Of a stretch of 60,381 nt of DNA, positions 1 through 60,381 are shown one piece after another. The stretch covers positions 1-60,381 of the IMG/VR virus record IMGVR_UViG_3300037235_000083; one strand, 5' to 3'. How positions within the stretch are numbered: position 1 is the stretch's first letter; each line of letters opens with the position of its first letter. Position numbers and translations under genes: made by a program. The notes under the pieces were generated by a model. It had not been told where the DNA came from. It saw only the letters and a program-made list of their open reading frames with translations, and ran no database searches. Origin of the DNA: a virus.

Positions 1-127
1 CAGGCTCCGGTAGGACGGTTAAGCCTCTGGTTACAGCTTGGCGTGCCGCGCCGATGTCCCAAACGATGTCGGGCTCGCCGGTAGGGAACTTGTACCGGAA
101 GGTTTGCTGGATCCAGAGGACGCTCAT
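1..127 (-). CDS. Hypothetical protein, partial (runs off left edge)
   Basis: An ATG at 125-127 opens a frame that is still open at base 1, giving 42 visible residues beginning MSVLWIQQTF. Its start overlaps the stop of the upstream zinc-ribbon gene as ATGA, the junction style of this operon, which is the main support. Read across a circular junction, the frame continues from base 60381 and stops at 60335-60337, for a 57-residue protein. No family is recognised. Confidence 0.55.
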   Translation of the reverse strand, partial: MSVLWIQQTFRYKFPTGEPDIVWDIGAARQAVTRGLTVLPEP

Positions 128-312
128 GGTTTCCTCGGTTCATTGATCCGGGTGATCGTGCCAGTGTCTAGAATGATTCCGCAGCACGTCGGGCAAACCC
201 ACTCCCCGCCCGATATCGGGATCGCGTCTTCTTCGGTCAGGATCGTTGCGCACCAATCGCACTGGCGCGGGAACGAATCGCCGCGAAGGCCATGGATCAG
301 CCCTTTGATCAT
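124..312 (-). CDS. Small zinc-ribbon-like protein
   Basis: This 62-residue protein has two CxxC pairs (CDWC near residue 18 and CPTC near residue 40), a typical treble-clef or zinc-ribbon spacing, so it probably binds zinc. Its start overlaps the stop of the ribbon-helix-helix gene as ATGA, so the two are co-transcribed and probably translationally coupled. The function is unknown; a DNA or protein-binding role is inference. Confidence 0.7.
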   Translation of the reverse strand: MIKGLIHGLRGDSFPRQCDWCATILTEEDAIPISGGEWVCPTCCGIILDTGTITRINEPRKP

Positions 313-530
313 GTTTTCATGTATTGCTGAAAAACGTCGTTCAGCAATTCATTCAGTTTCATTCCACGGTCGAGCGCAGTCTGTTTGAACTGACGGACAA
401 ACTCTGCCGACATGCGGAACTGCATCGGGATCAGATCCCCGGAGGGCACGACCCCGCGCTGCCTCGAGGCGCCCTTCCCTTTCGTGGCAGCGGCCAGGTC
501 CGCGTTGCTCAACGCTACAGTTTTAGCCAT
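309..530 (-). CDS. Ribbon-helix-helix protein, ParB/ParG-like partition partner
   Basis: This is a 73-residue protein with a disordered, basic N terminus and a C-terminal segment (about residues 35-73: PMQFRMSAEFVRQF, then KLNELLNDVF) that fits a ribbon-helix-helix DNA-binding fold. Its start overlaps the 3' end of parA by 8 bases. A ParA ATPase followed by a small RHH protein is the known layout of type Ib plasmid partition loci, where the RHH protein binds the centromere and represses the promoter. The role is assigned from this context plus fold pattern; exact family membership is not confirmed. Confidence 0.7.
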   Translation of the reverse strand: MAKTVALSNADLAAATKGKGASRQRGVVPSGDLIPMQFRMSAEFVRQFKQTALDRGMKLNELLNDVFQQYMKT

Positions 531-1176
531 GGACGACTTCCTTTACTGGTTTGCGTTTTTCAACAAAGCATGATTTCACGTTATCCCATAAGGCCCGGAT
601 TTCCTCGGCAGCTGGGCTTTGGGCGCCAATTTCCGGCGCGGTGCGGCCGCCCGTCATGGCCACGGCGTACGGCACCCGATCGCCCAGAAAGGCCTCCGCG
701 ACTGGTCCGTGCTGGGATAGCGCCGCTACCGCCTGGGCGGTGATGGTCGCCTGGGCCTTAGCCTGCGTGATGACGAACATGAAGCGCCGACCGGACTGCT
801 TCACCCGTGCAATCGTCTCTGATACGGACCAAAGATCCGCGGGCGAAGGCCTCACCGGGATCAGGACTAGGTCAGCTACCGCTAGAACTTCGTCTGTTTG
901 ATCCGAAATCGTCGGGGCAGTGTCGATGAAGCAGTACGCCGCATCGCGTCCAGGAAGGCTCTGAACGCCTGTGGCGAGGCGCGCAAAGGCGACCTCGAGG
1001 CGTTGGGGTGTTTCATTCTCCCGGCGCTCATGCCACTGGGACAAAGTGCGCTGCTTATCGGTGTCGATGACCCAGGCCGGACCGTCCCCAGCTCGTTCGG
1101 ATTCAACGGCCAGATGAGCGGCCAGCGTGGTCTTGCCGCTGCCGCCTTTCTGGGACGTGATGACGATTGTTTTCAT
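523..1176 (-). CDS. parA: ParA-family partition ATPase
   Basis: This 217-residue protein begins with the deviant Walker A box KGGSGKTT (residues 10-17, with the signature first lysine) followed by VIDTDKQRTLSQW, the pattern of small ParA/MinD ATPases. Length fits type Ib ParA, which lacks the N-terminal HTH of P1 ParA. The ATG at 1174-1176 is preferred over an upstream TTG because AAGGCGG lies just before it. It is followed by an RHH gene, giving a complete partition cassette expected to stabilise a low-copy episome. A hairpin and repeated TTTCAT boxes directly upstream may be the operator or centromere. Confidence 0.9.
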   Translation of the reverse strand: MKTIVITSQKGGSGKTTLAAHLAVESERAGDGPAWVIDTDKQRTLSQWHERRENETPQRLEVAFARLATGVQSLPGRDAAYCFIDTAPTISDQTDEVLAVADLVLIPVRPSPADLWSVSETIARVKQSGRRFMFVITQAKAQATITAQAVAALSQHGPVAEAFLGDRVPYAVAMTGGRTAPEIGAQSPAAEEIRALWDNVKSCFVEKRKPVKEVVHG

Positions 1177-1221
1177 CAAAACCGCCTTTCATCCGAAGAT
1201 GAAAGCAAGTCTTAATGAAAA
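1171..1221 (-). promoter_or_regulatory. Candidate par operator/centromere: hairpin plus TTTCAT boxes
   Basis: CTTTCATC (1186-1193) and GATGAAAG (1198-1205) form a perfect 8-bp inverted repeat with a CGAA loop (UUCG on the minus-strand RNA). Further TTTCAT boxes lie at 1171-1176 (direct) and 1214-1219 (inverted). Type Ib par loci usually carry short repeats bound by their RHH protein upstream of parA, so this is a likely autoregulatory site or parS. A TTGACG at about 1231-1236 could serve as its -35 element, but the -10 is poor. Confidence 0.45.
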
Positions 1222-1232
1222 CAGCAATGCCG

Positions 1233-1370
1233 TCAAGCGAAACGGATGTACAAGCCGACCGCGAGGATGATTACAGCGGCCAGCCAAACCGCGGCGCTGA
1301 CCCACCACCAAAGGTGACAGCGCATCTTGATTTGCGCGTCCGAAAGGGGAGGTTGGCGCCAGACCTTCAC
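1233..1370 (-). CDS. Small single-pass membrane protein
   Basis: A GTG at 1368-1370 overlaps the stop of the upstream gene as GTGA. The 45-residue product has a polar N terminus and one strongly hydrophobic segment (about residues 20-42, WWWVSAAVWLAAVIILAVGL). It is a small inner-membrane protein of unknown function lying between the operon genes and parA. Confidence 0.6.
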   Translation of the reverse strand: MKVWRQPPLSDAQIKMRCHLWWWVSAAVWLAAVIILAVGLYIRFA

Positions 1371-1672
1371 GGCCTGTTCCCTCTGATCGCGTCGCGAATC
1401 TCGCTGTACTTCTCCACGTGGCCGCACGGATTGATCCAGCTATGGACCTCCAGGCGCCGGCTGCCGTCGTAGCTCAGGGCAGCGAAGGGTTCGCCGCGCG
1501 GCCCCCCGCAGTGCAGGCACTTCCACGGCAGCGTCAGGTGCAGGATCAGGTGACCCTCGTGCTGCTCGCGCGCCGGAATGACGACGGTGCGCACGCCCCG
1601 TGCCTTCTCGATCGCCTTGTCGGTCCGGTATTGCGCCTTCAGTCGGTCAATCAACTCTCTTGCCTTGCCCAT
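1367..1672 (-). CDS. Hypothetical protein with CxxC motif
   Basis: This 101-residue protein has a basic helical N terminus, a central CLHCGG motif and a later CGH, which could form a zinc site. It starts one base after the stop of the preceding 59-codon gene and overlaps the following gene as GTGA. No family is recognised. Confidence 0.65.
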   Translation of the reverse strand: MGKARELIDRLKAQYRTDKAIEKARGVRTVVIPAREQHEGHLILHLTLPWKCLHCGGPRGEPFAALSYDGSRRLEVHSWINPCGHVEKYSEIRDAIRGNRP

Positions 1673-1673
1673 T

Positions 1674-1853
1674 TCAGGCTGCCCTTTTCAACAGCGCACG
1701 GCGCCGCTCGATGTTGCGGGCGATCACGCGCCCCCAGGTGTAGCGGACGTTGACCCCGTGTTTCATGGAATGCCAAGGATTGCGGGAGAGGTCGTATTCG
1801 GGGTGGAGCACGTAGTGCCAGCCGAGGTAGGCCTTGGCTTCGGCGACGGTCAT
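1674..1853 (-). CDS. Small hypothetical protein (59 aa)
   Basis: A frame of 59 codons (MTVAEAKAYLGWHYVL...) starts at an ATG overlapping the upstream stop as ATGA and ends one base before the next ATG. The sequence is rich in aromatic and basic residues. Packing between coupled neighbours supports it. Function unknown. Confidence 0.6.
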   Translation of the reverse strand: MTVAEAKAYLGWHYVLHPEYDLSRNPWHSMKHGVNVRYTWGRVIARNIERRRALLKRAA

Positions 1854-2041
1854 GTTTCTCGCCTATGCGCTTCTGCTCGAGCCCTTTCGAAGCCTAAGCG
1901 TGGCGCCGGTCCTTCGCCGATAGAGGCCACTCGCGTTGCCGCAGTAGCGCCGTTTTCCCACACCTCCCAAAATTTTGGGCCTAACCGCACGTAAAAACGG
2001 CCACTAGGCGTCTGGTAGGCAATCGCCGCACCGGCGCTCAT
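1850..2041 (-). CDS. Small hypothetical protein (63 aa)
   Basis: The ATG at 2039-2041 overlaps the stop of the upstream 28-codon gene (ATGA), which fixes this start over longer in-frame alternatives. The product (MSAGAAIAYQTPSGRF...) contains a compact beta-like segment with PKFWEVWENG. No family is recognised. Confidence 0.55.
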   Translation of the reverse strand: MSAGAAIAYQTPSGRFYVRLGPKFWEVWENGATAATRVASIGEGPAPRLGFERARAEAHRRET

Positions 2042-2124
2042 TTGGCGACTCCCAGAATTCGAACGATCGGGCGGCTGATCAGCCAGCCGGTTGCGAGGCA
2101 AAAGGCGAAGATGATGAGCAGCAT
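2038..2124 (-). CDS. Very small membrane protein (28 aa)
   Basis: A 28-codon frame (MLLIIFAFCLATGWLI then a basic tail) begins immediately after the TAA of the upstream gene and overlaps the next start as ATGA. It is essentially one transmembrane helix. The perfect fit into the operon is the argument for it being real. Confidence 0.5.
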   Translation of the reverse strand: MLLIIFAFCLATGWLISRPIVRILGVAK

Positions 2125-2316
2125 TTACGCGCAGCACAGAGCGGCGAAGGTTTCGGCGTCGCCTTGCTTGGGGAACACGCGCAGCGCCGGGAGAGCTTGC
2201 CCAGCGTCGACGTCGAAGACTTCAACGCCGAAGCCGCCGCGGCAGAACGCGAAGACCGAAGCGCGAACTCCGGTTTCTTCGTTGGTCTGGGTGAAAAGCA
2301 CGGTTTCCATGGTCAC
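2125..2316 (-). CDS. Small hypothetical protein (63 aa)
   Basis: The product MTMETVLFTQTNEETGV... is acidic and probably a small beta-rich protein. Its start overlaps the upstream gene by four bases. Either of the first two methionines could be used. Function unknown. Confidence 0.6.
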   Translation of the reverse strand: MTMETVLFTQTNEETGVRASVFAFCRGGFGVEVFDVDAGQALPALRVFPKQGDAETFAALCCA

Positions 2317-2564
2317 TGCGTCCCGAGGGTTGCGAAGGAATAGCGGCGGATCACGCCGTATCCCAGGTTGGTTTGCCCGATCTTCATCAGCTCCGAAGCG
2401 GCAAACGTCTTGCCTTCGAAAAGGACCGGACCGACTCTGCGGGCGAAGGGTTTGACCTCGCGGACGATGTAACCGGCCTCGATCTTGTAGAGGCTTCCGA
2501 CGTACGCCCCATGGTGATAGAACTCACCCAGGAACTTTTCGGCCTTGTTCGTTTTCGCTTCCAT
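2313..2564 (-). CDS. Hypothetical protein (83 aa)
   Basis: The start is placed at the ATG at 2562-2564 (MEAKTNKAEKFLGEF) because the longer reading begins with TTG and overlaps the promoter. A sigma70-like promoter ends only a few bases upstream, so the transcript would be leaderless or almost so. The protein looks like a small globular domain (YVGSLYKIEAGYIVREVKPFAR). No family is recognised. Confidence 0.6.
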   Translation of the reverse strand: MEAKTNKAEKFLGEFYHHGAYVGSLYKIEAGYIVREVKPFARRVGPVLFEGKTFAASELMKIGQTNLGYGVIRRYSFATLGTQ

Positions 2565-2570
2565 ACACGC

Positions 2571-2599
2571 ATGATGACACAAGTAAAGCGCTATGTCAA
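2571..2599 (-). promoter_or_regulatory. Sigma70-like promoter for the 2.5-0.1 kb operon
   Basis: TTGACA (2594-2599) and CATCAT (2571-2576) are separated by 17 bases. The sequence around the -35 (ACTGAAC, two bases, TTGACAT, two bases, CGCTTTAC) is repeated almost exactly at the promoter near 4.78 kb. The -10 matches consensus at four of six positions. Confidence 0.5.
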
Positions 2600-2611
2600 T
2601 CGTTCAGTCAA

Positions 2612-3124
2612 TCAAAAAGGCCGCTGTTTCACCTGTCCCGGTTCGTCTTCGGTGACCAGCCGCGTGTCCCAGCCCATAGGCCATTGCCGCCCTTCGGGTA
2701 GAACCCACAGGTGAAACTGGTTCGCCGTGTCGACCAAGCGCGACTCGGCCGGGTAGATTTCGACCGCCTCGCGCTCCGGTCCGCACAGCGTGTTTTTGAT
2801 CATCTGGAATTCGCGCCAGTCGTGAATCGGCTCCCGGTCGATCCGCTTGATCGATAGGTGCGTGAGCGTGACGGCGAGCGGCAGGCACGGCCAGTCGATC
2901 ATCGCGACCTGGTAGGTGTCGCTGCGGAGGACCCACTCGCGGGCCATGCGCGCCGCGGTGTCGCGCGCGTCCTGTTCGGACAGGTTCCAGGGCGCGGCCA
3001 TGAACGCGCGGTAGTCGATCTTCTCCGGCGGGTAGCGGGCCGGCTCGAACTTGAACCGGTCCGGACTCAGGCGGGCAGCCGATAGCAGCTCAAGGCGCCT
3101 TTCCACTTTGGTCGGCGGCTTCAC
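2612..3124 (-). CDS. Conserved phage protein (DUF7694-like)
   Basis: The start is the GTG at 3122-3124, which overlaps the upstream stop as GTGA; earlier methionines are read-through of the neighbour. The 170-residue product carries the conserved stretch TLTHLSIKRIDREPI, HDWREFQMIKN and YPAESRLVDTANQFHLW, which I recognise as a domain common in phages of GC-rich proteobacteria and believe corresponds to DUF7694. Molecular function is unknown. Confidence 0.7.
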   Translation of the reverse strand: MKPPTKVERRLELLSAARLSPDRFKFEPARYPPEKIDYRAFMAAPWNLSEQDARDTAARMAREWVLRSDTYQVAMIDWPCLPLAVTLTHLSIKRIDREPIHDWREFQMIKNTLCGPEREAVEIYPAESRLVDTANQFHLWVLPEGRQWPMGWDTRLVTEDEPGQVKQRPF

Positions 3125-3414
3125 ACGTTGTCCAGTGCCGCTTGCGCGGCCAGGTCCATCGATAGCATGCAGCCAGCCGGCAGGATCCCGTTGTCGACCC
3201 AGTTCTGGCACATCGCCTCATATGCCTTGCGAAGATCCGAACCGGCCGTGCCGTCGACCGGACCGCGGGCGCCGACTCCGAACGGAATCGTGGCCACGAT
3301 GACGCCAAAGTTCATCATCGGATCGGGCTGCTTGTCCATGAACGTGATGCCCCAGTGGCCCCACTCGACCGTGCGGCCCAGGTACCTGGGGTGGGTGTGC
3401 GTCTGCGTTTTCAT
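3121..3414 (-). CDS. Hypothetical protein (97 aa)
   Basis: The protein MKTQTHTHPRYLGRTVEW... has no recognised domain. It overlaps its downstream neighbour by GTGA and its own start by four bases with the gene before it. It lies in the middle of the minus-strand operon. Confidence 0.6.
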   Translation of the reverse strand: MKTQTHTHPRYLGRTVEWGHWGITFMDKQPDPMMNFGVIVATIPFGVGARGPVDGTAGSDLRKAYEAMCQNWVDNGILPAGCMLSMDLAAQAALDNV

Positions 3415-3680
3415 TTGCCTCCTTCCTTCTTGCGTTTGCGCAAGCCGAAGATTTTGAGCCAGCAGGGCAGGGTGGTTTCCGACTGCAATCCCGGCCGGAA
3501 CTGGTTGTTCAGGTGGCGCACCCAGCCCTTGCGCGCCTCGGTGTGGCTGTCGTACACCGTCACCGTCACACCCATTTCCTCAGCCTCGGCGATGTCCTTT
3601 GCCTCAGCGGCCAGCTCGCGCTCGAGCAGCTTTTCCTGCTTGGCGATCGCGCGGGCTTCGGACTTGCTAGGGGATTTCAT
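3411..3680 (-). CDS. Hypothetical lysine-rich protein (89 aa)
   Basis: The ATG at 3678-3680 is preceded by GGAAGGAGCAGC, a good ribosome site, so the longer in-frame start is rejected. The N-terminal half is a charged helix (SEARAIAKQEKLLERELAAEAK) and the C terminus is strongly basic (LRKRKKEGGK). It could bind nucleic acid, but that is only inference. Confidence 0.65.
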   Translation of the reverse strand: MKSPSKSEARAIAKQEKLLERELAAEAKDIAEAEEMGVTVTVYDSHTEARKGWVRHLNNQFRPGLQSETTLPCWLKIFGLRKRKKEGGK

Positions 3681-4018
3681 GCTGCTCCTTCCAAGGGTTG
3701 ATCGGGCGCCGGCAGCCGATCCCACCACCACCCACGGCGGTGCTCCGGTCCCAAGCGCGGCCCGCTACGACGTTCGACGAAACATTCCATCGAGCGGCGC
3801 TTCAGCTCAGCACGCATTTGATCGAGCGAATCTTCGGCGCGGCGCAGCAAACCGTGGGCGACCTCGAATTGGTAAGTCGCCGCTTTGCCGCGGCGCCGGT
3901 CTTCGCCTCCGCTCGCGGCGAACCTGGCTTGGGCTTCGGCCGCGCGCTGGCGCGCCAGACGCACCATTTCGGCCAGCTTGGGCGTGTCCCAGTATTCGAA
4001 GCGGGGCGCCTCAGTCAC
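3677..4018 (-). CDS. Hypothetical helical protein (113 aa)
   Basis: A GTG at 4016-4018 gives MTEAPRFEYWDTPKLAEMV..., and the start lies two bases after the preceding stop. The body is a long charged amphipathic helix (residues about 15-75), followed by a proline/tryptophan-rich tail. Unknown function. Confidence 0.6.
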   Translation of the reverse strand: MTEAPRFEYWDTPKLAEMVRLARQRAAEAQARFAASGGEDRRRGKAATYQFEVAHGLLRRAEDSLDQMRAELKRRSMECFVERRSGPRLGPEHRRGWWWDRLPAPDQPLEGAA

Positions 4019-4020
4019 GT

Positions 4021-4191
4021 TCAGGCTCCCAGCAGGATCGCGCGGGCCATGCCCAGCGGCACGCCCAGCGATGCGAGGTAATGCGCCGCCATGAAGACGG
4101 ACACGCCCGCGGCCAGCCAGCGCGCCACGCGGGCGGCTTCGACCCAGGCTCCCAGGTTCCACATCGCTTCCAGAACGTTAGCGGCGTGCAT
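4021..4191 (-). CDS. Small membrane protein (56 aa)
   Basis: The ATG at 4189-4191 is preceded by GAGG at good spacing and overlaps the upstream gene by 14 bases. The product has two hydrophobic stretches (about residues 18-35 and 38-56) suitable for a small membrane protein. No family is recognised. Confidence 0.5.
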   Translation of the reverse strand: MHAANVLEAMWNLGAWVEAARVARWLAAGVSVFMAAHYLASLGVPLGMARAILLGA

Positions 4192-4411
4192 CGAAATCCT
4201 CGCGATCTGCATCGTTGGCAAAGTCGGAAATCCTGCCCTTCACAAGGCCGACGTACTGAAGCCATTCGTCGGCGGTCAAATCCTGGTCGACGAGCCACGC
4301 TCCATCCGGGTGGCGCGTGTGGGTCACTGTCTTTCCGCTGGCCAGCGTCACGTCGCGCTTGGCGGCTTCGCGGGCTCGGTTGGCCGCGATGGCATCGTTC
4401 AGAGTGGCCAT
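4178..4411 (-). CDS. Hypothetical protein (77 aa)
   Basis: The product MATLNDAIAANRAREAAKRDV... continues with a small beta-rich part (TLASGKTVTHTRHPDGAWLV) and an acidic C terminus. It is the second gene of the minus-strand operon, three bases after the first gene. No family is recognised. Confidence 0.6.
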   Translation of the reverse strand: MATLNDAIAANRAREAAKRDVTLASGKTVTHTRHPDGAWLVDQDLTADEWLQYVGLVKGRISDFANDADREDFDARR

Positions 4412-4414
4412 CTG

Positions 4415-4723
4415 TCAGGCTCCAATGGTGGCGTAGTAGCCGGCCGCTTTGACGCGGTAGACGCACCCGGACTTCAGGACGCGAATCGCGGTGAAGGTCG
4501 GCACGGACCCGGTCATGTGGATCACGGCCTCCCGGATCACCAGCATCTTGAAATGCTTGGCGATCAGGACTTCCGTATCGATCGGGTTCTTCCAGGCCGT
4601 GCCGGGCCCGGTCTTGGGAGCGACCAGGTCGAAGGCCTTGGACAGGGCGCCCTGCGTGACTTTCTTGCCCAGAATGACGGCCGCAACCGTCTTCGAGAAA
4701 TCGGGCACTGCACTGACTGGCAT
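4415..4723 (-). CDS. First gene of leftward operon, hypothetical (102 aa)
   Basis: A strong AGGAGG ribosome site precedes the ATG at 4721-4723, and a sigma70-like promoter lies about 40 bases further upstream. The product (MPVSAVPDFSKTVAAVILGKK...) shows no recognised domain. As the promoter-proximal gene of a divergent early operon it may be regulatory or anti-host; that is inference. Confidence 0.65.
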   Translation of the reverse strand: MPVSAVPDFSKTVAAVILGKKVTQGALSKAFDLVAPKTGPGTAWKNPIDTEVLIAKHFKMLVIREAVIHMTGSVPTFTAIRVLKSGCVYRVKAAGYYATIGA

Positions 4724-4762
4724 GGGGAACCTCCTTTTTCAACGAACCCCAATCACAGACTC

Positions 4763-4791
4763 AGCGTACCGGAGGTAAAGCGGCATGTCAA
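4763..4791 (-). promoter_or_regulatory. Leftward sigma70-like promoter
   Basis: TTGACA (4786-4791) and TACGCT (4763-4768) are 17 bases apart. The flanks ACTGAAC and CGCTTTAC match those of the promoter at 2571-2599, so both may be controlled by the same regulator. It reads into the gene at 4415-4723. Confidence 0.6.
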
Positions 4792-4846
4792 GTGTTCAGT
4801 AAAAGAAAATGACCCGGAATACCCGCTCTTTTCCTAGACATAACGC

Positions 4847-4875
4847 TTGACTTACTGATTTACCTGGGCTATGCT
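4847..4875 (+). promoter_or_regulatory. Rightward sigma70 promoter of the early operon
   Basis: TTGACT (4847-4852) and TATGCT (4870-4875) with a 17-base spacer form a strong promoter. It lies back to back with the leftward promoter, with about 55 bases between the two -35 boxes, and drives the plus-strand early genes. Confidence 0.7.
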
Positions 4876-4911
4876 TCGTTATGTGGTGGTTGGTTCTTTC
4901 AGGAGGTTGAA

Positions 4912-4995
4912 ATGGTGGTCTTCGGTGTCGTGATGGTGGTCTTCGCGGTGGTCGTGGTCGCCGGAATGTCGGCCTCCGAATCGGTGGGATTCTGA
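4912..4995 (+). CDS. Very small hydrophobic protein (27 aa)
   Basis: AGGAGG at 4901-4906 sits six bases before an ATG opening 27 codons (MVVFGVVMVVFAVVVVAGM...). The product is almost entirely one transmembrane helix, and its stop lies two bases before the next start. The strong ribosome site and first position in the operon suggest a real small membrane protein, or a leader peptide. Confidence 0.55.
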   Translation: MVVFGVVMVVFAVVVVAGMSASESVGF

Positions 4996-4997
4996 CC

Positions 4998-5216
4998 GTG
5001 GCCAAATACATGTTCGAAATCGAAGACAGCGACGGCAACGATTCGACGCAGGAAGTCTGCGCGCTGACCTACGCCCAAGCCCGCAAACAGGCCTGCAATC
5101 GCCACGACCGCCAGCTTGGTTACGAACCGGGCGACGAGGGCAACGGGCCGATGATTGTGCGTTGCACTCTGACGCACACGACCGATCGCAATGCAGCCCA
5201 TAAGGTGGCATCGTGA
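4998..5216 (+). CDS. Hypothetical protein (72 aa)
   Basis: This GTG-start gene encodes an acidic product beginning MAKYMFEIEDSDGND. The end overlaps the next gene as GTGA. It may be a small beta-strand protein. No family is recognised. Confidence 0.6.
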   Translation: MAKYMFEIEDSDGNDSTQEVCALTYAQARKQACNRHDRQLGYEPGDEGNGPMIVRCTLTHTTDRNAAHKVAS

Positions 5217-5419
5217 AAACCTACTACCAGAAAGTGATCGAGCCGCTTGCCCCGGGTTACGACCCGCGTCACATCGAGGCCTACATGCGCATGGGCTTCT
5301 CGACCCTGGACGGCCTGAGCGAGCGCCAGTTCCGCGCCCAGGTCGGGATCGCAAAATTCTGCGTCGACGAGGCCGGTCACGAGATGGCCGAACGCGTTGC
5401 GCAGTCCTTCGGACTCTGA
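5213..5419 (+). CDS. Hypothetical protein (68 aa)
   Basis: A GTG start overlapping the preceding stop (GTGA) gives a helical protein beginning MKTYYQKVIEPLAPGYDP. It is spaced three bases from the next gene. Function unknown. Confidence 0.6.
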   Translation: MKTYYQKVIEPLAPGYDPRHIEAYMRMGFSTLDGLSERQFRAQVGIAKFCVDEAGHEMAERVAQSFGL

Positions 5420-5422
5420 CCC

Positions 5423-5707
5423 ATGCCGCTCGAACCGACCCCCGCCGATCTGAAGGCGAAAATCAACGCGATGCTGGACGCGATCGCCCCTTTGATGGCC
5501 AGCCTGTATGCGCGCTGGCAGGATGAACGCGATTACGAGGACATCGACGAGTATGCGGTCCCGATCCGCAAGCATCTCCCGGAAGGCTTCAGCCTGTCCC
5601 AGATGCATCGCCGGCCGTTCGGCTTCAGTTTTGTGTGCGTCGGCTTCGATGCGGAATACCAGTTCTCTGTCACCGCTCGCGCGGTCGGTTGGAAGCGCAA
5701 GACCTGA
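5423..5707 (+). CDS. Hypothetical protein (94 aa)
   Basis: The product starts MPLEPTPADLKAKINAML and is helical at the N terminus and beta-rich at the C terminus. It belongs to the compact early operon. No family is recognised. Confidence 0.6.
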   Translation: MPLEPTPADLKAKINAMLDAIAPLMASLYARWQDERDYEDIDEYAVPIRKHLPEGFSLSQMHRRPFGFSFVCVGFDAEYQFSVTARAVGWKRKT

Positions 5708-5723
5708 AAGGGGAAAGACCAAG

Positions 5724-6074
5724 ATGGCCAGCAAATTGAACGTGAGCGTCGACGAGTTCGTCGCCACCGCCAAGCAGGAAATCATCATGGAGTGTGTCGG
5801 AGAGCGCCCCGGCATGAAGGTAATCCCGTGGCGCACTCTCACATCGTTCGAGCAGTTACACGACTACCGAGACGCTAACGAATTCGGGGGTTTTTGCGAC
5901 GACAGCATCGCCGACGCCCTGATCGAGCACTTCGGCGGCCGCGACGCAAACGAGGGCATGCCGGACGCGATGCTCGATTTCATGAACCAGGTGCATAACG
6001 CGCTCGATGTCTGGATCCGCACCGGCGGCTTGCGTCGCGAAGTCAACGGCTGGTACGACGCGCGCGAAGTCTGA
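5724..6074 (+). CDS. Hypothetical protein (116 aa)
   Basis: The ATG at 5724 follows AAGGGGAAAG and was preferred to a much longer in-frame reading that overlaps the previous gene. The product (MASKLNVSVDEFVATAKQEI...) is acidic with several aromatic residues. Its last base overlaps the start of the methyltransferase gene. Confidence 0.65.
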   Translation: MASKLNVSVDEFVATAKQEIIMECVGERPGMKVIPWRTLTSFEQLHDYRDANEFGGFCDDSIADALIEHFGGRDANEGMPDAMLDFMNQVHNALDVWIRTGGLRREVNGWYDAREV

Positions 6075-7066
6075 TGCGGCACGCGTACTACAACGAAAAC
6101 GAGCCGTTCGCGGCACAATGGCTCCGGAATCTGATCACGGCTGGCCACATTTCGGCTGGCGTGGTCGATGACCGATCAATTGTGGATGTTCGATCCGATG
6201 ACCTCAAGGGCTTCGCGCAGTGCCACTTCTTCGCCGGCATCGGAGGGTGGGCCTACGCGCTCCAGCTCGCCGGCTGGCCCGTCGACCGACCTGTTTGGAC
6301 AGGCTCTTGCCCCTGTCAGCCTTTCTCGAACGCCGGCAAAGGCAATGAGTTCGCTGATGCGCGCCACTTATGGCCGGCTTGGTTCGCTCTCATCGGCGAG
6401 CGGCGCCCTTCAATCATCTTTGGTGAGCAGGTTGCAGTGCGCAAAGGGCTTGCCTGGTTCGACCATGTGGCGACTGACTTGGAAGCTGCGCACTACGCCG
6501 TCGCGGCGGCCGATCTGTGCGCTGCTGGCGCGGGAGCGCCGCATATCCGGCAACGCCTCTGGTTCGTGGCCTACGCCAGTATCGCCGCGGGAACACGATT
6601 CGGATCAGACGGCGGGGAAGTGGTACGCCTCGAAGAATCAGGCATATCTGGATTGCGTCGCGCAGCTGGCGTCCTGGCCGACACCGACGAAGGTAGACGC
6701 CATTCGAGGGGTAGAGACGAACCAAGCGCGCCTCGATCGAGGAGCGAAAACCGGAACCACGCTGAACGACGCGGCCGCCTGGGCGACGCCGAACGCGCGG
6801 GACTTCAAGGTGGGATCTTCGACGACATACCTCGAGCGCACCGGACAGAAGAAGGGCGACAGTTTGAGCAACCAGGCCGCGAGCCTTGGGCCGAAATCGA
6901 TTGGCTCGCCTGTCGGGACGGGAAAAACCGGCCAACTAAACCCGAGCTTTTCCCGCTGGCTCATGGGATTCCCGGCCGCGTGGGACGCCTGCGCGCCTAC
7001 GGCAACGCGATCGTCCCGCAAGTTGCTGCCGAATTCATCCGCGCCGTGATGGATTGCCTGCCGTGA
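6074..7066 (+). CDS. C5 cytosine-specific DNA methyltransferase
   Basis: This 330-residue protein carries the ordered C5-methylase motifs: SAM-binding FFAGIGGWA (residues 52-60), catalytic PCQPFSNAG with Cys81, GEQV (118-120, the ENV position), IRQRLWFVA (158-166) and the C-terminal YGNAIVPQVAAEFI. It transfers a methyl group to C5 of cytosine and would protect phage DNA from host restriction. The region between the last two motifs is arginine-rich and poorly ordered because a second gene is read from the same DNA in another frame. The next gene is GNAT/Mom-like, suggesting a small DNA-modification cluster. Confidence 0.9.
   Translation: MRHAYYNENEPFAAQWLRNLITAGHISAGVVDDRSIVDVRSDDLKGFAQCHFFAGIGGWAYALQLAGWPVDRPVWTGSCPCQPFSNAGKGNEFADARHLWPAWFALIGERRPSIIFGEQVAVRKGLAWFDHVATDLEAAHYAVAAADLCAAGAGAPHIRQRLWFVAYASIAAGTRFGSDGGEVVRLEESGISGLRRAAGVLADTDEGRRHSRGRDEPSAPRSRSENRNHAERRGRLGDAERAGLQGGIFDDIPRAHRTEEGRQFEQPGREPWAEIDWLACRDGKNRPTKPELFPLAHGIPGRVGRLRAYGNAIVPQVAAEFIRAVMDCLP
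6168..7049 (+). CDS. Nested out-of-frame gene: WPTP-repeat protein of methylase loci
   Basis: A 293-residue frame lies wholly inside the methyltransferase gene in another frame. It is not random shadow. It begins MTDQLWMFDPMTSRAS, contains GSTMWRLTWKLRTTPS, has repeated SWPTP/AWATP segments each followed by an acidic residue, and ends GQLNPSFSRWLMGFPAAWD. I recognise this pattern from many phage proteins, which also occur as separate genes. Function is unknown. Both frames appear to be under selection. Confidence 0.6.
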   Translation: MTDQLWMFDPMTSRASRSATSSPASEGGPTRSSSPAGPSTDLFGQALAPVSLSRTPAKAMSSLMRATYGRLGSLSSASGALQSSLVSRLQCAKGLPGSTMWRLTWKLRTTPSRRPICALLARERRISGNASGSWPTPVSPREHDSDQTAGKWYASKNQAYLDCVAQLASWPTPTKVDAIRGVETNQARLDRGAKTGTTLNDAAAWATPNARDFKVGSSTTYLERTGQKKGDSLSNQAASLGPKSIGSPVGTGKTGQLNPSFSRWLMGFPAAWDACAPTATRSSRKLLPNSSAP

Positions 7067-7551
7067 TGCGCTGGAAAATCTCCTACCGCAACGATGACCG
7101 TGCCCGACCGCTGGCCGATCGGCATTACAACCGGCAGCGGATCGGCGCCCCGGGGTTCGTGCCGCCTGGCCGCTGCCTCGTGCTGCTGACCGATGATGAG
7201 CGCGCGCTGTGGGTCACATCCTGGCCGATCGCCGAGTTCGTTCAGCACGCCTGGGCGGGCGCCTGGGTCAATTCGCTGTTCCGAAAAGAGAACGGCGAGC
7301 GCGCTTCCGACCTCATCCTTGAGGCGGTTGCGGCGACCCGCTCGGTATGGACACCGCCAGCGCTAGGACTCGTCACGTTCGTCGATCCCGATGAAGTGCC
7401 AGGCGTTTGCGTTCGCGGCACCCGCGTCTTTGGCTACTGCTACCTTCGCGCCGGCTTCGAGCACGTCGGCTTCACAAAAAAGGGGTTGTGGGTCTGGCAA
7501 TTGGTTCCGGATCGCATGCCGGAACCGCAGCAGATTCCGATCCTGGTTTGA
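7066..7551 (+). CDS. GNAT-like protein, possibly Mom-like DNA modification
   Basis: The ATG at 7066 overlaps the methyltransferase stop (TGATG). The 161-residue protein has FVPPGRCLVLLTDDERALWVTSW, a central ERASDLILEAVAATR helix and a C-terminal CYLRAGFEHVGFTKKG, a motif typical of the acetyl-CoA fold of GNAT proteins. Phage Mu Mom is a distant GNAT relative that modifies adenine, and this protein's position next to a DNA methylase fits a similar role. The family is known to me only as a conserved phage protein, so substrate assignment is inference. Confidence 0.5.
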   Translation: MRWKISYRNDDRARPLADRHYNRQRIGAPGFVPPGRCLVLLTDDERALWVTSWPIAEFVQHAWAGAWVNSLFRKENGERASDLILEAVAATRSVWTPPALGLVTFVDPDEVPGVCVRGTRVFGYCYLRAGFEHVGFTKKGLWVWQLVPDRMPEPQQIPILV

Positions 7552-7564
7552 AAGGCCTCTAGAC

Positions 7565-7861
7565 ATGCAACTTGACTTTCAGCGTAAAATCGTCGGCGAG
7601 GCCGAAAAGGGATGCGACGTGGTTAGGAAAAAAATCAGGAAAAAGCGGGTCGAACCGTTTCCGCGGGCCATGTCGGAGGAATCGAGGAAGGCGCGCGCGG
7701 AAAAAGCCGAGTTCCGTCAGGGGATTCTTGCGCTGCGGGAAGAAGGCAAGATGACGCTGGAGGAAATCGGCGAAATGCATGGCCTGACCAAGCAGCGCGT
7801 CGGCCAGATCGTGGCGCAAGCGTTGGCGGAGCGAGCCGCGGCGCGGAAGGGCTCCACGTGA
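7565..7861 (+). CDS. HTH DNA-binding protein (sigma region 4-like)
   Basis: The 98-residue product has a strongly basic N terminus (KKIRKKRVEPF) and a C-terminal helix-turn-helix, MTLEEIGEMHGLTKQRVGQIV, resembling region 4 of sigma factors. It probably binds DNA and may regulate transcription. The end overlaps the next gene as GTGA. Confidence 0.65.
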   Translation: MQLDFQRKIVGEAEKGCDVVRKKIRKKRVEPFPRAMSEESRKARAEKAEFRQGILALREEGKMTLEEIGEMHGLTKQRVGQIVAQALAERAAARKGST

Positions 7862-8115
7862 GCGAAGCGCCAGCCGACACCAAGTATGCCGACCTGGACG
7901 CGGCGATCGTGGCCAGAATCAGGGCTGGCGCGAAGCGCTTTCATCAGATCAACATCGAGGAAGTGCGCCTGATCGCCGGACAAGCAACCCCGAACGATAT
8001 GCGCGATCCGTACCGCGTGATCGACCGGCGCTTGCAGCACCTTCAGCACAAGCACGTGATCCAGTATTCGAGAGCGCACGGGTGGGCTGTGCTGACGCCG
8101 AAAGTGCATACGTGA
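7858..8115 (+). CDS. Small winged-helix-like protein (85 aa)
   Basis: A GTG start overlaps the preceding stop. The C-terminal part (RVIDRRLQHLQHKHVIQYSRAHGWAVL) looks like the recognition helix and wing of a winged-helix domain. This is pattern-level evidence only. It is coupled to the preceding HTH gene. Confidence 0.5.
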   Translation: MSEAPADTKYADLDAAIVARIRAGAKRFHQINIEEVRLIAGQATPNDMRDPYRVIDRRLQHLQHKHVIQYSRAHGWAVLTPKVHT

Positions 8116-8336
8116 TCGATCGCTTCAGCAGTAAAGAGGATCCGCCCAAGTGGGACGAGCCCGCATTCCGCGAAGGCTTCAAGGCGCGGTCCGACGGCCT
8201 GGGGCTGTCTCATTGCCCAAGCGTTGCGACCATAGGACCGTGGGCCTGGAAAAGCTGGCGCGCCGGCTGGAACGATGCGCACGCTGGGATCGCGGCCGAT
8301 GGCTTGGCAGATCAGATGCCGATTCGATCACCTTGA
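8112..8336 (+). CDS. Rmf/CrpP-like small protein
   Basis: The GTG at 8112 overlaps the previous stop. The 74-residue product contains FREGFKARSDGLGLSHCP followed by PWAWKSWRAGWNDA. The layout (aromatic-x-x-Gly-x-x-Ala, CP, then W-x-x-GW-x-A) matches the Rmf/CrpP family of small proteins, whose founder dimerises ribosomes in stationary phase. A role in host ribosome control is inference. Confidence 0.55.
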   Translation: MIDRFSSKEDPPKWDEPAFREGFKARSDGLGLSHCPSVATIGPWAWKSWRAGWNDAHAGIAADGLADQMPIRSP

Positions 8337-8345
8337 AGGTGCTCG

Positions 8346-8657
8346 GTGGATGAGAATATCCGCAACCTTGCCGCCCAGCTCGCGCGTGATTTAACTGATG
8401 ACGGCAAACTGATCGAGGCCGGCTGGATGACCTATCGGTATTTGGTCATGCAAGCCGCCGCGCCGCAGGTTCAGATCGACGAATGCCGGATGGCGTTCTT
8501 TGCCGGCGCGCAACACCTATTTGGGTCGATTCTGGCGCTGGTAAGCCAAGGTGGCAGAGACGCCACGCCGAAGGATCTGGAGCGCATGTCGCAGATCGAC
8601 GCCGAGTTAAAAGCGTTCATCGCAGTTTTTTCGGCAAAGCACGGGCTGGGACTCTAA
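8346..8657 (+). CDS. Conserved phage hypothetical protein (103 aa)
   Basis: A GTG start follows GAAGGT. The product has the helical segment IDECRMAFFAGAQHLFGSIL and a C-terminal DLERMSQIDAELKAF, which I have seen in many phages of proteobacteria. Function unknown. Confidence 0.65.
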   Translation: MDENIRNLAAQLARDLTDDGKLIEAGWMTYRYLVMQAAAPQVQIDECRMAFFAGAQHLFGSILALVSQGGRDATPKDLERMSQIDAELKAFIAVFSAKHGLGL

Positions 8658-8661
8658 AAAA

Positions 8662-8910
8662 GTGGCAGTCGGCCCCGGCAAATACGATGACCTGTGCACC
8701 CTGGTCATGGAGAAGACGAAAGCGCGCGCGGCGATCGTGATCGTCATCGGCGGAGAGCATGGCGAAGGTTTTTCGGTGCAGACCGGTGACTTGAGAGTGA
8801 TGGCGTTCTTGCCCGAAATAATCGAGCAGGTGGCCGCCAGTATTCGTTCAGATCGTCTGCGCGCACTGGTGGATGGATGGCGACCGGCACAAGGGGAGAG
8901 TGAACCATGA
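8662..8910 (+). CDS. Conserved phage hypothetical protein (82 aa)
   Basis: This GTG-start gene encodes a product beginning MAVGPGKYDDLCTLVMEKT and continuing AIVIVIGGEHGEGFSVQ, a familiar conserved phage pattern. It overlaps the next gene as ATGA. Function unknown. Confidence 0.65.
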   Translation: MAVGPGKYDDLCTLVMEKTKARAAIVIVIGGEHGEGFSVQTGDLRVMAFLPEIIEQVAASIRSDRLRALVDGWRPAQGESEP

Positions 8911-9170
8911 GCGTGAAACGTAAACCGAGGAAGACCGGAAGGACGAAGAAACTTGCAACGCTGGGACTGGACTTCACGGCGCGCGAGGCCATTGGCGTCG
9001 GTGATGGTACCGCGACTGAATTCCAGGTCGCCACAAACGGCAATGGCGCCAGGCCCTTCAGCATCAAGCTGGACGATGACGTCCGGGAAATCCTGGGCCA
9101 GCTCGGTGGCGGAAACATCAGCGAAGGGGTGCGGCGCGCGGCCGATATCGCCAAGCGCCTGAACTACTGA
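8907..9170 (+). CDS. Small basic protein with RHH-like C terminus (87 aa)
   Basis: The N terminus is highly basic (MSVKRKPRKTGRTKK) and the C terminus, SIKLDDDVREILGQLGGGNISEGVRRAADI, resembles a ribbon-helix-helix unit. It may be a DNA-binding protein. It is followed by a 141-base gap holding a tRNA-like element. Confidence 0.55.
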   Translation: MSVKRKPRKTGRTKKLATLGLDFTAREAIGVGDGTATEFQVATNGNGARPFSIKLDDDVREILGQLGGGNISEGVRRAADIAKRLNY

Positions 9171-9179
9171 TTTCAAAAT

Positions 9180-9304
9180 GGTCGCGAAGCGCAAGCGCGC
9201 GCGGAGCGCGTATAAACCGGCGCGGTCTGCAAGCCGTTGGATAGCCGGTACGGGTTCGAATCCCGGTTCCGTTGCATCCCGGGTAGCGCCGGGCGCGACC
9301 TCCA
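9180..9304 (+). tRNA. Atypical tRNA-Cys(GCA)-like element
   Basis: GGTCGCG (9180-9186) pairs perfectly with CGCGACC (9294-9300), followed by TCCA, a normal tRNA-Cys 3' end with discriminator T. Inside are a D-like hairpin (GCGC 9189-9192 with 9206-9209), an anticodon-like hairpin with loop CTGCAA at 9227-9232 (GCA is the Cys anticodon), a T-arm-like hairpin CGGG-TTCGAAT-CCCG (9251-9265) and an extra hairpin CCCGG/CCGGG (9278-9293). At 125 bases it is too long for a normal tRNA and the anticodon loop is six bases. It fills the largest gap in a tightly packed operon. It may be a decayed tRNA, an intron-bearing tRNA or a tRNA mimic. Confidence 0.35.
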
Positions 9305-9311
9305 TTTTCCT

Positions 9312-9998
9312 ATGTACTTGACGCCCATCGAACGCAGCCGATTGCTGAAGGCCTGCCGGGTCCCGCCAGCTGTTCCGATGGGCGATTTTTATCCGTGGGT
9401 GCTAGATCGCGTGAAGCTCAACGGAGAGACCGCCGAACTGATATCGACAGGACCACCAACCAATGAGCAGGCGATCGCTAGGCTTATATGCTGCTGGGAC
9501 ACCTACGTGATCCTGGGCCGTTGGACCGAAGCGAAGATGCACCTGCCGCACGGCGATATCGTGATGCTCGATCATCAGATGGAACTGATGAAGCATTTGC
9601 CGATCCTGATACACGGCGCGGGCCGCGTGCTGGTCACCGGTCTGGGGCTGGGATGCGTGGTTCGGGGGTTGCTCACACGTGACCAGGTCGACCACATCGA
9701 CGTAATTGAGCTGGATCGCAAGATCGTGGACCGGATTGGGCCAGAGTTCGCCGGCAACGACCGGGTGACATTGCATCACGCCGATGCACTGACGTTTCCG
9801 CTGAACGGCCAGCGCTGGGACTTCGCCTGGCACGACCTGTGGGACGAGAGCCGGCCCCTGGCCATGTTGCACGCCGACGTGATGACTCGATTTTTCACAA
9901 AGGTCACTCGTCAAGGCGCATGGGAGCTACCCAGATGGGTCAAGCGCCGATGGGGCCGCAGCGAATGGCTGATGAATCGGCGAATAAAACTGCCGTGA
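9312..9998 (+). CDS. SAM-dependent methyltransferase, spermidine-synthase-like fold
   Basis: The 228-residue product has class I methyltransferase motifs: VLVTGLGLGCVVRGL (motif I), VDHIDVIELDRKIV (acidic end of strand 2), HHADALTFPL and WDFAWHDLWDES. These resemble spermidine-synthase-type enzymes, but the substrate is unknown. The start at 9312 excludes an upstream in-frame extension that runs through the tRNA-like element. Confidence 0.7.
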   Translation: MYLTPIERSRLLKACRVPPAVPMGDFYPWVLDRVKLNGETAELISTGPPTNEQAIARLICCWDTYVILGRWTEAKMHLPHGDIVMLDHQMELMKHLPILIHGAGRVLVTGLGLGCVVRGLLTRDQVDHIDVIELDRKIVDRIGPEFAGNDRVTLHHADALTFPLNGQRWDFAWHDLWDESRPLAMLHADVMTRFFTKVTRQGAWELPRWVKRRWGRSEWLMNRRIKLP

Positions 9999-10189
9999 CG
10001 GAAACGCCGCCACCGTACAGTTTCGAAGCGTGGTTCGCGAAATACTGCGATGACTTCGATGTTGATGAGGATCCGGGCACGATTTCCGCGATGCGTGTTG
10101 CCTACGAAGCCGGGATGACGGCTTGCTGGGTGGCGATCGCGCAGTCCAAGAAAGAGTTGGACGAACTTCTCCGCACCAAAAAGCTATGA
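9995..10189 (+). CDS. Small hypothetical protein (64 aa)
   Basis: The GTG at 9995 overlaps the upstream stop as GTGA, the usual junction here; an ATG at 9965 is an alternative. The product (MTETPPPYSFEAWFAKYC...) is acidic and helical. No family is recognised. Confidence 0.6.
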   Translation: MTETPPPYSFEAWFAKYCDDFDVDEDPGTISAMRVAYEAGMTACWVAIAQSKKELDELLRTKKL

Positions 10190-10437
10190 ACCTGCCGACG
10201 CTTGAACTGCCGCCGTTACCGATCGGCATCGGCCACCTTTCTGAAGCGCAATGGAAGAATCTTGAAAAATGGGCACGCCTCGCCATCGAGCAGGACCGCG
10301 CACGGCGGATACGCGAGCCGGTCGCTTGGGTCCATGGCTTCGAGCATCGATTCAATAAAGAGGGCTTCCGGGCCACGGTTTCGTTCGTTCATCATGATCA
10401 TTGGACGGACGAATACTGGAAACCGCTCTACCTATGA
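10186..10437 (+). CDS. Hypothetical protein (83 aa)
   Basis: The ATG at 10186 overlaps the preceding stop as ATGA. The product starts MNLPTLELPPLPIGIGHLSE and ends DHWTDEYWKPLYL. Similar small proteins occur in early regions of related phages. Function unknown. Confidence 0.6.
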   Translation: MNLPTLELPPLPIGIGHLSEAQWKNLEKWARLAIEQDRARRIREPVAWVHGFEHRFNKEGFRATVSFVHHDHWTDEYWKPLYL

Positions 10438-11078
10438 GCGACCTGGCCGATCGCCAGCGCGCGCACTGGCCCGATGCCAAGGCGAAGGGCAATGCGAACA
10501 TCGAGCGCTACAACCTGGAACGCGGCGGCAGCGAAACACTAAATCCACTGGCCCTGTCGATTCAGAAGCCCGGCCAGACCAAGCAAAAGCGCCTCGCCAA
10601 GCTGATCGAGTTGGCCTCGAGGTTCAGCGACCAGCTGAAACCTTATTCAGCCTGCCGGCACAGTTGCTCGTACTGCTGCTACGTGGCGGTGCCGGTATCT
10701 GAATCGGAAGCTGAACTGCTGGCGCGCGCGTCAGGCCGAAAGCTTCAGAAGCCACTTCAGCCGGTTGACCGCGTCTACTGGTTGGCCGAACGTTCCTATG
10801 AGCACCCGTGCCCATTCTTAAAAGAGGGACGCTGTTCCGTGTACGCGGCGAGGCCGGTACCGTGCCGGACCTGCGTCAACATGGACGACACGCCGCTGCA
10901 ATGCGAGCTGGCCCAGGACTCGAACGCCAACGTGCCATACGCCAATGCGACCGTGATCTGGGCCTTGCACGCAATGGTCACCGGGGGTGAAATACAGGCG
11001 GACATCCGCGATTGGTTCCGGGCAGACGGCGATGGCGCGCCTGACATTGTTCAGAAATCAGAAAGCAAAGCCGAGTGA
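10434..11078 (+). CDS. YkgJ-like cysteine-cluster protein
   Basis: The 214-residue product contains ACRHSCSYCCYVAVPV, then PCPFLKEGRCSVYAARPVPCRTC. This is the CxxxCxxCC ... CxF ... C.VY..RP..CR pattern of the YkgJ/UPF0153 cysteine-cluster family, which is thought to bind metal or an iron-sulfur cluster. Function in phages is not established. The start at 10434 makes an ATGA junction. Confidence 0.75.
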   Translation: MSDLADRQRAHWPDAKAKGNANIERYNLERGGSETLNPLALSIQKPGQTKQKRLAKLIELASRFSDQLKPYSACRHSCSYCCYVAVPVSESEAELLARASGRKLQKPLQPVDRVYWLAERSYEHPCPFLKEGRCSVYAARPVPCRTCVNMDDTPLQCELAQDSNANVPYANATVIWALHAMVTGGEIQADIRDWFRADGDGAPDIVQKSESKAE

Positions 11079-11562
11079 TGCCGACCTTGAGCGCGCACGC
11101 TATGTCGTGTTCGGGATGGTCGATGGTCTGGGCCAAGATGACAAGCGAGGGTGGCGGCATTTTTGGCGCCGGATTGCAAAGCTCGAGCCAGGCGAAATCC
11201 TCGAGTTCGAAACGCGCTTCCTGCGCAACGGCAAACACCATCGACTATTCTTCGCGATGATCACGGCCGTCTACGACTCGCAGGAACGGTTCACAGACTT
11301 CGAACAATTCCGCCATTGGCTGCTGATCAACGCCGGTCATGTCACCTGGGCAGCCGGCGCAAAAGGCGGAGTCGTACCGCTGGCCAAGTCGATCAGCTAT
11401 TCCAAGGCCGACGAAGAAGAATTCATCACCGTCCATGAAAAAGTCCTGGACTTTTTGCGGGGCAACGACTGCGCGCCGTTCCTCTGGCCTCACCTGAAAG
11501 GCCAAGACCCGTTCGACATGATGGAAGGCGTGCTTGATGGCTTCGAACGAAATCCCGACTGA
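11032..11562 (+). CDS. DUF1367-family phage protein
   Basis: The 176-residue protein contains HHRLFFAMITAVYDSQERF, then FRHWLLINAGHVTW and PLAKSISYSKADEEEFITVHEKVLDFL, the conserved core of DUF1367, a family common in lambdoid and other phage early regions (NinX/NinB neighbourhood). Its start overlaps the preceding gene by 47 bases. Role unknown. Confidence 0.7.
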   Translation: MARLTLFRNQKAKPSDADLERARYVVFGMVDGLGQDDKRGWRHFWRRIAKLEPGEILEFETRFLRNGKHHRLFFAMITAVYDSQERFTDFEQFRHWLLINAGHVTWAAGAKGGVVPLAKSISYSKADEEEFITVHEKVLDFLRGNDCAPFLWPHLKGQDPFDMMEGVLDGFERNPD

Positions 11563-11788
11563 AGCCGACCGCGTCCTGTCGACCTGGACGATCTACCGCG
11601 ATCCGCTGGACTACCCCGGCAAGTGGGTGTTGCGTAGATGGGACGTGTTGCGCGGCGAACTGCGCCCACACGGCCAGGCGTGCGTTTGTTACAGCCTGGA
11701 CCACGCGCGGGCCGGCGTGCCCGAAGGCCTCGTGTGTATTCCGCGTGCTGAAGCCGATGATCCGGCCGTGTTCGAAACCTGGATTTGA
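11537..11788 (+). CDS. Conserved phage hypothetical protein (83 aa)
   Basis: GGAAGG lies ahead of the ATG at 11537. The product has ADRVLSTWTIYRDPLDYPGKW and VPEGLVCIPRAEADDPAVFETWI, a pattern I recognise as a widespread small phage protein. Function unknown. Confidence 0.65.
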   Translation: MASNEIPTEADRVLSTWTIYRDPLDYPGKWVLRRWDVLRGELRPHGQACVCYSLDHARAGVPEGLVCIPRAEADDPAVFETWI

Positions 11789-11846
11789 AGGGGATCACTG
11801 GTACCAACTACCTGGAAGCATCTAATCCCCCCGGGTAACTCACCCC

Positions 11847-12218
11847 ATGAAACGTGAACCCACTGTACTAGAGCAGGCGTGGATGGCACTTGTGCAGAGC
11901 CTTGGGTGCGTCGTGTGCCGGAATCTTGGATGGGGTGCGACGCCGGCACAGATACATCACATACGCGAAGGGCAGGGCGGTGGTCAACGTGCCCCCCATA
12001 TGCTGGTCCTTCCGCTCTGCGAGCCGCACCACACTGGGGACCTCGGTATCCATAAAAATCGGCGCCTGTTCGAATTGCAGCATGGTTCAGAGCTATCCTT
12101 GCTCGCGCAAGTGATCAGCGAAGTGTTCAACAAGATGAGGGAGCGCTGGTCCCATTGGCGACAGGTGCCGGGCCATGCTCGAACAACAAGTCAGCGCAGC
12201 GAAGAACAGCAGCCATGA
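11847..12218 (+). CDS. Ref-like RecA-dependent HNH nuclease
   Basis: The 123-residue product carries CVVCRNLGW, then IHHIREGQGGGQRAPHMLVLPLCEPHHTGDLGIHKNRR, a zinc-bound HNH-type core shared with the Ref family. P1 Ref is a nuclease that cuts displaced strands in RecA-DNA filaments, so this enzyme likely acts in recombination or damage of homologous DNA. It is the first gene after a 58-base gap. Confidence 0.7.
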   Translation: MKREPTVLEQAWMALVQSLGCVVCRNLGWGATPAQIHHIREGQGGGQRAPHMLVLPLCEPHHTGDLGIHKNRRLFELQHGSELSLLAQVISEVFNKMRERWSHWRQVPGHARTTSQRSEEQQP

Positions 12219-12771
12219 AACCGACCGACTACATGCACAGATCCGGGCCTGGTCGTCATTAGCGCGACAGGCGCCCGAACCGATCTTCTCTAACGTTCGG
12301 GCGGCTTTGATGTTTTCATTTCGGCTGAGCGAGTCGACCATCCTCGCATTCAGCCAGTGCTACGCGGGCGCGCCGACCTTCGGGGCCCGCGTGATGCTCA
12401 CAAGCCAGGAATGGCATCAGCAGTCAGCGGCGATCCGCCGCATCATCGAAACGAATTTCCGCGGGATCGAGCTGGCCCTAGTGCTGGCGGACTACGCGGC
12501 TGGCCGGCACCGGATCGAGGGCGCGCGCATCTGCGCCGAACACTTAGCCTCGCACTCGAGCCGGCCGTTTCTGATCAAGCTGGGCACGCTGCGCTACTTC
12601 GGAGTTTCGGAAAAATCCGCGCGGGAAATTTCGCGCATTGCCTCGGTGCCACAGCGCACCGTGGAGCGCTACCTAGCGCGGGTGAGGGAAGACCTCGGTA
12701 GGCTCAGCGACAGCATCGCGCCGCGCCTGGAATCACTGCTGGTCGATACGCGGATCTGCTGCCGGCTCTGA
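12175..12771 (+). CDS. Putative antiterminator Q-like / HTH regulator
   Basis: AGGTG precedes the ATG at 12175, which overlaps the nuclease gene by 44 bases. The 198-residue product has an N-terminal helical domain (ALMFSFRLSESTILAFSQCYAG) and a C-terminal helix-turn-helix (SAREISRIASVPQRTVERYLARV). The layout and its place at the end of an early operon resemble Q-type late antiterminators, but sequence similarity is weak. It converges with two minus-strand genes. Confidence 0.45.
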   Translation: MLEQQVSAAKNSSHETDRLHAQIRAWSSLARQAPEPIFSNVRAALMFSFRLSESTILAFSQCYAGAPTFGARVMLTSQEWHQQSAAIRRIIETNFRGIELALVLADYAAGRHRIEGARICAEHLASHSSRPFLIKLGTLRYFGVSEKSAREISRIASVPQRTVERYLARVREDLGRLSDSIAPRLESLLVDTRICCRL

Positions 12772-12957
12772 ACGAATCATCTTTACCAGCCAGCCCGTAA
12801 AGTCCGCGTGTATGTGGTCACGCGTCTGTTCGTTGACCGGCCAGCCGATATAACGCATTGCGATAGCTTCGAACGCACGATCGATTGCGATCATTTGCCG
12901 TCGCTTCGACATCGCACGGATCCGCCGCGCACTAAGCGTTCCGCCCCTACCGCCCAT
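12733..12957 (-). CDS. Small basic hypothetical protein (74 aa)
   Basis: The ATG at 12955-12957 overlaps the end of the upstream HTH gene by 11 bases. The product (MGGRGGTLSARRIRAMSKRR...) is basic at the N terminus. It converges with the Q-like gene, overlapping it by 39 bases. It probably acts with the upstream HTH protein. Confidence 0.5.
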   Translation of the reverse strand: MGGRGGTLSARRIRAMSKRRQMIAIDRAFEAIAMRYIGWPVNEQTRDHIHADFTGWLVKMIRSEPAADPRIDQQ

Positions 12958-13105
12958 TTTTCCGGCCAAGTATCACTCCCACCCGATTCCGGCTGAGCCC
13001 TTCGCGCCTGCCGATTTCGGCGTCCGGAACCCCAAGCGCCCGTAGTCGCGCCATTCGGCGTTTGCGCTCTCGGCGCTTTGCTTTCCCGTTGACAGATGTC
13101 ACCAT
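12947..13105 (-). CDS. Small HTH protein, candidate repressor (52 aa)
   Basis: The product has a very basic N terminus (NGKAKRRERKRRMARL) and a helix-turn-helix (RALGVPDAEIGRREGLSRNRVGVIL). It is transcribed away from the recombination operon out of a shared divergent promoter region, which is the layout of an autoregulated switch. A longer in-frame reading upstream is a shadow of the plus-strand gene. Confidence 0.6.
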   Translation of the reverse strand: MVTSVNGKAKRRERKRRMARLRALGVPDAEIGRREGLSRNRVGVILGRKNGR

Positions 13106-13117
13106 ACTAGATACGAT
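13089..13117 (+). promoter_or_regulatory. Rightward promoter of the recombination operon
   Basis: TTGACA (13089-13094) and TACGAT (13112-13117) are separated by 17 bases. The promoter overlaps the start of the divergent HTH gene, so binding there would control both directions. Confidence 0.65.
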
Positions 13118-13145
13118 TGTAATCACTTTAGCGAGGGAAAAGCAA
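13116..13145 (-). promoter_or_regulatory. Leftward promoter of the HTH gene pair
   Basis: On the minus strand TTGCTT (13140-13145) and TACAAT (13116-13121, five of six consensus) are 18 bases apart. It would start transcription about ten bases before the ATG of the 52-residue HTH gene. Confidence 0.45.
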
Positions 13146-13147
13146 CC

Positions 13148-14269
13148 ATGGTGGCAATCGTCGGAAACGAAGTCACGGTGCGCGAGGAATTCGGCGCCAG
13201 TGAAACCAAGGGCGCGGAATCGACCCCGATGGGCATCGCCCTGGCCGCGCGCGCCAAGGCGACCGTCGAAGCCCGCTACATCGCGGCCTGGAATCGGCCG
13301 CGTAACTGGGATCAGGTGCGCACGGACATCCTGAAAGAATGCAAGCGTCCAGGGTTCGCTCACAACAAATCGGCGTTCTATAACAAGCCGATCGGCGACG
13401 GTGTCGAAGGCTTGGGAATCCGGTTCGTCGAAGTGGCGATCCGCTGCATTCGGAACCTGTCCTGCGAAACCGAAATGATCTTCCAGGATCAATTGCAGGA
13501 AGTGCATCAAGTCACGATCACGGACTTCGAGTCGAATGTGCCGTACGCGCTTCAGGTGGTCGTGCCGCGCACGGTCGAACGTGCGAAGCCCATGGATGAC
13601 GGGTCGTATCTGTCGGTACGGACCAACAGCCGCGGCAAAAAGACCTACACCGTGCCGGCGACGGAAGACGACATGCTGAACAAGCGCGGCGCGTATCTGT
13701 CGAAGGCGATCCGCACGCAAGGCTTGCGCCTCATCCCGGGCGACATACAGGATGAAGCCGAGGCGATCATCAAAGCGATCCGGCGTGACGAAGCGGCCAG
13801 GGATCCGAGTGCGACGCGCAAGGCGATCGTCGATTCATTCGCGGAAATCGGCGTGAGCGCGACCATGCTGGTCGAATACCTTGAACACCCGCTAGACCAG
13901 TGCAGCCCGGATGAAATGGTGCGCCTGCGCGGGATCTTCGGGGCGATCAGCGAAGGCGAAGCAAGCTGGGTACAGGTGATGGAAAACCGCGCGCTGGAGA
14001 AAGAAGGAAAAGAGATTCCGACTTGGGAGCCCGCGGAATTCGAAGCCGAACTGGTCAAGTGGACGCCAGTGCTGCAACAGCGCCAGCGATCCGCCCAGCA
14101 AGTCATCGCGATGGCCGAATCGAGGAAACCTCTGACCGAAGATCAGAAGAAGAAGATTCATGCCTTGCAGCCAGCCGCCCCGCCTACGCCCGCCCCGGCG
14201 GCCGATGCGCCCAAGCCGAAGGAATCGACCGAACAACCGAAGAAGAAGGATCCGAATGCGCCTGCTTGA
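13148..14269 (+). CDS. Candidate single-strand annealing protein (recombinase partner)
   Basis: This 373-residue protein has a conserved core (residues about 40-215) containing NKPIGDGVEGLGIRFVEVAIRC, TDFESNVPYALQVVVPRTVERAK, DDMLNKRGAYLSKAIRTQGLRLIPGD, and a disordered Pro/Lys-rich tail. I recognise this family as regularly encoded next to YqaJ exonucleases, and the next gene is such an exonuclease, so an annealing role like that of Beta/RecT/Erf is likely. The biochemical class is inferred from context. Confidence 0.6.
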   Translation: MVAIVGNEVTVREEFGASETKGAESTPMGIALAARAKATVEARYIAAWNRPRNWDQVRTDILKECKRPGFAHNKSAFYNKPIGDGVEGLGIRFVEVAIRCIRNLSCETEMIFQDQLQEVHQVTITDFESNVPYALQVVVPRTVERAKPMDDGSYLSVRTNSRGKKTYTVPATEDDMLNKRGAYLSKAIRTQGLRLIPGDIQDEAEAIIKAIRRDEAARDPSATRKAIVDSFAEIGVSATMLVEYLEHPLDQCSPDEMVRLRGIFGAISEGEASWVQVMENRALEKEGKEIPTWEPAEFEAELVKWTPVLQQRQRSAQQVIAMAESRKPLTEDQKKKIHALQPAAPPTPAPAADAPKPKESTEQPKKKDPNAPA

Positions 14270-15929
14270 GGTAGTTCAGGGCACGCCCGACTGGCACGTT
14301 GCGCGCGGCACGACGCACCGCACGGGTTCGGTCGCACCCGCAATGATGGGTGTATCGCTGCGAGTGAAGCGCACCGACCTGTTGCACATGACGGCCACGG
14401 GCAGTGAACAGGAATTCTCCGATTGGTTTCGCAAGAATGTGCTCGAGCACGGGCACGCGGTCGAACGACTGGCACGGCCGATCGCGGAGGAAATCCTTGG
14501 CGAAGCCTTGTATCCGGCCACGGTCACCGATGACGATGGTTATCTGCTGGCGAGCCTGGACGGCCTCATCATGGACGGCCGGATCACCTGGGAATGCAAG
14601 CAGTACAACCGGGAACTGTTCGCCGCGGTGCAGGCTGGAGAGTGCCCGCCGTACCACCGCTGGCAAGTCGCGCAAGGCCTGCACATCACCAGCGCCGAAA
14701 AGTGCCTTTTCATGTGCAGCGACGGTACGCGCGAGAACACGGTGTGGTGCTGGGTGAGCCTGCGCGAAGGCGAGGCCGCGGAACTTCTGGCCGGCTGGAA
14801 GCAGTTCGACGTCGATTTGGCCGCGTACACGCCGCCCGAAATCGTGCTCGAGCCGACGGGCACGTCAATTCAGCAACTACCCGCGCTGCTGATAACGGTC
14901 GAAGGGCGCGTGCTGACATCGAACCTGGCCGCCTTTCGCGACGCCGCGCATGACCTCATCGCCTCGATCCGCACCGATCTGCAAAACGATCAGGACTTCG
15001 CCGATGCCCGCAAGGCGGTCGTTTGGTGCAAGGATGGTGAAGACCGGCTCGAAGTCGTCAAGGGGCAGGCGCTTTCACAGACCTCCAGCATCGACGAACT
15101 GTTCCGAACCGTCGACGAAATCCGCAGCGATCTGCGCGACAAGCGCCTGTCGCTTGAAAGGCTGATCAAGGCGCGTAACGATCAGATCCGCTTCGTCATT
15201 GTCCAGAAGGGCAAGCAAGCGTTCGCCGAGCACGTGATCCAGATGAATGATCGATTGGCCAAGGTCGCCGCCGGTTGGTGGCCCAAGGGCGCTGCGGGCC
15301 CGAAGCTGGCCACCATCGAGGAAGACTTCGCGGGCTCGATCCGAAGCCTGAAGTCCATTGCCAGCATGCACGACCGTGTGAGCACGCATCTGGCGCATCA
15401 AACCATCAAGGTCGACCGCGCGGCCGATGCGATCCAGGCCAACATCGGCACGCTGCGGGAACTGGCGCCCGAACACGCGTTCCTGTTCACCGACGCGGCC
15501 CAGCTCGTGCTCAAAGCCAATTCTGACTTGGTGCTGGTCATCGAATCGCGCATGACGGCGCACCGGGAGCGGGTGCGGCAGGAAGAACTGGAGCGCGACC
15601 GGGCGGCAGCGGCGAAGCAGGCGGCCGCCGATGCGATCCAGGTCGCGGCCACCGCCGTCGCGTCCCCGCCGCCAGCAATAGAGTCGGTGACAAACACCGG
15701 CGCGCCGGGAGTCGGAGCGACGCTGCCAAGTGGCGCAGTTCTGCACTCCGGCGCGGTCGCAACAGTGGACTGGACAAACGTATCCCTGTGCGCCATTAAC
15801 ATTCAGCGTCCCCGGGGGCCGTTAGTCGCTTTCTTGGATGACACGCACCTTATCGTGGAATTTAGCCGTGCGCCAAGCGACGAAGAAGTGCTGGGCATCG
15901 TACGCACGGGTCAATTGCGGATTGCATGA
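14256..15929 (+). CDS. YqaJ-family exonuclease with long C-terminal extension
   Basis: AAGGA precedes the ATG at 14256. Residues 1-230 form a YqaJ viral recombinase nuclease: QGTPDWHVARGTTHRTGSV, LEHGHAVERLARP, ASLDGLIMDGRITWECKQY (the D...ExK metal site) and YHRWQVAQGLHIT. Such 5'-3' exonucleases make single strands for an annealing protein. At 557 residues it is longer than usual for the family; the rest is largely helical with an Ala-rich segment and a small C-terminal domain. The extension has no recognised fold. Confidence 0.8.
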   Translation: MRLLEVVQGTPDWHVARGTTHRTGSVAPAMMGVSLRVKRTDLLHMTATGSEQEFSDWFRKNVLEHGHAVERLARPIAEEILGEALYPATVTDDDGYLLASLDGLIMDGRITWECKQYNRELFAAVQAGECPPYHRWQVAQGLHITSAEKCLFMCSDGTRENTVWCWVSLREGEAAELLAGWKQFDVDLAAYTPPEIVLEPTGTSIQQLPALLITVEGRVLTSNLAAFRDAAHDLIASIRTDLQNDQDFADARKAVVWCKDGEDRLEVVKGQALSQTSSIDELFRTVDEIRSDLRDKRLSLERLIKARNDQIRFVIVQKGKQAFAEHVIQMNDRLAKVAAGWWPKGAAGPKLATIEEDFAGSIRSLKSIASMHDRVSTHLAHQTIKVDRAADAIQANIGTLRELAPEHAFLFTDAAQLVLKANSDLVLVIESRMTAHRERVRQEELERDRAAAAKQAAADAIQVAATAVASPPPAIESVTNTGAPGVGATLPSGAVLHSGAVATVDWTNVSLCAINIQRPRGPLVAFLDDTHLIVEFSRAPSDEEVLGIVRTGQLRIA

Positions 15930-16171
15930 AAACGCGCCCTCTGCGCCGAGGCCGCCCTGTGAATGACTGGGTCGGCATGATCGTCGAAACGCGACGTGAA
16001 ATGCGCAACGGCATGCTGATCATTCCGGCCGGGACCAAATGCGAAGTCACTTACGCCCGCTCAGGCCTGACGCTGGAAGCCGATCCGTGCCCGCACTGCG
16101 GTGTCCAGATCCGCGTCACGCGAGTTGATTCGGCCGATGTTCTGGCACTAGAACGGAAGGCGGGGCCGTGA
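15926..16171 (+). CDS. Small CPHC-containing protein (81 aa)
   Basis: The start makes an ATGA junction with the exonuclease. Residues 10-45 look like a small beta barrel (VGMIVETRREMRNGMLIIPAG, KOW-like), and CPHC near residue 56 could bind metal with other ligands. Function unknown. Confidence 0.55.
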   Translation: MKTRPLRRGRPVNDWVGMIVETRREMRNGMLIIPAGTKCEVTYARSGLTLEADPCPHCGVQIRVTRVDSADVLALERKAGP

Positions 16172-17001
16172 TCACTCTGAACGAAGCGCGGGCGTTGCTG
16201 AAGTACGTAGCCCCGCAACAGGAAGTGCCTGGACATTGCGTTCTGAACGAAACGCAACTCATCAATCTCATCGCCGTCGCCCGTGCCACGGATCAGCGCA
16301 CGGATCAGCAGCACGAAGCGATGGCGTTGCTGCCAAGATGCCGCAGCATTATCGAGAAGACGCTTTATTCTCGGACCGCGACGGGCGAAGAGTTACTTGG
16401 CGAAATCGATGCTGCGCTATCCGGCGCCTCAAAGTTCGAGGCACCCGACATCATCACACCAACGATGCCGCTCGATTGGCCTGTTCCGTGGTCCGCTGGG
16501 GGATCAGACAAAGCCAGGGAGCATCAGGAGCCTTTCGGGTTCTTCGACCCTGGCTCAACATCGGAGCAGGGCTTTTTATCGGTGCGTGATCGAAAGATTG
16601 AAACGTGGACCGATCCGCTGTATTACATAGCTCCCGACACCGCCGCGATGATCGCGGAGCGCGACGCAAAGATAAAGCGCCTTGAGGACGAGACGGCCGA
16701 CTGGTACCAGAGCGACAAGGCGTTACGCGATCGCATCGAAGCGCTCGAGGCCGAACGAGACAAACTGCTTGGGGGTGCCGGCTGGCTTGCGCAATTGGTG
16801 ACCGGCGAAGCAACCGCCCGGATCGCAGCCGAGCGCGCGCTGGCGGAGAAGATAGAACAGGCTGCTTTGATCTGCGACAAGATCGCCGAAATGCGTGAGC
16901 AAGGCGCTGGTCTTATCAACGGTCCTGGAAGCAGGTTACGGCAGGCAGCACGAATGATCCGCGAACTTGCGGTCGCGCCCGCACCGGGGAAGGTCGCGTG
17001 A
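16168..17001 (+). CDS. Hypothetical protein with coiled coil (277 aa)
   Basis: GTG start overlapping the preceding stop. The N-terminal 150 residues are mixed; residues about 165-265 form a long coiled coil (MIAERDAKIKRLEDETADW, then LRDRIEALEAERDKLL). The layout resembles the variable Ead/Ea22-like early phage proteins. No specific function. Confidence 0.6.
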   Translation: MITLNEARALLKYVAPQQEVPGHCVLNETQLINLIAVARATDQRTDQQHEAMALLPRCRSIIEKTLYSRTATGEELLGEIDAALSGASKFEAPDIITPTMPLDWPVPWSAGGSDKAREHQEPFGFFDPGSTSEQGFLSVRDRKIETWTDPLYYIAPDTAAMIAERDAKIKRLEDETADWYQSDKALRDRIEALEAERDKLLGGAGWLAQLVTGEATARIAAERALAEKIEQAALICDKIAEMREQGAGLINGPGSRLRQAARMIRELAVAPAPGKVA

Positions 17002-18722
17002 CCTACCCAGTCCCAGCGGCCGCCCTTCGCGAGTCGATCGCCGCAGTGGGGCGCACCGGTTCTGGCAAGACCTTCGCCCTCAAAGCCGCAGTCGAAGCGC
17101 TCCTGAATGAAGGCGCGCGCGTGTGCATCCTGGATCCGACCGGCGTCTGGTACGGGCTGCGATCGAATGCCAAGGGAACCGGGCCAGGCTTCCCGGTGGT
17201 CGTGTTCGGAGGCGACCACGCCGACGTGCCGATCGTGGACACGTCCGGGGAGGCCTTGGCCGAGCTGGTCGCCACGAAAAACGTGCCGATCGTGGTCGAC
17301 TTGTCCGAATTCACCATGGGTGGTCGCACCCGGTTCGCGACGCGCTTCCTCGAGGACCTGTATCGGCGCAACCGGCTGCCGCTCACTCTGGTGGTCGACG
17401 AGTCCGACGTTTTTGCACCGCAGCGAGTGCAGCCGGACGAAATGGTGATGCTGTCCCGCATGGAGCAAATCTGCCGGCGCGGGCGGGTGCGCGGGTTCCG
17501 GGTGTGGCTGATCACCCAGCGCCCGGCCGCGCTGAGCAAGGCGGTGCTGTCCCAGGCGAACACCCTAATTGCGATGCAGCTGACCGCGCCCCAGGATCGC
17601 GCCGCTGTGGGGGCCTGGATCGAGGGCCAGGCGGACAAGGAACGCGGCAAGCAAGTCCTGGCGGAGCTGCCGCGTCTGAAGCGCGGCGAGGGCTTTGTCT
17701 GGTCGCCCTCGCACGACATCCTGGAGCGGGTCAAATTCCCGCCTATCACGACGTTCGACACCGGCAAGACCCCGGTCGAGGGCGAAAAGGCTCCGGTGCT
17801 GAAGCTGGCCGAAATCGACCTGGCCTCGATCGGGGAGTCGTTCAAGCAGGCTGAAGCGGAGGCTTCCGCGAACGATCCGAAACGGCTGCGCGCGCGCATC
17901 GCCGAACTGGAGCGAGCGCTGAAGTCTTCCGGGAAGGATTTTGGGCTGCGCGCCGCCGTCGACCTTCGAAACGAGCGCAACGCCGGATATTTGGACGGCG
18001 AACGGGACACGCTCGCGCTGGCCAAGGGCGTTTTCACGCACGTAGAAAATGCCCTGATCATTGCGGTGCGCAAAGAATGCGCTGACGCGGTTCAGCTGAT
18101 CGGCGCGTCCAAGGCGACGCCGAAGAAGTGGGTTCCGGACGCGAAATCAATGGCCGCAAAGCACGCGGTCGACGCCATGCAAATTGCCAACGCAGAGGGC
18201 CTAAAACGCGGCTCAGCGCCGCGCGGCAATGGCGCGACCGCACATGCCGGTGCAACGCTGAACGCGGCCCAGAGGAAGTTCCTGACGGTCCTGGCTCAAC
18301 GGCAGGGCAAGGCGACCAGTCGCAACCAGGTCGCCCTTTTCGCCGGCTACTCGTCCAAGTCGGCGCACGTGGACAACGTGCTCAGTTCCCTGCGAGCTGC
18401 CGCCTACGCCGAAGGCCGCCGCGGCGATATCCGAATCACCGACGCCGGCCTGGCAGCGCTGGGCGAGTTCGAACCGCTCCCATCCGGGGACAGACTGCGC
18501 GATTACTGGATGCTCGAGGCCGGGGGCGCCGCTGAAGCAGCGTTCCTGAAGGTGGTTTTCGAGGCCTACCCCGGCAGCCTCACCCGTGATGAAATCGCAC
18601 AACGGGCAGGCTATTCGACCACCAGCGCACACGTGGACAATGTCTTGAGCCGACTGCGGTCACTGGACCTCATTACTGGCGGCCGATCGGCGATCAGCGC
18701 CAGCGGGGAACTGTTTGAATGA
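16998..18722 (+). CDS. HerA-like ATPase with tandem winged-helix repeats
   Basis: The 574-residue protein has Walker A GRTGSGKT (residues 18-25), Walker B LTLVVDESDVF and the sensor region VWLITQRPAALSKAVLSQ, placing it in the HerA/FtsK superfamily (DUF87-like). The C terminus has two copies of a small domain, each with AGYSxxSAHVDNVLSxLR, about 120 residues apart, which look like winged-helix units. HerA enzymes are hexameric DNA motors that act with nucleases in end resection. Lying after an exonuclease gene, it may act in recombination or DNA loading. Confidence 0.75.
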   Translation: MTYPVPAAALRESIAAVGRTGSGKTFALKAAVEALLNEGARVCILDPTGVWYGLRSNAKGTGPGFPVVVFGGDHADVPIVDTSGEALAELVATKNVPIVVDLSEFTMGGRTRFATRFLEDLYRRNRLPLTLVVDESDVFAPQRVQPDEMVMLSRMEQICRRGRVRGFRVWLITQRPAALSKAVLSQANTLIAMQLTAPQDRAAVGAWIEGQADKERGKQVLAELPRLKRGEGFVWSPSHDILERVKFPPITTFDTGKTPVEGEKAPVLKLAEIDLASIGESFKQAEAEASANDPKRLRARIAELERALKSSGKDFGLRAAVDLRNERNAGYLDGERDTLALAKGVFTHVENALIIAVRKECADAVQLIGASKATPKKWVPDAKSMAAKHAVDAMQIANAEGLKRGSAPRGNGATAHAGATLNAAQRKFLTVLAQRQGKATSRNQVALFAGYSSKSAHVDNVLSSLRAAAYAEGRRGDIRITDAGLAALGEFEPLPSGDRLRDYWMLEAGGAAEAAFLKVVFEAYPGSLTRDEIAQRAGYSTTSAHVDNVLSRLRSLDLITGGRSAISASGELFE

Positions 18723-18880
18723 CCGAGAACGAAAAAGAAGGATGGACCACGTTCAGGATTGTGAGGTCTGAGCGCATGCGCGTCTTTGTCGATGGGCTCG
18801 AATGGCCGGAAGGCATGAGCGAGGAAGATTTCAAGAAGTACCACGACGAGTGGTTCAAAAAACACGACATGCAAGGGTGA
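18719..18880 (+). CDS. Small acidic protein (53 aa)
   Basis: A 53-codon frame starts at an ATG overlapping the ATPase stop (ATGA): MTENEKEGWTTFRIV..., ending KYHDEWFKKHDMQG. The composition is coherent and highly charged. It fills the gap before the next gene. Function unknown. Confidence 0.6.
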   Translation: MTENEKEGWTTFRIVRSERMRVFVDGLEWPEGMSEEDFKKYHDEWFKKHDMQG

Positions 18881-18889
18881 CCTGTTCGA

Positions 18890-19072
18890 ATGAGCCAAAC
18901 CGAAGAACATCGCTCTTTGAAATTGCTCAAGGCCATCCACGATCTTGCCTCGGTGCTGTATCCATATCCGGAAGGGGCCCAGGTATCGCCTCACCTGACC
19001 TTCGCGCTGGGCGAAATCGCCGGGATCGCCAGCAAAGCAATCCAGCAGGCAAAAGACTCGAGCAAAGAATGA
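18890..19072 (+). CDS. Small helical protein (60 aa)
   Basis: The product MSQTEEHRSLKLLKAIHDLA... is mostly helical and overlaps the next gene as ATGA. No family is recognised. Confidence 0.55.
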   Translation: MSQTEEHRSLKLLKAIHDLASVLYPYPEGAQVSPHLTFALGEIAGIASKAIQQAKDSSKE

Positions 19073-19413
19073 GCGACGCCGCGGCGAAGTGGTTCGCCAA
19101 TTTCCGCCAGACGCACGCGATGCCGGCCGGCATCGTGACGATTTTCGAATGGTTCGAAAACGTGATGCAGATGGCCTACGACGTTGGCGCTCTAAATTCG
19201 GCCAGAACGATCAAGCAAATGATCGAAGAACGTCGCGGCAAGCCCGCCAACGCGACGATGCACTGCCCGAACTGCGAAGCACTGACCCAAATCACGTTCA
19301 CCTATGGGCACGCGCACAAGGTCCATACCGACACGCTCGAGCAAGTAGCGGCGTGGCTTGATGCGAACGGGCAGCCTTCCGCGGCCGTTCTCGTGCGGGA
19401 CTTTGCCAAATGA
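19069..19413 (+). CDS. Hypothetical protein with CPNC motif (114 aa)
   Basis: The ATG at 19069 overlaps the preceding stop. The product has a helical N-terminal half and CPNC followed by a GHAH cluster that may bind zinc. Function unknown. Confidence 0.55.
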   Translation: MSDAAAKWFANFRQTHAMPAGIVTIFEWFENVMQMAYDVGALNSARTIKQMIEERRGKPANATMHCPNCEALTQITFTYGHAHKVHTDTLEQVAAWLDANGQPSAAVLVRDFAK

Positions 19414-19694
19414 GACTGCGGCGCATCGCGGCGATCCCCTTCGCGTTGCTGGCGGATATGGTTACGCTGTTCAACATGGGCGATCGCTCTTTCACCCAGC
19501 AACTATTCGACGCCGAGCGGCGCGAGCAGTACGACCTGGAAATGCGCGAGATTGCAAAACTGGTCATCCGCATTCTCTGCGCTGCCAGGGACGAGGCTAA
19601 AGCACGCGAGACTGCGAGGGCGGCGCCCGTTGGCGACGCATCAGCAAGCCAGGTGGCCGGCTCCGCAGCGGCCACAGCGCCGAATCTGGACTGA
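19410..19694 (+). CDS. Hypothetical protein, helical (94 aa)
   Basis: The start overlaps the preceding stop. A short hydrophobic N terminus (IPFALLADMVTLF) is followed by a charged helix and an Ala/Ser-rich tail. It could be membrane-associated. No family is recognised. Confidence 0.5.
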   Translation: MRLRRIAAIPFALLADMVTLFNMGDRSFTQQLFDAERREQYDLEMREIAKLVIRILCAARDEAKARETARAAPVGDASASQVAGSAAATAPNLD

Positions 19695-19697
19695 CCC

Positions 19698-19997
19698 GTG
19701 GCCACGATCATCATCAAGTGGCCGATCGAGCGGGACCCGCGCCAAGTATTGATGTTGCCGGTGGGCGCGAAGATCCTGTGCGTACAGGTGCACCGCGATC
19801 GGCCTTGCATCTGGGTGATCGGTGAGGAACCGCCCTACATCGAAGTGGAAAGGCGTGTTCTGGTCACTTTGCACACCGGCGCGCGTGTGCTAGCAGAGGA
19901 CGTCGGGCACATTCGCTACGTGGGCACGTACCAGCTCGAAAATGGTGACGCGATAGGCCACGTGTTCGAACGCATGGATGCACTATCCAGTTGGTGA
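19698..19997 (+). CDS. DUF7352-like conserved phage protein (99 aa)
   Basis: GTG start. A compact beta-rich protein (VLMLPVGAKILCVQVHRDRPCIWVIG) ending VGTYQLENGDAIGHVFE, a C-terminal pattern shared by many phage early proteins, which I associate with DUF7352. Function unknown. Confidence 0.6.
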   Translation: MATIIIKWPIERDPRQVLMLPVGAKILCVQVHRDRPCIWVIGEEPPYIEVERRVLVTLHTGARVLAEDVGHIRYVGTYQLENGDAIGHVFERMDALSSW

Positions 19998-20010
19998 AAG
20001 GGGAACCGTC

Positions 20011-20532
20011 ATGCTGACTCTTGTTCATCAAAAGGCGAAGCTAGTCCACTTCAATGTACGCAAAGAAGTGCATGGCGACGAAAAGGTGCTCGTGGCCGAT
20101 CTGAAGTTCTCGTTCCTGACAGCCAACGATCTTCTGAGCGAGTTCGATCCGGCGCTTAAATCGAGCCTGTATCGCAAGCCGGATCGTCGCGACCAGTTGG
20201 AGCTTGAGCCCGGCTGGCTGCCTGAACTGCGCTTCCCGAATATGGCCCCGATCGACTGGGAACTGGAGATAATCGGCGGCATGCTTTACGTTCATTACGG
20301 TGTGAGCGAGCGATCGGCGATGCATCTGGATGTTCGATCTGCCGATAAGTTCCACTTCGAATTGATGAACGGCGGCAGCGTGAACGTGCAGTTTCGGGTG
20401 CAGTGCAGGCCCGATGAGCAGCAATGCGGCAAGTTGTGTTATCTGGTACAGGAAGATATCGAGATTTCGCTTCAACCGCCCGATGACAATCGCCAGGTCG
20501 AAATCGGTGAGCCTGTCGAGGCCACGGCGTGA
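20011..20532 (+). CDS. Conserved phage hypothetical protein (173 aa)
   Basis: AGGGGA precedes the ATG at 20011. The product begins MLTLVHQKAKLVHFNVRKEVHGDEKV and is beta-rich throughout, ending with an acidic tail. Similar proteins occur near recombination genes of phages. Function unknown. Confidence 0.65.
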   Translation: MLTLVHQKAKLVHFNVRKEVHGDEKVLVADLKFSFLTANDLLSEFDPALKSSLYRKPDRRDQLELEPGWLPELRFPNMAPIDWELEIIGGMLYVHYGVSERSAMHLDVRSADKFHFELMNGGSVNVQFRVQCRPDEQQCGKLCYLVQEDIEISLQPPDDNRQVEIGEPVEATA

Positions 20533-20535
20533 ACT

Positions 20536-20787
20536 ATGATGATCTGCACGGCGATCTGCATCAAAGCTCACACCTTCCGCGATCAGGCAGGAACCGAGTT
20601 TAGTATCGCGCGCGGGCGCCGGTATACGCTGTCCGACAAGCATGGCAACGGCTACCGCACCCTGCTCAGTTTCTACTGGATCCCGCTCGAGCCGGAATTC
20701 CTGGCCGAACATTTCGGGGCGTTTCGCGACGAAAAGCCATCGCCGTTGAGCCGACATTTCCGGGCCCGTCAGGGTGAACGCGCGTGA
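20536..20787 (+). CDS. Small beta-rich hypothetical protein (83 aa)
   Basis: The product MMICTAICIKAHTFRDQAG... contains FSIARGRRYTL and ends in a basic segment. It overlaps the next gene as GTGA. No family is recognised. Confidence 0.6.
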   Translation: MMICTAICIKAHTFRDQAGTEFSIARGRRYTLSDKHGNGYRTLLSFYWIPLEPEFLAEHFGAFRDEKPSPLSRHFRARQGERA

Positions 20788-21062
20788 CTTGCCATCCGTT
20801 CAGAACCGGGACTCTCGGCGGTATCTTCTGTACGCGCGAGAGGCGCCAGCGTTGCCAGTGCGGGAACATCGCAACGCGGGCGTGCGATTGGAAAGTGCCG
20901 GCGCGGCGCAGCGGGACGTGCGACGCACATTTGTGCGGTAGTTGCACATCCGAGCCGGCGCCGGAAAAGGATCTGTGTCCGAAGCATGCCAGGGAATGGG
21001 CTGAAAGGCAGGCGGCGAAAAATGATCCCGATCAGCATCGATCCGAATCTAGGACCGGATGA
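20784..21062 (+). CDS. Cysteine-rich zinc-binding-like protein (92 aa)
   Basis: The product has at least eight cysteines in a pattern CxC...C...C...CxxC...C (RCQCGNIATRACDW, then GTCDAHLCGSCTS, then LCPKHARE), consistent with two zinc sites. Start is a GTG overlapping the upstream stop. Function unknown. Confidence 0.6.
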   Translation: MTCHPFRTGTLGGIFCTRERRQRCQCGNIATRACDWKVPARRSGTCDAHLCGSCTSEPAPEKDLCPKHAREWAERQAAKNDPDQHRSESRTG

Positions 21063-21306
21063 TTGGACCATCCGTGATGCCAGCGCCGACGCTACGCTGG
21101 CGCTGCAAATCGTCGAACGGATCAAGCCGCTGCTGGCGGGTCAGCCGCCCCATGTCCAGGGGGCAGTCCTGGCAGACTTGCTCTCAATGTGGCTGGCCGG
21201 TCACTTTCTAATGGGCAACGCCGTGATTGAAAGCGCTCTCACTTCGCATATCGATGCCGTGCGACGGCTGATCCCGGTTTCGATCCTAGAGTTGAAGCAA
21301 CGATGA
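21022..21306 (+). CDS. Conserved hypothetical protein (94 aa)
   Basis: The ATG at 21022 follows GGCGG and overlaps the preceding gene by 41 bases. Residues about 25-75 form helices around HVQGAVLADLLSMWLAGHF, a pattern seen in other phage early proteins. Function unknown. Confidence 0.6.
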   Translation: MIPISIDPNLGPDDWTIRDASADATLALQIVERIKPLLAGQPPHVQGAVLADLLSMWLAGHFLMGNAVIESALTSHIDAVRRLIPVSILELKQR

Positions 21307-21509
21307 ACATTCCAGCCGATGCGCTTGATATCAGTGACGACGCACTCGCCGACTATCAGAAGATGCCGATCCTGTTCCGACAGGAGGTTCTACGCTGTAT
21401 GTTCATGACTGGCGAATCGATGGAGTCCGCCATCAAGCTGGTTAACGAAACCGCGGCAGAAGTAATGCAACGAATGTTGGCAGACGGATCATGCAAGTCC
21501 GAGTCGTAA
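21303..21509 (+). CDS. Small hypothetical protein (68 aa)
   Basis: The start overlaps the preceding stop as ATGA. The product is an acidic helical protein beginning MNIPADALDISDDALADYQK. It precedes RusA and overlaps it by 19 bases. Confidence 0.55.
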   Translation: MNIPADALDISDDALADYQKMPILFRQEVLRCMFMTGESMESAIKLVNETAAEVMQRMLADGSCKSES

Positions 21510-21901
21510 TCCCGATGCGCACGCATTCGAAACTGAACGAACGCGTGCACTGGTCGCGAGCTGCAAAGATCGCCAAATACGAACGGCGGGAAACGTACTT
21601 TCGCTTGCGGGAGGCGCACCCGTTCCCGCTGTCGATGATGGACATCATGGGACCGATACACATCAGGCTCACGCGCACCGGCCCGTCGCGGCTGGACAGT
21701 CACGATAATCTGCGCGCTGCTTGCAAGAATGTAGTCGACGGGATCGCCGACTTTCTGAAAATCGATGACGGCGATCCGCGCCTGGTGTTCAGCTACGACC
21801 AGGAACGCAACGATCGCTGGCGCGTGATCGTCGAGGTCGAAGGACCCGATAAGACGCCGCCGCCGCGGCGCCGGCCTCGAGCCGCCGAGGTCGAGACATG
21901 A
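21491..21901 (+). CDS. rusA: RusA-family Holliday junction resolvase
   Basis: The 136-residue protein has a mixed N-terminal domain and the RusA metal-binding core SRLDSHDNLRAACKNVVDGIADFLKIDDGDPRLV, whose Asp residues form the active site. RusA enzymes cut branched DNA as dimers, which fits the recombination genes nearby and resolution of replicated phage DNA before packaging. The basic proline-rich tail is a local addition. Confidence 0.85.
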   Translation: MQVRVVIPMRTHSKLNERVHWSRAAKIAKYERRETYFRLREAHPFPLSMMDIMGPIHIRLTRTGPSRLDSHDNLRAACKNVVDGIADFLKIDDGDPRLVFSYDQERNDRWRVIVEVEGPDKTPPPRRRPRAAEVET

Positions 21902-22116
21902 GACAGATTCGCGACATGACGGAAGCTGAGCTTGATCGGCTCGAGCGGGGAGAGTGTCCGGTATGCGGCGAGAAGGTGGCGACGGACGAGCTGTTGCTTG
22001 GTCCTAGCGGCGGTGAGTCGCGAAACGTGAAGATGCCATGCGGAGCGAAAATCAACATCATCGATCCGGAAACTTACGGCTGGCCACCGCCGATGCGGTT
22101 CGGGCAGATCATTTGA
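21898..22116 (+). CDS. Small zinc-finger-like protein (72 aa)
   Basis: CPVCGEK near residue 20 plus a later cysteine (MPCGAKINI) suggests a partial zinc ribbon. It overlaps RusA by four bases and the next gene as TTGA. Function unknown. Confidence 0.55.
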   Translation: MRQIRDMTEAELDRLERGECPVCGEKVATDELLLGPSGGESRNVKMPCGAKINIIDPETYGWPPPMRFGQII

Positions 22117-22325
22117 AAGAGCCTGACGAAGCCCGCTGGTTCAAGCAGCTGGGGAATTGCAGTCATCCCGCGTGCACGATTCCCGCAACGGGCACTGTCA
22201 TGGGCCTCCAGAATCAGCCATTGGGAAATTACTGCGCCCGGCACGGCCAGGCGCGTATCCGGAAGGCCGCTCAGGAGCGAAACGCATGCGCCGAAGAAAG
22301 CCCCCCACCGAAGAAGCCAAGCTGA
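22113..22325 (+). CDS. Small Cys/His-rich protein with TTG start (70 aa)
   Basis: TTG at 22113 overlaps the preceding TGA; no ATG fits better. The conserved-looking core is KQLGNCSHPACTIPATGTV, then NYCARHGQARI, with CxxxxC...CxxH spacing for zinc. Function unknown. Confidence 0.55.
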   Translation: MKEPDEARWFKQLGNCSHPACTIPATGTVMGLQNQPLGNYCARHGQARIRKAAQERNACAEESPPPKKPS

Positions 22326-22666
22326 TCGAAGACGCCGAGTCGGTGGCCCTGTTCGAGTCGGCGATCCGCGCGATCACGGAACGCTACGAACAGCACAGCG
22401 AAGCGCTGTTTCAGGAATTCCTCGAAGCAGTAGACGAAGCGCGCCGTCTGCCGCGGAATAGATGCCAGGGCGACAGCCGGCCGCTGATCCGGGTACAGGC
22501 CTGTCGTGAGGAAGATCGAGCGATGCTTGAAACGCCAGCCGGCGCCGAACTGGTCCGGGAGGTCCGCGACAAGATGATCCGCGATGGGATTGTTCGGCCC
22601 GGTGATCCGACCGTCGAAGAGCTTCGCGCCGCGGGCAAGTGGCCATTCCCGGAGAAGATGCCGTGA
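22286..22666 (+). CDS. Hypothetical helical protein (126 aa)
   Basis: AGGAG is placed eight bases before the ATG at 22286. The product is charged and helical (EEAKLIEDAESVALFESAIR). It overlaps the previous gene by 40 bases and the next as GTGA. No family is recognised. Confidence 0.6.
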   Translation: MRRRKPPTEEAKLIEDAESVALFESAIRAITERYEQHSEALFQEFLEAVDEARRLPRNRCQGDSRPLIRVQACREEDRAMLETPAGAELVREVRDKMIRDGIVRPGDPTVEELRAAGKWPFPEKMP

Positions 22667-23100
22667 GCTTCGGATCGGCGCTGATCATCGGCGAGCACGA
22701 GAAGGCGGCCCTAGCCGAGCTGCGACGCCTAGCAGCCGAAAACCCGGTCAATGTGGTGGGCCTGTTCGAGCGCATTCAGACACCCGACGGCAAGCGGGCA
22801 CACATGGCTCAGATGGACGCCCAGACGGTCGATCTGCCGATGACGTACCTTGTGACCTTTTCGATCGAGAACGGCCACCCGATAGGGACCTGCCGTCACA
22901 TGTCGATGTCATCCACCCGCAAGGGCAGGGCGCCGAACCAATACGCCGTTTGGATGGTGGCCGAAGAATTGGGATTCGTGGTCGGCTTGGAAACATGCAC
23001 CGTATGGACCGAGGATCTACAGCGCGGAGCCGAACGCGCGATCGCGGTGAACGTGGTGCAGCCGATCATGGCCATCAACGTTATGCAGAAGCCGTCATAG
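22663..23100 (+). CDS. Conserved hypothetical protein (145 aa)
   Basis: GTG start (MSFGSALIIGEHEKAALAEL). The middle has CRHMSMSSTRKGRAPNQYAVW, and the C-terminal half is alpha/beta. I have seen similar small proteins in phages, but no function is known. Confidence 0.6.
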   Translation: MSFGSALIIGEHEKAALAELRRLAAENPVNVVGLFERIQTPDGKRAHMAQMDAQTVDLPMTYLVTFSIENGHPIGTCRHMSMSSTRKGRAPNQYAVWMVAEELGFVVGLETCTVWTEDLQRGAERAIAVNVVQPIMAINVMQKPS

Positions 23101-23102
23101 CG

Positions 23103-23312
23103 ATGGCTTACCCGGCGGTCTTGCCCGCGCGGCCGTGGTACTGGTGGGTATGCCTTCCGTTCGCGCTGCTTTTCCTGCTGGCTCTGGGCATTGTGGCGCT
23201 GGCATCAGCGGCGCCATATCACGGCAGCCGTTACTTGCTCGAGCGGCTAATGGATTGGTTTCTGGGCCTGAAACGACCGCGTCCTAGCCGCCTTTCTTCG
23301 CGGTCACCGTGA
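23103..23312 (+). CDS. Small membrane protein (69 aa), last rightward gene
   Basis: The ATG lies two bases after the preceding stop. The protein has one strong hydrophobic segment (residues about 12-35, YWWVCLPFALLFLLALGIVAL) and a basic C terminus. It converges with the lysis gene on the minus strand and overlaps it by 29 bases. Function unknown. Confidence 0.6.
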   Translation: MAYPAVLPARPWYWWVCLPFALLFLLALGIVALASAAPYHGSRYLLERLMDWFLGLKRPRPSRLSSRSP

Positions 23313-23868
23313 TGCGTTCGGCGTGCTCGAGGGCGTAGCGCTGCTGCCAGCCGGCGGCGATGCGGGCGAGGCGCTTGTTTTCTGCTTCGAGGCGAGCGCC
23401 CTCTGCTTTACCTTCTTCGAGAAGTTGGACACTTTCTCGGAGTAGGTCGTCGACGTCTCCGTAGTCCTCGGAGATTCGAGCAATTCGGACGGTACAGGCG
23501 TCGCTGTCGGTTCGACTACGGGACAGGTCGGCTTCGAGAGCGCTGCGCACCCGGCCAGCGTGCTGAGCAAAAGCCATGTGGTTGCGCTGGCGAAGCTGGG
23601 CCTCTTTCTCATTTTCTTTTCTCTCGGTTTGGAGTAATTCATTCAAGTGCGCCTCGCGCGCGCCCGCGTCTTCGCGATCCTGTTTCCGGTCTTTTGCGAC
23701 CTGTTCTGCCAGCTTGATTGCGGCCGCTTTGTCGTAGCGCGAAGTGATCACCGAGCCCGTGCTGACGCACACCGCGGCCGCGAGAAGACAGGGCGTCACC
23801 CACGCAAGCGGGTGAATGCGCTTGCGCTTCGGCGCGGCTTCATCGTCCACCATCTGCTCATTCATCAT
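23284..23868 (-). CDS. Rz-like inner-membrane spanin
   Basis: The 194-residue protein has a short cytoplasmic N terminus, one transmembrane segment (about residues 20-42, LAWVTPCLLAAAVCVSTGSV) and a long periplasmic coiled coil, the plan of an i-spanin. A lipoprotein gene is nested in another frame inside its 3' half, exactly as lambda Rz1 is nested in Rz. Spanin complexes fuse inner and outer membranes at the last step of lysis. Its start overlaps the upstream gene as ATGA. Confidence 0.8.
   Translation of the reverse strand: MMNEQMVDDEAAPKRKRIHPLAWVTPCLLAAAVCVSTGSVITSRYDKAAAIKLAEQVAKDRKQDREDAGAREAHLNELLQTERKENEKEAQLRQRNHMAFAQHAGRVRSALEADLSRSRTDSDACTVRIARISEDYGDVDDLLRESVQLLEEGKAEGARLEAENKRLARIAAGWQQRYALEHAERITVTAKKGG
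23304..23612 (-). CDS. Rz1-like outer-membrane lipoprotein spanin (nested)
   Basis: The frame sits entirely inside the Rz-like gene. MRKRPSFASATTWLLLSTLAGC is a lipoprotein signal with lipobox LAGC; the mature part is Pro/Ser/Thr-rich, as in Rz1. The start is either 23612 or the in-frame ATG at 23642. It should pair with the surrounding i-spanin. Confidence 0.8.
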   Translation of the reverse strand: MRKRPSFASATTWLLLSTLAGCAALSKPTCPVVEPTATPVPSELLESPRTTETSTTYSEKVSNFSKKVKQRALASKQKTSASPASPPAGSSATPSSTPNASR

Positions 23869-24212
23869 CTGCCCCCGCAGGCCTTGCCGCCGTCAACCTT
23901 GCATTCCATTAACTGCATTTGCCCCTTAAGCTCGTCGATCCGCTGGTCGCGCAATTGAAAATCCTTAGCGATCAGTTCCTTGTCGCTTACGGCCTTTTCG
24001 CGATCTTTTTCCTGCTGCGCAGCGACCACGTCGACCTTGCCGAATCTGTGATCGATATATGCAACCGCAGCGCCCGTCCATAGCAGAACGCCGACCGCTG
24101 TCTGTAGCGGCACGCTCAGACTCATGATTGACCACGGCGCGCGCGGCGGCGGAGGCGGCCGTTCGCTCTCGCCGACGTCGACCTCGCGCAAATGTCGCAT
24201 GGCTCCCATCAT
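23865..24212 (-). CDS. Single-pass membrane protein of the lysis cassette (115 aa)
   Basis: A proline-rich cytoplasmic-type N terminus is followed by one hydrophobic segment (about residues 30-52, MSLSVPLQTAVGVLLWTGAAVAYI) and a charged helix with two late cysteines. It may be an accessory holin or antiholin, judged only by location between spanin genes. Upstream of it lie about 70 non-coding bases (24213-24281). Confidence 0.55.
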   Translation of the reverse strand: MMGAMRHLREVDVGESERPPPPPRAPWSIMSLSVPLQTAVGVLLWTGAAVAYIDHRFGKVDVVAAQQEKDREKAVSDKELIAKDFQLRDQRIDELKGQMQLMECKVDGGKACGGR

Positions 24213-24281
24213 TCAATGATGGCTCAGCCTGCAATACCGCGATCGCGCTAATAACTCAATGATTCAGCACGTGCCGACGGG

Positions 24282-24374
24282 TCACTTGCCGTTGCGCGAC
24301 TTGGTCGTGAACACGGTCCACAACAGCGCTGCGAGAAGGATCAGCGCAATGACTTCTCCGGCTTCTGGAGGCAT
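24282..24374 (-). CDS. Very small membrane protein (30 aa)
   Basis: A 30-codon frame, MPPEAGEVIALILLAALLWTVF plus a basic tail, begins four bases after the preceding lipoprotein gene. It is a single hydrophobic helix with the charge pattern of a small holin-like protein. It lies within the lysis cassette, which supports a membrane role. Confidence 0.5.
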   Translation of the reverse strand: MPPEAGEVIALILLAALLWTVFTTKSRNGK

Positions 24375-24378
24375 CGAA

Positions 24379-24672
24379 TTACTTCCTGCAACCGTCCAAC
24401 GCCGCGCGAAGCACGCGCTCTGTTTCGGCGCGCGCCAGCCGATCCGCAGTGAGCAATTCCACTTTCGTGTCGATTGGAGAGTCTTTGGTGGCTTCGTCGA
24501 ACGGATACTTCACCGCCGGCACGTCAGCGACCTGGCACGGCACGCGCACCTGGACTTCTTCCTTCTGAATCTCGATCACGGGCTGAAGTGGTGGCGAGGC
24601 AGCAGTGCTGCAAGCCTGCACCAAGGTGGCTGCAAACATACCCGCCGTGAGTTTACTTAACCGGGCCAGCAT
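24379..24672 (-). CDS. Second lipoprotein, probable o-spanin
   Basis: The 97-residue protein starts with a signal-like segment MLARLSKLTAGMFAATLVQACS; the lipobox VQAC has an unusual glutamine. The mature part contains a Pro-rich stretch, then a helical region. It overlaps the preceding i-spanin-like gene by 20 bases, giving a second i-/o-spanin arrangement in this cassette. Confidence 0.6.
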   Translation of the reverse strand: MLARLSKLTAGMFAATLVQACSTAASPPLQPVIEIQKEEVQVRVPCQVADVPAVKYPFDEATKDSPIDTKVELLTADRLARAETERVLRAALDGCRK

Positions 24673-25078
24673 CGATCTGCTCAGTCAAGATTCTGTCTGC
24701 GTTCTGGCATGCGTCCAGCCCAGCGGGGCGCGGCGCGCTCGCCCTGGCCTGCCCCTCGAGCGCGGCCACGCGAACCGCGAGCGTTTGATTGGCGACCCGT
24801 GCGGCCGAAACCTCTTGCTGGGCCGCGGCGTCGGCTTTCTTGCCATCGGCCGCTGCATCCAGCGTGCGCTGATTGGCGTCGACGAGGGCCCCACGAACGG
24901 TTGTCAGGTTCGCATTGGCGATCGCCAGATCGGCTTCGCTGGTCGAGAGCTTGCCTTGCGTCGTTGTGAGGGCCGCCTGCGTCGTTGCCAGCTCACCCTT
25001 GGCAACCAGCAGCCACACGCCCAGCATGACCGCGACCGCGGCGGGCACGCCGATCTTGATGTAGTCGAGCAAGTTCAT
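24653..25078 (-). CDS. Second i-spanin-like membrane coiled-coil protein
   Basis: One N-terminal transmembrane segment (residues about 8-27, IGVPAAVAVMLGVWLLVA) is followed by a long Ala/Thr-rich coiled coil (KGELATTQAALTTTQG...). The plan is that of an i-spanin. It follows holin and endolysin genes and overlaps the lipoprotein gene. The start makes an ATGA overlap with the holin stop. Confidence 0.65.
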   Translation of the reverse strand: MNLLDYIKIGVPAAVAVMLGVWLLVAKGELATTQAALTTTQGKLSTSEADLAIANANLTTVRGALVDANQRTLDAAADGKKADAAAQQEVSAARVANQTLAVRVAALEGQARASAPRPAGLDACQNADRILTEQIDAGPVK

Positions 25079-25380
25079 TTGCCGTCCCCCCGGCCCGCGT
25101 AAACCGCGTCGCCGCGCGCGCCCTGCGCCTTGCCGAGGGCCCAGATCGCCGCGGCGACCGACGCACCCACCGCGCTAAGGCCGATGCCAAAGGACTGTAG
25201 ATCGGGCACGCCAGAGGCCTTGCAGGCCTTCCACAGCCAGATCAGCGTGCCAGTGCTGGCCACCATCATCGTGAAAAGGCAGTGCACGATCGCCATCACG
25301 TTGGCCGGCTCGATGGTCTGATTGTCCGGGCCGGTGCTGATGTGGCGCCAGAACTTCGACCAGGCGCTTTCGGGGTTCAC
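25075..25380 (-). CDS. Holin, two-transmembrane type
   Basis: The 101-residue product has two hydrophobic segments (about residues 28-50, VMAIVHCLFTMMVASTGTLIWLW, and 64-82, FGIGLSAVGASVAAAIWAL) and a charged C terminus, like small phage holins. It follows the endolysin gene directly with an ATGA-type overlap. It should form the inner-membrane lesions that release the endolysin. Confidence 0.7.
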   Translation of the reverse strand: MNPESAWSKFWRHISTGPDNQTIEPANVMAIVHCLFTMMVASTGTLIWLWKACKASGVPDLQSFGIGLSAVGASVAAAIWALGKAQGARGDAVYAGRGDGK

Positions 25381-25838
25381 GCGACGCTGTCCAGGCCGAG
25401 CAGGCCGTGCGCACGAATGATCGAGGCGATCTTGCTGGCGTACTGAGGATCGGTGGCGTAGCCGGCCGCCGCAACGGCACTGGCAAAGTCGATGCCGTTC
25501 GTGGTTTCGAACGCCGCCTGGTAGCGCGGGTTACCGAGCAGAAAGGCTGCGTGATCCTGGATAGCTCCGAGCCAGTCGCCATACTTGCGCCAGTTCGCAA
25601 GCTGCATCACCCACTGGCCGTTCAGGAATTCGCGGGTGTTCATCTGAAGCACGTCGCCGGTCCAGGAGGGATCGGCCTTCACACCGAACAGGTTGAAGCC
25701 ATCGCGCGCCAGCTGCGAGGCACCCCAGCCCGATTCGAGCGCCGCTTCGGCGATCGTGAACGAGGCCGGGATCTTGGTGATAGCGGCCGATGACTGCGCG
25801 GCCGGCGTTAGCTGACTGATGAAATCCTGCGGTGTCAT
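25377..25838 (-). CDS. Endolysin, N-acetylglucosaminidase-type
   Basis: The protein has the glucosaminidase (FlgJ-like, PF01832) pattern: IPASFTIAEAALESGWGASQLA with the catalytic Glu, NLFGVKADPSWTG, WRKYGDWLGAIQDHAAFL and GYATDPQYASKIASII. It cleaves the peptidoglycan glycan strand. No signal peptide is seen, so it depends on the holin. The ATG at 25836-25838 overlaps the upstream stop and has AGGTGG ahead of it. Confidence 0.85.
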   Translation of the reverse strand: MTPQDFISQLTPAAQSSAAITKIPASFTIAEAALESGWGASQLARDGFNLFGVKADPSWTGDVLQMNTREFLNGQWVMQLANWRKYGDWLGAIQDHAAFLLGNPRYQAAFETTNGIDFASAVAAAGYATDPQYASKIASIIRAHGLLGLDSVA

Positions 25839-26053
25839 TGGTTGGCCCACCTGTATCCAGCCGACGGTCCGGGAAACGAGGCCCTAGCGGCCCGCTCTGG
25901 CGTCGTCCCCCAGCAGCACCAGTATTCGCCCGTCCAGCGCGCCCAGCGCACTTCCGTGGGCCGCAATTGGACGTTCGAAGGGCCTACCGGCACCGTCACC
26001 GGAAAGACTCCCGGGCGCGCGGGCCTAACATTAGGTGACTGCCACGTGAACAT
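25835..26053 (-). CDS. Hypothetical protein upstream of endolysin (72 aa)
   Basis: The ATG at 26051-26053 opens a frame whose stop overlaps the endolysin start (ATGA). The product (MFTWQSPNVRPARPGVFPV...) is Pro/Arg/Trp-rich and of unknown type. It overlaps the preceding membrane-protein gene by 23 bases. Confidence 0.5.
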   Translation of the reverse strand: MFTWQSPNVRPARPGVFPVTVPVGPSNVQLRPTEVRWARWTGEYWCCWGTTPERAARASFPGPSAGYRWANQ

Positions 26054-26261
26054 AAAGGATGTACCAGGCCAGGGCGCCGAGCAGGCAAACCACCGCGGCA
26101 AAGGTGAGTAGCGTGGCGTACGGCATTGTCGGCTGCACCGGAACCACGCCGATGCCACGCGACGCCGTTGCGGCCTCGAGCGGCTTAAGCGGGGCCGGAT
26201 CAAGCGGCGCCGCCGGAACCTTTGCGGTCCAGATTGGATCGTTTGCAGGCATGGGGCGCAT
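26031..26261 (-). CDS. Small membrane protein (76 aa)
   Basis: A Pro-rich N-terminal part is followed by a C-terminal transmembrane helix (about residues 50-74, LLTFAAVVCLLGALAWYILYV). It begins the lysis cassette after a 173-base non-coding stretch and might be an accessory lysis protein. Confidence 0.55.
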   Translation of the reverse strand: MRPMPANDPIWTAKVPAAPLDPAPLKPLEAATASRGIGVVPVQPTMPYATLLTFAAVVCLLGALAWYILYVHVAVT

Positions 26262-26434
26262 TCTGGCTATGCCCGATGGCCTTAATCGCTCGAAAAACGG
26301 CCCACTGCGCGCACCGATGATCCAGAGCGAACCGCGTTTGATACGCGGGTGGACTCGTTTAGAGCACTTTCAACCCTGCGGATACTGGATTCGAATCCTT
26401 AATCCCGTATCCGTGGTGCTGTTGCCGAGGTCAG
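26262..26434. other. Intergenic stretch with inverted repeat (26379-26413)
   Basis: CGGATAC (26379-26385) and GTATCCG (26407-26413) form a 7-bp inverted repeat around the palindrome GGATTCGAATCC. There is no T-tract for a terminator and no clear promoter. It separates the fibre genes from the lysis cassette and may mark a processing or regulatory site. I see no gene here. Confidence 0.35.
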
Positions 26435-26689
26435 CTATTCTTCTTTCCAGTAACGCATGAATTTGGCATCCGCGGCATGCTCGAGCAGGTAACGGGCCAG
26501 CACTTCTCCGTCTAAACCAGTTGGTACGGCCTTCGGATTGAAGCGGTACTGGAATGTGATGCCGTCCTCATCCCTAGTGACGGTGAAGATGTAAAAAGGC
26601 CCTGGCGTTTCAGTCGACGTGTAGTGATCGACAGCGACCAGGGCGTTGCCGATTCGGAAGACAGGCGCGTTTTTGTTCCGTTTCTTCAC
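26435..26689 (-). CDS. Hypothetical protein after tail fibre genes (84 aa)
   Basis: The product MKKRNKNAPVFRIGNALVAV... is beta-rich with an acidic helical C terminus. It directly abuts the fibre-assembly gene. Function unknown. Confidence 0.55.
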   Translation of the reverse strand: MKKRNKNAPVFRIGNALVAVDHYTSTETPGPFYIFTVTRDEDGITFQYRFNPKAVPTGLDGEVLARYLLEHAADAKFMRYWKEE

Positions 26690-26986
26690 TTATGACAGCT
26701 GCTTTCTCAGAGCCTCGATCTGATCGTAGATATTGACCAGCCAGTCGCGGCCTCGTTCCGTCAGGATCGCTTCGCGCAGCCGGCGCGGCGTCACGCTCGC
26801 TTCCAGTTCGAGAATCCTGTCGTGGGCGCCGGGAAGCTGCGGCGCACCCGCGGGCGCAGCCGCTTGGGTAACGTCATGGACTTCTTCCCAATGCGCATCG
26901 ATGGCTTTGCCGATCAGATCGTCCTGCGATCCGTCGACGTCGTAGCCGTGAATCTGACCATTGGCAGGATTTTGGAAGTGGCGCAT
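26690..26986 (-). CDS. Putative tail fibre assembly protein
   Basis: AGGA precedes the ATG at 26986. The product begins MRHFQNPANGQIHGYDVDGSQ and has a helical C-terminal half; this N-terminal pattern is typical of small proteins encoded just after tail fibres that act as fibre chaperones. Assignment rests on that pattern and position. Confidence 0.6.
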   Translation of the reverse strand: MRHFQNPANGQIHGYDVDGSQDDLIGKAIDAHWEEVHDVTQAAAPAGAPQLPGAHDRILELEASVTPRRLREAILTERGRDWLVNIYDQIEALRKQLS

Positions 26987-26999
26987 CACGGTGTCCTTT

Positions 27000-27941
27000 T
27001 TACCTGCATTCGGCCCACAGATTCAACGCTTGCGCTGTGGTTCCTATGTTGTTCACCTGGTAGACGCCGCCAGGGGGCACGATGAAAGAAACGTGGTTCT
27101 GGTAGTTCAAGTTGAAATTGCTGGCCTGCGAAATGGTGACGCCATTTACCAGAGCAGAAATCGAGCCGCCGTTACCTGGACCCGTATTCCGCGTGGTCAC
27201 CGATACGTAGATCGGCCGTCCCGTCGAATTCGTGTATGCCACTCCCACCGAGCGCGCGCCGGTCTGGTCCCCCCAGGTCTGGCCGCCTGTACCGAACGCG
27301 TTCTGATTGACGAAGGCCGTCGTGGCAATCGTGGTGTTGTTGGTGCCAACCGCCTGGGTCGACGAGTTGCTTGCGCTGCCGGCAACCGTCGCGCTGGCGG
27401 CCGTCGTGGCCGTGGTGGCCGTGGTTGCTGAGCCCGCGGTCAGCGCCGAGGTCGCCGTGTTAGCCGTGGTGGCCGTGGCTGCATTGCCGGTGATGCTGAT
27501 GCCGTAGGTGTGGCCGTCGTTCTTTACGTAAATGGCCAGTAGGTCGTTCCAGCCGGCGCCCCCCGTGTCCGGATCGGTTACGTTGTTGTCGGCCGTCGAA
27601 ATCCAAAACCCGTTGCCGGAAGCCTTGATCAGCACGGCGCCGTTCGGGTAGCCGCCGATCGCGGTCTGAAGCGTCGAGTTGTACTGCGCGAGGCCCCCGG
27701 CCTGAAGCCACTGCAAGCCGGCCGTGATCTGCTCGAGCAACCCGTTGAAATCCTGACCGAACGGTGCAAAGCCGCCGCTCTCGATCGGCTGAAAGCACAA
27801 CGGCGGGAAACCATCGTTCAGGCTCGCGGCCCCGTTGATGAGGCCGATTTGCGAATTCTTCGGGATCGGGCGCGTGTACCCGGCTCCGGCGTTGATCGCG
27901 AATGGCTCTGGAAAATAGGTCGGAATCTGACTGGCAAGCAT
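27000..27941 (-). CDS. Tail fibre protein
   Basis: The 313-residue protein has an N-terminal baseplate-attachment-like region (IPKNSQIGLINGAASLNDGFPPLCFQP), GWNDLLAIYVKNDG, a Thr/Ala repeat typical of fibre shafts (GNAATATTANTATSALTAG), TTIATTAFV and a C-terminal beta domain. It likely binds the host surface. The fibre assembly gene follows directly. Confidence 0.8.
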   Translation of the reverse strand: MLASQIPTYFPEPFAINAGAGYTRPIPKNSQIGLINGAASLNDGFPPLCFQPIESGGFAPFGQDFNGLLEQITAGLQWLQAGGLAQYNSTLQTAIGGYPNGAVLIKASGNGFWISTADNNVTDPDTGGAGWNDLLAIYVKNDGHTYGISITGNAATATTANTATSALTAGSATTATTATTAASATVAGSASNSSTQAVGTNNTTIATTAFVNQNAFGTGGQTWGDQTGARSVGVAYTNSTGRPIYVSVTTRNTGPGNGGSISALVNGVTISQASNFNLNYQNHVSFIVPPGGVYQVNNIGTTAQALNLWAECR

Positions 27942-27953
27942 CGGTTGGCGTCC

Positions 27954-29366
27954 CTATGGGGCAATCGTGAATGTCACGCCGGTGGGCGGCGAGAACACGC
28001 CCGTTTGTTGCAGGATCGCCTTCTGCACAACGGAGAGCGGCGCCGGAAAGGTGAGCTGGGCCGTCATTGGGCCTGTTTCGATCACGTAGCAGTTGCCGAT
28101 CCCAGGAAAAAGCGTCATCAGCGCCTTGTTGTACGTCGGCGTCGCCGTGCGCGAAATGTTCATCAGGGCCTTGACCAGAATCAGCGTGCGGAAGATCGCA
28201 TCGGAAATGGCGAAGTTCGAGGCGACGTTCACATTGAAGAACACCGCATTGTTGAAGCCCTCGATATGCGCGCCGCTGGCTTCCTGGAATCCGAAATACT
28301 TCGCGGTCGTGGTCGGAATGTTCAGGATGCGAGTCACCCCGACGATGCGGCCCCACACGTCCAGCCCGTAGCCCTGCGCCGTGTCGATATTCCAGATCAG
28401 GTTGAAAAAGGCCTCGATGTTGGCCGCCGGGTCAACGCATTCTTCGAACGACTGGATCAGAGCCAGCAATGCAGGGCTGTTGGCGTACTGGCTTGCGATG
28501 CTGGCTTTCCAGGCCGGTAGCTCGCCGAGTTCAAAGATGAAATTGCCAACCCAGGTGAGCTGCGAATTGGGCAGCGGCGTGACAGTGAACTTGATGAGGC
28601 CCGTAAGGGCATCGAACACGTAGTCAGTCAGCGTGATCGTGGTGAGGATCGTGACGAGGTAGGAAGTGGCCCTATTGCCAACCTCGAGTTGGGCGCCCCA
28701 CAGGTAGTAACTGCCGTTCGCGCCGGTGAAGTCGTAGATTTGGAAGCGCACCTTGGTGTTATTCGGATCGGTGCCCACACCTGAAATCGAGATGCGATAC
28801 CAGCCGTTCGGAAGTGCCGTGATCGAATAGTTGGTGAGCGTCGCGATGTTCGAACCGGTGGCAACCAGGCCCCCCGTTGCAGGGTTCATCGCCACGTTCA
28901 CTGACTGCGTAGTTCCGCCCGTGAACCAGAAGATCGTGAGCGATATGTCGGTGCTGGTTGCACCCTTCACGTACGCGGACGCTGTCCAGGCCTGGGTGCC
29001 GATCGAGGCCACATCCTGGTAGACCGAACTGGCGTTGGCCGTTTGGGTGACAAGCGTGGCCGTGTTCGAACCGTCCGGCGCCGTGCCGGCGGTCGCGCCA
29101 AGCGTGACGCTTCCGAGAGTGGCCCACGGCGTTTGGCCGAAGGCCTGCGATTGCAGCAAGTTGTTCGTGCGCGGCGTGGCGTAAAGCGCCTGGTTGCCCT
29201 GCCAGTCGTTGCGCCACAGGCCAAAGAGGTTGGCCGATACCATTTCCTGGCCCACCGCGCCGATTAAAAACTGATTGGTGCCCCCGTCGCCCACCCCCAG
29301 CAGCGTCGGGCCAGGGGTCACGTAGAACTGAAACTGGCCCCCGGTGTCCTCGTCCGGAATGATCAT
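27954..29366 (-). CDS. DUF2612 baseplate protein with carbohydrate-binding-like N-terminal domain
   Basis: The start at 29366 makes an ATGA junction with the J gene. Residues about 290-470 match DUF2612 (SFEECVDPAANIEAFFNLIWNIDTAQGYGLDVWGRIVG, then YFGFQEA), a gpI/gp48-like baseplate family linking J to fibres. Residues about 70-270 form a jelly-roll-like module (WTASAYVKGATSTDISL, NGWYRISISG, YYLWGAQLEVG) similar to carbohydrate-binding modules, which is an extra domain for this family. Confidence 0.75.
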   Translation of the reverse strand: MIIPDEDTGGQFQFYVTPGPTLLGVGDGGTNQFLIGAVGQEMVSANLFGLWRNDWQGNQALYATPRTNNLLQSQAFGQTPWATLGSVTLGATAGTAPDGSNTATLVTQTANASSVYQDVASIGTQAWTASAYVKGATSTDISLTIFWFTGGTTQSVNVAMNPATGGLVATGSNIATLTNYSITALPNGWYRISISGVGTDPNNTKVRFQIYDFTGANGSYYLWGAQLEVGNRATSYLVTILTTITLTDYVFDALTGLIKFTVTPLPNSQLTWVGNFIFELGELPAWKASIASQYANSPALLALIQSFEECVDPAANIEAFFNLIWNIDTAQGYGLDVWGRIVGVTRILNIPTTTAKYFGFQEASGAHIEGFNNAVFFNVNVASNFAISDAIFRTLILVKALMNISRTATPTYNKALMTLFPGIGNCYVIETGPMTAQLTFPAPLSVVQKAILQQTGVFSPPTGVTFTIAP

Positions 29367-30571
29367 GTGTAGGTCACGGCGATGTTGGTGGCCGTGATGG
29401 TCGGGACCTGGTTGATCTGCATCAGGATCGCGGTCTGATTGGCCACCGACGTGCCGATCTGCACCGAATACACGACGGCCCAAGGTCCGAGCGCCGCGAT
29501 GTTCTGGTAGAAGCGGCTGGCCAGTATCCAGGCCCCGATGCGCGCGCGCGGGCCGCCGTCGGCTCCCGCAAACGAGGACATCACGGCACTCTGGATCAGC
29601 ACCGTCGCGTTGGGCGGAACGCCGGTGTTGTTCTGCATCGACACAGCGAACAGGACCGGCGTGGGCGTCGGGATCTGGAAATTGATCGTGTAGGAGGGAA
29701 GGGGCGCCTGGTAGCCGGAACCGTCGTCATAGACGATAACGGCCGTGTTGCCGGTGGTCGGAGCGCCCGGGCTTTTCTTGGTCCATATCGCCTTGGCGAT
29801 CGCCGCGCTCGAGCCCCCGTAGGCCGCGCAATAAACCGCATTGGCCCCGATCGTCACCCCGCCGATGGATGCAGGCGAACTGGTCGGATTGTCGATGGTG
29901 TAGGCATCCAGCACGCCCGGCAGCCCCAGGACGGCGGCCTGTATCGCCTGGGTGGATCCTTGGGCATTGTTGGCCACCGACTGCTGCCGGCGCTCTTCGA
30001 AGGCGTAGCGGGATTCGACGAGGGTCCCGGCGACGCCGGCCACCAGGTTGTTGATCGAATCCCAGCCCGGGATCGCCTTGTAGATGCGATTCAGGAACCC
30101 GATCGGGCAGGCCGTCGGTCCTACGATGGCGCACGCGAACGGCAGCACGATCGAGCCGCCCACCGGGATCGTGCCGCTGGTTGCGCAGTAGTAGATGTTG
30201 CCGGCCTGGTCGACCGCCTGGGCGTTCACCGGAATGATGGCATTCGTACGGCCGTAGCACGTGGCACTGACGACCGTCGGTTGCGCCGGCCGGCGCTTCA
30301 GGTACCAGATGCGTCCGATCGCATCCTGCATCCGCCCGCTGGCAAAAGCGGGGTCGACGCCGTTGAAAAGGGCGATCTGCTGGTTGTTAGAGTTGCCGAT
30401 AATCGCCGTCTGGCTCTGCGCCAGTTGTCCCTGCGGCGTGGAAAGACCCGTGGTGAGGCCGGCGCCCAAGGCGGCCATCTGATCCTGCTGTACGCCCGCC
30501 AAAATGGCCGATTCGGCCGGTGCTACGAATCCGGTCGACGTGAAGGCGAGCGCTGGGACGTTGGTGGGCAT
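29363..30571 (-). CDS. Baseplate J-like protein
   Basis: The 402-residue protein has the baseplate J (P2 gpJ/Mu gp47) layout: an N-terminal helical part, central IPVNAQAVDQAGNIYYCATSG, then TLVESRYAFEERRQQSVANNAQGS and a beta-rich C-terminal part. It forms the baseplate wedge ring with the gp25-like protein that precedes it in transcription. Confidence 0.85.
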   Translation of the reverse strand: MPTNVPALAFTSTGFVAPAESAILAGVQQDQMAALGAGLTTGLSTPQGQLAQSQTAIIGNSNNQQIALFNGVDPAFASGRMQDAIGRIWYLKRRPAQPTVVSATCYGRTNAIIPVNAQAVDQAGNIYYCATSGTIPVGGSIVLPFACAIVGPTACPIGFLNRIYKAIPGWDSINNLVAGVAGTLVESRYAFEERRQQSVANNAQGSTQAIQAAVLGLPGVLDAYTIDNPTSSPASIGGVTIGANAVYCAAYGGSSAAIAKAIWTKKSPGAPTTGNTAVIVYDDGSGYQAPLPSYTINFQIPTPTPVLFAVSMQNNTGVPPNATVLIQSAVMSSFAGADGGPRARIGAWILASRFYQNIAALGPWAVVYSVQIGTSVANQTAILMQINQVPTITATNIAVTYT

Positions 30572-30931
30572 TTAGAAGCTCGCCGCGGCGATCGTGCCGG
30601 TTGCGTCTGTAATCTGGACCTGGCCGTTCACCTGTCGAACGATAGGATCGAAGGCGGAGATGAAAACCCGTGCCGACACCACTCCCGGAACTTTCAGCGC
30701 CTCGCTTGCCAGCGTCGACTTCAAAAGCGTGAGCGACACCGGCGTTCCCAGCAACAGGCCGAAGTAGTCGATGCCCTGCGCCTGGTTGTAGTAGATGTCG
30801 CCCAGGAAGGTGCGCAGCGCGCTCGCCGCATCCTGCGCCAAGCCATAGGGATCGGTCGCGACGGCGAGATTTCCGTTCACGTCCACGACCAGGTCCCACG
30901 CGGACGGATCCAGGTAAAGCGTCGTACTCAT
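30572..30931 (-). CDS. Baseplate wedge protein, gp25/gpW-like
   Basis: The 119-residue product (LVVDVNGNLAVATDPYGLAQDAASALRTFLGDIYYNQAQGIDYF) matches the gp25/Mu gp46-type wedge family (DUF2634-like). It lies between the spike and J genes, the usual order, and bridges sheath and wedge. Confidence 0.8.
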   Translation of the reverse strand: MSTTLYLDPSAWDLVVDVNGNLAVATDPYGLAQDAASALRTFLGDIYYNQAQGIDYFGLLLGTPVSLTLLKSTLASEALKVPGVVSARVFISAFDPIVRQVNGQVQITDATGTIAAASF

Positions 30932-31680
30932 CAGAGCGGTGTCCCTGTGTTGCCACTGCCGGTGGTGACTCCCGTGTGCACGTGCGTGCTATCGACAGGG
31001 AGCCCGTTGTTGGTGATCGTGCCGGTGCTCGCGATGTTGCCGTTGATCGTGAGCAAGGGCGTCGTGAGGGTGAGTCCGCTCGAGGCGGTAAGGTTCACCG
31101 TGGGCGCCGTAAACGAGAGCGTCGCGGCATCAATTTCCAGCGTGCTGCCCGATTGAAGCAACACGTCCGGCGCGTCAAGTTTTACTTGCTGCGGCGAACT
31201 GATCCGGATGCCGGTCGCGGAAAATTCTACGAACTGCGTCGGCACGCCATTGAGCACTCCGCCAAGGTATAGGCCATCGGCCATGTCATACCGGCGCCGG
31301 CTGCCCGGTGGGGCCTGGGCCTTGCTCGCGATCACGCTGGACAGGTCACGGCTGGCGAAGACTGCGATCCCGATGTCGCCCACCTGCGGATCCAGGATGA
31401 TCGCGTTCGCGCCCCCCTGCATCCGCAGGTACGGGCAATTGAAAATGATCCCGTGCGGCGTCGTGTTACCTGAGCCGTCCATCTGGTTGACCAGAGGCAG
31501 GATGTTGACGAAACCGACCGGCGCCACTCCCCCGGTGGTCGTGACCTCTTGCACCTGGACCAGTGTCGCGGTAGCGATGCGCGACAGGATCGACCAGATC
31601 AGGAAATTCTGGGCGTTGAATTCGTTCAGGAAATCAGTCGGGCTCTGAAGGCCCGAATAGCCTTCGCCTGCGTTGATCAT
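30931..31680 (-). CDS. Central baseplate spike protein (gpV/Gp138-like)
   Basis: The N-terminal half resembles the OB-like Gp138/gpV domain (HGIIFNCPYLRMQGG, DPQVGDIGIAVFASRDLSSV) and the C-terminal half is a beta-helix-like needle ending DSTHVHTGVTTGSGNTGTP. The late HxH motif is the metal-binding apex signature of membrane-piercing spikes. It sits between hub and gp25-like genes. Confidence 0.8.
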   Translation of the reverse strand: MINAGEGYSGLQSPTDFLNEFNAQNFLIWSILSRIATATLVQVQEVTTTGGVAPVGFVNILPLVNQMDGSGNTTPHGIIFNCPYLRMQGGANAIILDPQVGDIGIAVFASRDLSSVIASKAQAPPGSRRRYDMADGLYLGGVLNGVPTQFVEFSATGIRISSPQQVKLDAPDVLLQSGSTLEIDAATLSFTAPTVNLTASSGLTLTTPLLTINGNIASTGTITNNGLPVDSTHVHTGVTTGSGNTGTPL

Positions 31681-32609
31681 GGTGCCGGATACAGGTCACT
31701 GGACGTGGGAACGCCATGGAACGAGGTCGACCACTGGCCTTCCGGCATTTCGCTTTCGATTTCGTGCGAGATATCGAACATCACAAAGGTCCCGTTCGCA
31801 AACGGCAGACTGCTTTGCACCTGGCAGAGCTTGCCGATGCGCAGCTTGGGATTGAAAAGCGTGGTAATCGCCACGCCCAGATTCCAGTTCGTCGGATACC
31901 CGCGCATGCCGGTCGCCGGGGAAATGAGCGGGGCCAAGGCAGGAGCCGTGACAACGATCTGCGGAATATCGGCGCTGCCAGAACGAAAACCGCCCTTCGG
32001 CCATATCGCCAGCACCCCATCATCCAGGCTGTTCCACTCGAAGTGCGCCTGCTGGACGCACGCGTACATCTGTTCGCGCAATGAGCCGCTGAAATACGGT
32101 GCGTCCAGAATGGCCGAGGCGCCATTGTTTTCGAAGGCATAGGGCGGGCTCGCCTGAGCGGCGAGGTTCGCCAACACCTGCGCCGCGTCGACCGGCACCG
32201 AATAACTGCTAGGCGGGATCATCTGCACTTGCTCGAAGGCGCCGGCATACGCGGCCAGTTCCAGAACGGCGTCCGGGGCGCCGGCCATCTGGATCGGGGC
32301 GAGGGTGATCTGCCCTTGGAAGATTTTTGTGAGGTTGGTGCCGTAATCACCCGCTGCGATGATGATCTGGTTAAAGCGCATCGTCACGGACCCGTTGGCC
32401 AGCCGGATGACTTGGGCCAGTTCGTTCATCATCGAGCGCGTCAGGCCATGCACCCTCACCGTGGCCTGGCCCATGGAAGGGCCGCCCGCATTCTGGATGC
32501 TGACCTGAACGCGCAGGCCTGAGACGGTCACCTGGTCGAAGCTACTCTGGCCGAAGGTGCCTTTGCCCAGCCTGAAGGTCAGATCGATCGCGCGGCGAAC
32601 GTAGGTCAT
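31677..32609 (-). CDS. Baseplate hub protein (gp27/gpD-like)
   Basis: The start at 32609 overlaps the stop of the preceding giant gene. The 310-residue protein contains QATVRVHGLTRSMMNELAQV, IFQGQITLAPIQMAG, AQVLANLAAQ and LCQVQSSLPFANG, consistent with the tail-hub fold that carries the spike. The order hub, spike, gp25-like, J, DUF2612 is the standard contractile-tail order. Confidence 0.7.
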   Translation of the reverse strand: MTYVRRAIDLTFRLGKGTFGQSSFDQVTVSGLRVQVSIQNAGGPSMGQATVRVHGLTRSMMNELAQVIRLANGSVTMRFNQIIIAAGDYGTNLTKIFQGQITLAPIQMAGAPDAVLELAAYAGAFEQVQMIPPSSYSVPVDAAQVLANLAAQASPPYAFENNGASAILDAPYFSGSLREQMYACVQQAHFEWNSLDDGVLAIWPKGGFRSGSADIPQIVVTAPALAPLISPATGMRGYPTNWNLGVAITTLFNPKLRIGKLCQVQSSLPFANGTFVMFDISHEIESEMPEGQWSTSFHGVPTSSDLYPAP

Positions 32610-35600
32610 CAGGGCAACGCCGGCACAGGATCGGTACTTTCGATGTAGCAGAGCTGGTATCGCGTACCGAGCCCGGGGCTGGTCGGGTCGTTGGTGCCGT
32701 GCGTGTCCTGCCAGATCAGATCGCCGATGAATCCCAGGTAGTCCAGCCGCACCAAGCGGTTCAAGTTCTGGCACGCGACGCCGGTCGCCAAGGGCACGTC
32801 GTTCACGAAAAGGTCCAGATAGAGCGCATCAGGTCCGTCGGTGCTGCTGATCGTGTCGACAAACAATGAAGCGTAAGCAGCCGGCGGGGAATACGTGAAG
32901 GTGTTGGCTCCCAGGTTGAAGACCGTGGCGCTGCCGATCGCGCTCACGCTCATGGCCGGAAACCACGTGTTCGATGCGATGCCGCTCAGCGTGAAAACGA
33001 ACACGCCGTTGCGGTACATCGACAGCGTGCCGGTCGAAGCATTGAAGGCGAACCCGAGCACGTCGCCCATGTTGAATGGGTACGTGCCGTCGGCCACGAT
33101 CTGCGTACCGTTGTAGAAGATCCCGCCCAAATACGACCATCCGACCGAGGAAGCCGATGTGTCGCTGCCGATTCCCACCGGGCCGGAGAGCGGGAACGTG
33201 GCCGTGGCGATCCCGATCCGGTAAATGCCCGTCGGATTGATGAAGGTCGGGATCACTTCCCAGTAATAGCTGCCGGTTGCGACGCCGACATACGTCCTGG
33301 CGGTCTGCACGATGACCATCGCGGAGGTCGCTGGCAGAATGGTCCACAAAGCCAGTGTGTTCGAACGAATGAACGCACCATATCCATTGGCCGCCAGCAT
33401 CGCGCCAGGACCAGCGAGCGCGGAATTGGAAAACACGCTCGCGGTCGAGTACAGCAACGCCGTGGTGCCGCCGCTTAACTGCAATATCGATAGGCCGTTG
33501 GCCGAACTTCCACCTTCCCACAACCAGAGCGTTTGAAGATCGCCGTCCAGGCAGCCTTTGAACTGCGTTGTGTTATTCGGCGACGAATCGCTGAAGTCGC
33601 CGCTCAGTGCGGCAATAGAAGGGAAATACGTGCCGGAAATGCTGCCGTACGCTACCAGAGAGGCCGAACCTCCCGTCACATTGACGACGTTCCACTCCAG
33701 CGGTGACGCGTCGCTCGCGTTGGCCGTCAGAATCACGATATGCGCACCGTCTGCGCATGGATAAATTCCCTGCACATACATCTGAGAGGGAACGTTCGCG
33801 TTGCCGGCCAGACAGGGTAAGCAATCGAACTGGTAGGCCGCCGTTCCTGTCGCGTATCCTGACGTCACGACCACGTAGCCGCCGCCTGGATCGCTCGAGT
33901 AGGCCGCTGCCGGTGTCGTAAACGGTGAGGTTGGCGGCGTGAAGTTGCCCGTGTACTGCGCCACGCCCATCGAGATTCGCACTTCGTCGATATAGCCGGC
34001 CCACACACTGCCGCCGCCTAGCGCTGGGAATGCCGCGCCTATCGCTAGTCCTGATTGCGTGGATCCGATCGAACCGCTCGCAGTCACCGTCCATTGGCTG
34101 ACGCCGTCCAAATATGCATCGAACTGGTTGCCGTGGCGGACGAAGGCGTAATGATGCGGAACATTGGCAGTGACAAACGCGCCAGCGGTCATCGCTACCA
34201 TAAATCCGGTGAACGTTGAGTTTGCGCACGTCATCGTGAGCTGACCCATGTTCAGGAAAAACGCGATACCGTTGTTCGGGCTGCCGAAGATTTGACTCCC
34301 GAATAAAACACGCGATCCGGTCACGTCCGTCGCGTTACCCCAGCATTCGAAGGTGAAATCTGCGGAGCCAGGCTTGTAAAGATCGTCCGTTGTCGTGATG
34401 CAATCGGTGGTGCCGTTTAAAAGTAACGACGATGGCCCGAACTGGGCCCACGCGGTCGACAGATGAGCCGTGTTGTCACGCACCCAAGTGCCGGGATATT
34501 CATCAACCATTGTGGTTGAACCATTAGCCCCGTCGAAGTGCAATAGCGCGGTCACATTCGAGAATGGGAAGGGCGCTGTTGGGGGCGTGAAATTGGCCGT
34601 GTAGAGGGCGATATTGCTGATCCGCACCTCGTCGATATAGCCGTTGAAGATTTCGCCGATGTTAGCGATATCCCCGCCTATCCCAATAGGCTGACCGTTC
34701 GTAGAAATGGTGCCGGTGAGCGTCGCGCTGCCAAAGGACGTCCCGTTCAAATATGCGGTAACAGTCCCGGAGCTGCGAACGAGCGCACAGTGATACCACT
34801 GTCCGGTGGACAAAAGCGGGCCAGTTACGTTGAATCCGTACGAGCCGTGGCTGTTGCTGGCGTAGAAATGAATGTGATCATTTAGATCATCTTGGAATAG
34901 CAACCAGGAAGAGCCGCCTACCGTTCCGGTCTGGCCTAAAAACGAAGTGTTGATGCCGCCCGAAGAGAGCGCATTGAAGTAGACAAAGCACTCAAGCGTG
35001 AAATCGCCGGTAAATTCCCAGGTCGGATTATCCGGAGTCGTAATGTGTTGGTTGGTGGTGCTCGCAAGCGAAGCCGTTCCAAATTTGAAGTGCGACGTCG
35101 TTAACGTCGCGCCATTTACGGCCGACCATGAATTGCCGGCCGCGTCCGTGAATGTGCTGGATCCATTTGGGCCGTCCAGATGCAACAGTGCGAGTGTTCC
35201 TCCACCCACGGAAGCAGCAGCGGACACGCCGGGCGCAAAACAGACGCTATTGCCCTCTCTAGTCCCGAACGCCCCGTAGCCGGCTCTACTGATCCCGAAG
35301 CCGGAACCGACGGGGCCGACGCTGCTTTGACTGCGCGATCCCCACGCAGCCTGAACGGTAGAGTCGGCCACGGATCCGTGATATGAACCGGTCGCGATGT
35401 CGTAGGTGTATGAGTTGCCGTCACCTCTGAGCTGCGGGAATGTGGTCCCGTAGTTACACCCATCGGTGATGTGTATCCCGGTCGGATCGATACCGGTCAC
35501 GATTGGCCAGAGAGCGCCAGCGTTGGTTTGCGTGCCGGAAGTCGCAAAGGTCGGGGTCGACACGGCGACCTCGAACACGTCGCGCAATCCGGATCCTGGA

Positions 35601-35827
35601 GGCAGCCCAGACGTTGTCGGAGCCGACGTCATGATCGCGAGGTTGCCTTGGATAGATATGCCGGAGCCGGCGGGCCCCAAGGCGACGCCGCTGGCGGATG
35701 GACTTTGCTGTGCGCCGATGGCCGGATTACGGGTGGACTTCTGATAGATGTTCAGCGTGCACGACTGGCCACCCAGGATGACGTCCAGGCTTTGCGAAAA
35801 CGCATCGACCACCGGAACGATCTGCAT
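32609..35827 (-). CDS. Baseplate plug-like protein with giant LamG-LamG-SPRY insertion
   Basis: The 1072-residue protein starts with QIVPVVDAFSQSLDVILGGQSCTLNIYQKS and ends with LYLDLFVNDVPLATGVACQNL, then RLDYLGFIGDLIW and LGTRYQLCYIE. Those two ends are the halves of the small beta-barrel baseplate plug family. Between them are a Gly/Ser-rich region, two LamG/ConA-like domains (about 212-425 and 427-640; ALLHLDG/ALLHFDG start, GYIDEVRIS near the end), another beta region, and a SPRY-like domain (about 851-979: YYWEVIP, VGWSYLGGIFYNG, GDVLGFAFNASTGTLSMYRNG). The usual plug is only about 100 residues. The insertion may bind host glycans. Confidence 0.7.
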   Translation of the reverse strand: MQIVPVVDAFSQSLDVILGGQSCTLNIYQKSTRNPAIGAQQSPSASGVALGPAGSGISIQGNLAIMTSAPTTSGLPPGSGLRDVFEVAVSTPTFATSGTQTNAGALWPIVTGIDPTGIHITDGCNYGTTFPQLRGDGNSYTYDIATGSYHGSVADSTVQAAWGSRSQSSVGPVGSGFGISRAGYGAFGTREGNSVCFAPGVSAAASVGGGTLALLHLDGPNGSSTFTDAAGNSWSAVNGATLTTSHFKFGTASLASTTNQHITTPDNPTWEFTGDFTLECFVYFNALSSGGINTSFLGQTGTVGGSSWLLFQDDLNDHIHFYASNSHGSYGFNVTGPLLSTGQWYHCALVRSSGTVTAYLNGTSFGSATLTGTISTNGQPIGIGGDIANIGEIFNGYIDEVRISNIALYTANFTPPTAPFPFSNVTALLHFDGANGSTTMVDEYPGTWVRDNTAHLSTAWAQFGPSSLLLNGTTDCITTTDDLYKPGSADFTFECWGNATDVTGSRVLFGSQIFGSPNNGIAFFLNMGQLTMTCANSTFTGFMVAMTAGAFVTANVPHHYAFVRHGNQFDAYLDGVSQWTVTASGSIGSTQSGLAIGAAFPALGGGSVWAGYIDEVRISMGVAQYTGNFTPPTSPFTTPAAAYSSDPGGGYVVVTSGYATGTAAYQFDCLPCLAGNANVPSQMYVQGIYPCADGAHIVILTANASDASPLEWNVVNVTGGSASLVAYGSISGTYFPSIAALSGDFSDSSPNNTTQFKGCLDGDLQTLWLWEGGSSANGLSILQLSGGTTALLYSTASVFSNSALAGPGAMLAANGYGAFIRSNTLALWTILPATSAMVIVQTARTYVGVATGSYYWEVIPTFINPTGIYRIGIATATFPLSGPVGIGSDTSASSVGWSYLGGIFYNGTQIVADGTYPFNMGDVLGFAFNASTGTLSMYRNGVFVFTLSGIASNTWFPAMSVSAIGSATVFNLGANTFTYSPPAAYASLFVDTISSTDGPDALYLDLFVNDVPLATGVACQNLNRLVRLDYLGFIGDLIWQDTHGTNDPTSPGLGTRYQLCYIESTDPVPALP

Positions 35828-35832
35828 CGGCT

Positions 35833-36423
35833 TTACTGGAGCCCGGCTGGAACTGGCACGCTGGTACCAGGCTGCACCAGCCCCACGGTTTGTGGATCAG
35901 CACCGCTGGGCGCTTTGGTGTCCGCGAAGGCCAGGGTTGCCGTTGACCGGATTTCGATGAGGCCAATTTCCACCGTGATCAGCGTCTTGCCGTGATCGGC
36001 GGTGCGTTCGTACTCGACGTGCGCGATGTTCACGCTCGAAAAGATCCGCTCAGGTGTCAGGACGTCGTACAGCGCCAACGACTGCGCGGCCGCATCGATG
36101 GCTGCCAGGAAGGCGTATCGGTCCGCCTGGGAGCCGCCCTTGGACAGCTTCACCATGACATCGAAGGGCATTTCAACTTTGTTGTAGGACTCAAACGCCC
36201 CTTGCTCGAGCGGGTAGTCCGCAATGCGCCAGTCCTGGCGGTACCGCAGGCTCACCACCGAATCGGCTAGGGCGATCGGCTCGTTGTTAAGGTAAATGCC
36301 CCACGGGGCCTGCAAGGCGCCGAATAGGCTCACCGCGTCGGCCTGAAGCAGGACGGTGGTGTTCAGGAGGTTGCTAAGCCCGGCTGGCGCCGCGACCAGC
36401 GGGGGAAGGCCCGCTATGCTCAT
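35833..36423 (-). CDS. Dit-like tail/baseplate protein
   Basis: The 196-residue protein has WGIYLNNEPIALADSVVSLRYRQ, RIADYPLEQGAFESYNKVEMP, LTPERIFSSVNI and LITVEIGLIEIR, the pattern of the Dit-like phage tail N-terminal family. In contractile phages it connects tape measure end and hub. It starts with an ATGA overlap to the tape measure stop. Confidence 0.75.
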   Translation of the reverse strand: MSIAGLPPLVAAPAGLSNLLNTTVLLQADAVSLFGALQAPWGIYLNNEPIALADSVVSLRYRQDWRIADYPLEQGAFESYNKVEMPFDVMVKLSKGGSQADRYAFLAAIDAAAQSLALYDVLTPERIFSSVNIAHVEYERTADHGKTLITVEIGLIEIRSTATLAFADTKAPSGADPQTVGLVQPGTSVPVPAGLQ

Positions 36424-37808
36424 CGGGCGCCCCCGTTAGCCTGCGTCGTTGTGCTGAACTGCTTGGTGACCTCGGTCTTCAGACCTCGAGCCACGCCGGA
36501 CGCGTCGGTCGCCTGTGTGTTCACGATGATGGGAGCGTTGAAGTTCACGGTCCCGCCCGCTGCCGCGGCCGGCTGCGCGCTCGCAGCCGCAGCAGAGGGC
36601 TGCACGGCCGGATTTGCACTGGCGGCAGCTGGCGCGCCCTCGATGAACTGCTGAAACGGACTGCCGGCGAAGTTTTTATGGCGTTTCGCGAAATCCTTGT
36701 ACCAGTCGCTTTCGAGCACTTGTTTCTTGAAGTCGACTACTTCGCGCCCTAGTAGTCCACCGAGCAAAGCACCGCCGATTCGGCCCGGGATGCCGAATGG
36801 GGTTCCGACGCGCGCGCCGATGGAAGCTCCAGCCAGCTCGCCGCCGACTTCTTTTACATTGCCTAGCAGTCCGACAATGCGTTCGACGATCTGACCGATA
36901 CCTTCTAGCGTGTTTTCGACTTTGGCCCAGTCGATGCCATCGATCCATGCCGCGAAGCGCTTGGCGCCATCGACCAGCTTGTTAAAGCCTCCGCCCGCGA
37001 TCAGCCAGGTTTCCAGTTCCGTCATCACCCGCAGGATCGGACCCTCCAGCTGCGTAACGATCGAGGCGCCCGCCGTCCGGATCCGGTCGATGAACTTGTT
37101 CCACAGGATCAGCATTTCCTGCTGATGCTTGGCTTCGGCGTCGCTGAAAACGAAGAGCTTCCTTTGCTCTGCCACGCGGGCTTCCAGCGCGGCACGCCCT
37201 TGTTCGGCCATCGTGATGAAGCCAGGTCCGACCATCCCGCCGAGTAAGCCCTGAGCCATAACCGGGCCGATTTTCTTGACCACGTCGGCTAACTTCAGCA
37301 GTCGTTCCGTCGGGTTCTTTTCCACGAGAAACTTGCCGAGGTCTTCGCCAGCCAGCGCGAACGCCTTCGACAAGTTTTCCATGTCGGCCGGCACCTTGCC
37401 GACCGTAATATCGGCGATCTGCTGCGCCATGGTTCGAAACGCCTGGTCAACGTCGCCAGCCGTCGCGCCCATCTTGTTCGCCGCGCCTTCCCAGGCCGAC
37501 AGCGTTTCCGTCGACACGCCGACGTTCTTCGCCAGATATCCGACTGCGGCTCCAGCGTGGAGCAGGTTCGATGTGAACGACTTGATCGACGACAGGCCCA
37601 GGTAGGCCGTACCGATGGCAATGATTTCGTTGCGGAAGGAGCGAAACGCGGCGGCGGCCCGCTTGGCGTCGCCCTCCCACGCCTTGCGAGTCTTCTCTGA
37701 CGACTCGCGCGCGCGTTTCAGGGACTCATCGGTGTCCTTCTGGCCTTTCTTGTAGTTCGAAGGATCCAGGCCCAGTTTTACGATGAGCGAATCGATGACA
37801 GTCGGCAC
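36420..37808 (-). CDS. Tail tape measure protein
   Basis: GTG start. The 462-residue protein is helical, with a charged N terminus (NYKKGQKDTDESLKRARES), hydrophobic patches, a Gly-rich segment (IGARVGTPFGIPGRIGGALLGGLLG) and an Ala-rich C-terminal stretch. It follows the tail chaperone frameshift gene, as tape measures do. The length implies a short tail of several tens of nanometres by the usual ruler rule. Confidence 0.85.
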   Translation of the reverse strand: MPTVIDSLIVKLGLDPSNYKKGQKDTDESLKRARESSEKTRKAWEGDAKRAAAAFRSFRNEIIAIGTAYLGLSSIKSFTSNLLHAGAAVGYLAKNVGVSTETLSAWEGAANKMGATAGDVDQAFRTMAQQIADITVGKVPADMENLSKAFALAGEDLGKFLVEKNPTERLLKLADVVKKIGPVMAQGLLGGMVGPGFITMAEQGRAALEARVAEQRKLFVFSDAEAKHQQEMLILWNKFIDRIRTAGASIVTQLEGPILRVMTELETWLIAGGGFNKLVDGAKRFAAWIDGIDWAKVENTLEGIGQIVERIVGLLGNVKEVGGELAGASIGARVGTPFGIPGRIGGALLGGLLGREVVDFKKQVLESDWYKDFAKRHKNFAGSPFQQFIEGAPAAASANPAVQPSAAAASAQPAAAAGGTVNFNAPIIVNTQATDASGVARGLKTEVTKQFSTTTQANGGAR

Positions 37809-37811
37809 AGT

Positions 37812-38461
37812 TCAATCCTTGCGTTCGTAGGCGACCTGTTCGTTATGCCGGTCGACCACGATGATTTCGACCAGGTCGTACAGGTCTTTCACGCCCAGGA
37901 CGGTGTCCAGTTCGTGCTTGGTGGCCAGACGCGCCGAAATTACTGTGCCAATGGCCCGGGGGACGTTCTGGTACGAAGCGTACGATTTGCCGTCGGACCT
38001 GGGGCCGTGGCCGAGTTCGAGGGGACGGCGTCCGAAAAAAAACCGGTTTCCAGCCAGATGATTTTCTTGTAGAGCTGAGCCCGCGTCATCACTTCTTCGA
38101 TGTCACTTTCCACCAATGGAGCAATGCCGCCCGCGCCGCGCCGGATGGCGGGCTGGGTCCGGTCCGGCACGTATGAGACGCAACAGGTGAACACTTCATC
38201 CTTGATCGCCTTGGCGTCGGCAAACGGAACATGCCCCAGCGACATGAACACGCCCACGCCAGAAAAGAACCATTCCACCAGGCCCGCAAAGCCAGCGTCC
38301 TGCACTTCCTGTGGAATGTCGACGCCGCCCTTGGCCAGAGCCAGAAAGATGCGCAGCGCAACGTCTTCGGCCTGCGAGGCGGGCAATTCGACTAGGTGGA
38401 AGAGCTTGCCTTTGTCGCGCCCTTCCTCTTCGATCAGAACGTCTGCTTCCCTTCGAGCCAT
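37812..38461 (-). CDS. Tail assembly chaperone, -1 frameshift product
   Basis: A run of eight T on the minus strand (38035-38042) inside codons GGT TTT TTT TCG is a classic T TTT TTT slippery site. A -1 shift there continues into a 74-codon frame ending LATKHELDTVLGVKDLYDLVEIIVVDRHNEQVAYERKD with a stop at 37812, three bases before the tape measure start. That frame has no good start of its own and looks like a tail-chaperone C terminus. The product would be about 216 residues. Tail chaperones made by frameshift upstream of tape measure are conserved in lambda G/GT, P2 and Mu. Confidence 0.65.
37940..38461 (-). CDS. Tail assembly chaperone, zero-frame product
   Basis: The 173-residue zero-frame protein begins MARREADVLIEEEGRDKGKLFHLVELPASQAEDVALR and continues with a helical domain. 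Residues after about 142 (SDAVPSNSATAPGPTANRTL) are low complexity and lie past the slippery site. It is the unshifted partner of the frameshift product, needed in excess during tail assembly. Confidence 0.75.
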   Translation of the reverse strand: MARREADVLIEEEGRDKGKLFHLVELPASQAEDVALRIFLALAKGGVDIPQEVQDAGFAGLVEWFFSGVGVFMSLGHVPFADAKAIKDEVFTCCVSYVPDRTQPAIRRGAGGIAPLVESDIEEVMTRAQLYKKIIWLETGFFSDAVPSNSATAPGPTANRTLRTRTSPGPLAQ

Positions 38462-38474
38462 TGCGCCCCCTTTA

Positions 38475-38906
38475 TCAGAGCGGACCGGCGAAAATCTTCG
38501 ACCAGGTGATTTCGTACTTGCGAGGCTGGAGGACCTTTTTCACGTCCGGTGTCGGCTTGTGCAAGGTCAGAACCCCCTTGGTCATCACATAGGAGCGCGA
38601 CGTGGCCGGTAAATGGATGGTCGCGCTCGCGAAGTAAAGCTCCTGAATGGCCTGCTGCGCCTGGTACCACGCTTCGAAGAGCGCGTTGCTGGCACTATCG
38701 GCCTGAAGCGTGTAGCCCTGTTTGATCGGCACGTAAACCCAGCCGGCCGACATGTTGCCGTCCACGCCCGTGAGGATTTCGGCCGAAGCGATTCCCTCGG
38801 AATCAAAAACGTCATCGGCGGCGAAACCTTGCAGCTGTTGCGCCACCGGGTAAAGAGCCGCGATCGCCAGCATGACGACCGAATTCGCGCCAGTGATGGA
38901 TGCCAT
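38475..38906 (-). CDS. Tail tube protein
   Basis: The 143-residue product (VFDSEGIASAEILTGVDGNMSAGWVYVPIKQGYTLQADSASN, then YVMTKGVLTLHKPTPDVKKVLQPRKYEI) matches tail tube proteins found after DUF3383 sheaths. It lies between sheath and chaperone, the standard place. Confidence 0.75.
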   Translation of the reverse strand: MASITGANSVVMLAIAALYPVAQQLQGFAADDVFDSEGIASAEILTGVDGNMSAGWVYVPIKQGYTLQADSASNALFEAWYQAQQAIQELYFASATIHLPATSRSYVMTKGVLTLHKPTPDVKKVLQPRKYEITWSKIFAGPL

Positions 38907-40871
38907 TTATTCCACCTCGATCGAAGCAAGCGTGATCTGCTGAATCGATCCCGCGTCGTTGTACCAGAACGTACAGGGGGGAGTCGTTCGATTCGCGCGC
39001 GCCGTGGGCGTCGCTGGAAGAATCTGCAAGTACCAGCCATTGGCCGACAGCACATCATCGATGCGCGTGCCCGCGGCCGCGTTGACTTGCGCGACCTGGG
39101 TTGACGACAGCGGCACGCCCCCGGCGAAGGCGCCGAAGTTAAGACCCGCCAGGATCGGGCCCGGCGCATCCGGAGTGCCAAGGCACGTGTTTCGGATCAG
39201 GGCATAGCCGGTCGTGTTGTACGGGATGCTGTTGACGTTGAAGAGCAGATTCATTAGCGCGGCCTGGAACGAATTGTTCAGCCAAATCTGGTCGACAAAC
39301 GAATCGAGCCATTCGAAAGGCCCCGTCACGGTTCCCGGGGCGAGCCCGATGAATTGCTGATTGGCCGTGGCCCAGGCACCGTAGTAGTTGTAACCGTTGG
39401 CCGCGAGATTGATGGACGCGGTCAGGTTGGTGACGGTTGGCGTCAGTCCGCTTGGGCTGGACTTGTTTGCGAAGGCGATGCGGCCGTTGGTGCGAGCCGT
39501 ATCGATCGATGCGATCGCGCCGCACACGAATGCGGCGATCGTATAGTCGACCGAGTAAATCGGGCAGGTACCAGAGACTTCGGTAGATTCGAGGATGTAG
39601 CCCAAGCTGCTGGTCGCGCTGCTTGACAGCGTGGGCGAGACGTCCGTGTCCCAGCAAATGTAGGCGAAGTTATTGACCGCGACCGCGCCACCCGCCCATT
39701 TGGCAAAGGCCACCTTTTGCGTGTTGCCGTAGCCGCCATCCGGATCGAAGAGCGTGAAAAAGCTCGCCCAGTTGGTGGTGATGTTCACCGCCGCGTTCAT
39801 GAATGCCGCTGGCGTGGCCGCGGCCGCGCCTTGCGAGGTCACGGCGCCGGTGGCCGCTGTCAGCAGTAACGAGGCCGAAAGCGTGCCGGTGGCAAAGCCG
39901 ATCGTGCCGGGCGCGCCGGGCGTCCCGCCCGTGAGCGTAAAGGCGCCGGACACGCTGTCGTAGGTGCACAGCAGGGGGCCGGCGCTGATGGTGGTCGCCG
40001 ATACGCTCTGAGCGCCGCCCGACGTGTAATAGGTCCCCGCGGCACCAGTTCCGCTGCCCAGCGCCGTGATCGTGGTCCCGACCGCGACGCCAGAGCCAAC
40101 GATGGTCTGGCCCACCGCCAGAAAGCCGCTCGCCATGCTGCCGGACACCGTCATCAGGCCTGCCGACTGCGTAATCGCGGTGGAGGCCACGTTCTGAATC
40201 ACAGATACCTGATAGGTGCCAACCCCGCCGGCAATCCCGGTGAGCTGGGACACGATGGTGGTGCCGGCAGTGATGCCCGTGCCGGAAATGACGCCACCGA
40301 CCACCAAGGTTCCCGTGACCGCGGTGGCGTTCATCACGTTGCCGGTGATCGAAGCGGTGCCGGTCGTGGAACTGGCCGCGGCGATCGTAGTCGTGTTGGC
40401 CGTGACGCCGTCATAGGCGGCAAACGCGGTGGCGATGAGTGCCGCAGCATTCGAAAAACTGGTCGCCGCGGCCAGGCTGATCGAGGAAGCAGTCTGGACT
40501 TCGCCGTCGACCGTGACCGTGAGCGATCCGCTAAGGGCTTGCAGCTGAGCGAGCGTCATCGATGCGACCGATGCTCCGCGCAAGTACGCGGGCACCGCGA
40601 CGGACGGATACTGCGCAAACAGCATCGCGCCCGGCTTGGCGGTCGAATTGGTGAACCCGCCGAAGTAGATAGACGCCGCGGCCGCCTCGCTCGAGCTTCC
40701 GCCGAATGCCGTGCTGACCGCCAGGGCCGACGGATATGAGGCTACCGTGCCGATCGGCACGCGGGAATTCTGGGTCAGGCAAAGGCCGGTGAGCTGCAAA
40801 GCATTGCCGCCCGCCCCGATCACACCCGGAACGATGTTAACGAGTGCCGATGCCGGGATGGAAGATCCCAT
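38907..40871 (-). CDS. Tail sheath protein (DUF3383) with repeat insertion
   Basis: The 654-residue protein has the DUF3383 sheath core at both ends (IPIGTVASYPSALAV-like start; central FAYICWDTDVSP; C-terminal GYALIRNTCLG, GTRIDDVLSANGWYLQI). Residues about 165-300 are an inserted Gly/Thr-rich segment with repeats of the form VSGxxxxGxLxVGxxIxG followed by GTGxxGTYxxxxxQxV. The same repeat occurs in the head-module protein at 46549-47724. The insertion would decorate the sheath surface. Confidence 0.8.
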   Translation of the reverse strand: MGSSIPASALVNIVPGVIGAGGNALQLTGLCLTQNSRVPIGTVASYPSALAVSTAFGGSSSEAAAASIYFGGFTNSTAKPGAMLFAQYPSVAVPAYLRGASVASMTLAQLQALSGSLTVTVDGEVQTASSISLAAATSFSNAAALIATAFAAYDGVTANTTTIAAASSTTGTASITGNVMNATAVTGTLVVGGVISGTGITAGTTIVSQLTGIAGGVGTYQVSVIQNVASTAITQSAGLMTVSGSMASGFLAVGQTIVGSGVAVGTTITALGSGTGAAGTYYTSGGAQSVSATTISAGPLLCTYDSVSGAFTLTGGTPGAPGTIGFATGTLSASLLLTAATGAVTSQGAAAATPAAFMNAAVNITTNWASFFTLFDPDGGYGNTQKVAFAKWAGGAVAVNNFAYICWDTDVSPTLSSSATSSLGYILESTEVSGTCPIYSVDYTIAAFVCGAIASIDTARTNGRIAFANKSSPSGLTPTVTNLTASINLAANGYNYYGAWATANQQFIGLAPGTVTGPFEWLDSFVDQIWLNNSFQAALMNLLFNVNSIPYNTTGYALIRNTCLGTPDAPGPILAGLNFGAFAGGVPLSSTQVAQVNAAAGTRIDDVLSANGWYLQILPATPTARANRTTPPCTFWYNDAGSIQQITLASIEVE

Positions 40872-40884
40872 GGGGTAACTCCGT

Positions 40885-41430
40885 TTAGTGGTACGTTGCT
40901 TCGACTGAAACCACGTTGATCTTCACGCCGGTCGTGAAGTCCTGCGGGACCGTCACGATCGGATTGCACTGAAGGATGCAGGCGATCACCCAGCGCTCTT
41001 CCACCTGTTGCTCCGCATTCGTATACGGAATCTGGTGCGGCGGCTCGCCGGTGTGCAGCGGAGTAACGTCAAAGCCGCTGGTCGCGAACTGCTGGCAGCC
41101 CCAATCGCTGCGAAAGAGCGTCACGATCGCCTGAGTGTTGTCGCCGCTGGCGGGCCCGTGCACGTCGAGCTGCACCGTCACGATGGCCGGATCGCGGATC
41201 GCCAGCGTGCTGGGCGCGCTCGGATAGCCATCCGTGTACGTGTCGGTGTTCGTCTCGATGCGTTCGGCGAACATGAACGTCATTTCGACGAAATTGACCG
41301 CTTCTGGTTCGGGAACGCGGTTGTCCTGGCCGGCCACCACCGGGGTGCCAGGGGGTAGAACGGCCAGCAGGAAGCTGCGCAGCGCCGCGAGTGTCTGTTC
41401 CTCGGTCAGGCTGACGGTCGGGGCGCCCAT
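40885..41430 (-). CDS. Tail completion/neck terminator protein (LIC_12616-like)
   Basis: The 181-residue product (LTEEQTLAALRSFLLAVLPPGTPVVAGQDNRVPEP, then FVEMTF and VQLDVHGPASGDNTQAIV) matches the LIC_12616 neck/terminator family found before DUF3383 sheaths. It caps the tail tube. An AT-rich palindrome lies just upstream. Confidence 0.75.
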   Translation of the reverse strand: MGAPTVSLTEEQTLAALRSFLLAVLPPGTPVVAGQDNRVPEPEAVNFVEMTFMFAERIETNTDTYTDGYPSAPSTLAIRDPAIVTVQLDVHGPASGDNTQAIVTLFRSDWGCQQFATSGFDVTPLHTGEPPHQIPYTNAEQQVEERWVIACILQCNPIVTVPQDFTTGVKINVVSVEATYH

Positions 41431-41433
41431 CTA

Positions 41434-41460
41434 CTAGATTTAATTCGTATTTAAATCTAG
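41434..41460. promoter_or_regulatory. AT-rich perfect palindrome
   Basis: CTAGATTTAA (41434-41443) and TTAAATCTAG (41451-41460) form a perfect 10-bp inverted repeat with a 7-base loop. It covers the stop codon of one gene and the leader of the next in an otherwise GC-rich region. It could be an operator, a late promoter element or a processing site. There is no T-tract. Confidence 0.45.
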
Positions 41461-42029
41461 ACGTGCCGGCCAGGCCAGATCATGTTCGGGCTGATTGCGG
41501 TGGCCGCCTGCGGCGACTCATTGCCGGGGACCGTGTTAGGTTGCTGCTGATCCGGCAGCATCTTTTGCGGGGGCGGTTCGTCCTGCGCGCCGTCCGGACC
41601 CTTGGCGGTTGCCGCGTTGTCGACGCTGATCGTTTCATCTTCGTTGAACCAGGCCAGCCGTTGACCCACATCACTTTGAGCCGGTGGACCTTTGGGCGCT
41701 TCACCGCTTTTGGCCGCCTCACCGGACATGGGATCCGACGCGGGTGCCTTCTTCGCTGGCTCAGCCGCTCGCGCTTTTGCTTGCGCTTCGCTCTTCTGTT
41801 TTTGCTCGACTTGCATTTTCAGAGACGTCATGGCCGCAGAGGGCGGCGAACTACCACCGCCAGAACCAAACCGACCTTGCTCGTCGCGCTGTTGCTCTGC
41901 GTCCATGGCATCGATGCCGCTGATCGTGCCTTTGTTCGCGCTCGCGTAGAGCACCTGTTCGCCTTTTTCCTTGCCGTACTGGTCCTGCATCGCGCTCTTG
42001 ATTTCCTCGCCCTTCGAGGTCAGTGGCAT
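41457..42029 (-). CDS. Virion-associated-like protein, disordered (190 aa)
   Basis: GGAG precedes the ATG at 42027-42029. The N-terminal segment PLTSKGEEIKSAMQDQYGKEKGEQVLYASANKGTI is a recognisable small domain seen in phage structural regions, then EQQRDEQGRFGSGGG (the DEqGRFg motif also present in the polyprotein at about residue 150), then a long Ala/Pro/Lys disordered part. Function unknown. Confidence 0.6.
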   Translation of the reverse strand: MPLTSKGEEIKSAMQDQYGKEKGEQVLYASANKGTISGIDAMDAEQQRDEQGRFGSGGGSSPPSAAMTSLKMQVEQKQKSEAQAKARAAEPAKKAPASDPMSGEAAKSGEAPKGPPAQSDVGQRLAWFNEDETISVDNAATAKGPDGAQDEPPPQKMLPDQQQPNTVPGNESPQAATAISPNMIWPGRHV

Positions 42030-42031
42030 TT

Positions 42032-42184
42032 TTAGCTCCAATGAATACGGCCGACCAACTCACTTAGAAGCCAGCAGGCGAGGCCCGCCCAGCCCAGCGA
42101 CACACGCGCCGACGCCACGTTCACGGCAGCCAGGATCAGCAAAACGAGCGCGGCCACTTGCAGGATCAGGGTTGCGGTGATCAT
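42032..42184 (-). CDS. Small membrane protein (50 aa)
   Basis: The ATG at 42182-42184 follows AAAGGAAAATCTCCC. The product is nearly all hydrophobic (MITATLILQVAALVLLILAAVNVA..., then LGWAGLACWLLSELV), predicted as two short membrane helices. Its position between head genes is unusual; it may be a late membrane protein. Confidence 0.55.
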   Translation of the reverse strand: MITATLILQVAALVLLILAAVNVASARVSLGWAGLACWLLSELVGRIHWS

Positions 42185-42207
42185 GGGAGATTTTCCTTTC
42201 TCCATAT

Positions 42208-42621
42208 CTAGTCGTTCTGCTGGGTAACTCCGACCTTGGTCCAGCCAGCGGTTTCGGACCAGTTCTCGAGCACGATCGCCACAAGCCACCCCGTACCGTC
42301 CGGGAGAGTGATGAGGTCGCCGCCCTTTACGTCCGGGCGACTGACGCCCTGAATGTTCCCGCTGATGTACATCGCTAGGCGCACACCTTGCAGGTTCAGG
42401 CCTTGGATCTGGGCTAGGTCTTTCCAGGACAGTGCTTGCGCCTGAATCTGAACGGACACCGGCGCCGCGTAATTCGGAGCACGCTTACCCGATGCGTTCT
42501 GCTGGGACCCGGTCGATTGCTGCCACTGGCCGATCACCCACGGATTTACCTTGGATACGTAGGGCGCGGCGATCTGATGCAGGTTCAAGCGGCGTCCCCA
42601 TTCGTTACGAAACCGTGCCAT
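42208..42621 (-). CDS. Hypothetical head-tail region protein (137 aa)
   Basis: ATG at 42621 is used; the longer frame starts with TTG. The product MARFRNEWGRRLNLHQIAAPYV... is beta-rich towards its C terminus (GGDLITLPDGTGWLVAIVLENWS), like small head-closure or tail-terminator proteins. It overlaps the upstream gene by 37 bases. Confidence 0.55.
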   Translation of the reverse strand: MARFRNEWGRRLNLHQIAAPYVSKVNPWVIGQWQQSTGSQQNASGKRAPNYAAPVSVQIQAQALSWKDLAQIQGLNLQGVRLAMYISGNIQGVSRPDVKGGDLITLPDGTGWLVAIVLENWSETAGWTKVGVTQQND

Positions 42622-42959
42622 CCGCAACCGCCGCCTGTCAAGGCGACGCTACGGCTGCGAGTCTCTGACGGCACGAAGGTCAGATCCGCTAATCCAGTCC
42701 CTTGCGTCACCCAGCGGCCTGGACCAGGCCGCGCGTCATCCGGTACTTTGCCGACGAACCAACAGACCACGGCATGCGTGCCAGGACGTCCGCCATTGGA
42801 CGCAAAGCACTTCGGGCACAGGAACCAGACCCCGTCCGCTTCGGCCAGCGTATCGACCCATTTCTGGCCGCCGTTCTGGTAGACCTCGCCGTTTTCAGCA
42901 ACCCAGCCGGGAGGCAAATACCGCAGGAAGTGCGCTTCCAGATCGGGAACGAGCCTCAC
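42585..42959 (-). CDS. Conserved phage protein with CPKC motif (124 aa)
   Basis: The product has WFLCPKCFASNGGRPGTHAVVCWFVG and GRWVTQGTGLADLTFVP, a pattern seen in many phage structural regions, with a possible zinc site. The gene downstream overlaps its end. Function unknown. Confidence 0.65.
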   Translation of the reverse strand: MRLVPDLEAHFLRYLPPGWVAENGEVYQNGGQKWVDTLAEADGVWFLCPKCFASNGGRPGTHAVVCWFVGKVPDDARPGPGRWVTQGTGLADLTFVPSETRSRSVALTGGGCGWHGFVTNGDAA

Positions 42960-43273
42960 ACGGCCCGCCAGACGCCGCGCTCAAGAAACCCGTGCCAGAG
43001 TTCCTGTTTCGGCCGGCCAAGATCGGCCCGCGCCGGAATGCTGATCAGGATCGAGGGCGACACCGTGATCGTGCCGTCTTCGTGTTCAACGACCTTGTGC
43101 CCGCGCAGGTTGCAATGGTGCCCATCGGGCGTCACGCCCATCCAGCCGGCCGCTCCCGGGTGAGTCTTGGCCACCCCTTCGCCAATGTGCCCGTAATCGC
43201 CTGGCTCGAGGTTTGGCAGCCAGCCGTCTTCCTTCGGGTAGACGCGACGACCGATTACGGGAGTGATGATCAT
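42956..43273 (-). CDS. Conserved phage hypothetical protein (105 aa)
   Basis: The product contains WMGVTPDGHHCNLRGHKVVEHEDGTITVSPSILI and ends ELWHGFLERGVWRAV, a conserved pattern shared with other phages, possibly DUF6527-like. It overlaps the next gene by four bases. Function unknown. Confidence 0.6.
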   Translation of the reverse strand: MIITPVIGRRVYPKEDGWLPNLEPGDYGHIGEGVAKTHPGAAGWMGVTPDGHHCNLRGHKVVEHEDGTITVSPSILISIPARADLGRPKQELWHGFLERGVWRAV

Positions 43274-43455
43274 GTGAATAGCTTGAGCTGATCGCCGCGA
43301 ACCTCACCGCGCTGCCAAGCGTCGAAGCGCTCGAAAAAGCTAGCTGGCTCGCTATCGCGGCGATGACAACGGCAATGGCAAGCCACGGTCGACAAACTGC
43401 GCTGCACGGCGCAGCGCCAAGCGTCAGAGAACATGCACCCGCAAGGCATTGCCAT
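43270..43455 (-). CDS. Small Cys/His-rich protein (61 aa)
   Basis: The ATG at 43453-43455 lies one base after the preceding stop. The product has MPCGCMFSDAWRCAVQRSL and ACHCRCHRR, enough cysteines and histidines for a zinc-bound fold. Function unknown. Confidence 0.55.
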   Translation of the reverse strand: MAMPCGCMFSDAWRCAVQRSLSTVACHCRCHRRDSEPASFFERFDAWQRGEVRGDQLKLFT

Positions 43456-43456
43456 T

Positions 43457-43999
43457 TCAAATGACCTCGAAGTCGACCGAATCGAGCAGATGGCCGGAAT
43501 CGACCAGCGGTTTCGTCGACACGCCCCCGGCACTCTCGCCAGCCGCTACGCGCGCGGCCGCCTCGCCCACCACGCGGCCTGTAACGACAAGGGCCTGGTT
43601 GTCGGATTTCATCTTGCGCAGCATCAGCGTCACCGGCGACAGGCTCGGTGTGTTGGTGTCGACGATCGATTGCTGCAATTCGCCGCGGATCTGCTCGCCT
43701 AGTAGGGCCAGCGCGCGCGACGCATCGAACTTGTTCGCCTTCAGAAGTTTCCCCAGGTCCGGGCCCCAGTGCGGGCTCTCGGCCTTCACCATCGTACGGA
43801 AGTAGGGGCGCGGCGGAATGCTGGCTCGAGGCGCCCCGAATTCTTGAATCGCCGCAACCGCAGCCACCGGCATGCCAGTCGGATACGTCGCCCCGGCCAG
43901 AAATCCGACGTTAAGCGTCGCCTTCTTCGTGATCTGCTGACCCAGCTTTTCCAGATAGGCCTTGAGCTTTTCCCCGCCCTCGAGCGCCTGTCCCGCCAT
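43457..43999 (-). CDS. Head-tail connector/tail completion protein, HK97 gp10-like
   Basis: ATG at 43999 (MAGQALEGGEKLKAYLEKLGQQI) is chosen because a longer reading overlaps the neighbour. Residues include VGFLAGATYPTGMPVAAVAAIQEFGAP, PPRPYFRTMV and LGEQIRGELQQSIVD, which match the gp10-like minor tail family. It belongs to the neck gene cluster. Confidence 0.7.
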   Translation of the reverse strand: MAGQALEGGEKLKAYLEKLGQQITKKATLNVGFLAGATYPTGMPVAAVAAIQEFGAPRASIPPRPYFRTMVKAESPHWGPDLGKLLKANKFDASRALALLGEQIRGELQQSIVDTNTPSLSPVTLMLRKMKSDNQALVVTGRVVGEAAARVAAGESAGGVSTKPLVDSGHLLDSVDFEVI

Positions 44000-44003
44000 G
44001 GCG

Positions 44004-44231
44004 TCAGTGGTCCCGGGCAACGCGTTCGCGGAAAACCCGGAAGTTCTCCGCGAGAGACGTTGCAACCGCCTCGATCAGATCGCCGTGGGTGCAATGCAGC
44101 TGCCGGCAGGACTGATCGATCACGCTAGCTATCAGGCCACCGGTGTGCTTAACGCAGCACAGGCTGTCCGTCTGGACCAGGACCAAGCTCGATTCATCAT
44201 CCACGGTGACTTTGATCACTTCTCGTCCCAT
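44004..44231 (-). CDS. Small hypothetical neck-region protein (75 aa)
   Basis: The product MGREVIKVTVDDESSLVLVQ... has several cysteines (SLCCVK, SCRQLHC). It starts exactly where the DUF4054 gene ends. No family is recognised. Confidence 0.55.
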   Translation of the reverse strand: MGREVIKVTVDDESSLVLVQTDSLCCVKHTGGLIASVIDQSCRQLHCTHGDLIEAVATSLAENFRVFRERVARDH

Positions 44232-44731
44232 CAGCGCACCTGTGGGTTGACCGGATCGCCCTGCCAGTAGTCGGGCCGACTGTACGGATACGGATCAAAC
44301 TGCCGTTTCGGGCCGACGATGTAGAAGAACTGCCGGTACGGGAGCGCGGCCACCCAGAACGCGACGCCGTACTTGGTCTGGGCCCAGAACTGCGGAGTGC
44401 CTTCCGGGACCTTGAATTCAGCCTGCACGGTGACGCTGCCCTCGGTGGCGCTGCTGATCCGGCCAACCAACGGGGAAGAAGGAGTGGTGCCGGAAGCGGT
44501 CGCCACCGGCATGTTCAGGGCCGCGACGTGCGCCGTGATCATGTGCAGGAATAGGTAGCGCTGGCCGCCGACGCTGGAATCTTTCACCGGGCTCGCGGCC
44601 GTGTTATCGCAATAGAGGCAAGCTTCGTTGAAGTAGAGCTGCGCGAGTGCTATGCCGGCCGAGGCCAGTTCCGCGTAACGGGTCGAGAAAAACGACCAGT
44701 CGAACGCGACCGATCCGGCCGGGGTGGTCAT
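44231..44731 (-). CDS. DUF4054 head-tail adaptor
   Basis: The 166-residue protein has FSTRYAELASAGIALAQLYFNEACLYCDNT, LFLHMITAHVAALN, GRISSATEGSVTVQ and FWAQTKYGVAFWVAALPYRQF, the DUF4054 pattern, an adaptor family joined to the portal ring. It lies downstream of the capsid gene as usual for DUF2184 phages. Confidence 0.8.
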   Translation of the reverse strand: MTTPAGSVAFDWSFFSTRYAELASAGIALAQLYFNEACLYCDNTAASPVKDSSVGGQRYLFLHMITAHVAALNMPVATASGTTPSSPLVGRISSATEGSVTVQAEFKVPEGTPQFWAQTKYGVAFWVAALPYRQFFYIVGPKRQFDPYPYSRPDYWQGDPVNPQVR

Positions 44732-44732
44732 T

Positions 44733-45194
44733 TCAAGCCGGCCGGCGCGCGGCCATGGCTTCGGCGTCGATTCTCACGCCGGGCAGCGCATTCGGGTCCA
44801 AACGCTCCAGGCCCGACCTCGTCGCTTTGCGTTCCTTGGCCATGGCCTCTGCGCTTTCCGATCTTGGCTGCGCGAAGATGAGGCCGTTTTTGACCATGTC
44901 GGAACGGCGGTTCTGGTCCAGCCACTTCTCCCACAGTTCCTTCGGCACGCCTGGCGTGAGCGCGAACCCCTCGATGATCGGGTGAGCGGCCGCGCGGTTC
45001 TGCGGATGGGAAAAGCCGTTAATCACGAACCGTTCCGGCCGTTCCTGCGAAATCTTGCTCTTGCGAAACCCGCCCCCCAGCACCGGTTCGTCGAATTCGA
45101 CCATGTCGAAGACACGAAGAACCAGGCCGTGCGGCAGTTTGCAAGCGATCGTCACGGTTTCCGTCGAGTTGGTCGCCGGTGCTGTGGGTGCCAT
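44733..45194 (-). CDS. Conserved phage structural-region protein (153 aa)
   Basis: AAGGA precedes the ATG at 45194. The product (IACKLPHGLVLRVFDMVEFDEPVLGGG, ERFVINGFSHP, PKELWEKWLDQNRRSDMVKNGLIFA) is a conserved protein that follows DUF2184 capsid genes in many phages. Function unknown. Confidence 0.65.
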   Translation of the reverse strand: MAPTAPATNSTETVTIACKLPHGLVLRVFDMVEFDEPVLGGGFRKSKISQERPERFVINGFSHPQNRAAAHPIIEGFALTPGVPKELWEKWLDQNRRSDMVKNGLIFAQPRSESAEAMAKERKATRSGLERLDPNALPGVRIDAEAMAARRPA

Positions 45195-45398
45195 GTGTGC
45201 ATTCCTTCAAAATGAGGGAAAATTTCGAACTGCAACCCGCGCGGGACACATTGCATGCCCCGCGCGGGCTTCTCCCGCGGCAGCGCGGGACTTCGGCGCG
45301 GTTCACCTGGACCAGTGGGCTGCCCGGTACTGTCCTAGGCTTTCGGCGCCGTCAATAAAAAACCGCCCGTAGGCGGCGCATTCAGCTTCGAACCGCGA
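45195..45398 (-). terminator. Intergenic region with intrinsic terminator after the capsid gene (45357-45376)
   Basis: On the minus strand CCGCC/GGCGG (45363-45367 and 45372-45376) with a TACG loop is followed by six T (45357-45362), a canonical intrinsic terminator 20 bases after the capsid stop. Further on are two copies of the 10-bp palindrome CCCGCGCGGG (45236-45245 and 45259-45268), 13 bases apart, in the leader of the next gene. A TTGACG immediately after the T-tract might restart transcription, but its -10 is weak. Confidence 0.7.
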
Positions 45399-46511
45399 TC
45401 AGACCCCAATCATCTGCGCGATGGCGAATGGCTGGCGGATGACTGCGCCCCACGTTCCTTGCGTCATCTTTTGCTTGTAGCTCGAAAGGTCGCGGATGAT
45501 CGGGCCGGCGCGCAGTTTTTCGCTGAACGCGCAGTAGCCCGTTTCCTGGCCTTCGACCTTGGTAGCGATCAGCTGCACGATTTCGCCCGCCGCCGACCCT
45601 TGCGCGTTCTGAGTGGTCAGGGCCCCGTACTGGATGGCCGGAACCACCTTCAGGTTCGGGTAGTTGGTGCCAAGCAGCGTTTTCACGTTCACGTTGTACG
45701 TGTTCGTGAAATTGAGCGCGCCCGCCGAGTGCGGCGACATGCCCAGCACCATGTCGGATTCGGCGTTGATGTTGCCGCCCGATTGCGCAATGAGCTGCAC
45801 GACCAGGGCGACGATGTCGTTGTAGACCTCCAGGCCCGTCGCGTTGGGGCTGTTGCCGATGAACCAGGTCAGGCCCCCGGCCGCCTTTGGTCCCGGCGCG
45901 ATCGCCGCAGGAAGAGACGGATCGTTCAGCAACCCGTAGTTCTGAAGGCCGGCGATGCCGAAGAAGTAGGACAGGTTTTGGAACTTGTTCAGGTTCACGA
46001 TCGAAGCCTGCTTCAGTTCCGAGGCCCAGCCGATCTTGGCCGCGCCCATGCGCTCCATTTCCAGTTCGCCGTACTCGGCGATGGTCTGGTATAGGTAGTT
46101 TTCGCGCTGTGGGAAGTTCGTGTTGGCGCCGGACTTGCCCGCCTGCGAAAAGTCCCCGTAGGTCGAGACCTCGCCCGTGTGTTCAACGACCGAGAAGACG
46201 GCCGTCACGTCGACGAATGAGCCCTTGCGGACTTCGCCGAAGATTTCAGCCGCGGCGTTCTTCGCGGTCAGGATCCGCAGCACTTCCGGATCCAGGAACG
46301 TGACCAGGAAGGCCGGAATGCCGGACTGCGGGGTGGTAACAAGCTGCGGCTGCGCGTCGTAGGCTCCCTTGAAGTCGCGCTTCCAGGAAGGCTTGACGAA
46401 CACCTGAGCGCCGTCAAAAGCGATGCCATAGGTTTCGCGGTAAAAATCGAGCACCGCGCGCTGCTCGCGCAACGACAGGTCGTATGCGAGTCTGTCGGGC
46501 ATTCTGTCCAT
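45399..46511 (-). CDS. Major capsid protein (DUF2184)
   Basis: The 370-residue protein matches DUF2184 capsids: IPAFLVTFLDPEVLRILTAKNAAAEIFGEVRKG, VEHTGEVSTYGDFSQAGKSGANTNF, then LNKFQNLSYFFGIAGLQNYGLLNDPSLPAAI. AAGGA lies at good spacing before the ATG at 46511. A terminator follows it, consistent with high expression of this gene. Confidence 0.9.
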   Translation of the reverse strand: MDRMPDRLAYDLSLREQRAVLDFYRETYGIAFDGAQVFVKPSWKRDFKGAYDAQPQLVTTPQSGIPAFLVTFLDPEVLRILTAKNAAAEIFGEVRKGSFVDVTAVFSVVEHTGEVSTYGDFSQAGKSGANTNFPQRENYLYQTIAEYGELEMERMGAAKIGWASELKQASIVNLNKFQNLSYFFGIAGLQNYGLLNDPSLPAAIAPGPKAAGGLTWFIGNSPNATGLEVYNDIVALVVQLIAQSGGNINAESDMVLGMSPHSAGALNFTNTYNVNVKTLLGTNYPNLKVVPAIQYGALTTQNAQGSAAGEIVQLIATKVEGQETGYCAFSEKLRAGPIIRDLSSYKQKMTQGTWGAVIRQPFAIAQMIGV

Positions 46512-46548
46512 TTTCAGTGATCCTTCTCGGTGGGGTAGGGTTTGGCGA

Positions 46549-47724
46549 TCAGCCGAGCGGCCAGCTGCTCATCTTGACGAGTTCGCCGGGTTGACCGACC
46601 GACAGCGCGTACCACTTGGTTTCGGTGCCGGAGTTGGCGTTGATCGCCTGCGAGGACAGGGTTTGGCCCTGGTTCAGGTAATACGTGCCCGCCCCGCCCG
46701 TGCCCGTGCCCAGCGCGATGATGGACGTGCCCGCGTTCACGCCCGAGCCGGTCAGCAGATCCCCGACCGCGAAGGTGCCGGTAAGCGTGCCCCCGACCGT
46801 CAGTGTTCCGCCGGAAGCCGTGATCGAGGTCGACGTGGCCGCCGTCTGGGCAATCGCAGAAAAGACCGAGAAGGTCGCCCCGTTGGTCGAGGGCGTGGCT
46901 CCCGTGAGCTGTTGGTAGATCGTGGAGCCCGCGGCAACGCCGGTACCGGTCAGGGTTTGCCCCGGAAGGAAGGCGCCCGTGATAGTGGTCGCGATGGTCA
47001 GGGTCGACCAGTTCGGCGCCGTAAGCGTGATCGGCGTGCCGGACGAACCCACGGTCTGCGAAATGTTGACCTGGTAGGTTCCGGTCGATCCCGTGGAGCC
47101 GGTGAGCTGTTTCACGACGGTCGTGGCCGGATCCAGGTTGGTGCCAGACAGCACCATTCCCGGCCCGATCGAACCGCCCGTGACAGTGACATTCAGCAAG
47201 CCCCCGCCGCCCGCGCCGGTGTACGGCACGACGTAGCCGGTGGCGGCCAGCAAGTCCAGGTGGCCAGCGGTCGTGTTGTTCAGCGCGATCGACGAGGCCG
47301 TGCTGGTTGCGCCAGCCGGCGGGGTGCCGGTGGCGGCGAACGTCACCAAGCCCGTGCTGTTATTCGCGTAGGCCTTGTTGTTGATGGCCGACGCGCTCGA
47401 GCCGCTGTTCAGTACCCAGAATTCGCCCTCGCTGTACAGGGTCACGCCCAGGCCTTGCGGGATGATCTGGGTGTTGTCGGCCAGGAATTGCGTGATAAGG
47501 GCCGCGCCCGGGTGCCGACCGGCAAAGCCGGTGGGCGCGCCGATCCCGGCGTTGCTCACGAACCTGTTGCTCGCATCGGCCCAGCCAAAGGCACCGATGA
47601 CAATGCCGGCCGCGGCCGCCACGAACGCGCCCGGCCCGTTGATCACCGATGCGCGGATATTCGTGCTTGCGAAGTCGCCGGCCACGCCTACGCCGGGTAC
47701 GGTGTTTACTTGTCCAGGGAACAT
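46549..47724 (-). CDS. Head-module structural protein with Gly/Thr repeats
   Basis: The 391-residue protein begins MFPGQVNTVPGVGVAGDFAS and has a small N-terminal domain (to about residue 170) like capsid cement or decoration proteins encoded between scaffold and capsid. Residues about 180-370 contain three Gly/Thr-rich repeats; the last is LTVGGTLTGTFAVGDLLTG, then GTGTGGAGTYYLNQGQTLSSQ. This repeat is also inserted in the tail sheath. It is probably a capsid surface decoration, by position. Confidence 0.65.
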   Translation of the reverse strand: MFPGQVNTVPGVGVAGDFASTNIRASVINGPGAFVAAAAGIVIGAFGWADASNRFVSNAGIGAPTGFAGRHPGAALITQFLADNTQIIPQGLGVTLYSEGEFWVLNSGSSASAINNKAYANNSTGLVTFAATGTPPAGATSTASSIALNNTTAGHLDLLAATGYVVPYTGAGGGGLLNVTVTGGSIGPGMVLSGTNLDPATTVVKQLTGSTGSTGTYQVNISQTVGSSGTPITLTAPNWSTLTIATTITGAFLPGQTLTGTGVAAGSTIYQQLTGATPSTNGATFSVFSAIAQTAATSTSITASGGTLTVGGTLTGTFAVGDLLTGSGVNAGTSIIALGTGTGGAGTYYLNQGQTLSSQAINANSGTETKWYALSVGQPGELVKMSSWPLG

Positions 47725-47760
47725 GTGATGGCTCCGAAATGGGTAAGAGGGAACCGGCGC

Positions 47761-50700
47761 TTACACGACGCGCAGGCCTGCCGCGGCTGGCGACAGACTG
47801 GCAATCACGCTGTCGACCGTCGCCGCGGAGTCCGCCGCCATGCGCGGGGGCGGCTCACCGTCGGGCCGGCGCTTGGGCTGCGCGGCCAGAATGTGCTTGT
47901 AGGCGGTCGGGTGCACGTCGGTTAAGTCGATTTCCAAGGCTTCGAGCGCCGCCTTGAAGACGCCCTCAGCCGTATCGCAGGCGAGGGTGAGCTTGCCGAC
48001 CCACGGCTGCACGAAGGCCTCGGCGTCGGCCAGGGCGCGCATCTGCGCCATGGTTTCCTTGCGCGTGTTCTTGGTCGCCTCGGCGATCGCCGCGTCCATG
48101 GCGGCCTTGCTGACTGCTTGGGTCATGGCTGCGTCCTTGTCCTTGAGGGGGTCCTTGCCGGGTGAGGTTGCTGGGGGTTTGGGCTGACCTTCGCCGCCAG
48201 GCGGTTCATCCTGGGCCGGCTTCGTTTCTGCCGGAGTGGGCGAGCCCGCTGGCGCAATTTCGGCATGCGGGCCGGCGGGGCGCAGCGCCTTGAGCTTTTC
48301 GCCCAGCCAAGCGTGATGCTCAGGCTTCAGGTGGGGCTTTAAAGCCTCCAGGATTTCGTTCACCGGATCGGCTTCCCCCGGCTTGGCGCCCGGTGCCGCC
48401 GGTGCTGCGGCGGCCGGCGCGGCTGGCGGTTCGCCTTCGGCCGGCGGGGCATCACCGGCTGCACCATAATCGGAATCCAGCGGTTCGGCGCCGCCGGGCG
48501 CCGGCTCGCCAGCTGGCGGCTCGCCCCCGGCTTCGCCCTCGAGCCCGTCAAGCAATTGCGTCAGGGATGCAACGCTCGCATCCTTGGCCAGGACAGTCGC
48601 CGGCAGTTTCAGCTTGCGAACGGCGGCGATGATTTCGGGCTTTTTCGTCTTCCAGTTATCCGAGGCGCACCCGATCAGGATCTTGTTCAGATCCTTTGCG
48701 AACGCGGGGCGCGCGTCTTTTGCCAGCAGTGGCGGAAGGACCGCGAGCAAGGCTCCCTTCGCCAGCATGGCCTTCCGTGACAGCACTTGCTGGGTGGTTC
48801 CCATCTGACCTGACTCCTTTGGTTGGCTATCTCCCACGATTACGTCGGATCCCGCGCGACCGTCCCGCACCAGTGCGACATGGTTGCCTCGGATTTCACG
48901 CATCACGCCGTCGTAACGGCGCCCCTCGAATACGCCCGGCGTCATATCGGCCACGTACCGGTACGAAGCCGACAGTTCACGCGTCTGATTCGTTTCGATC
49001 TGGTCGCACGCGTCCCCGTCCCAGAACACGAGCGAATTGGTGAGGTACGGCGCATTGAAGGCTGCATCCGTTCCGGTCGACCCGATCACCAGTTCCTTGT
49101 CCAGGTCATCAGCGGTGGTGGGCCGGTGATCGGACAGGAGCGGAATGTTGTTGAAGGTCGGAACCGCCTTGGCCAATTCCTGCGGATCGCGCAGCAGGTA
49201 ATAGACCTTGCGTGGTTCGAGCCCGAGTTCTTCGGCGTCCGGAATCTCGAAACCGTAGTACGGGTTGACGGTCGCCTTGCTGATGTTGGCGACCTCGATG
49301 TGCAGCCGGCCGTCCTGGTCGTAGCTGCGCACGCTCGCGCGATCGAACGCCAGCCGTTCGCCGGTGGCGCGATCGAATGCCAGTTCGGGATCTTCGGCCA
49401 GCTCATCGCCAGCCAAGCGGGCAGGGCGCCCGCTATCGTCTACGGAACTGTCTCGTCCGGATGATCCTTCAGGAAGGCTTGCGCTTCCTGGTCCGCCTGG
49501 TCGTCCGCTTCGTTCGCCAGATCCACCAAGGTCTTGCCCTGATGTTTGGCCGCGAACTTCTTCACGGCTTCCGCCACCTTGGCCGGATCCAGTGAGATAT
49601 TCGTATCGGTCTTGCTTGATTCGGCCATCGTCGAGCAGCTTTTTGGCAACGAGTTTCAGAGACGACTTGATGACCTCTGGATCATACCTCGGAACATCAT
49701 CGATCGATCCGACGTGGATATCGCCCAGGTGGCCCTGATTGTTCAGGATATTGATCTTGACTCTGGGATTGCCCGCATAGTGCTGCGCCAGTTCGCGCAC
49801 CGTTTTCGAGGCGCCCAGATGCGCGTGCTCGAGCGTTGCGCCTTGTACGGCCCGCTTGCGGATCGCGTTGAACGCGAAAGCCTTCTCGATGGGCGAGTTC
49901 GTGTAAACGATGCTGACCGGGCCCGGGGCCGTGTTCAGCGCCTCGTCGATTTTCTTGATCGCGGACTTCGTGTTCGACAGCGTCGAATCGAAGGTCAAGC
50001 CATCGTCAGGCAGCCCTAGCGCCTGGATCGCGACGTCCATCGCTTCGGACTTGCCCGACCCGCTGCCGCCGGCCGTGAACAAGGTCGGGCTCTTATCGCC
50101 GCGCGCGGCCTTGTCCTTCAGTGCCGCCGTGAAGATCATCTTCGACAGCAGCGAAGAGGGCTCATGAACCACCGGCGCGAGCTTGCGATCGCCGACGAAC
50201 GATCGGGACAGGAGTTTCACCTTGTCCGGATCGATCACGTTGCCGAAGCGCTTGCGATAGGTACCGATCAGCGCCTTCGGGTTGTGGCGGATCGCGTCGT
50301 AGAAGCCCTGCTCGATCGCGCGGTGCTCAGGGCTCAGGCCCGCGGCGCGCGTGAAGCCGTGCTCGTCGATGTGCTCAGCTTGTGCAGCGCTCTTTTTCGC
50401 CTGCACGGTTGCGGCACGTTTCGCGGCCGTTTTTTCCTTCTTTTCGTTGGCTAGGTCTTCTTCCTGGAGCGCGTTGGCCTGTTCATACAGACGGCGACTT
50501 TCCTGTGGGTTGCTCGCCCGCAGCGCATTGGATTGCCGCAGTAGATCCTTTTGTTTAGCCCGATTGGCTTCCCGGTTGAATGGCGCAGCGCCACCGCCCT
50601 CACCGAACCGTCCACCCTCGTCGCGCGGGTGCTTGGACTCGTCCCACTCAGCGTCCATTCCCATGCGCGCCGCGGCAAGCATCGGCAGGATGCGTTCTAC

Positions 50701-51078
50701 GCCAGGGTGCAGCGGTTCGGGCGGATCGTCGATCTGCGCCCAAATGTGATCCGTGTGTTCGTAGTTCAATTCCGGAGCGAAGAGGTCATCTTTGACGCGC
50801 TGCACGAAGGTGACGAATTCGACGCCGTCCAGTGTCAGGTGCGCCAGCTCGCGAAGCTTTCCTTCCGGAATGTCACCGATTTCCTCGATCGCCTCGCGCC
50901 GGGCCGTCTCGAGCGGGGTTTCATCATCCTTCGCGGTGCCACCTGGCAGGCACCATTCGCCCGCGTGGTCGCCGCGGCTCGAGCGCTTCAGAAACAGGCA
51001 CAGGCCGTCCGGGGTGATGAACGCAATGCCGGCGCCTTCGGTAACGGCGGTACCGGCGTAGCCCGGATCGAATGGCAT
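47761..51078 (-). CDS. Nudix hydrolase - zeta-like kinase - prohead protease - scaffold polyprotein
   Basis: This is one unbroken frame of 1105 residues. Residues 12-135 are a Nudix hydrolase with an almost perfect Nudix box (G47...E53...R61 E62...E65 E66...G68). Residues 145-165 carry the [15 protein letters not shown] linker. Residues about 250-495 contain a P-loop kinase with GGSGSGKS (337-344), resembling zeta-toxin/UDP-GlcNAc kinase proteins. Residues 497-550 are Gly/Ser-rich. Residues 575-750 are a DUF2213-type prohead protease (PLLSDHRP with His651, ELSASYR with Ser703, [13 protein letters not shown]). The remainder is an Ala/Pro-rich helical scaffold ([20 protein letters not shown]). 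Protease-scaffold fusions are known; the N-terminal enzymes are unusual. Confidence 0.75.
49440..49628 (-). CDS. Possible nested small gene inside the polyprotein linker (62 aa)
   Basis: In another frame, an ATG at 49626-49628 opens a 62-codon frame giving [22 protein letters not shown], then a charged amphipathic helix ending KDHPDETVP. It overlaps exactly the stretch where the polyprotein becomes Gly/Ser-rich and non-globular. That reciprocal pattern suggests the small frame is or was coding. No strong ribosome site is seen. Confidence 0.4.
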
Positions 51079-51087
51079 GGCATCGTT

Positions 51088-51762
51088 TTAATAGGTGAAG
51101 GGCGCCGCAGGCGGGGTGAAATTCGCTGTGTAGCGCGCGACTCCCATGGAAATGCGTGCTTCGTCAACGTATCCGTTCCAGCTGCTAGTGCCGCCAGCAT
51201 TAGCCGCTCCGATCGCCTGGCCCGTCATGCCTTTGATAATTGAACCGCTATACGTAGCGGATCCTTGTGAAACACCGTTCAAGTAGGTGTTGAAATTATT
51301 TCCGTGCCTGACACCTGCCACGTGATACCAGGTGCCCGTTGACAGAGTTGCACCCGAGGTAAACGCGACACTCCAATTGGTACCGCCGTCAGCACTGCCG
51401 CATAGCAAAGTGATCACGCCGCCGTTTAGAAATAAAAGCACTCCCGAAAATCCGGCACCTTGTGAACCGAAGATAACCTGTGATCCCCCAATGCTGATGG
51501 CGTAGACAAAAGCCTCATAGGTCCAATCCTGAAGGAGCGCAGCGAAGATATCGTTGCTCGTGCTTATAAAAGCACCGCCAGGAAGCAACAGCGAACTGGG
51601 GCCGAACTTCTGCTGTGCCGTCGATAGCGTCGCACTACTACCCGACCACGTACTTGAGTAAACGTCGGTAAAGGTGGTCGAACCATTCGTGCCATCGAAG
51701 TGCAGCAGCGCAGTGCTGACGATGATGCTGCTGCGATAGCGCGTCGCTAAAGCGCCAGTCAC
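51088..51762 (-). CDS. LamG/ConA-like lectin-fold virion protein
   Basis: The GTG at 51760-51762 overlaps the upstream stop as GTGA. The 224-residue product is one LamG-type domain: ALLHFDGTNGSTTFTDVYSSTW, TYEAFVYAI, WYHVAGVRHGNNFNTYLNG and GYVDEARISMGVARYTANFTPP. It closely resembles the two LamG units of the plug protein at 32609-35827, including the WAGYIDEVRISMGVAQYTGNFTPP end. It probably decorates the head or head fibre and binds glycans. Confidence 0.7.
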   Translation of the reverse strand: MTGALATRYRSSIIVSTALLHFDGTNGSTTFTDVYSSTWSGSSATLSTAQQKFGPSSLLLPGGAFISTSNDIFAALLQDWTYEAFVYAISIGGSQVIFGSQGAGFSGVLLFLNGGVITLLCGSADGGTNWSVAFTSGATLSTGTWYHVAGVRHGNNFNTYLNGVSQGSATYSGSIIKGMTGQAIGAANAGGTSSWNGYVDEARISMGVARYTANFTPPAAPFTY

Positions 51763-52472
51763 GTCAGGTCCCCACCGATCAGCCAGGTATCGCTGCCCAA
51801 ATATTTGGCCCATATGGTGGAGTTTTGGGCGCGCGCCGTGAGCGAACTGGGGTTCGCAAAGGTCACGCCGGCACCTGCCACGAACGCCGTCTGTCCGGCG
51901 CCAAGTTGTGGCACGACAATGAGCGTACCCGTGACCCAGGCCGTCGTGCTGTGCGGGTCGAGCGTCACGTTGTTGGCCGAGGCGTTGTTCATGGTGACCC
52001 AGCCCTCGTAATTCGAAGACTGTGGCGCATCGGCGAGAACCGGGTGATAACTCGTCCCGGTTTGCGGGTTAATCGGTGGGGCACTCCCAGTGGCCGGAAG
52101 CGCAGTCCATGCTGGAGCGCCCGCCACCGAAGTCAGAACGTAGTTGGCGGTGCCGATGCCAAGCCTTGCCGCTGCTCCGGAAACCCCGCCGATGATGATG
52201 TCGCCAGCCGTGGTCATCGGATTGGCAAGACCGGTGGCCGCTGCCCACGCTGGTTCGCCCGCAACGACCGTCAGGACTTGGCCAGTAGATCCGATCGGTA
52301 TCCGCTCCGGCGTGCCGCTTGTGCCGCCGTCGATCAGATCGCCGGAAGCGGTCATCGGATTCGTCATACCGCCGCCGCCCCCGCCGCTGATTGCCTGCGC
52401 TACGGCCGCGGCCGTGCTGGGCGCATCCCCGCTGGCAATGGCGCGCGCTTGCGCTGGAGTCAGGGATGTCAT
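51759..52472 (-). CDS. Head fibre-like protein with repeated motif
   Basis: The 237-residue protein starts with a helical TPAQARAIASGDAPSTAAAVAQAI segment, then two copies of a fibre repeat (NPMTASGDLIDGG and NPMTTAGDIIIGG, each followed by a GxxxxVLTxVAGxPAWxA unit), then a beta-rich C-terminal domain (YEGWVTMNNASANNVTLD). Such repeats occur in phage fibres. Being among head genes, it may be a capsid fibre that carries the adjacent LamG protein. Confidence 0.65.
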   Translation of the reverse strand: MTSLTPAQARAIASGDAPSTAAAVAQAISGGGGGGMTNPMTASGDLIDGGTSGTPERIPIGSTGQVLTVVAGEPAWAAATGLANPMTTAGDIIIGGVSGAAARLGIGTANYVLTSVAGAPAWTALPATGSAPPINPQTGTSYHPVLADAPQSSNYEGWVTMNNASANNVTLDPHSTTAWVTGTLIVVPQLGAGQTAFVAGAGVTFANPSSLTARAQNSTIWAKYLGSDTWLIGGDLT

Positions 52473-52482
52473 CGGATAAACC

Positions 52483-52821
52483 TCAGAGGATATTGGTGAC
52501 GTTGAACACGGTCGGATTGACGCTGGACGTGCATGTCACAGCGTCGCCTGGCCGCAGCAAAAACTGGCCCGAGGTAAGGCCCGTGATGCCGCCCTGCGAT
52601 AGTGTGATCACGGTGATGGTGCCACCGTCGATGGTGACCGTTTGCAGATAAGGGCCCGGATTCGTGTAGGGGATGCCGTTGCCTGGATAGGTCGTGGCGA
52701 CGGTCGGGCCGGTCTGCGGCGCTCGCATCAGCTGGTTCAGCACTTGCGCAAGCGTTTGCGTGTCGCCCGCCGCGATGGCCTGGATCATCTGGGCGGACAG
52801 GGCAGAGGTCAGGGCTCCCAT
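52483..52821 (-). CDS. Hypothetical structural-region protein (112 aa)
   Basis: A helical N terminus (QMIQAIAAGDTQTLAQVLNQLM) is followed by a beta-rich part ending GQFLLRPGDAVTCTSSVNPTVFNVTNI. It is the first gene after a terminator and heads the fibre/LamG/polyprotein unit. No family is recognised. Confidence 0.6.
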   Translation of the reverse strand: MGALTSALSAQMIQAIAAGDTQTLAQVLNQLMRAPQTGPTVATTYPGNGIPYTNPGPYLQTVTIDGGTITVITLSQGGITGLTSGQFLLRPGDAVTCTSSVNPTVFNVTNIL

Positions 52822-52923
52822 TTTGGATAGCTCTCCGTGAGTGAACGTATCGGGAAAAAAGAAACGCCCTCTGGAAGAGGGCGCCCCTGGCCTCGATCGC
52901 GGCCTACGCGTCGGTGTGCTGTG
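52822..52923 (-). terminator. Intrinsic terminator (52851-52883)
   Basis: On the minus strand an 8-bp stem CGCCCTCT/AGAGGGCG (52865-52872 with 52876-52883, 3-base loop) is followed by TTTCTTTTTTCCC. It is well formed and would end transcription of the terminase-portal unit before the head fibre genes. No clear promoter follows in the remaining bases. Confidence 0.75.
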
Positions 52924-53205
52924 TCAGCCTGTGCGCTCGCTGTCGCGATCGCTTTCGCGCACGGGCCACGTACAAAACGGTACCGGAGCCACAGCCCCGT
53001 CCTGCGCTAGGTAAACCTTCTCCTGTGAGAACAGGTTCCCGTAACAGTCGAACACGGCTAGGTTCACCAAGTTCGGGCTATGCACGAACACGACCGTGGC
53101 CGCCAGCGGTACCGGACCCTCGCCTGGATCCGGAATGGGCCTGGACCCCGGAAACATTTCGTCTGGCCAAAACCAGACTTGTCGGCCGACTGTGGGCTTG
53201 ATCAT
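52924..53205 (-). CDS. Conserved phage hypothetical protein (93 aa)
   Basis: The ATG at 53203-53205 overlaps the upstream stop as ATGA, excluding a longer reading. The product (MIKPTVGRQVWFWPDEM..., AATVVFVHSPNLVNLAVFDCYGN) is a conserved beta-rich protein seen in many phages. Function unknown. Confidence 0.65.
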   Translation of the reverse strand: MIKPTVGRQVWFWPDEMFPGSRPIPDPGEGPVPLAATVVFVHSPNLVNLAVFDCYGNLFSQEKVYLAQDGAVAPVPFCTWPVRESDRDSERTG

Positions 53206-53381
53206 TTTTGCCGCTCCATTGATCGCTGACCCTCGATGAGTTTGCGCACCCGCTTCATGAGCGCGGCATCGCACTCCGGGCACAAACGCTCATACCAGAT
53301 GGTCCTCGAGCATCCGTGGCACTTCCTGAACCCCAGCAGTCGCAAGAAAAGGTTCACCGGCGGTAAGTATGCCCCGCTCAC
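53202..53381 (-). CDS. Small zinc-ribbon protein (59 aa)
   Basis: The GTG at 53379-53381 overlaps the preceding stop as GTGA. The product has CHGC and CPEC pairs 14 residues apart (FRKCHGCSRTIWYERLCPECD), a clear zinc-ribbon pattern, then a basic helix. Function unknown. Confidence 0.6.
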   Translation of the reverse strand: MSGAYLPPVNLFLRLLGFRKCHGCSRTIWYERLCPECDAALMKRVRKLIEGQRSMERQK

Positions 53382-53764
53382 CTCCAGAGCGCATCCAGAG
53401 CGTCGGCTGGCGACTGGCGCGGATCCCGCACGGTACGTCTTATGGCCACGGCTGCAATCAGCTTGGCGATCGGGACGGTGCGCAGCTGGATCAGGATCGG
53501 GGGCGCCTTCGGTTGCACGAACGTGCGCAGCGTGCAGGCACACCAGCTGTTCACGTGCCCCGGCAAAGCCACTATCTGGACCGGCTGGCGGCAGCGGGTG
53601 CACGCCTGCTCACCATTATCATCCGGGCCCCAGTGGCGAACGCGCTCAGCCATCGCCCGCAGCCCTAATTTGGCTAGGCTGAGTCCGACCGGCAGCAATG
53701 TGGCGAAGGTGGCGGGCGCGTTCACGCTCGCCATGGTGCGGATAGGATCGGCCGCGCTTGTCAT
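53378..53764 (-). CDS. Hypothetical protein with CTRC motif (128 aa)
   Basis: The ATG at 53762-53764 gives MTSAADPIRTMASVNAP...; an internal ATG at 53653 (MAERVRHWG) is a possible shorter start. CTRC and CAC in the middle could bind zinc. The preceding 104 bases (53765-53868) contain no gene I can support. Confidence 0.5.
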   Translation of the reverse strand: MTSAADPIRTMASVNAPATFATLLPVGLSLAKLGLRAMAERVRHWGPDDNGEQACTRCRQPVQIVALPGHVNSWCACTLRTFVQPKAPPILIQLRTVPIAKLIAAVAIRRTVRDPRQSPADALDALWR

Positions 53765-53868
53765 CAAGCGCCACTGAGCGCGCTGGAATGGAGCGCTGAC
53801 CGAGATTCGCGAATGCTCCCATTGCGGACATCATCATCAAAGCTGGACTAATTTCGCGCTTTCCCAAT

Positions 53869-54750
53869 TTACGACTCCATTCGACCGAGTCCCGGAATCA
53901 CGGACCGGCTGACACACCGGCAATTGATCAACTCGCCCGGAAAGATGTACTGCTGTTCCTTCTCGGACCACATGCCTTCACTGATCTTGTAGCGTTTTCG
54001 CGCTGCGCCCCACGCGACATGATCCGGGCGCGGCTCGCGTCCGCCGCCGCTGTGCACCCAGATCGCTTCGGTGATCCCCAGTTCATGCTGCCGCACGCGG
54101 ATACGCGTCGCGGTCGCCTTGTTGTTCTGGTCCCGTGCGATCAGAGCGGCCCGGCGTTCGGTGCGTGCCGAGAGTGACTTGTTAGACTCGCCGGGCTTGC
54201 GACCCAGGCCGATACGCGCCAGGTTCACCTTCGGCCCCAGGTAGTCGGTCAGCGCCGCAAGGTCGCGCCCTACCGCGGCCGATCGCATGACCTCGGTTTC
54301 GATGTCTGTGAAGTAGCGCTGCGGGATCGATTTGATCAGGGACACGTTCTCGCCCGTGGTCGCTTGCCAGACGTCGCGGGTGAGCGGCGTTGTGCGCAAC
54401 CGCACAGAAAAAGCGTGCTTTGCCAGAATCGCCTTCAGCGCCGCGTCGGTGCGCTCGCTAACCTTGGTCGCGAAATACTCGGCTAGGTCCGGGGCCAGTT
54501 CATCGAACCGTTGCTGCCAGCGCTTGGCCAGAGCCCGGATGATCCGGCGCAGGATGACCGATGGGGCGTCGTCCTGCGCCATGCGCGGCGTGTGCGCCCG
54601 ATACGCGGCGGTGAGCCAGTGCACGACGCTGTTGTGCATCTGGGCAATCAGCAATAGCAGCCGGCGCCGGTATTCGACCTCGAGGCCAACGTTGGGGTGG
54701 ATAGGCGCGGCGACTTTAATCGTCGTCTTCGCCGCCTTCGCCATCGTCAT
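53869..54750 (-). CDS. Minor head protein, Mu gpF/SPP1 gp7-like
   Basis: The 293-residue protein is helical, and its C-terminal region has SARTERRAALIARDQNNKATATRIRVRQHELGI, AIWVHSGGGREPRPDHVAW and IFPGELINCRCVS, the signature of the phage Mu protein F-like head morphogenesis family (PF04233). It lies downstream of the portal, as usual, and is probably a capsid-internal ejection or assembly protein. Confidence 0.85.
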   Translation of the reverse strand: MTMAKAAKTTIKVAAPIHPNVGLEVEYRRRLLLLIAQMHNSVVHWLTAAYRAHTPRMAQDDAPSVILRRIIRALAKRWQQRFDELAPDLAEYFATKVSERTDAALKAILAKHAFSVRLRTTPLTRDVWQATTGENVSLIKSIPQRYFTDIETEVMRSAAVGRDLAALTDYLGPKVNLARIGLGRKPGESNKSLSARTERRAALIARDQNNKATATRIRVRQHELGITEAIWVHSGGGREPRPDHVAWGAARKRYKISEGMWSEKEQQYIFPGELINCRCVSRSVIPGLGRMES

Positions 54751-54889
54751 CTTCCGGAATGCTTAGCTTGGCCAGTTCGCGCGCCGTCTGCCGATCCTCT
54801 TCCTCCCACGGTTTCAATCCCAGCATCGCGCGCACCAAGTTCCCGCCAGCCGGGGATTTCCAGATCGCTTTCGCATCAGGGCTCAGCAT
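54716..54889 (-). CDS. Small acidic protein between portal and minor head genes (57 aa)
   Basis: A 57-codon frame (MLSPDAKAIWKSPAGGNLVRAMLG, with an acidic tail EDDDGEGGEDDD) starts 14 bases before the portal stop and overlaps the minor head gene by 35 bases. Its composition is coherent and it joins the two genes, but it is too short to be sure. Confidence 0.5.
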   Translation of the reverse strand: MLSPDAKAIWKSPAGGNLVRAMLGLKPWEEEDRQTARELAKLSIPEDDDGEGGEDDD

Positions 54890-57869
54890 GACCAATCCCC
54901 TTCAGTACGTCTTCGCGGCTCGCGGTCGGGATCTGCTCCCCGAAAATGTCGATGCCGCCTCGTTGAGATTCCTGGAAAGCGAAATCGGCCGCCGATCCCA
55001 AGCGTTCGCCGATCGCCTTACCGCTGCGAATGTTCTCCGCCATCATGCTGGCGATGGCGCCTTCGGCGCTGTTCGTGAGTAGATCGCCCTGTTTCAGGAA
55101 CTTCTTCACTGACACGCCGGAGCGCACCGCGTTGATGATTTGCTTGGCAGCACCGGTGACCAGTTCGCGGATGTCCAGTTCGCCCGCGTCTTTCAGCTTG
55201 GCCATCGAGCCGGCCGCGCGGCTCATGCCGGCGATCAGGGTTCTGGATTCCGGGTCGGTCGCCTGAGCCATCAGCCCGACCAGTTCCGAATCGCCGTAAG
55301 CAGCGTGGAAGGTCGCCGCGTGCATCCGGTCTATCGCCTGGCGGGTAGGGCGCCCGTTCGGCGCAAGCGACTGCTGTTCCGAGGCCGGCATCGTCTGTAT
55401 GAAACCGCGCACTGAGGCCTCGGACGGCTGCCCATCATCGTCGTAATCGATCTGGGACGCATCGAACCGATCCGCGTCGTTTCGGGCCTGCTCCACCGCC
55501 GACAGCGTCAAGGTCTGCGTCGTGTTCGACTCGTCTGCTATGCCCTCGGACACGTCGTCTGCATCCATGACCCGGACCAGTACCGGCGATTTCATCGCGC
55601 GGATCGTCTTGCCCGGGATCCCGTGCACCTTGGCGCCCGCGGCGATCGCCGCCTTGTAGGCATCCGCGGTGCCTTTCTTGTAGGCCTCGATGACGCCGGC
55701 CGTGCGGCCGTTATTGATCGCGACCATCTTGTCAGGGTCTTTGGCGTAGTCGGCGTTCTTCACGCCGTCAGCGCTGTTGGACGTGGATATCTGATCGGCT
55801 TCGACCACCGCGTAACGAACGCCCAGTTCGCGCTTTGGCGTCACGATGATGTCCCGGTGGCCGGTGGCCACGGCAATCCCGCGACCGTGAAGATCGGCCA
55901 CCACGGGCGCGCCGTCGGCCATCGTGGGCGCTGCCATCAGTAGGCGCGGGTTCGGGTTGGCCGCGATCTTGGACATCTGGTTGATGCTCGCCGCGCTCGA
56001 GCGGTTGCGGTTCTGCAAAGACTTCAGCAACCCCTCGAGCTTGGCCGAATGCTCAGGCTTGGGCGCCTCGCCCGCGCCTTCCTTGCCGGCTTTGCGCAGC
56101 ACCATCCCGTTCATGCTGCCGCCCGCGCCACCCTTGACCACCCCGCCTTCGGTGATCAGCACCGGCTGGCCACCGCCTTCTTTGCCGCCGTGTACGGTGA
56201 TCCACTTTTCATCGTGGGCCGGCACGGCGCCATTAGGGCGCGCGCCCGGCGGCCGTGCTCCATTGGGGGGCGGCACCGCGCCCGCGTTCGGATTCGGCGG
56301 CTGTTCGGGTCCAGGCTCGCCCTCCGGACCCAGGCCAGGCAGGCCCATCCCTTCCTCGCCAGGCGGTTCGGGCACCATGCTCACGTCCAGCCCGGAATAG
56401 GGCGAGTCTTCCTGCTGGGCCACCCGGTTGCGCGCCTCAGCCGGCGAAATGACGCCGGAATTGATCATCACTTCGTCGGTGTCGGCCTCCACCTTGCGGG
56501 TTTCGGCCAGGATCTTCATATCGTCGTCCGTCAACGGTTCGTACTTGAAACCGATTTCAGGATCGATTTCACCGAACTTCGCAAGCTGAACGATGTTCAG
56601 AATTCGCGTGATCGGCGGCGTATACAGCGATTGCTGCCAGCTCAGGACATTGCGCCCGAACGTCTTCAGTTCCGGCTCAGCCGTCGCATTCAGGCCCTTG
56701 GGCGTGATGCCGAACATGATGATGAGCGGGATGCCGGTCACCGCAGCCTGGTGTTCCTGTGACTGCGCCTGCAATGCATCCAGGGTACCCAGCGGAACAC
56801 TGATGTTGTCGAGTTCTTCAGTGTCCTTATTGAGCATGAACAGGCTGCGGTTATCGCGCGCGCGATTGAAAAGGTCCGCGCGATTGAACATCTGCGTGCC
56901 GGCGCCCGCATTCAGGATGTCCGTCAGATCCGTCTTAAGCGCCATCACGGAAAAATTGTGGATCAGGTCGGACACCGACTGCCGCGTTCGCAGCCAGTTG
57001 TCCACGTATGGCTTCATGATCTGCGTGAGCGACAGGCCCCCGAACCCGTACACCGGTTTGAGCATGTCCGGCACCGGCCGGCTGACCAGCGTCAGCATCC
57101 GGCTGGCGTGCACTTCCGTGCCCATCACATACCAGCTGGTCGCCTTGAAGAAGTCCGGTTTGAGCGGATTCTGGCTGTTGTAGCGATTCGGATACGTCCA
57201 CATCGCTTCGACCGGAACGAGTTGCTGAATACCTCTGCCGATCTTGGACCTCACATCCAGCAACGGCATCGCCAGTTCGTTTCGATCGCGCTCGCTATCA
57301 ACGCCGATCATGTCAAGGAACAGCTGCCCGCGTCCGAAAAACCCGTCATGCTCGGACATCGTGCAAAGCCGGTCCTGCACTTTCAGCCGCTTGAATTCGG
57401 CCTCGATCACGTCGATCTTGTCGTCTTTGTTTTGTTCTCCCGTGGCGGTGAACTTGATCCATTTCATCGTCATCGCCTTGGCGATGATTTCCGACGGACG
57501 GCGGTATTCGGCCCGCTGGGTCAGTTCGGCCAAGTACGGGTAACCGAAGAAGGTCATCCCCTCGCTAAAGCGGCTGTTCGTCATCCAGTCGAACGTGGAT
57601 GACATGTCCGAGTCCATCGCGAGCTTTACCTTGCTCGGAATCACACCGGGGTGAGGGTCAGCCGTTTCCCATTTCGTGCCGGCGGAAGTCGGCCCAGCCG
57701 CGGCCAAGGCCTCGTCGCTGATCCGCATCGGCGCGCGCCGAACCGGCGTGCCGAGGGGTGCCGCGCTGGCGACCGTTTCCAGTGCGGACGAGACTGGCGC
57801 AGGGCCTTTCGAGGGGGGAGAGAGGTGCCAGCCACGCGCCAGCGCGGCAACCTTCGCGAGCCAGTTCAT
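54876..57869 (-). CDS. Portal protein (DUF1073) fused to DdrB/ParB-like polyvalent domain
   Basis: Residues about 75-490 are a DUF1073 portal (YLAELTQRAEYRRPSEIIAKAMT, PVPDMLKPVYGFGGLSLTQ, FGITPKGLNATAEPE, SGVISPAEARNRV). A Pro/Gly-rich linker (500-552) leads to a WITVHGG...GQPVLITEGGVVKGGAGGSMNG unit and then a DdrB-like ParB domain (about 670-800) with VRYAVVEADQISTSN, MVAINNGRTAGVIEAY, IRAMKSPVLVRVMD and ESNTTQTLTLS. The total of 997 residues is about twice the size of an ordinary portal. DdrB-like domains occur in polyvalent proteins that enter the host with phage DNA. Confidence 0.8.
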   Translation of the reverse strand: MNWLAKVAALARGWHLSPPSKGPAPVSSALETVASAAPLGTPVRRAPMRISDEALAAAGPTSAGTKWETADPHPGVIPSKVKLAMDSDMSSTFDWMTNSRFSEGMTFFGYPYLAELTQRAEYRRPSEIIAKAMTMKWIKFTATGEQNKDDKIDVIEAEFKRLKVQDRLCTMSEHDGFFGRGQLFLDMIGVDSERDRNELAMPLLDVRSKIGRGIQQLVPVEAMWTYPNRYNSQNPLKPDFFKATSWYVMGTEVHASRMLTLVSRPVPDMLKPVYGFGGLSLTQIMKPYVDNWLRTRQSVSDLIHNFSVMALKTDLTDILNAGAGTQMFNRADLFNRARDNRSLFMLNKDTEELDNISVPLGTLDALQAQSQEHQAAVTGIPLIIMFGITPKGLNATAEPELKTFGRNVLSWQQSLYTPPITRILNIVQLAKFGEIDPEIGFKYEPLTDDDMKILAETRKVEADTDEVMINSGVISPAEARNRVAQQEDSPYSGLDVSMVPEPPGEEGMGLPGLGPEGEPGPEQPPNPNAGAVPPPNGARPPGARPNGAVPAHDEKWITVHGGKEGGGQPVLITEGGVVKGGAGGSMNGMVLRKAGKEGAGEAPKPEHSAKLEGLLKSLQNRNRSSAASINQMSKIAANPNPRLLMAAPTMADGAPVVADLHGRGIAVATGHRDIIVTPKRELGVRYAVVEADQISTSNSADGVKNADYAKDPDKMVAINNGRTAGVIEAYKKGTADAYKAAIAAGAKVHGIPGKTIRAMKSPVLVRVMDADDVSEGIADESNTTQTLTLSAVEQARNDADRFDASQIDYDDDGQPSEASVRGFIQTMPASEQQSLAPNGRPTRQAIDRMHAATFHAAYGDSELVGLMAQATDPESRTLIAGMSRAAGSMAKLKDAGELDIRELVTGAAKQIINAVRSGVSVKKFLKQGDLLTNSAEGAIASMMAENIRSGKAIGERLGSAADFAFQESQRGGIDIFGEQIPTASREDVLKGIGHAEP

Positions 57870-59321
57870 TTACGCGCCTGCGATCGCCGCGGCGGAAATG
57901 CGCATCGGATCCAGGCCAGGGGCGAAGATGCTGACGCACGCGTCCGCCAGATTCGGCGATGGCACTTCGCGCTTCAGCAGATCCTTCTTTGATTCCACCT
58001 TGACTCGTCCGTTTTGATCGAAGTCTCGCTTCGGCGTAGATAGTTCGGCGATCAGTTTTTGCAGGTTCGGGGTATCGGAAGCGAACGAAATGATTTCGTC
58101 TTCCTTGAACTTTTCGGCCTTGCGCACCGCGTTGTATGTGTTGCGGCAGCGATCGGCGACCAGCCACCAGGTCTGAGCCTTCAGGTTCGCGAACTGGTCT
58201 TTGTTCTGCGTGGTCGTTCTGGCGTATCTCGCATCCGGGTGCCAGACCCCGGCGCCCGCGTTGAACTTCGAGTACGTGATGAACTTCGCATAGTCCGGCT
58301 CGAGCGCTGGCGGGTGCAGATGATTGGCTAGGTTCAACTCGCCGAATTTCGCGCCCGCCATGGCGCCCACGCCGATCGAGTCGTACACGATATGGGCACC
58401 GCGGTTCGTAGCTTCGCGATACACGCGCGTGCAGGATTTGAGCAGTTCGTCTTCCCCGCCTTTCCACTGCTCGGACCATGAAACGAGCGGCCCATGCCCG
58501 AAGACCTGGGCGTTCAGATCCTTACCTTCGTCGGCGACGTCGAATCCGATCCGGCGCGCGCCCTTCGGTTCCACCTTCAACGCTAGGTGCGCGTCGACCG
58601 CGGCCATCAGCCAGGACCGCTTGATCACGGACGATTCTTCGTCCGTCTTCGGCACACCCAGGTAAATGTGCTGGTATTCCTCGAAATCGCGCGCTTTCAG
58701 TTCCAGGATCGTTTCCAGGAAGTCCGGCGCCAGGAACGGGTTTTCCTCGTAATTGATCAGGCGAACGAGCGTTCGGGGAGGCGGGTTCAGTACGAAATGC
58801 TCGTAGACGAAATCGGTCGCCAGGTACGGATTGAAGATGATCCAGAGCTGGGCGCCGCGCTTGCGCGCGGTGGCCTCGATAACGAGCCACTGTTCCTCGG
58901 TCAGCGCCTCGGCTTCCTCGATCAGGAAAACGTCGATCCCCTCAAGGCCCTTGATTTCCCGAATCTGGCGCCAGATGCCGTAGAAAAGGAATTCAGACTT
59001 GGTCGCCTTGTTGACGATCTTGGCTTCATGCGCCACGAACCGGCGGCCCAAGCCGAATCGGTCGATGGTGTCGACCAGCACCGGCTGCACGGACTCTGAG
59101 AGCTTGTTCTGGAATTGGCGGCAGCAGCACACCCGCAGGCGCGCGTTGTCGGCCATGTAGATCAGCCGGCCGCACGCATCCCACGTCTTGCTCGAGGCCC
59201 GCCCGCCGTACAGGACCCGGTTCCGGTACTGCTTGCCGCTAGCCGGGTCGATGTTCGCGTCCCAGAACGGGCGCAAGCACGGATTCAGGCGCGGGCGCCC
59301 CGCGTACGCACCGTCAGGCAC
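57870..59321 (-). CDS. terL: Terminase large subunit
   Basis: GTG start. The 483-residue motor has Walker A VLYGGRASSKTW (residues 37-48), Walker B GIDVFLIEEAEAL, and a nuclease domain with GFDVADEGKD, VYDSIGVGAMAG and SPNLADACV acidic residues. It belongs to the PBSX-like/terminase_3 type. It packages DNA into proheads; its type often goes with headful packaging, consistent with a possibly permuted genome. Confidence 0.9.
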   Translation of the reverse strand: MPDGAYAGRPRLNPCLRPFWDANIDPASGKQYRNRVLYGGRASSKTWDACGRLIYMADNARLRVCCCRQFQNKLSESVQPVLVDTIDRFGLGRRFVAHEAKIVNKATKSEFLFYGIWRQIREIKGLEGIDVFLIEEAEALTEEQWLVIEATARKRGAQLWIIFNPYLATDFVYEHFVLNPPPRTLVRLINYEENPFLAPDFLETILELKARDFEEYQHIYLGVPKTDEESSVIKRSWLMAAVDAHLALKVEPKGARRIGFDVADEGKDLNAQVFGHGPLVSWSEQWKGGEDELLKSCTRVYREATNRGAHIVYDSIGVGAMAGAKFGELNLANHLHPPALEPDYAKFITYSKFNAGAGVWHPDARYARTTTQNKDQFANLKAQTWWLVADRCRNTYNAVRKAEKFKEDEIISFASDTPNLQKLIAELSTPKRDFDQNGRVKVESKKDLLKREVPSPNLADACVSIFAPGLDPMRISAAAIAGA

Positions 59322-59323
59322 GC

Positions 59324-60019
59324 TTACGCCGACGCAGGCGCGTCCGGTTCCGGATAGAACAGGGACAGACCCGCCGGCACGGACCCGGCCGGCGCATCCT
59401 TCGACAGCCCGTAAACGTCGGCCTCGGCGAGCAGCAGGGCCCCGGCGCTGGACATCAGCTTGTTGAACATGGTGATCCGCGCCTCGAGCGTGACGGCGTT
59501 TTCGACATCGGAAATCTGGTTCAAGGTCCCGCGGCGGGCGTTCGGATCCTCGATCTTTTCTGCCAAGTCGCGCAGCTGGCCCAGCAGGGCGGTCGACGCG
59601 TTGGCATCCATGCCCTCCATTTCGGCGACGAGCTTGGTCGCGGCGCTGCGCAGGCGTTCGACCATGGCGCGCCGGCCGGTCTGGACTTGGGCGATGATCG
59701 CGGCTTCGGCGCTGACGACTTCGCGCTCGGTAGCCTTACTGACTTGGCTACCCGGCTTGGCTACTGACTGCTTGGCTACCAGCGCGGCGGCCTTGGCGTG
59801 GATGCGTCCCTGGAGGTCGCGATCCCATCCGTCACGCTTGGCGCGCTTCTGGATCGCGGCGTGGGTGATGCCGTGCTGACCGGCAATCTCGCGTAAGGTC
59901 TTGAAACCAGCGCGAAAATCGATTTCGACGCGCTCCCAGTCAATGGATTTACGGGCAGCGCCATTGCCGTCGAGAGCGCCGGCAAGCTGCGAGTTAGTGG
60001 GGTCGGACATCATGTTCAT
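59324..60019 (-). CDS. terS: Terminase small subunit
   Basis: The 231-residue protein has an N-terminal helix-turn-helix (IDWERVEIDFRAGFKTLREIAGQHGITHAAIQKRAKRDGW) for DNA recognition and a long helical oligomerisation part. It ends three bases before the large subunit gene. Its start overlaps the preceding gene as ATGA. Confidence 0.85.
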   Translation of the reverse strand: MNMMSDPTNSQLAGALDGNGAARKSIDWERVEIDFRAGFKTLREIAGQHGITHAAIQKRAKRDGWDRDLQGRIHAKAAALVAKQSVAKPGSQVSKATEREVVSAEAAIIAQVQTGRRAMVERLRSAATKLVAEMEGMDANASTALLGQLRDLAEKIEDPNARRGTLNQISDVENAVTLEARITMFNKLMSSAGALLLAEADVYGLSKDAPAGSVPAGLSLFYPEPDAPASA

Positions 60020-60234
60020 GGCGTCTGGGTGCTTCGCTCGTTGCTACTGCTGCGCGGCACCCTCAAGCGCCACGTATGCTGCGGGCTCATGTTCATGCCA
60101 AGGTCGCGCATCTCTGCTGTGCTGCGGCAGCGCTTTGGAGCATTGCGTGGCGCGCGCCGAACCCCGGTAGCGTGCAGTTCGAAGGCCTCGCCAGACGCAA
60201 AGGACTGGCCGCAGCCAACGCAGCGCAGCGGCAT
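60016..60234 (-). CDS. FDXHR-like small zinc-binding protein
   Basis: The 72-residue product has CVGCGQSFASGEAFELHATG, then KRCRSTAEMRDLGMNMSPQHTWR. The layout (CxxC, FxxH, RRC...EM...GM...W) is that of the FDXHR family of putative phage zinc proteins, with an A in place of the usual R after H. It precedes terS. Function unknown. Confidence 0.65.
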   Translation of the reverse strand: MPLRCVGCGQSFASGEAFELHATGVRRAPRNAPKRCRSTAEMRDLGMNMSPQHTWRLRVPRSSSNERSTQTP

Positions 60235-60381
60235 AGGTCGGAAACAGGCTTTTTAGGGGACGGTGAACGTCCCGCAACCCGGCTGGCACCCGCCGGCCAG
60301 CGCCGACCGATCCCAGAAGAACACTGCATGGTGGTCACAACCTCGGCTTAGCCAAGTCCAGGCCGACGGCGAAGCCGCTGC
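60235..60381. other. Right edge; unresolved
   Basis: A minus-strand frame from a GTG at 60336-60338 would overlap both the FDXHR-like gene and the stop of the gene that crosses a circular junction (GTGA), but its product is Arg/Ser-rich and unconvincing. No repeat with the left end and no cos-like motif is visible. I see no supportable complete gene here. Confidence 0.4.

Follow-up and report, generated by a model that had tools for sequence, protein, structure and literature searches.

Many phage head proteins are known to carry enzymes, and how these are loaded into the head, freed and delivered has so far been guesswork. The locus described here raises the question in a direct form: is a gene in which a Nudix hydrolase and a zeta-like kinase are joined in frame to a head maturation protease and its scaffold a means of carrying the two enzymes into the phage head and, with the DNA, into the next host? 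The window, that is, the whole 60,381-base virus record that was analysed, carries on its minus strand an open frame which starts with ATG at 51078 and has no internal stop codon (Table 1), confirming the single 1105-residue frame that an earlier note had read from the DNA with the strand left unstated. The genes on the same strand run, in order, terminase, portal, MuF-type head protein, LamG-domain protein, fusion gene, cement protein and major capsid protein.

Table 1. Coordinates of the fusion gene, its parts and the associated head genes in the window (arrow, predicted cut).
Feature	Position	Strand	Basis
Fusion frame, 1105 codons: Nudix, joint, zeta-like kinase, linker, DUF2213 protease, scaffold	47761..51078	-	Frame reading, Pfam, PHROG, identical L002 protein
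Nudix domain, residues 15-132	50683..51036	-	Pfam PF00293 E 2.1e-13, intact Nudix box
Joint, residues 139-165: predicted cleavage D142↓A143, then conserved HPR..G[RQK]F linker	50584..50664	-	Motif, joint scans
Zeta-toxin-like P-loop kinase, residues 236-499; Walker A GGSGSGKS 337-344	49582..50373	-	Homology, AlphaFold model, Foldseek
Nested small gene, 62 aa, +1 frame, ATG at 49628; overlaps kinase 3' end and "Gly/Ser linker"	49440..49628	-	Homology, codon-position GC, L234 homologue
A-x-D cluster between kinase and protease, residues 555-567; also nearest non-ATG start (TTG555) for a separate protease	49378..49416	-	Motif, start scan
DUF2213 head maturation protease domain, residues 584-751	48826..49329	-	Pfam PF09979 E 4.6e-46, phrog_2229
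Internal ribosome site AAAGGAG-9 nt-ATG (M759), scaffold-only product predicted	48802..48820	-	Start scan, family comparison
Scaffold part, residues 759-1105, repeated A-x-D motifs	47764..48804	-	PHROG, motif counts
Major capsid protein; predicted maturation cleavage GAYD52↓A53QPQLVTTP	45399..46511	-	PHROG, motif
Portal (Phage_portal_3) with C-terminal ddrB-ParB domain; A-x-D site PAHD553↓EKW ahead of ddrB-ParB	54876..57869	-	Pfam, motif

The domain order that had been proposed, Nudix hydrolase, P-loop kinase, DUF2213 protease and scaffold, was recovered with Pfam, PHROG and an AlphaFold model; HMM searches placed the Nudix and DUF2213 domains above their Pfam cut-offs and the kinase below its own, with relatives of the kinase above it. 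The Nudix part scored 50.8 bits against PF00293 (cut-off 21.1), and its box, G47x5E53x7R61EAIEEIGD, is intact when set against the consensus GX5EX7REUXEEXGU. The protease scored 157 bits against PF09979 (cut-off 22) and matched phrog_2229 with an E-value of 5e-122; the candidate catalytic residues H651, S703 and H733 are invariant in an alignment of relatives, and the AlphaFold model of this domain was poor (pLDDT 51) and was discarded. Since PHROG 2229, annotated as head maturation protease, spans residues 574-1090 of the fusion, the C-terminal part is read as protease plus scaffold. With a Nudix domain, a zeta-like kinase and the terminase, portal and MuF genes in one cluster, the locus shows the several conflict-associated enzyme domains in one polypeptide, close to packaging genes, that characterize polyvalent proteins (Iyer et al., 2017).

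A frameshift introduced by assembly is unlikely, as a second assembled contig (L002) encodes a 100% identical fusion protein from a gene that differs by 11 nucleotides, all of them synonymous third positions, and a chance fusion through sequencing error was rejected on the strength of this intact identical frame. All 11 differences lie in the Nudix part, and they are therefore uninformative on the kinase/protease border. They cluster in ~225 bases (50827-51054, fusion residues 9-84), which resembles a recombination patch.

The resemblance of the central domain to zeta-toxin kinases, also put forward in the earlier note, held up under structure prediction. On its own the window kinase scored 13.0 bits against Pfam PF06414 (Zeta_toxin), under the cut-off of 22.3. 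Further viral relatives were found, four at 49-56% identity (including L022 and L234/L215) and one at 28%, and relatives exceeded the cut-off, with 46.3 bits for L022, 31.5 for L023 and 25.9 for L234/L215. The AlphaFold model of residues 236-499 (pLDDT 81, pTM 0.77) gave gonococcal zeta_1 as the best six Foldseek matches (E 2e-10 to 1.5e-9, TM 0.74), the best PDB matches being zeta_1, zeta, PezT and AvrRxo1, and a viral structure library returned two phage proteins, one of which is named Zeta toxin. By sequence, L022 aligned with zeta_1 at E 1e-7. Most of the Walker A motif, its lysine included, is invariant across four relatives, as is D131 (alignment numbering), with the invariant Asp 21 residues past the lysine, such that the window kinase has both Walker A and, after it, an acidic residue at the catalytic place of the zeta fold. 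Taken together, the relatives above the Pfam cut-off, the modelled fold and the invariant residues settle, at the level of predicted fold and family resemblance rather than of its own Pfam score, that the window kinase is a true zeta relative. Zeta toxins phosphorylate UDP-amino sugars and are held in check by a cognate antitoxin. AvrRxo1, among the fold matches, is an enzyme that we take to be a NAD kinase; UDP-sugars are consequently not the sole candidate substrates. A scan of a bacterial and archaeal genome collection found no relative of the kinase.

In other phages the proposed domain order recurred in part. Nudix, DUF2213 protease and scaffold stand in one frame in L005, L006, L007, L010, L011 and L016, and Nudix-DUF2213 in L013 (all from a search with the Nudix part), with further Nudix-DUF2213 fusions in L063, L068, L071, L078, L081, L098 and L099 from a survey of 80 DUF2213 loci. 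The order including the kinase was found in an independent phage, L234 (IMGVR_UViG_3300047496_000053), with the difference that kinase and protease are separate genes there: Nudix, HPR joint, an extra region, kinase and TGA are followed by a small +1-frame gene and by a protease-scaffold gene with its own GGAGG-ATG. Other cargo takes the same position, including the polyvalent-protein domain LPD3, which precedes the protease in L079 and L089, and, in L020 (5809-8919, on a 125-kb contig), Nudix plus the anti-CBASS enzyme Acb1 ahead of a weakly matched XkdF-type protease in one 1037-aa frame. Two extra regions were noted in these loci: a ~150-aa domain without a Pfam match between joint and kinase in L234 (contig about 62857-63353), and a joint plus ~130 aa of cargo between protease and scaffold in L071 (4575-6818), where the internal ATG usual in the family is absent.

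Relatives of the kinase, in turn, are attached to other head proteins. In L238 the kinase follows an HPR joint on the portal, and apparently does so in L003 as well, judged from an incomplete upstream part; in L022 it forms part of a polyvalent protein with LPD22 that is 1772 residues long or longer, and a virion protein carrying a transglycosylase lies next to it. The portal also bears an ADP-ribosyltransferase (L035) or LPD3 (L079, L097) after the HPR joint, and in L193 portal, joint and protease form one frame. By annotation, the settings of the kinase (portal, protease, polyvalent protein) would all be in the head interior, and homologues of both enzymes occur on portal, protease and virion-associated polyvalent protein, which lends support to the suggestion of the earlier note that the fusion would load its enzymes into the head. 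The theme of enzymes on head proteins is itself already known: Nudix (NudE-like) domains fused to MuF, portal or a capsid-processing serine peptidase have been described, with packaging and injection proposed (PMC9503650, section 3.5.2), as have a zeta-like kinase fused to MuF among polyvalent proteins (PMC5512222) and the NUDIX-DUF2213 and LPD3-DUF2213 architectures (PMC8770471). As far as the literature and sequence collections searched show, Nudix plus zeta-like kinase on a protease-scaffold is a new combination.

What lies between kinase and protease had been described as a Gly/Ser linker (about residues 500-546); codon-position GC and homology do not bear out a designed linker, and instead the DNA codes a small protein in the +1 frame. 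Over residues 485-546 the GC content by codon position is 0.73/0.66/0.35 in the fusion frame, which becomes 0.66/0.35/0.73 in the +1 frame and there matches the pattern of the real coding domains of this gene (about 0.6-0.7/0.43/0.8). The small frame aligned locally with the small gene of L234 at a score of 73 versus 27.6 +/- 5.2 for shuffled sequences (none of 2000 shuffles reached 73), and a relative in L022 scored 63 versus 24 +/- 4.6, whereas the fusion frame over the same stretch showed no similarity to L234. These two lines of evidence indicate that the "linker" is chiefly the small gene read out of frame. In L234 the gene stands by itself between kinase and protease, overlapping the kinase end. 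The small downstream gene of L023 had no detectable relation to it, and one small gene of L238 was only marginally related to the L234 copy. The placement of the nested small gene resembles that of a toxin-antitoxin pair, and its product may be a partner of the kinase or an antitoxin to it; an epsilon-type antitoxin was considered and set aside, the protein matching no antitoxin or other Pfam family above cut-off.

This finding bears on whether the fusion is made as one chain at all. Nudix-kinase and protease-scaffold could be produced separately, the protease from TTG555 and perhaps coupled to the small gene, the continuous frame being an accident of a lost stop in GC-rich DNA. The gene order of L234, with its TGA after the kinase and a separate start for the protease, is what such an arrangement would look like, and the +1-frame signature of residues 485-546, the out-of-frame open stretches of 60-117 codons that are common in the fusion gene, and the position of TTG555 just past the stop of the small gene all agree with it. 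However, neither TTG555 nor GTG583 is preceded by a ribosome site, in-frame ATGs are absent between codons 347 and 712, direct in-frame Nudix-DUF2213 fusion is the usual form among relatives, and the kinase frame of L022 also runs through the small gene into a longer protein. We therefore regard separate production as somewhat unlikely and hold that kinase and protease are likely joined in frame as one chain in the window phage, the precursor not being a single chain in every phage, since the protease of L234 has its own start and is unfused to the kinase.

If the enzymes enter the head on one chain with the protease, they may be freed by it, and here the motif content of the locus suggests how. 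Among non-redundant protease-scaffold frames, A.D[AS] occurred 296 times in the scaffold parts versus 59 expected from shuffling, a five-fold enrichment which overstates the number of independent observations, since homologous scaffold positions are not independent and part may be shared ancestry; A.E[AS], A..D[AS] and AD[AS] were not enriched in the same parts. In a scan of such frames (n=62), [LIVMF]A.D was most enriched in N-terminal extensions (8.5-fold), followed by MuF proteins (4.7-fold), scaffolds (4.5-fold) and capsid proteins (3.3-fold); the protease domain, the terminase and other ORFs showed no enrichment. Nearly all related capsid proteins have LAMD↓AQP or a close variant in the N-terminal region, the window counterpart being GAYD52↓A53. 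In phage E217, whose DUF2213 protease is a distant one, cryo-EM leaves capsid residues 1-65 unseen and the model begins at residue 66 (PMC10329688); the E217 capsid sequence has SAMD64↓S65, one residue from where the model starts. This coincidence at the capsid N-terminus is a stronger point than the scaffold enrichment, and A-x-D↓[A/S/E] looks like the cleavage site of the DUF2213 protease.

Sites of this type are predicted throughout the window fusion, in the scaffold at LAKD788↓A, LAKD833↓A, AAGD876↓A, PAQD957↓E, AAMD995↓A, LACD1035↓T and MAAD1083↓S, and at both joints, MGMD142↓A143 between Nudix and kinase and LAGD558↓E559 between kinase and protease, with more A-x-D up to residue 579. The joint sites are weaker: P1' at the kinase/protease border is E, P or R versus the usual A or S, and P3 of the Nudix/kinase site is G, not A. 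They nevertheless would give a concrete basis, at 142↓143 and 558↓559, to the earlier idea that the protease frees the enzymes. A comparable site, GAQD↓A, immediately precedes the Nudix domain of the Bcep781 portal-Nudix fusion. Separately, a 194-aa protein encoded between the head and tail genes of the window (41457-42041, minus strand) has a site-plus-joint pattern, DAMD↓AEQQRDEQGRFGSGGG, without a Pfam match; it may be a second internal protein that undergoes cleavage.

The HPR..G[RQK]F joint was preceded by an A-x-D site in 19/20 portal, protease or Nudix homologues versus 9/101 other proteins. It was considered as part of the cleavage signal and rejected, as an unbiased scan showed the joint to be widespread and, outside the head-protein group, mostly without A-x-D; joint and cleavage site are thus separate features. 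The longer form WDESKHPR..G[RQK]F is very common in phage multidomain proteins (L119, L176 and about 120 other ORF places), with up to three copies per protein. The window portal has PAHD↓EKWITV..G before ddrB-ParB, and the same W-I-T-V joint follows LAMD↓S in L079, which suggests a second kind of cargo joint.

The relative amounts of cargo and scaffold may be set by translation starts. An in-frame internal ATG with a ribosome site lies at the protease/scaffold border of the window gene, and an ATG is found at this border in 61 of 62 relatives (58% by chance), with a mean Shine-Dalgarno pairing of -4.2 versus -2.2 kcal/mol for other in-frame ATGs (p 2e-11). No clear Shine-Dalgarno sequence precedes the fusion's own ATG at 51078. 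Start strengths of this kind would favour scaffold heavily over cargo-protease, in keeping with what prohead assembly requires.

The balance is, in our judgement, even on whether the chain works as a cargo-protease-scaffold precursor that loads its enzymes into the prohead, frees them by A-x-D cuts and has part of them retained and injected. On this account, a few copies of the full-length chain, with Nudix and zeta-like kinase at the N-terminus, would be made from the weak start, and their scaffold ends would co-assemble with the more abundant scaffold-only product from codon 759, such that the enzymes would be drawn into the prohead. At maturation the DUF2213 protease would cut after A-x-D in the scaffold, the capsid protein and the joints, destroying the scaffold and detaching both enzyme domains, Nudix and kinase, from it. 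Some or all of the enzyme so released would remain in the head and reach the next host along with the DNA; its early targets there might be defence signals or host metabolites linked to nucleotides. Carriage into the prohead on the scaffold end and release by the protease are likely steps, retention and injection possible ones. That a head protein can be protease-processed, packaged and injected has precedents in T4 and in P1 (PMC12810830 for P1).

Freed cargo might also be lost or degraded, as the propeptides cut by the prohead protease of SPN3US mostly exit the head, as such propeptides generally do (PMC10052503). Nudix and kinase could in that case act only in assembly or in the producing cell, be cut off at maturation and never be delivered, and the predicted cuts would indeed leave the enzymes with no link to an anchored head component. 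Yet the catalytic motifs of both enzymes are intact, and both are also found on portal C-termini and in the virion-associated polyvalent protein, neither of which is a scaffold propeptide. Large folded domains, here of 130-260 residues, also leave through a phage shell less readily than short peptides, and we consider such a loss of both enzymes unlikely. That kinase and nested small gene are instead a toxin-antitoxin-like addiction or exclusion module hitch-hiking in the head operon, with packaging irrelevant, we find very improbable, given that the zeta fold, and the conserved small gene that the window, L234 and L022 all have across the 3' end of the kinase, are offset by a small protein matching no Pfam antitoxin, by portal-kinase fusions (L003, L238) without the small gene, and by a kinase tied to virion proteins in the close viral relatives with readable context. 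Returning to the delivered precursor, a bolder form of it, which strikes us as quite improbable, is a self-releasing toxin cargo, in which the free +1-frame partner would silence the kinase in the producer and be left behind at packaging, the protease-freed kinase becoming active only after injection.

The DUF2213 protease family is large, with members in hundreds of sequenced phages, those of Pseudomonas and Acinetobacter among them. Should A-x-D↓[A/S/E] prove to be its cut site, cargo release would be predictable from sequence and testable in E217 or Bcep781, and the nested small gene, if a true partner, would represent a way to keep toxic cargo silent until delivery.

The lambda C/Nu3 nested protease-scaffold genes are the model for an internal start that yields scaffold alone, a feature shared here with a protease that is of the DUF2213 type. 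The similarity to the epsilon/zeta systems, as represented by gonococcal zeta_1 (PDB 6EPH/6EPG), lies in the predicted fold and Walker A, with the difference that the window kinase is fused to virion proteins and that no epsilon homologue was detected. The SPN3US prohead protease gp245, which cleaves C-terminal to A-X-E and favours Ser at P1' (PMC10052503), has a similar motif logic and multiple propeptide sites, whereas the P1 residue predicted in the window is Asp and the phage group is another. T4 Alt and internal proteins, and P1 DarA (PMC12810830 for P1), are processed by a prohead protease, packaged and injected, and the window cargo would work alike; they are not homologous to the window cargo, which is fused to the protease-scaffold itself. 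The polyvalent proteins of phages and conjugative elements (PMC5512222) likewise are multi-enzyme chains tied to head morphogenesis genes with zeta-like kinase cargo, and the window portal carries ddrB-ParB; the carrier is MuF there and the protease-scaffold here. Also close are the fusions of Nudix to MuF, portal or peptidase (PMC9503650; PMC8770471), which have Nudix in frame with the head protease, and to which the window adds a zeta-like kinase and a nested small gene between Nudix and protease, the cut sites and the internal scaffold start being proposed here.
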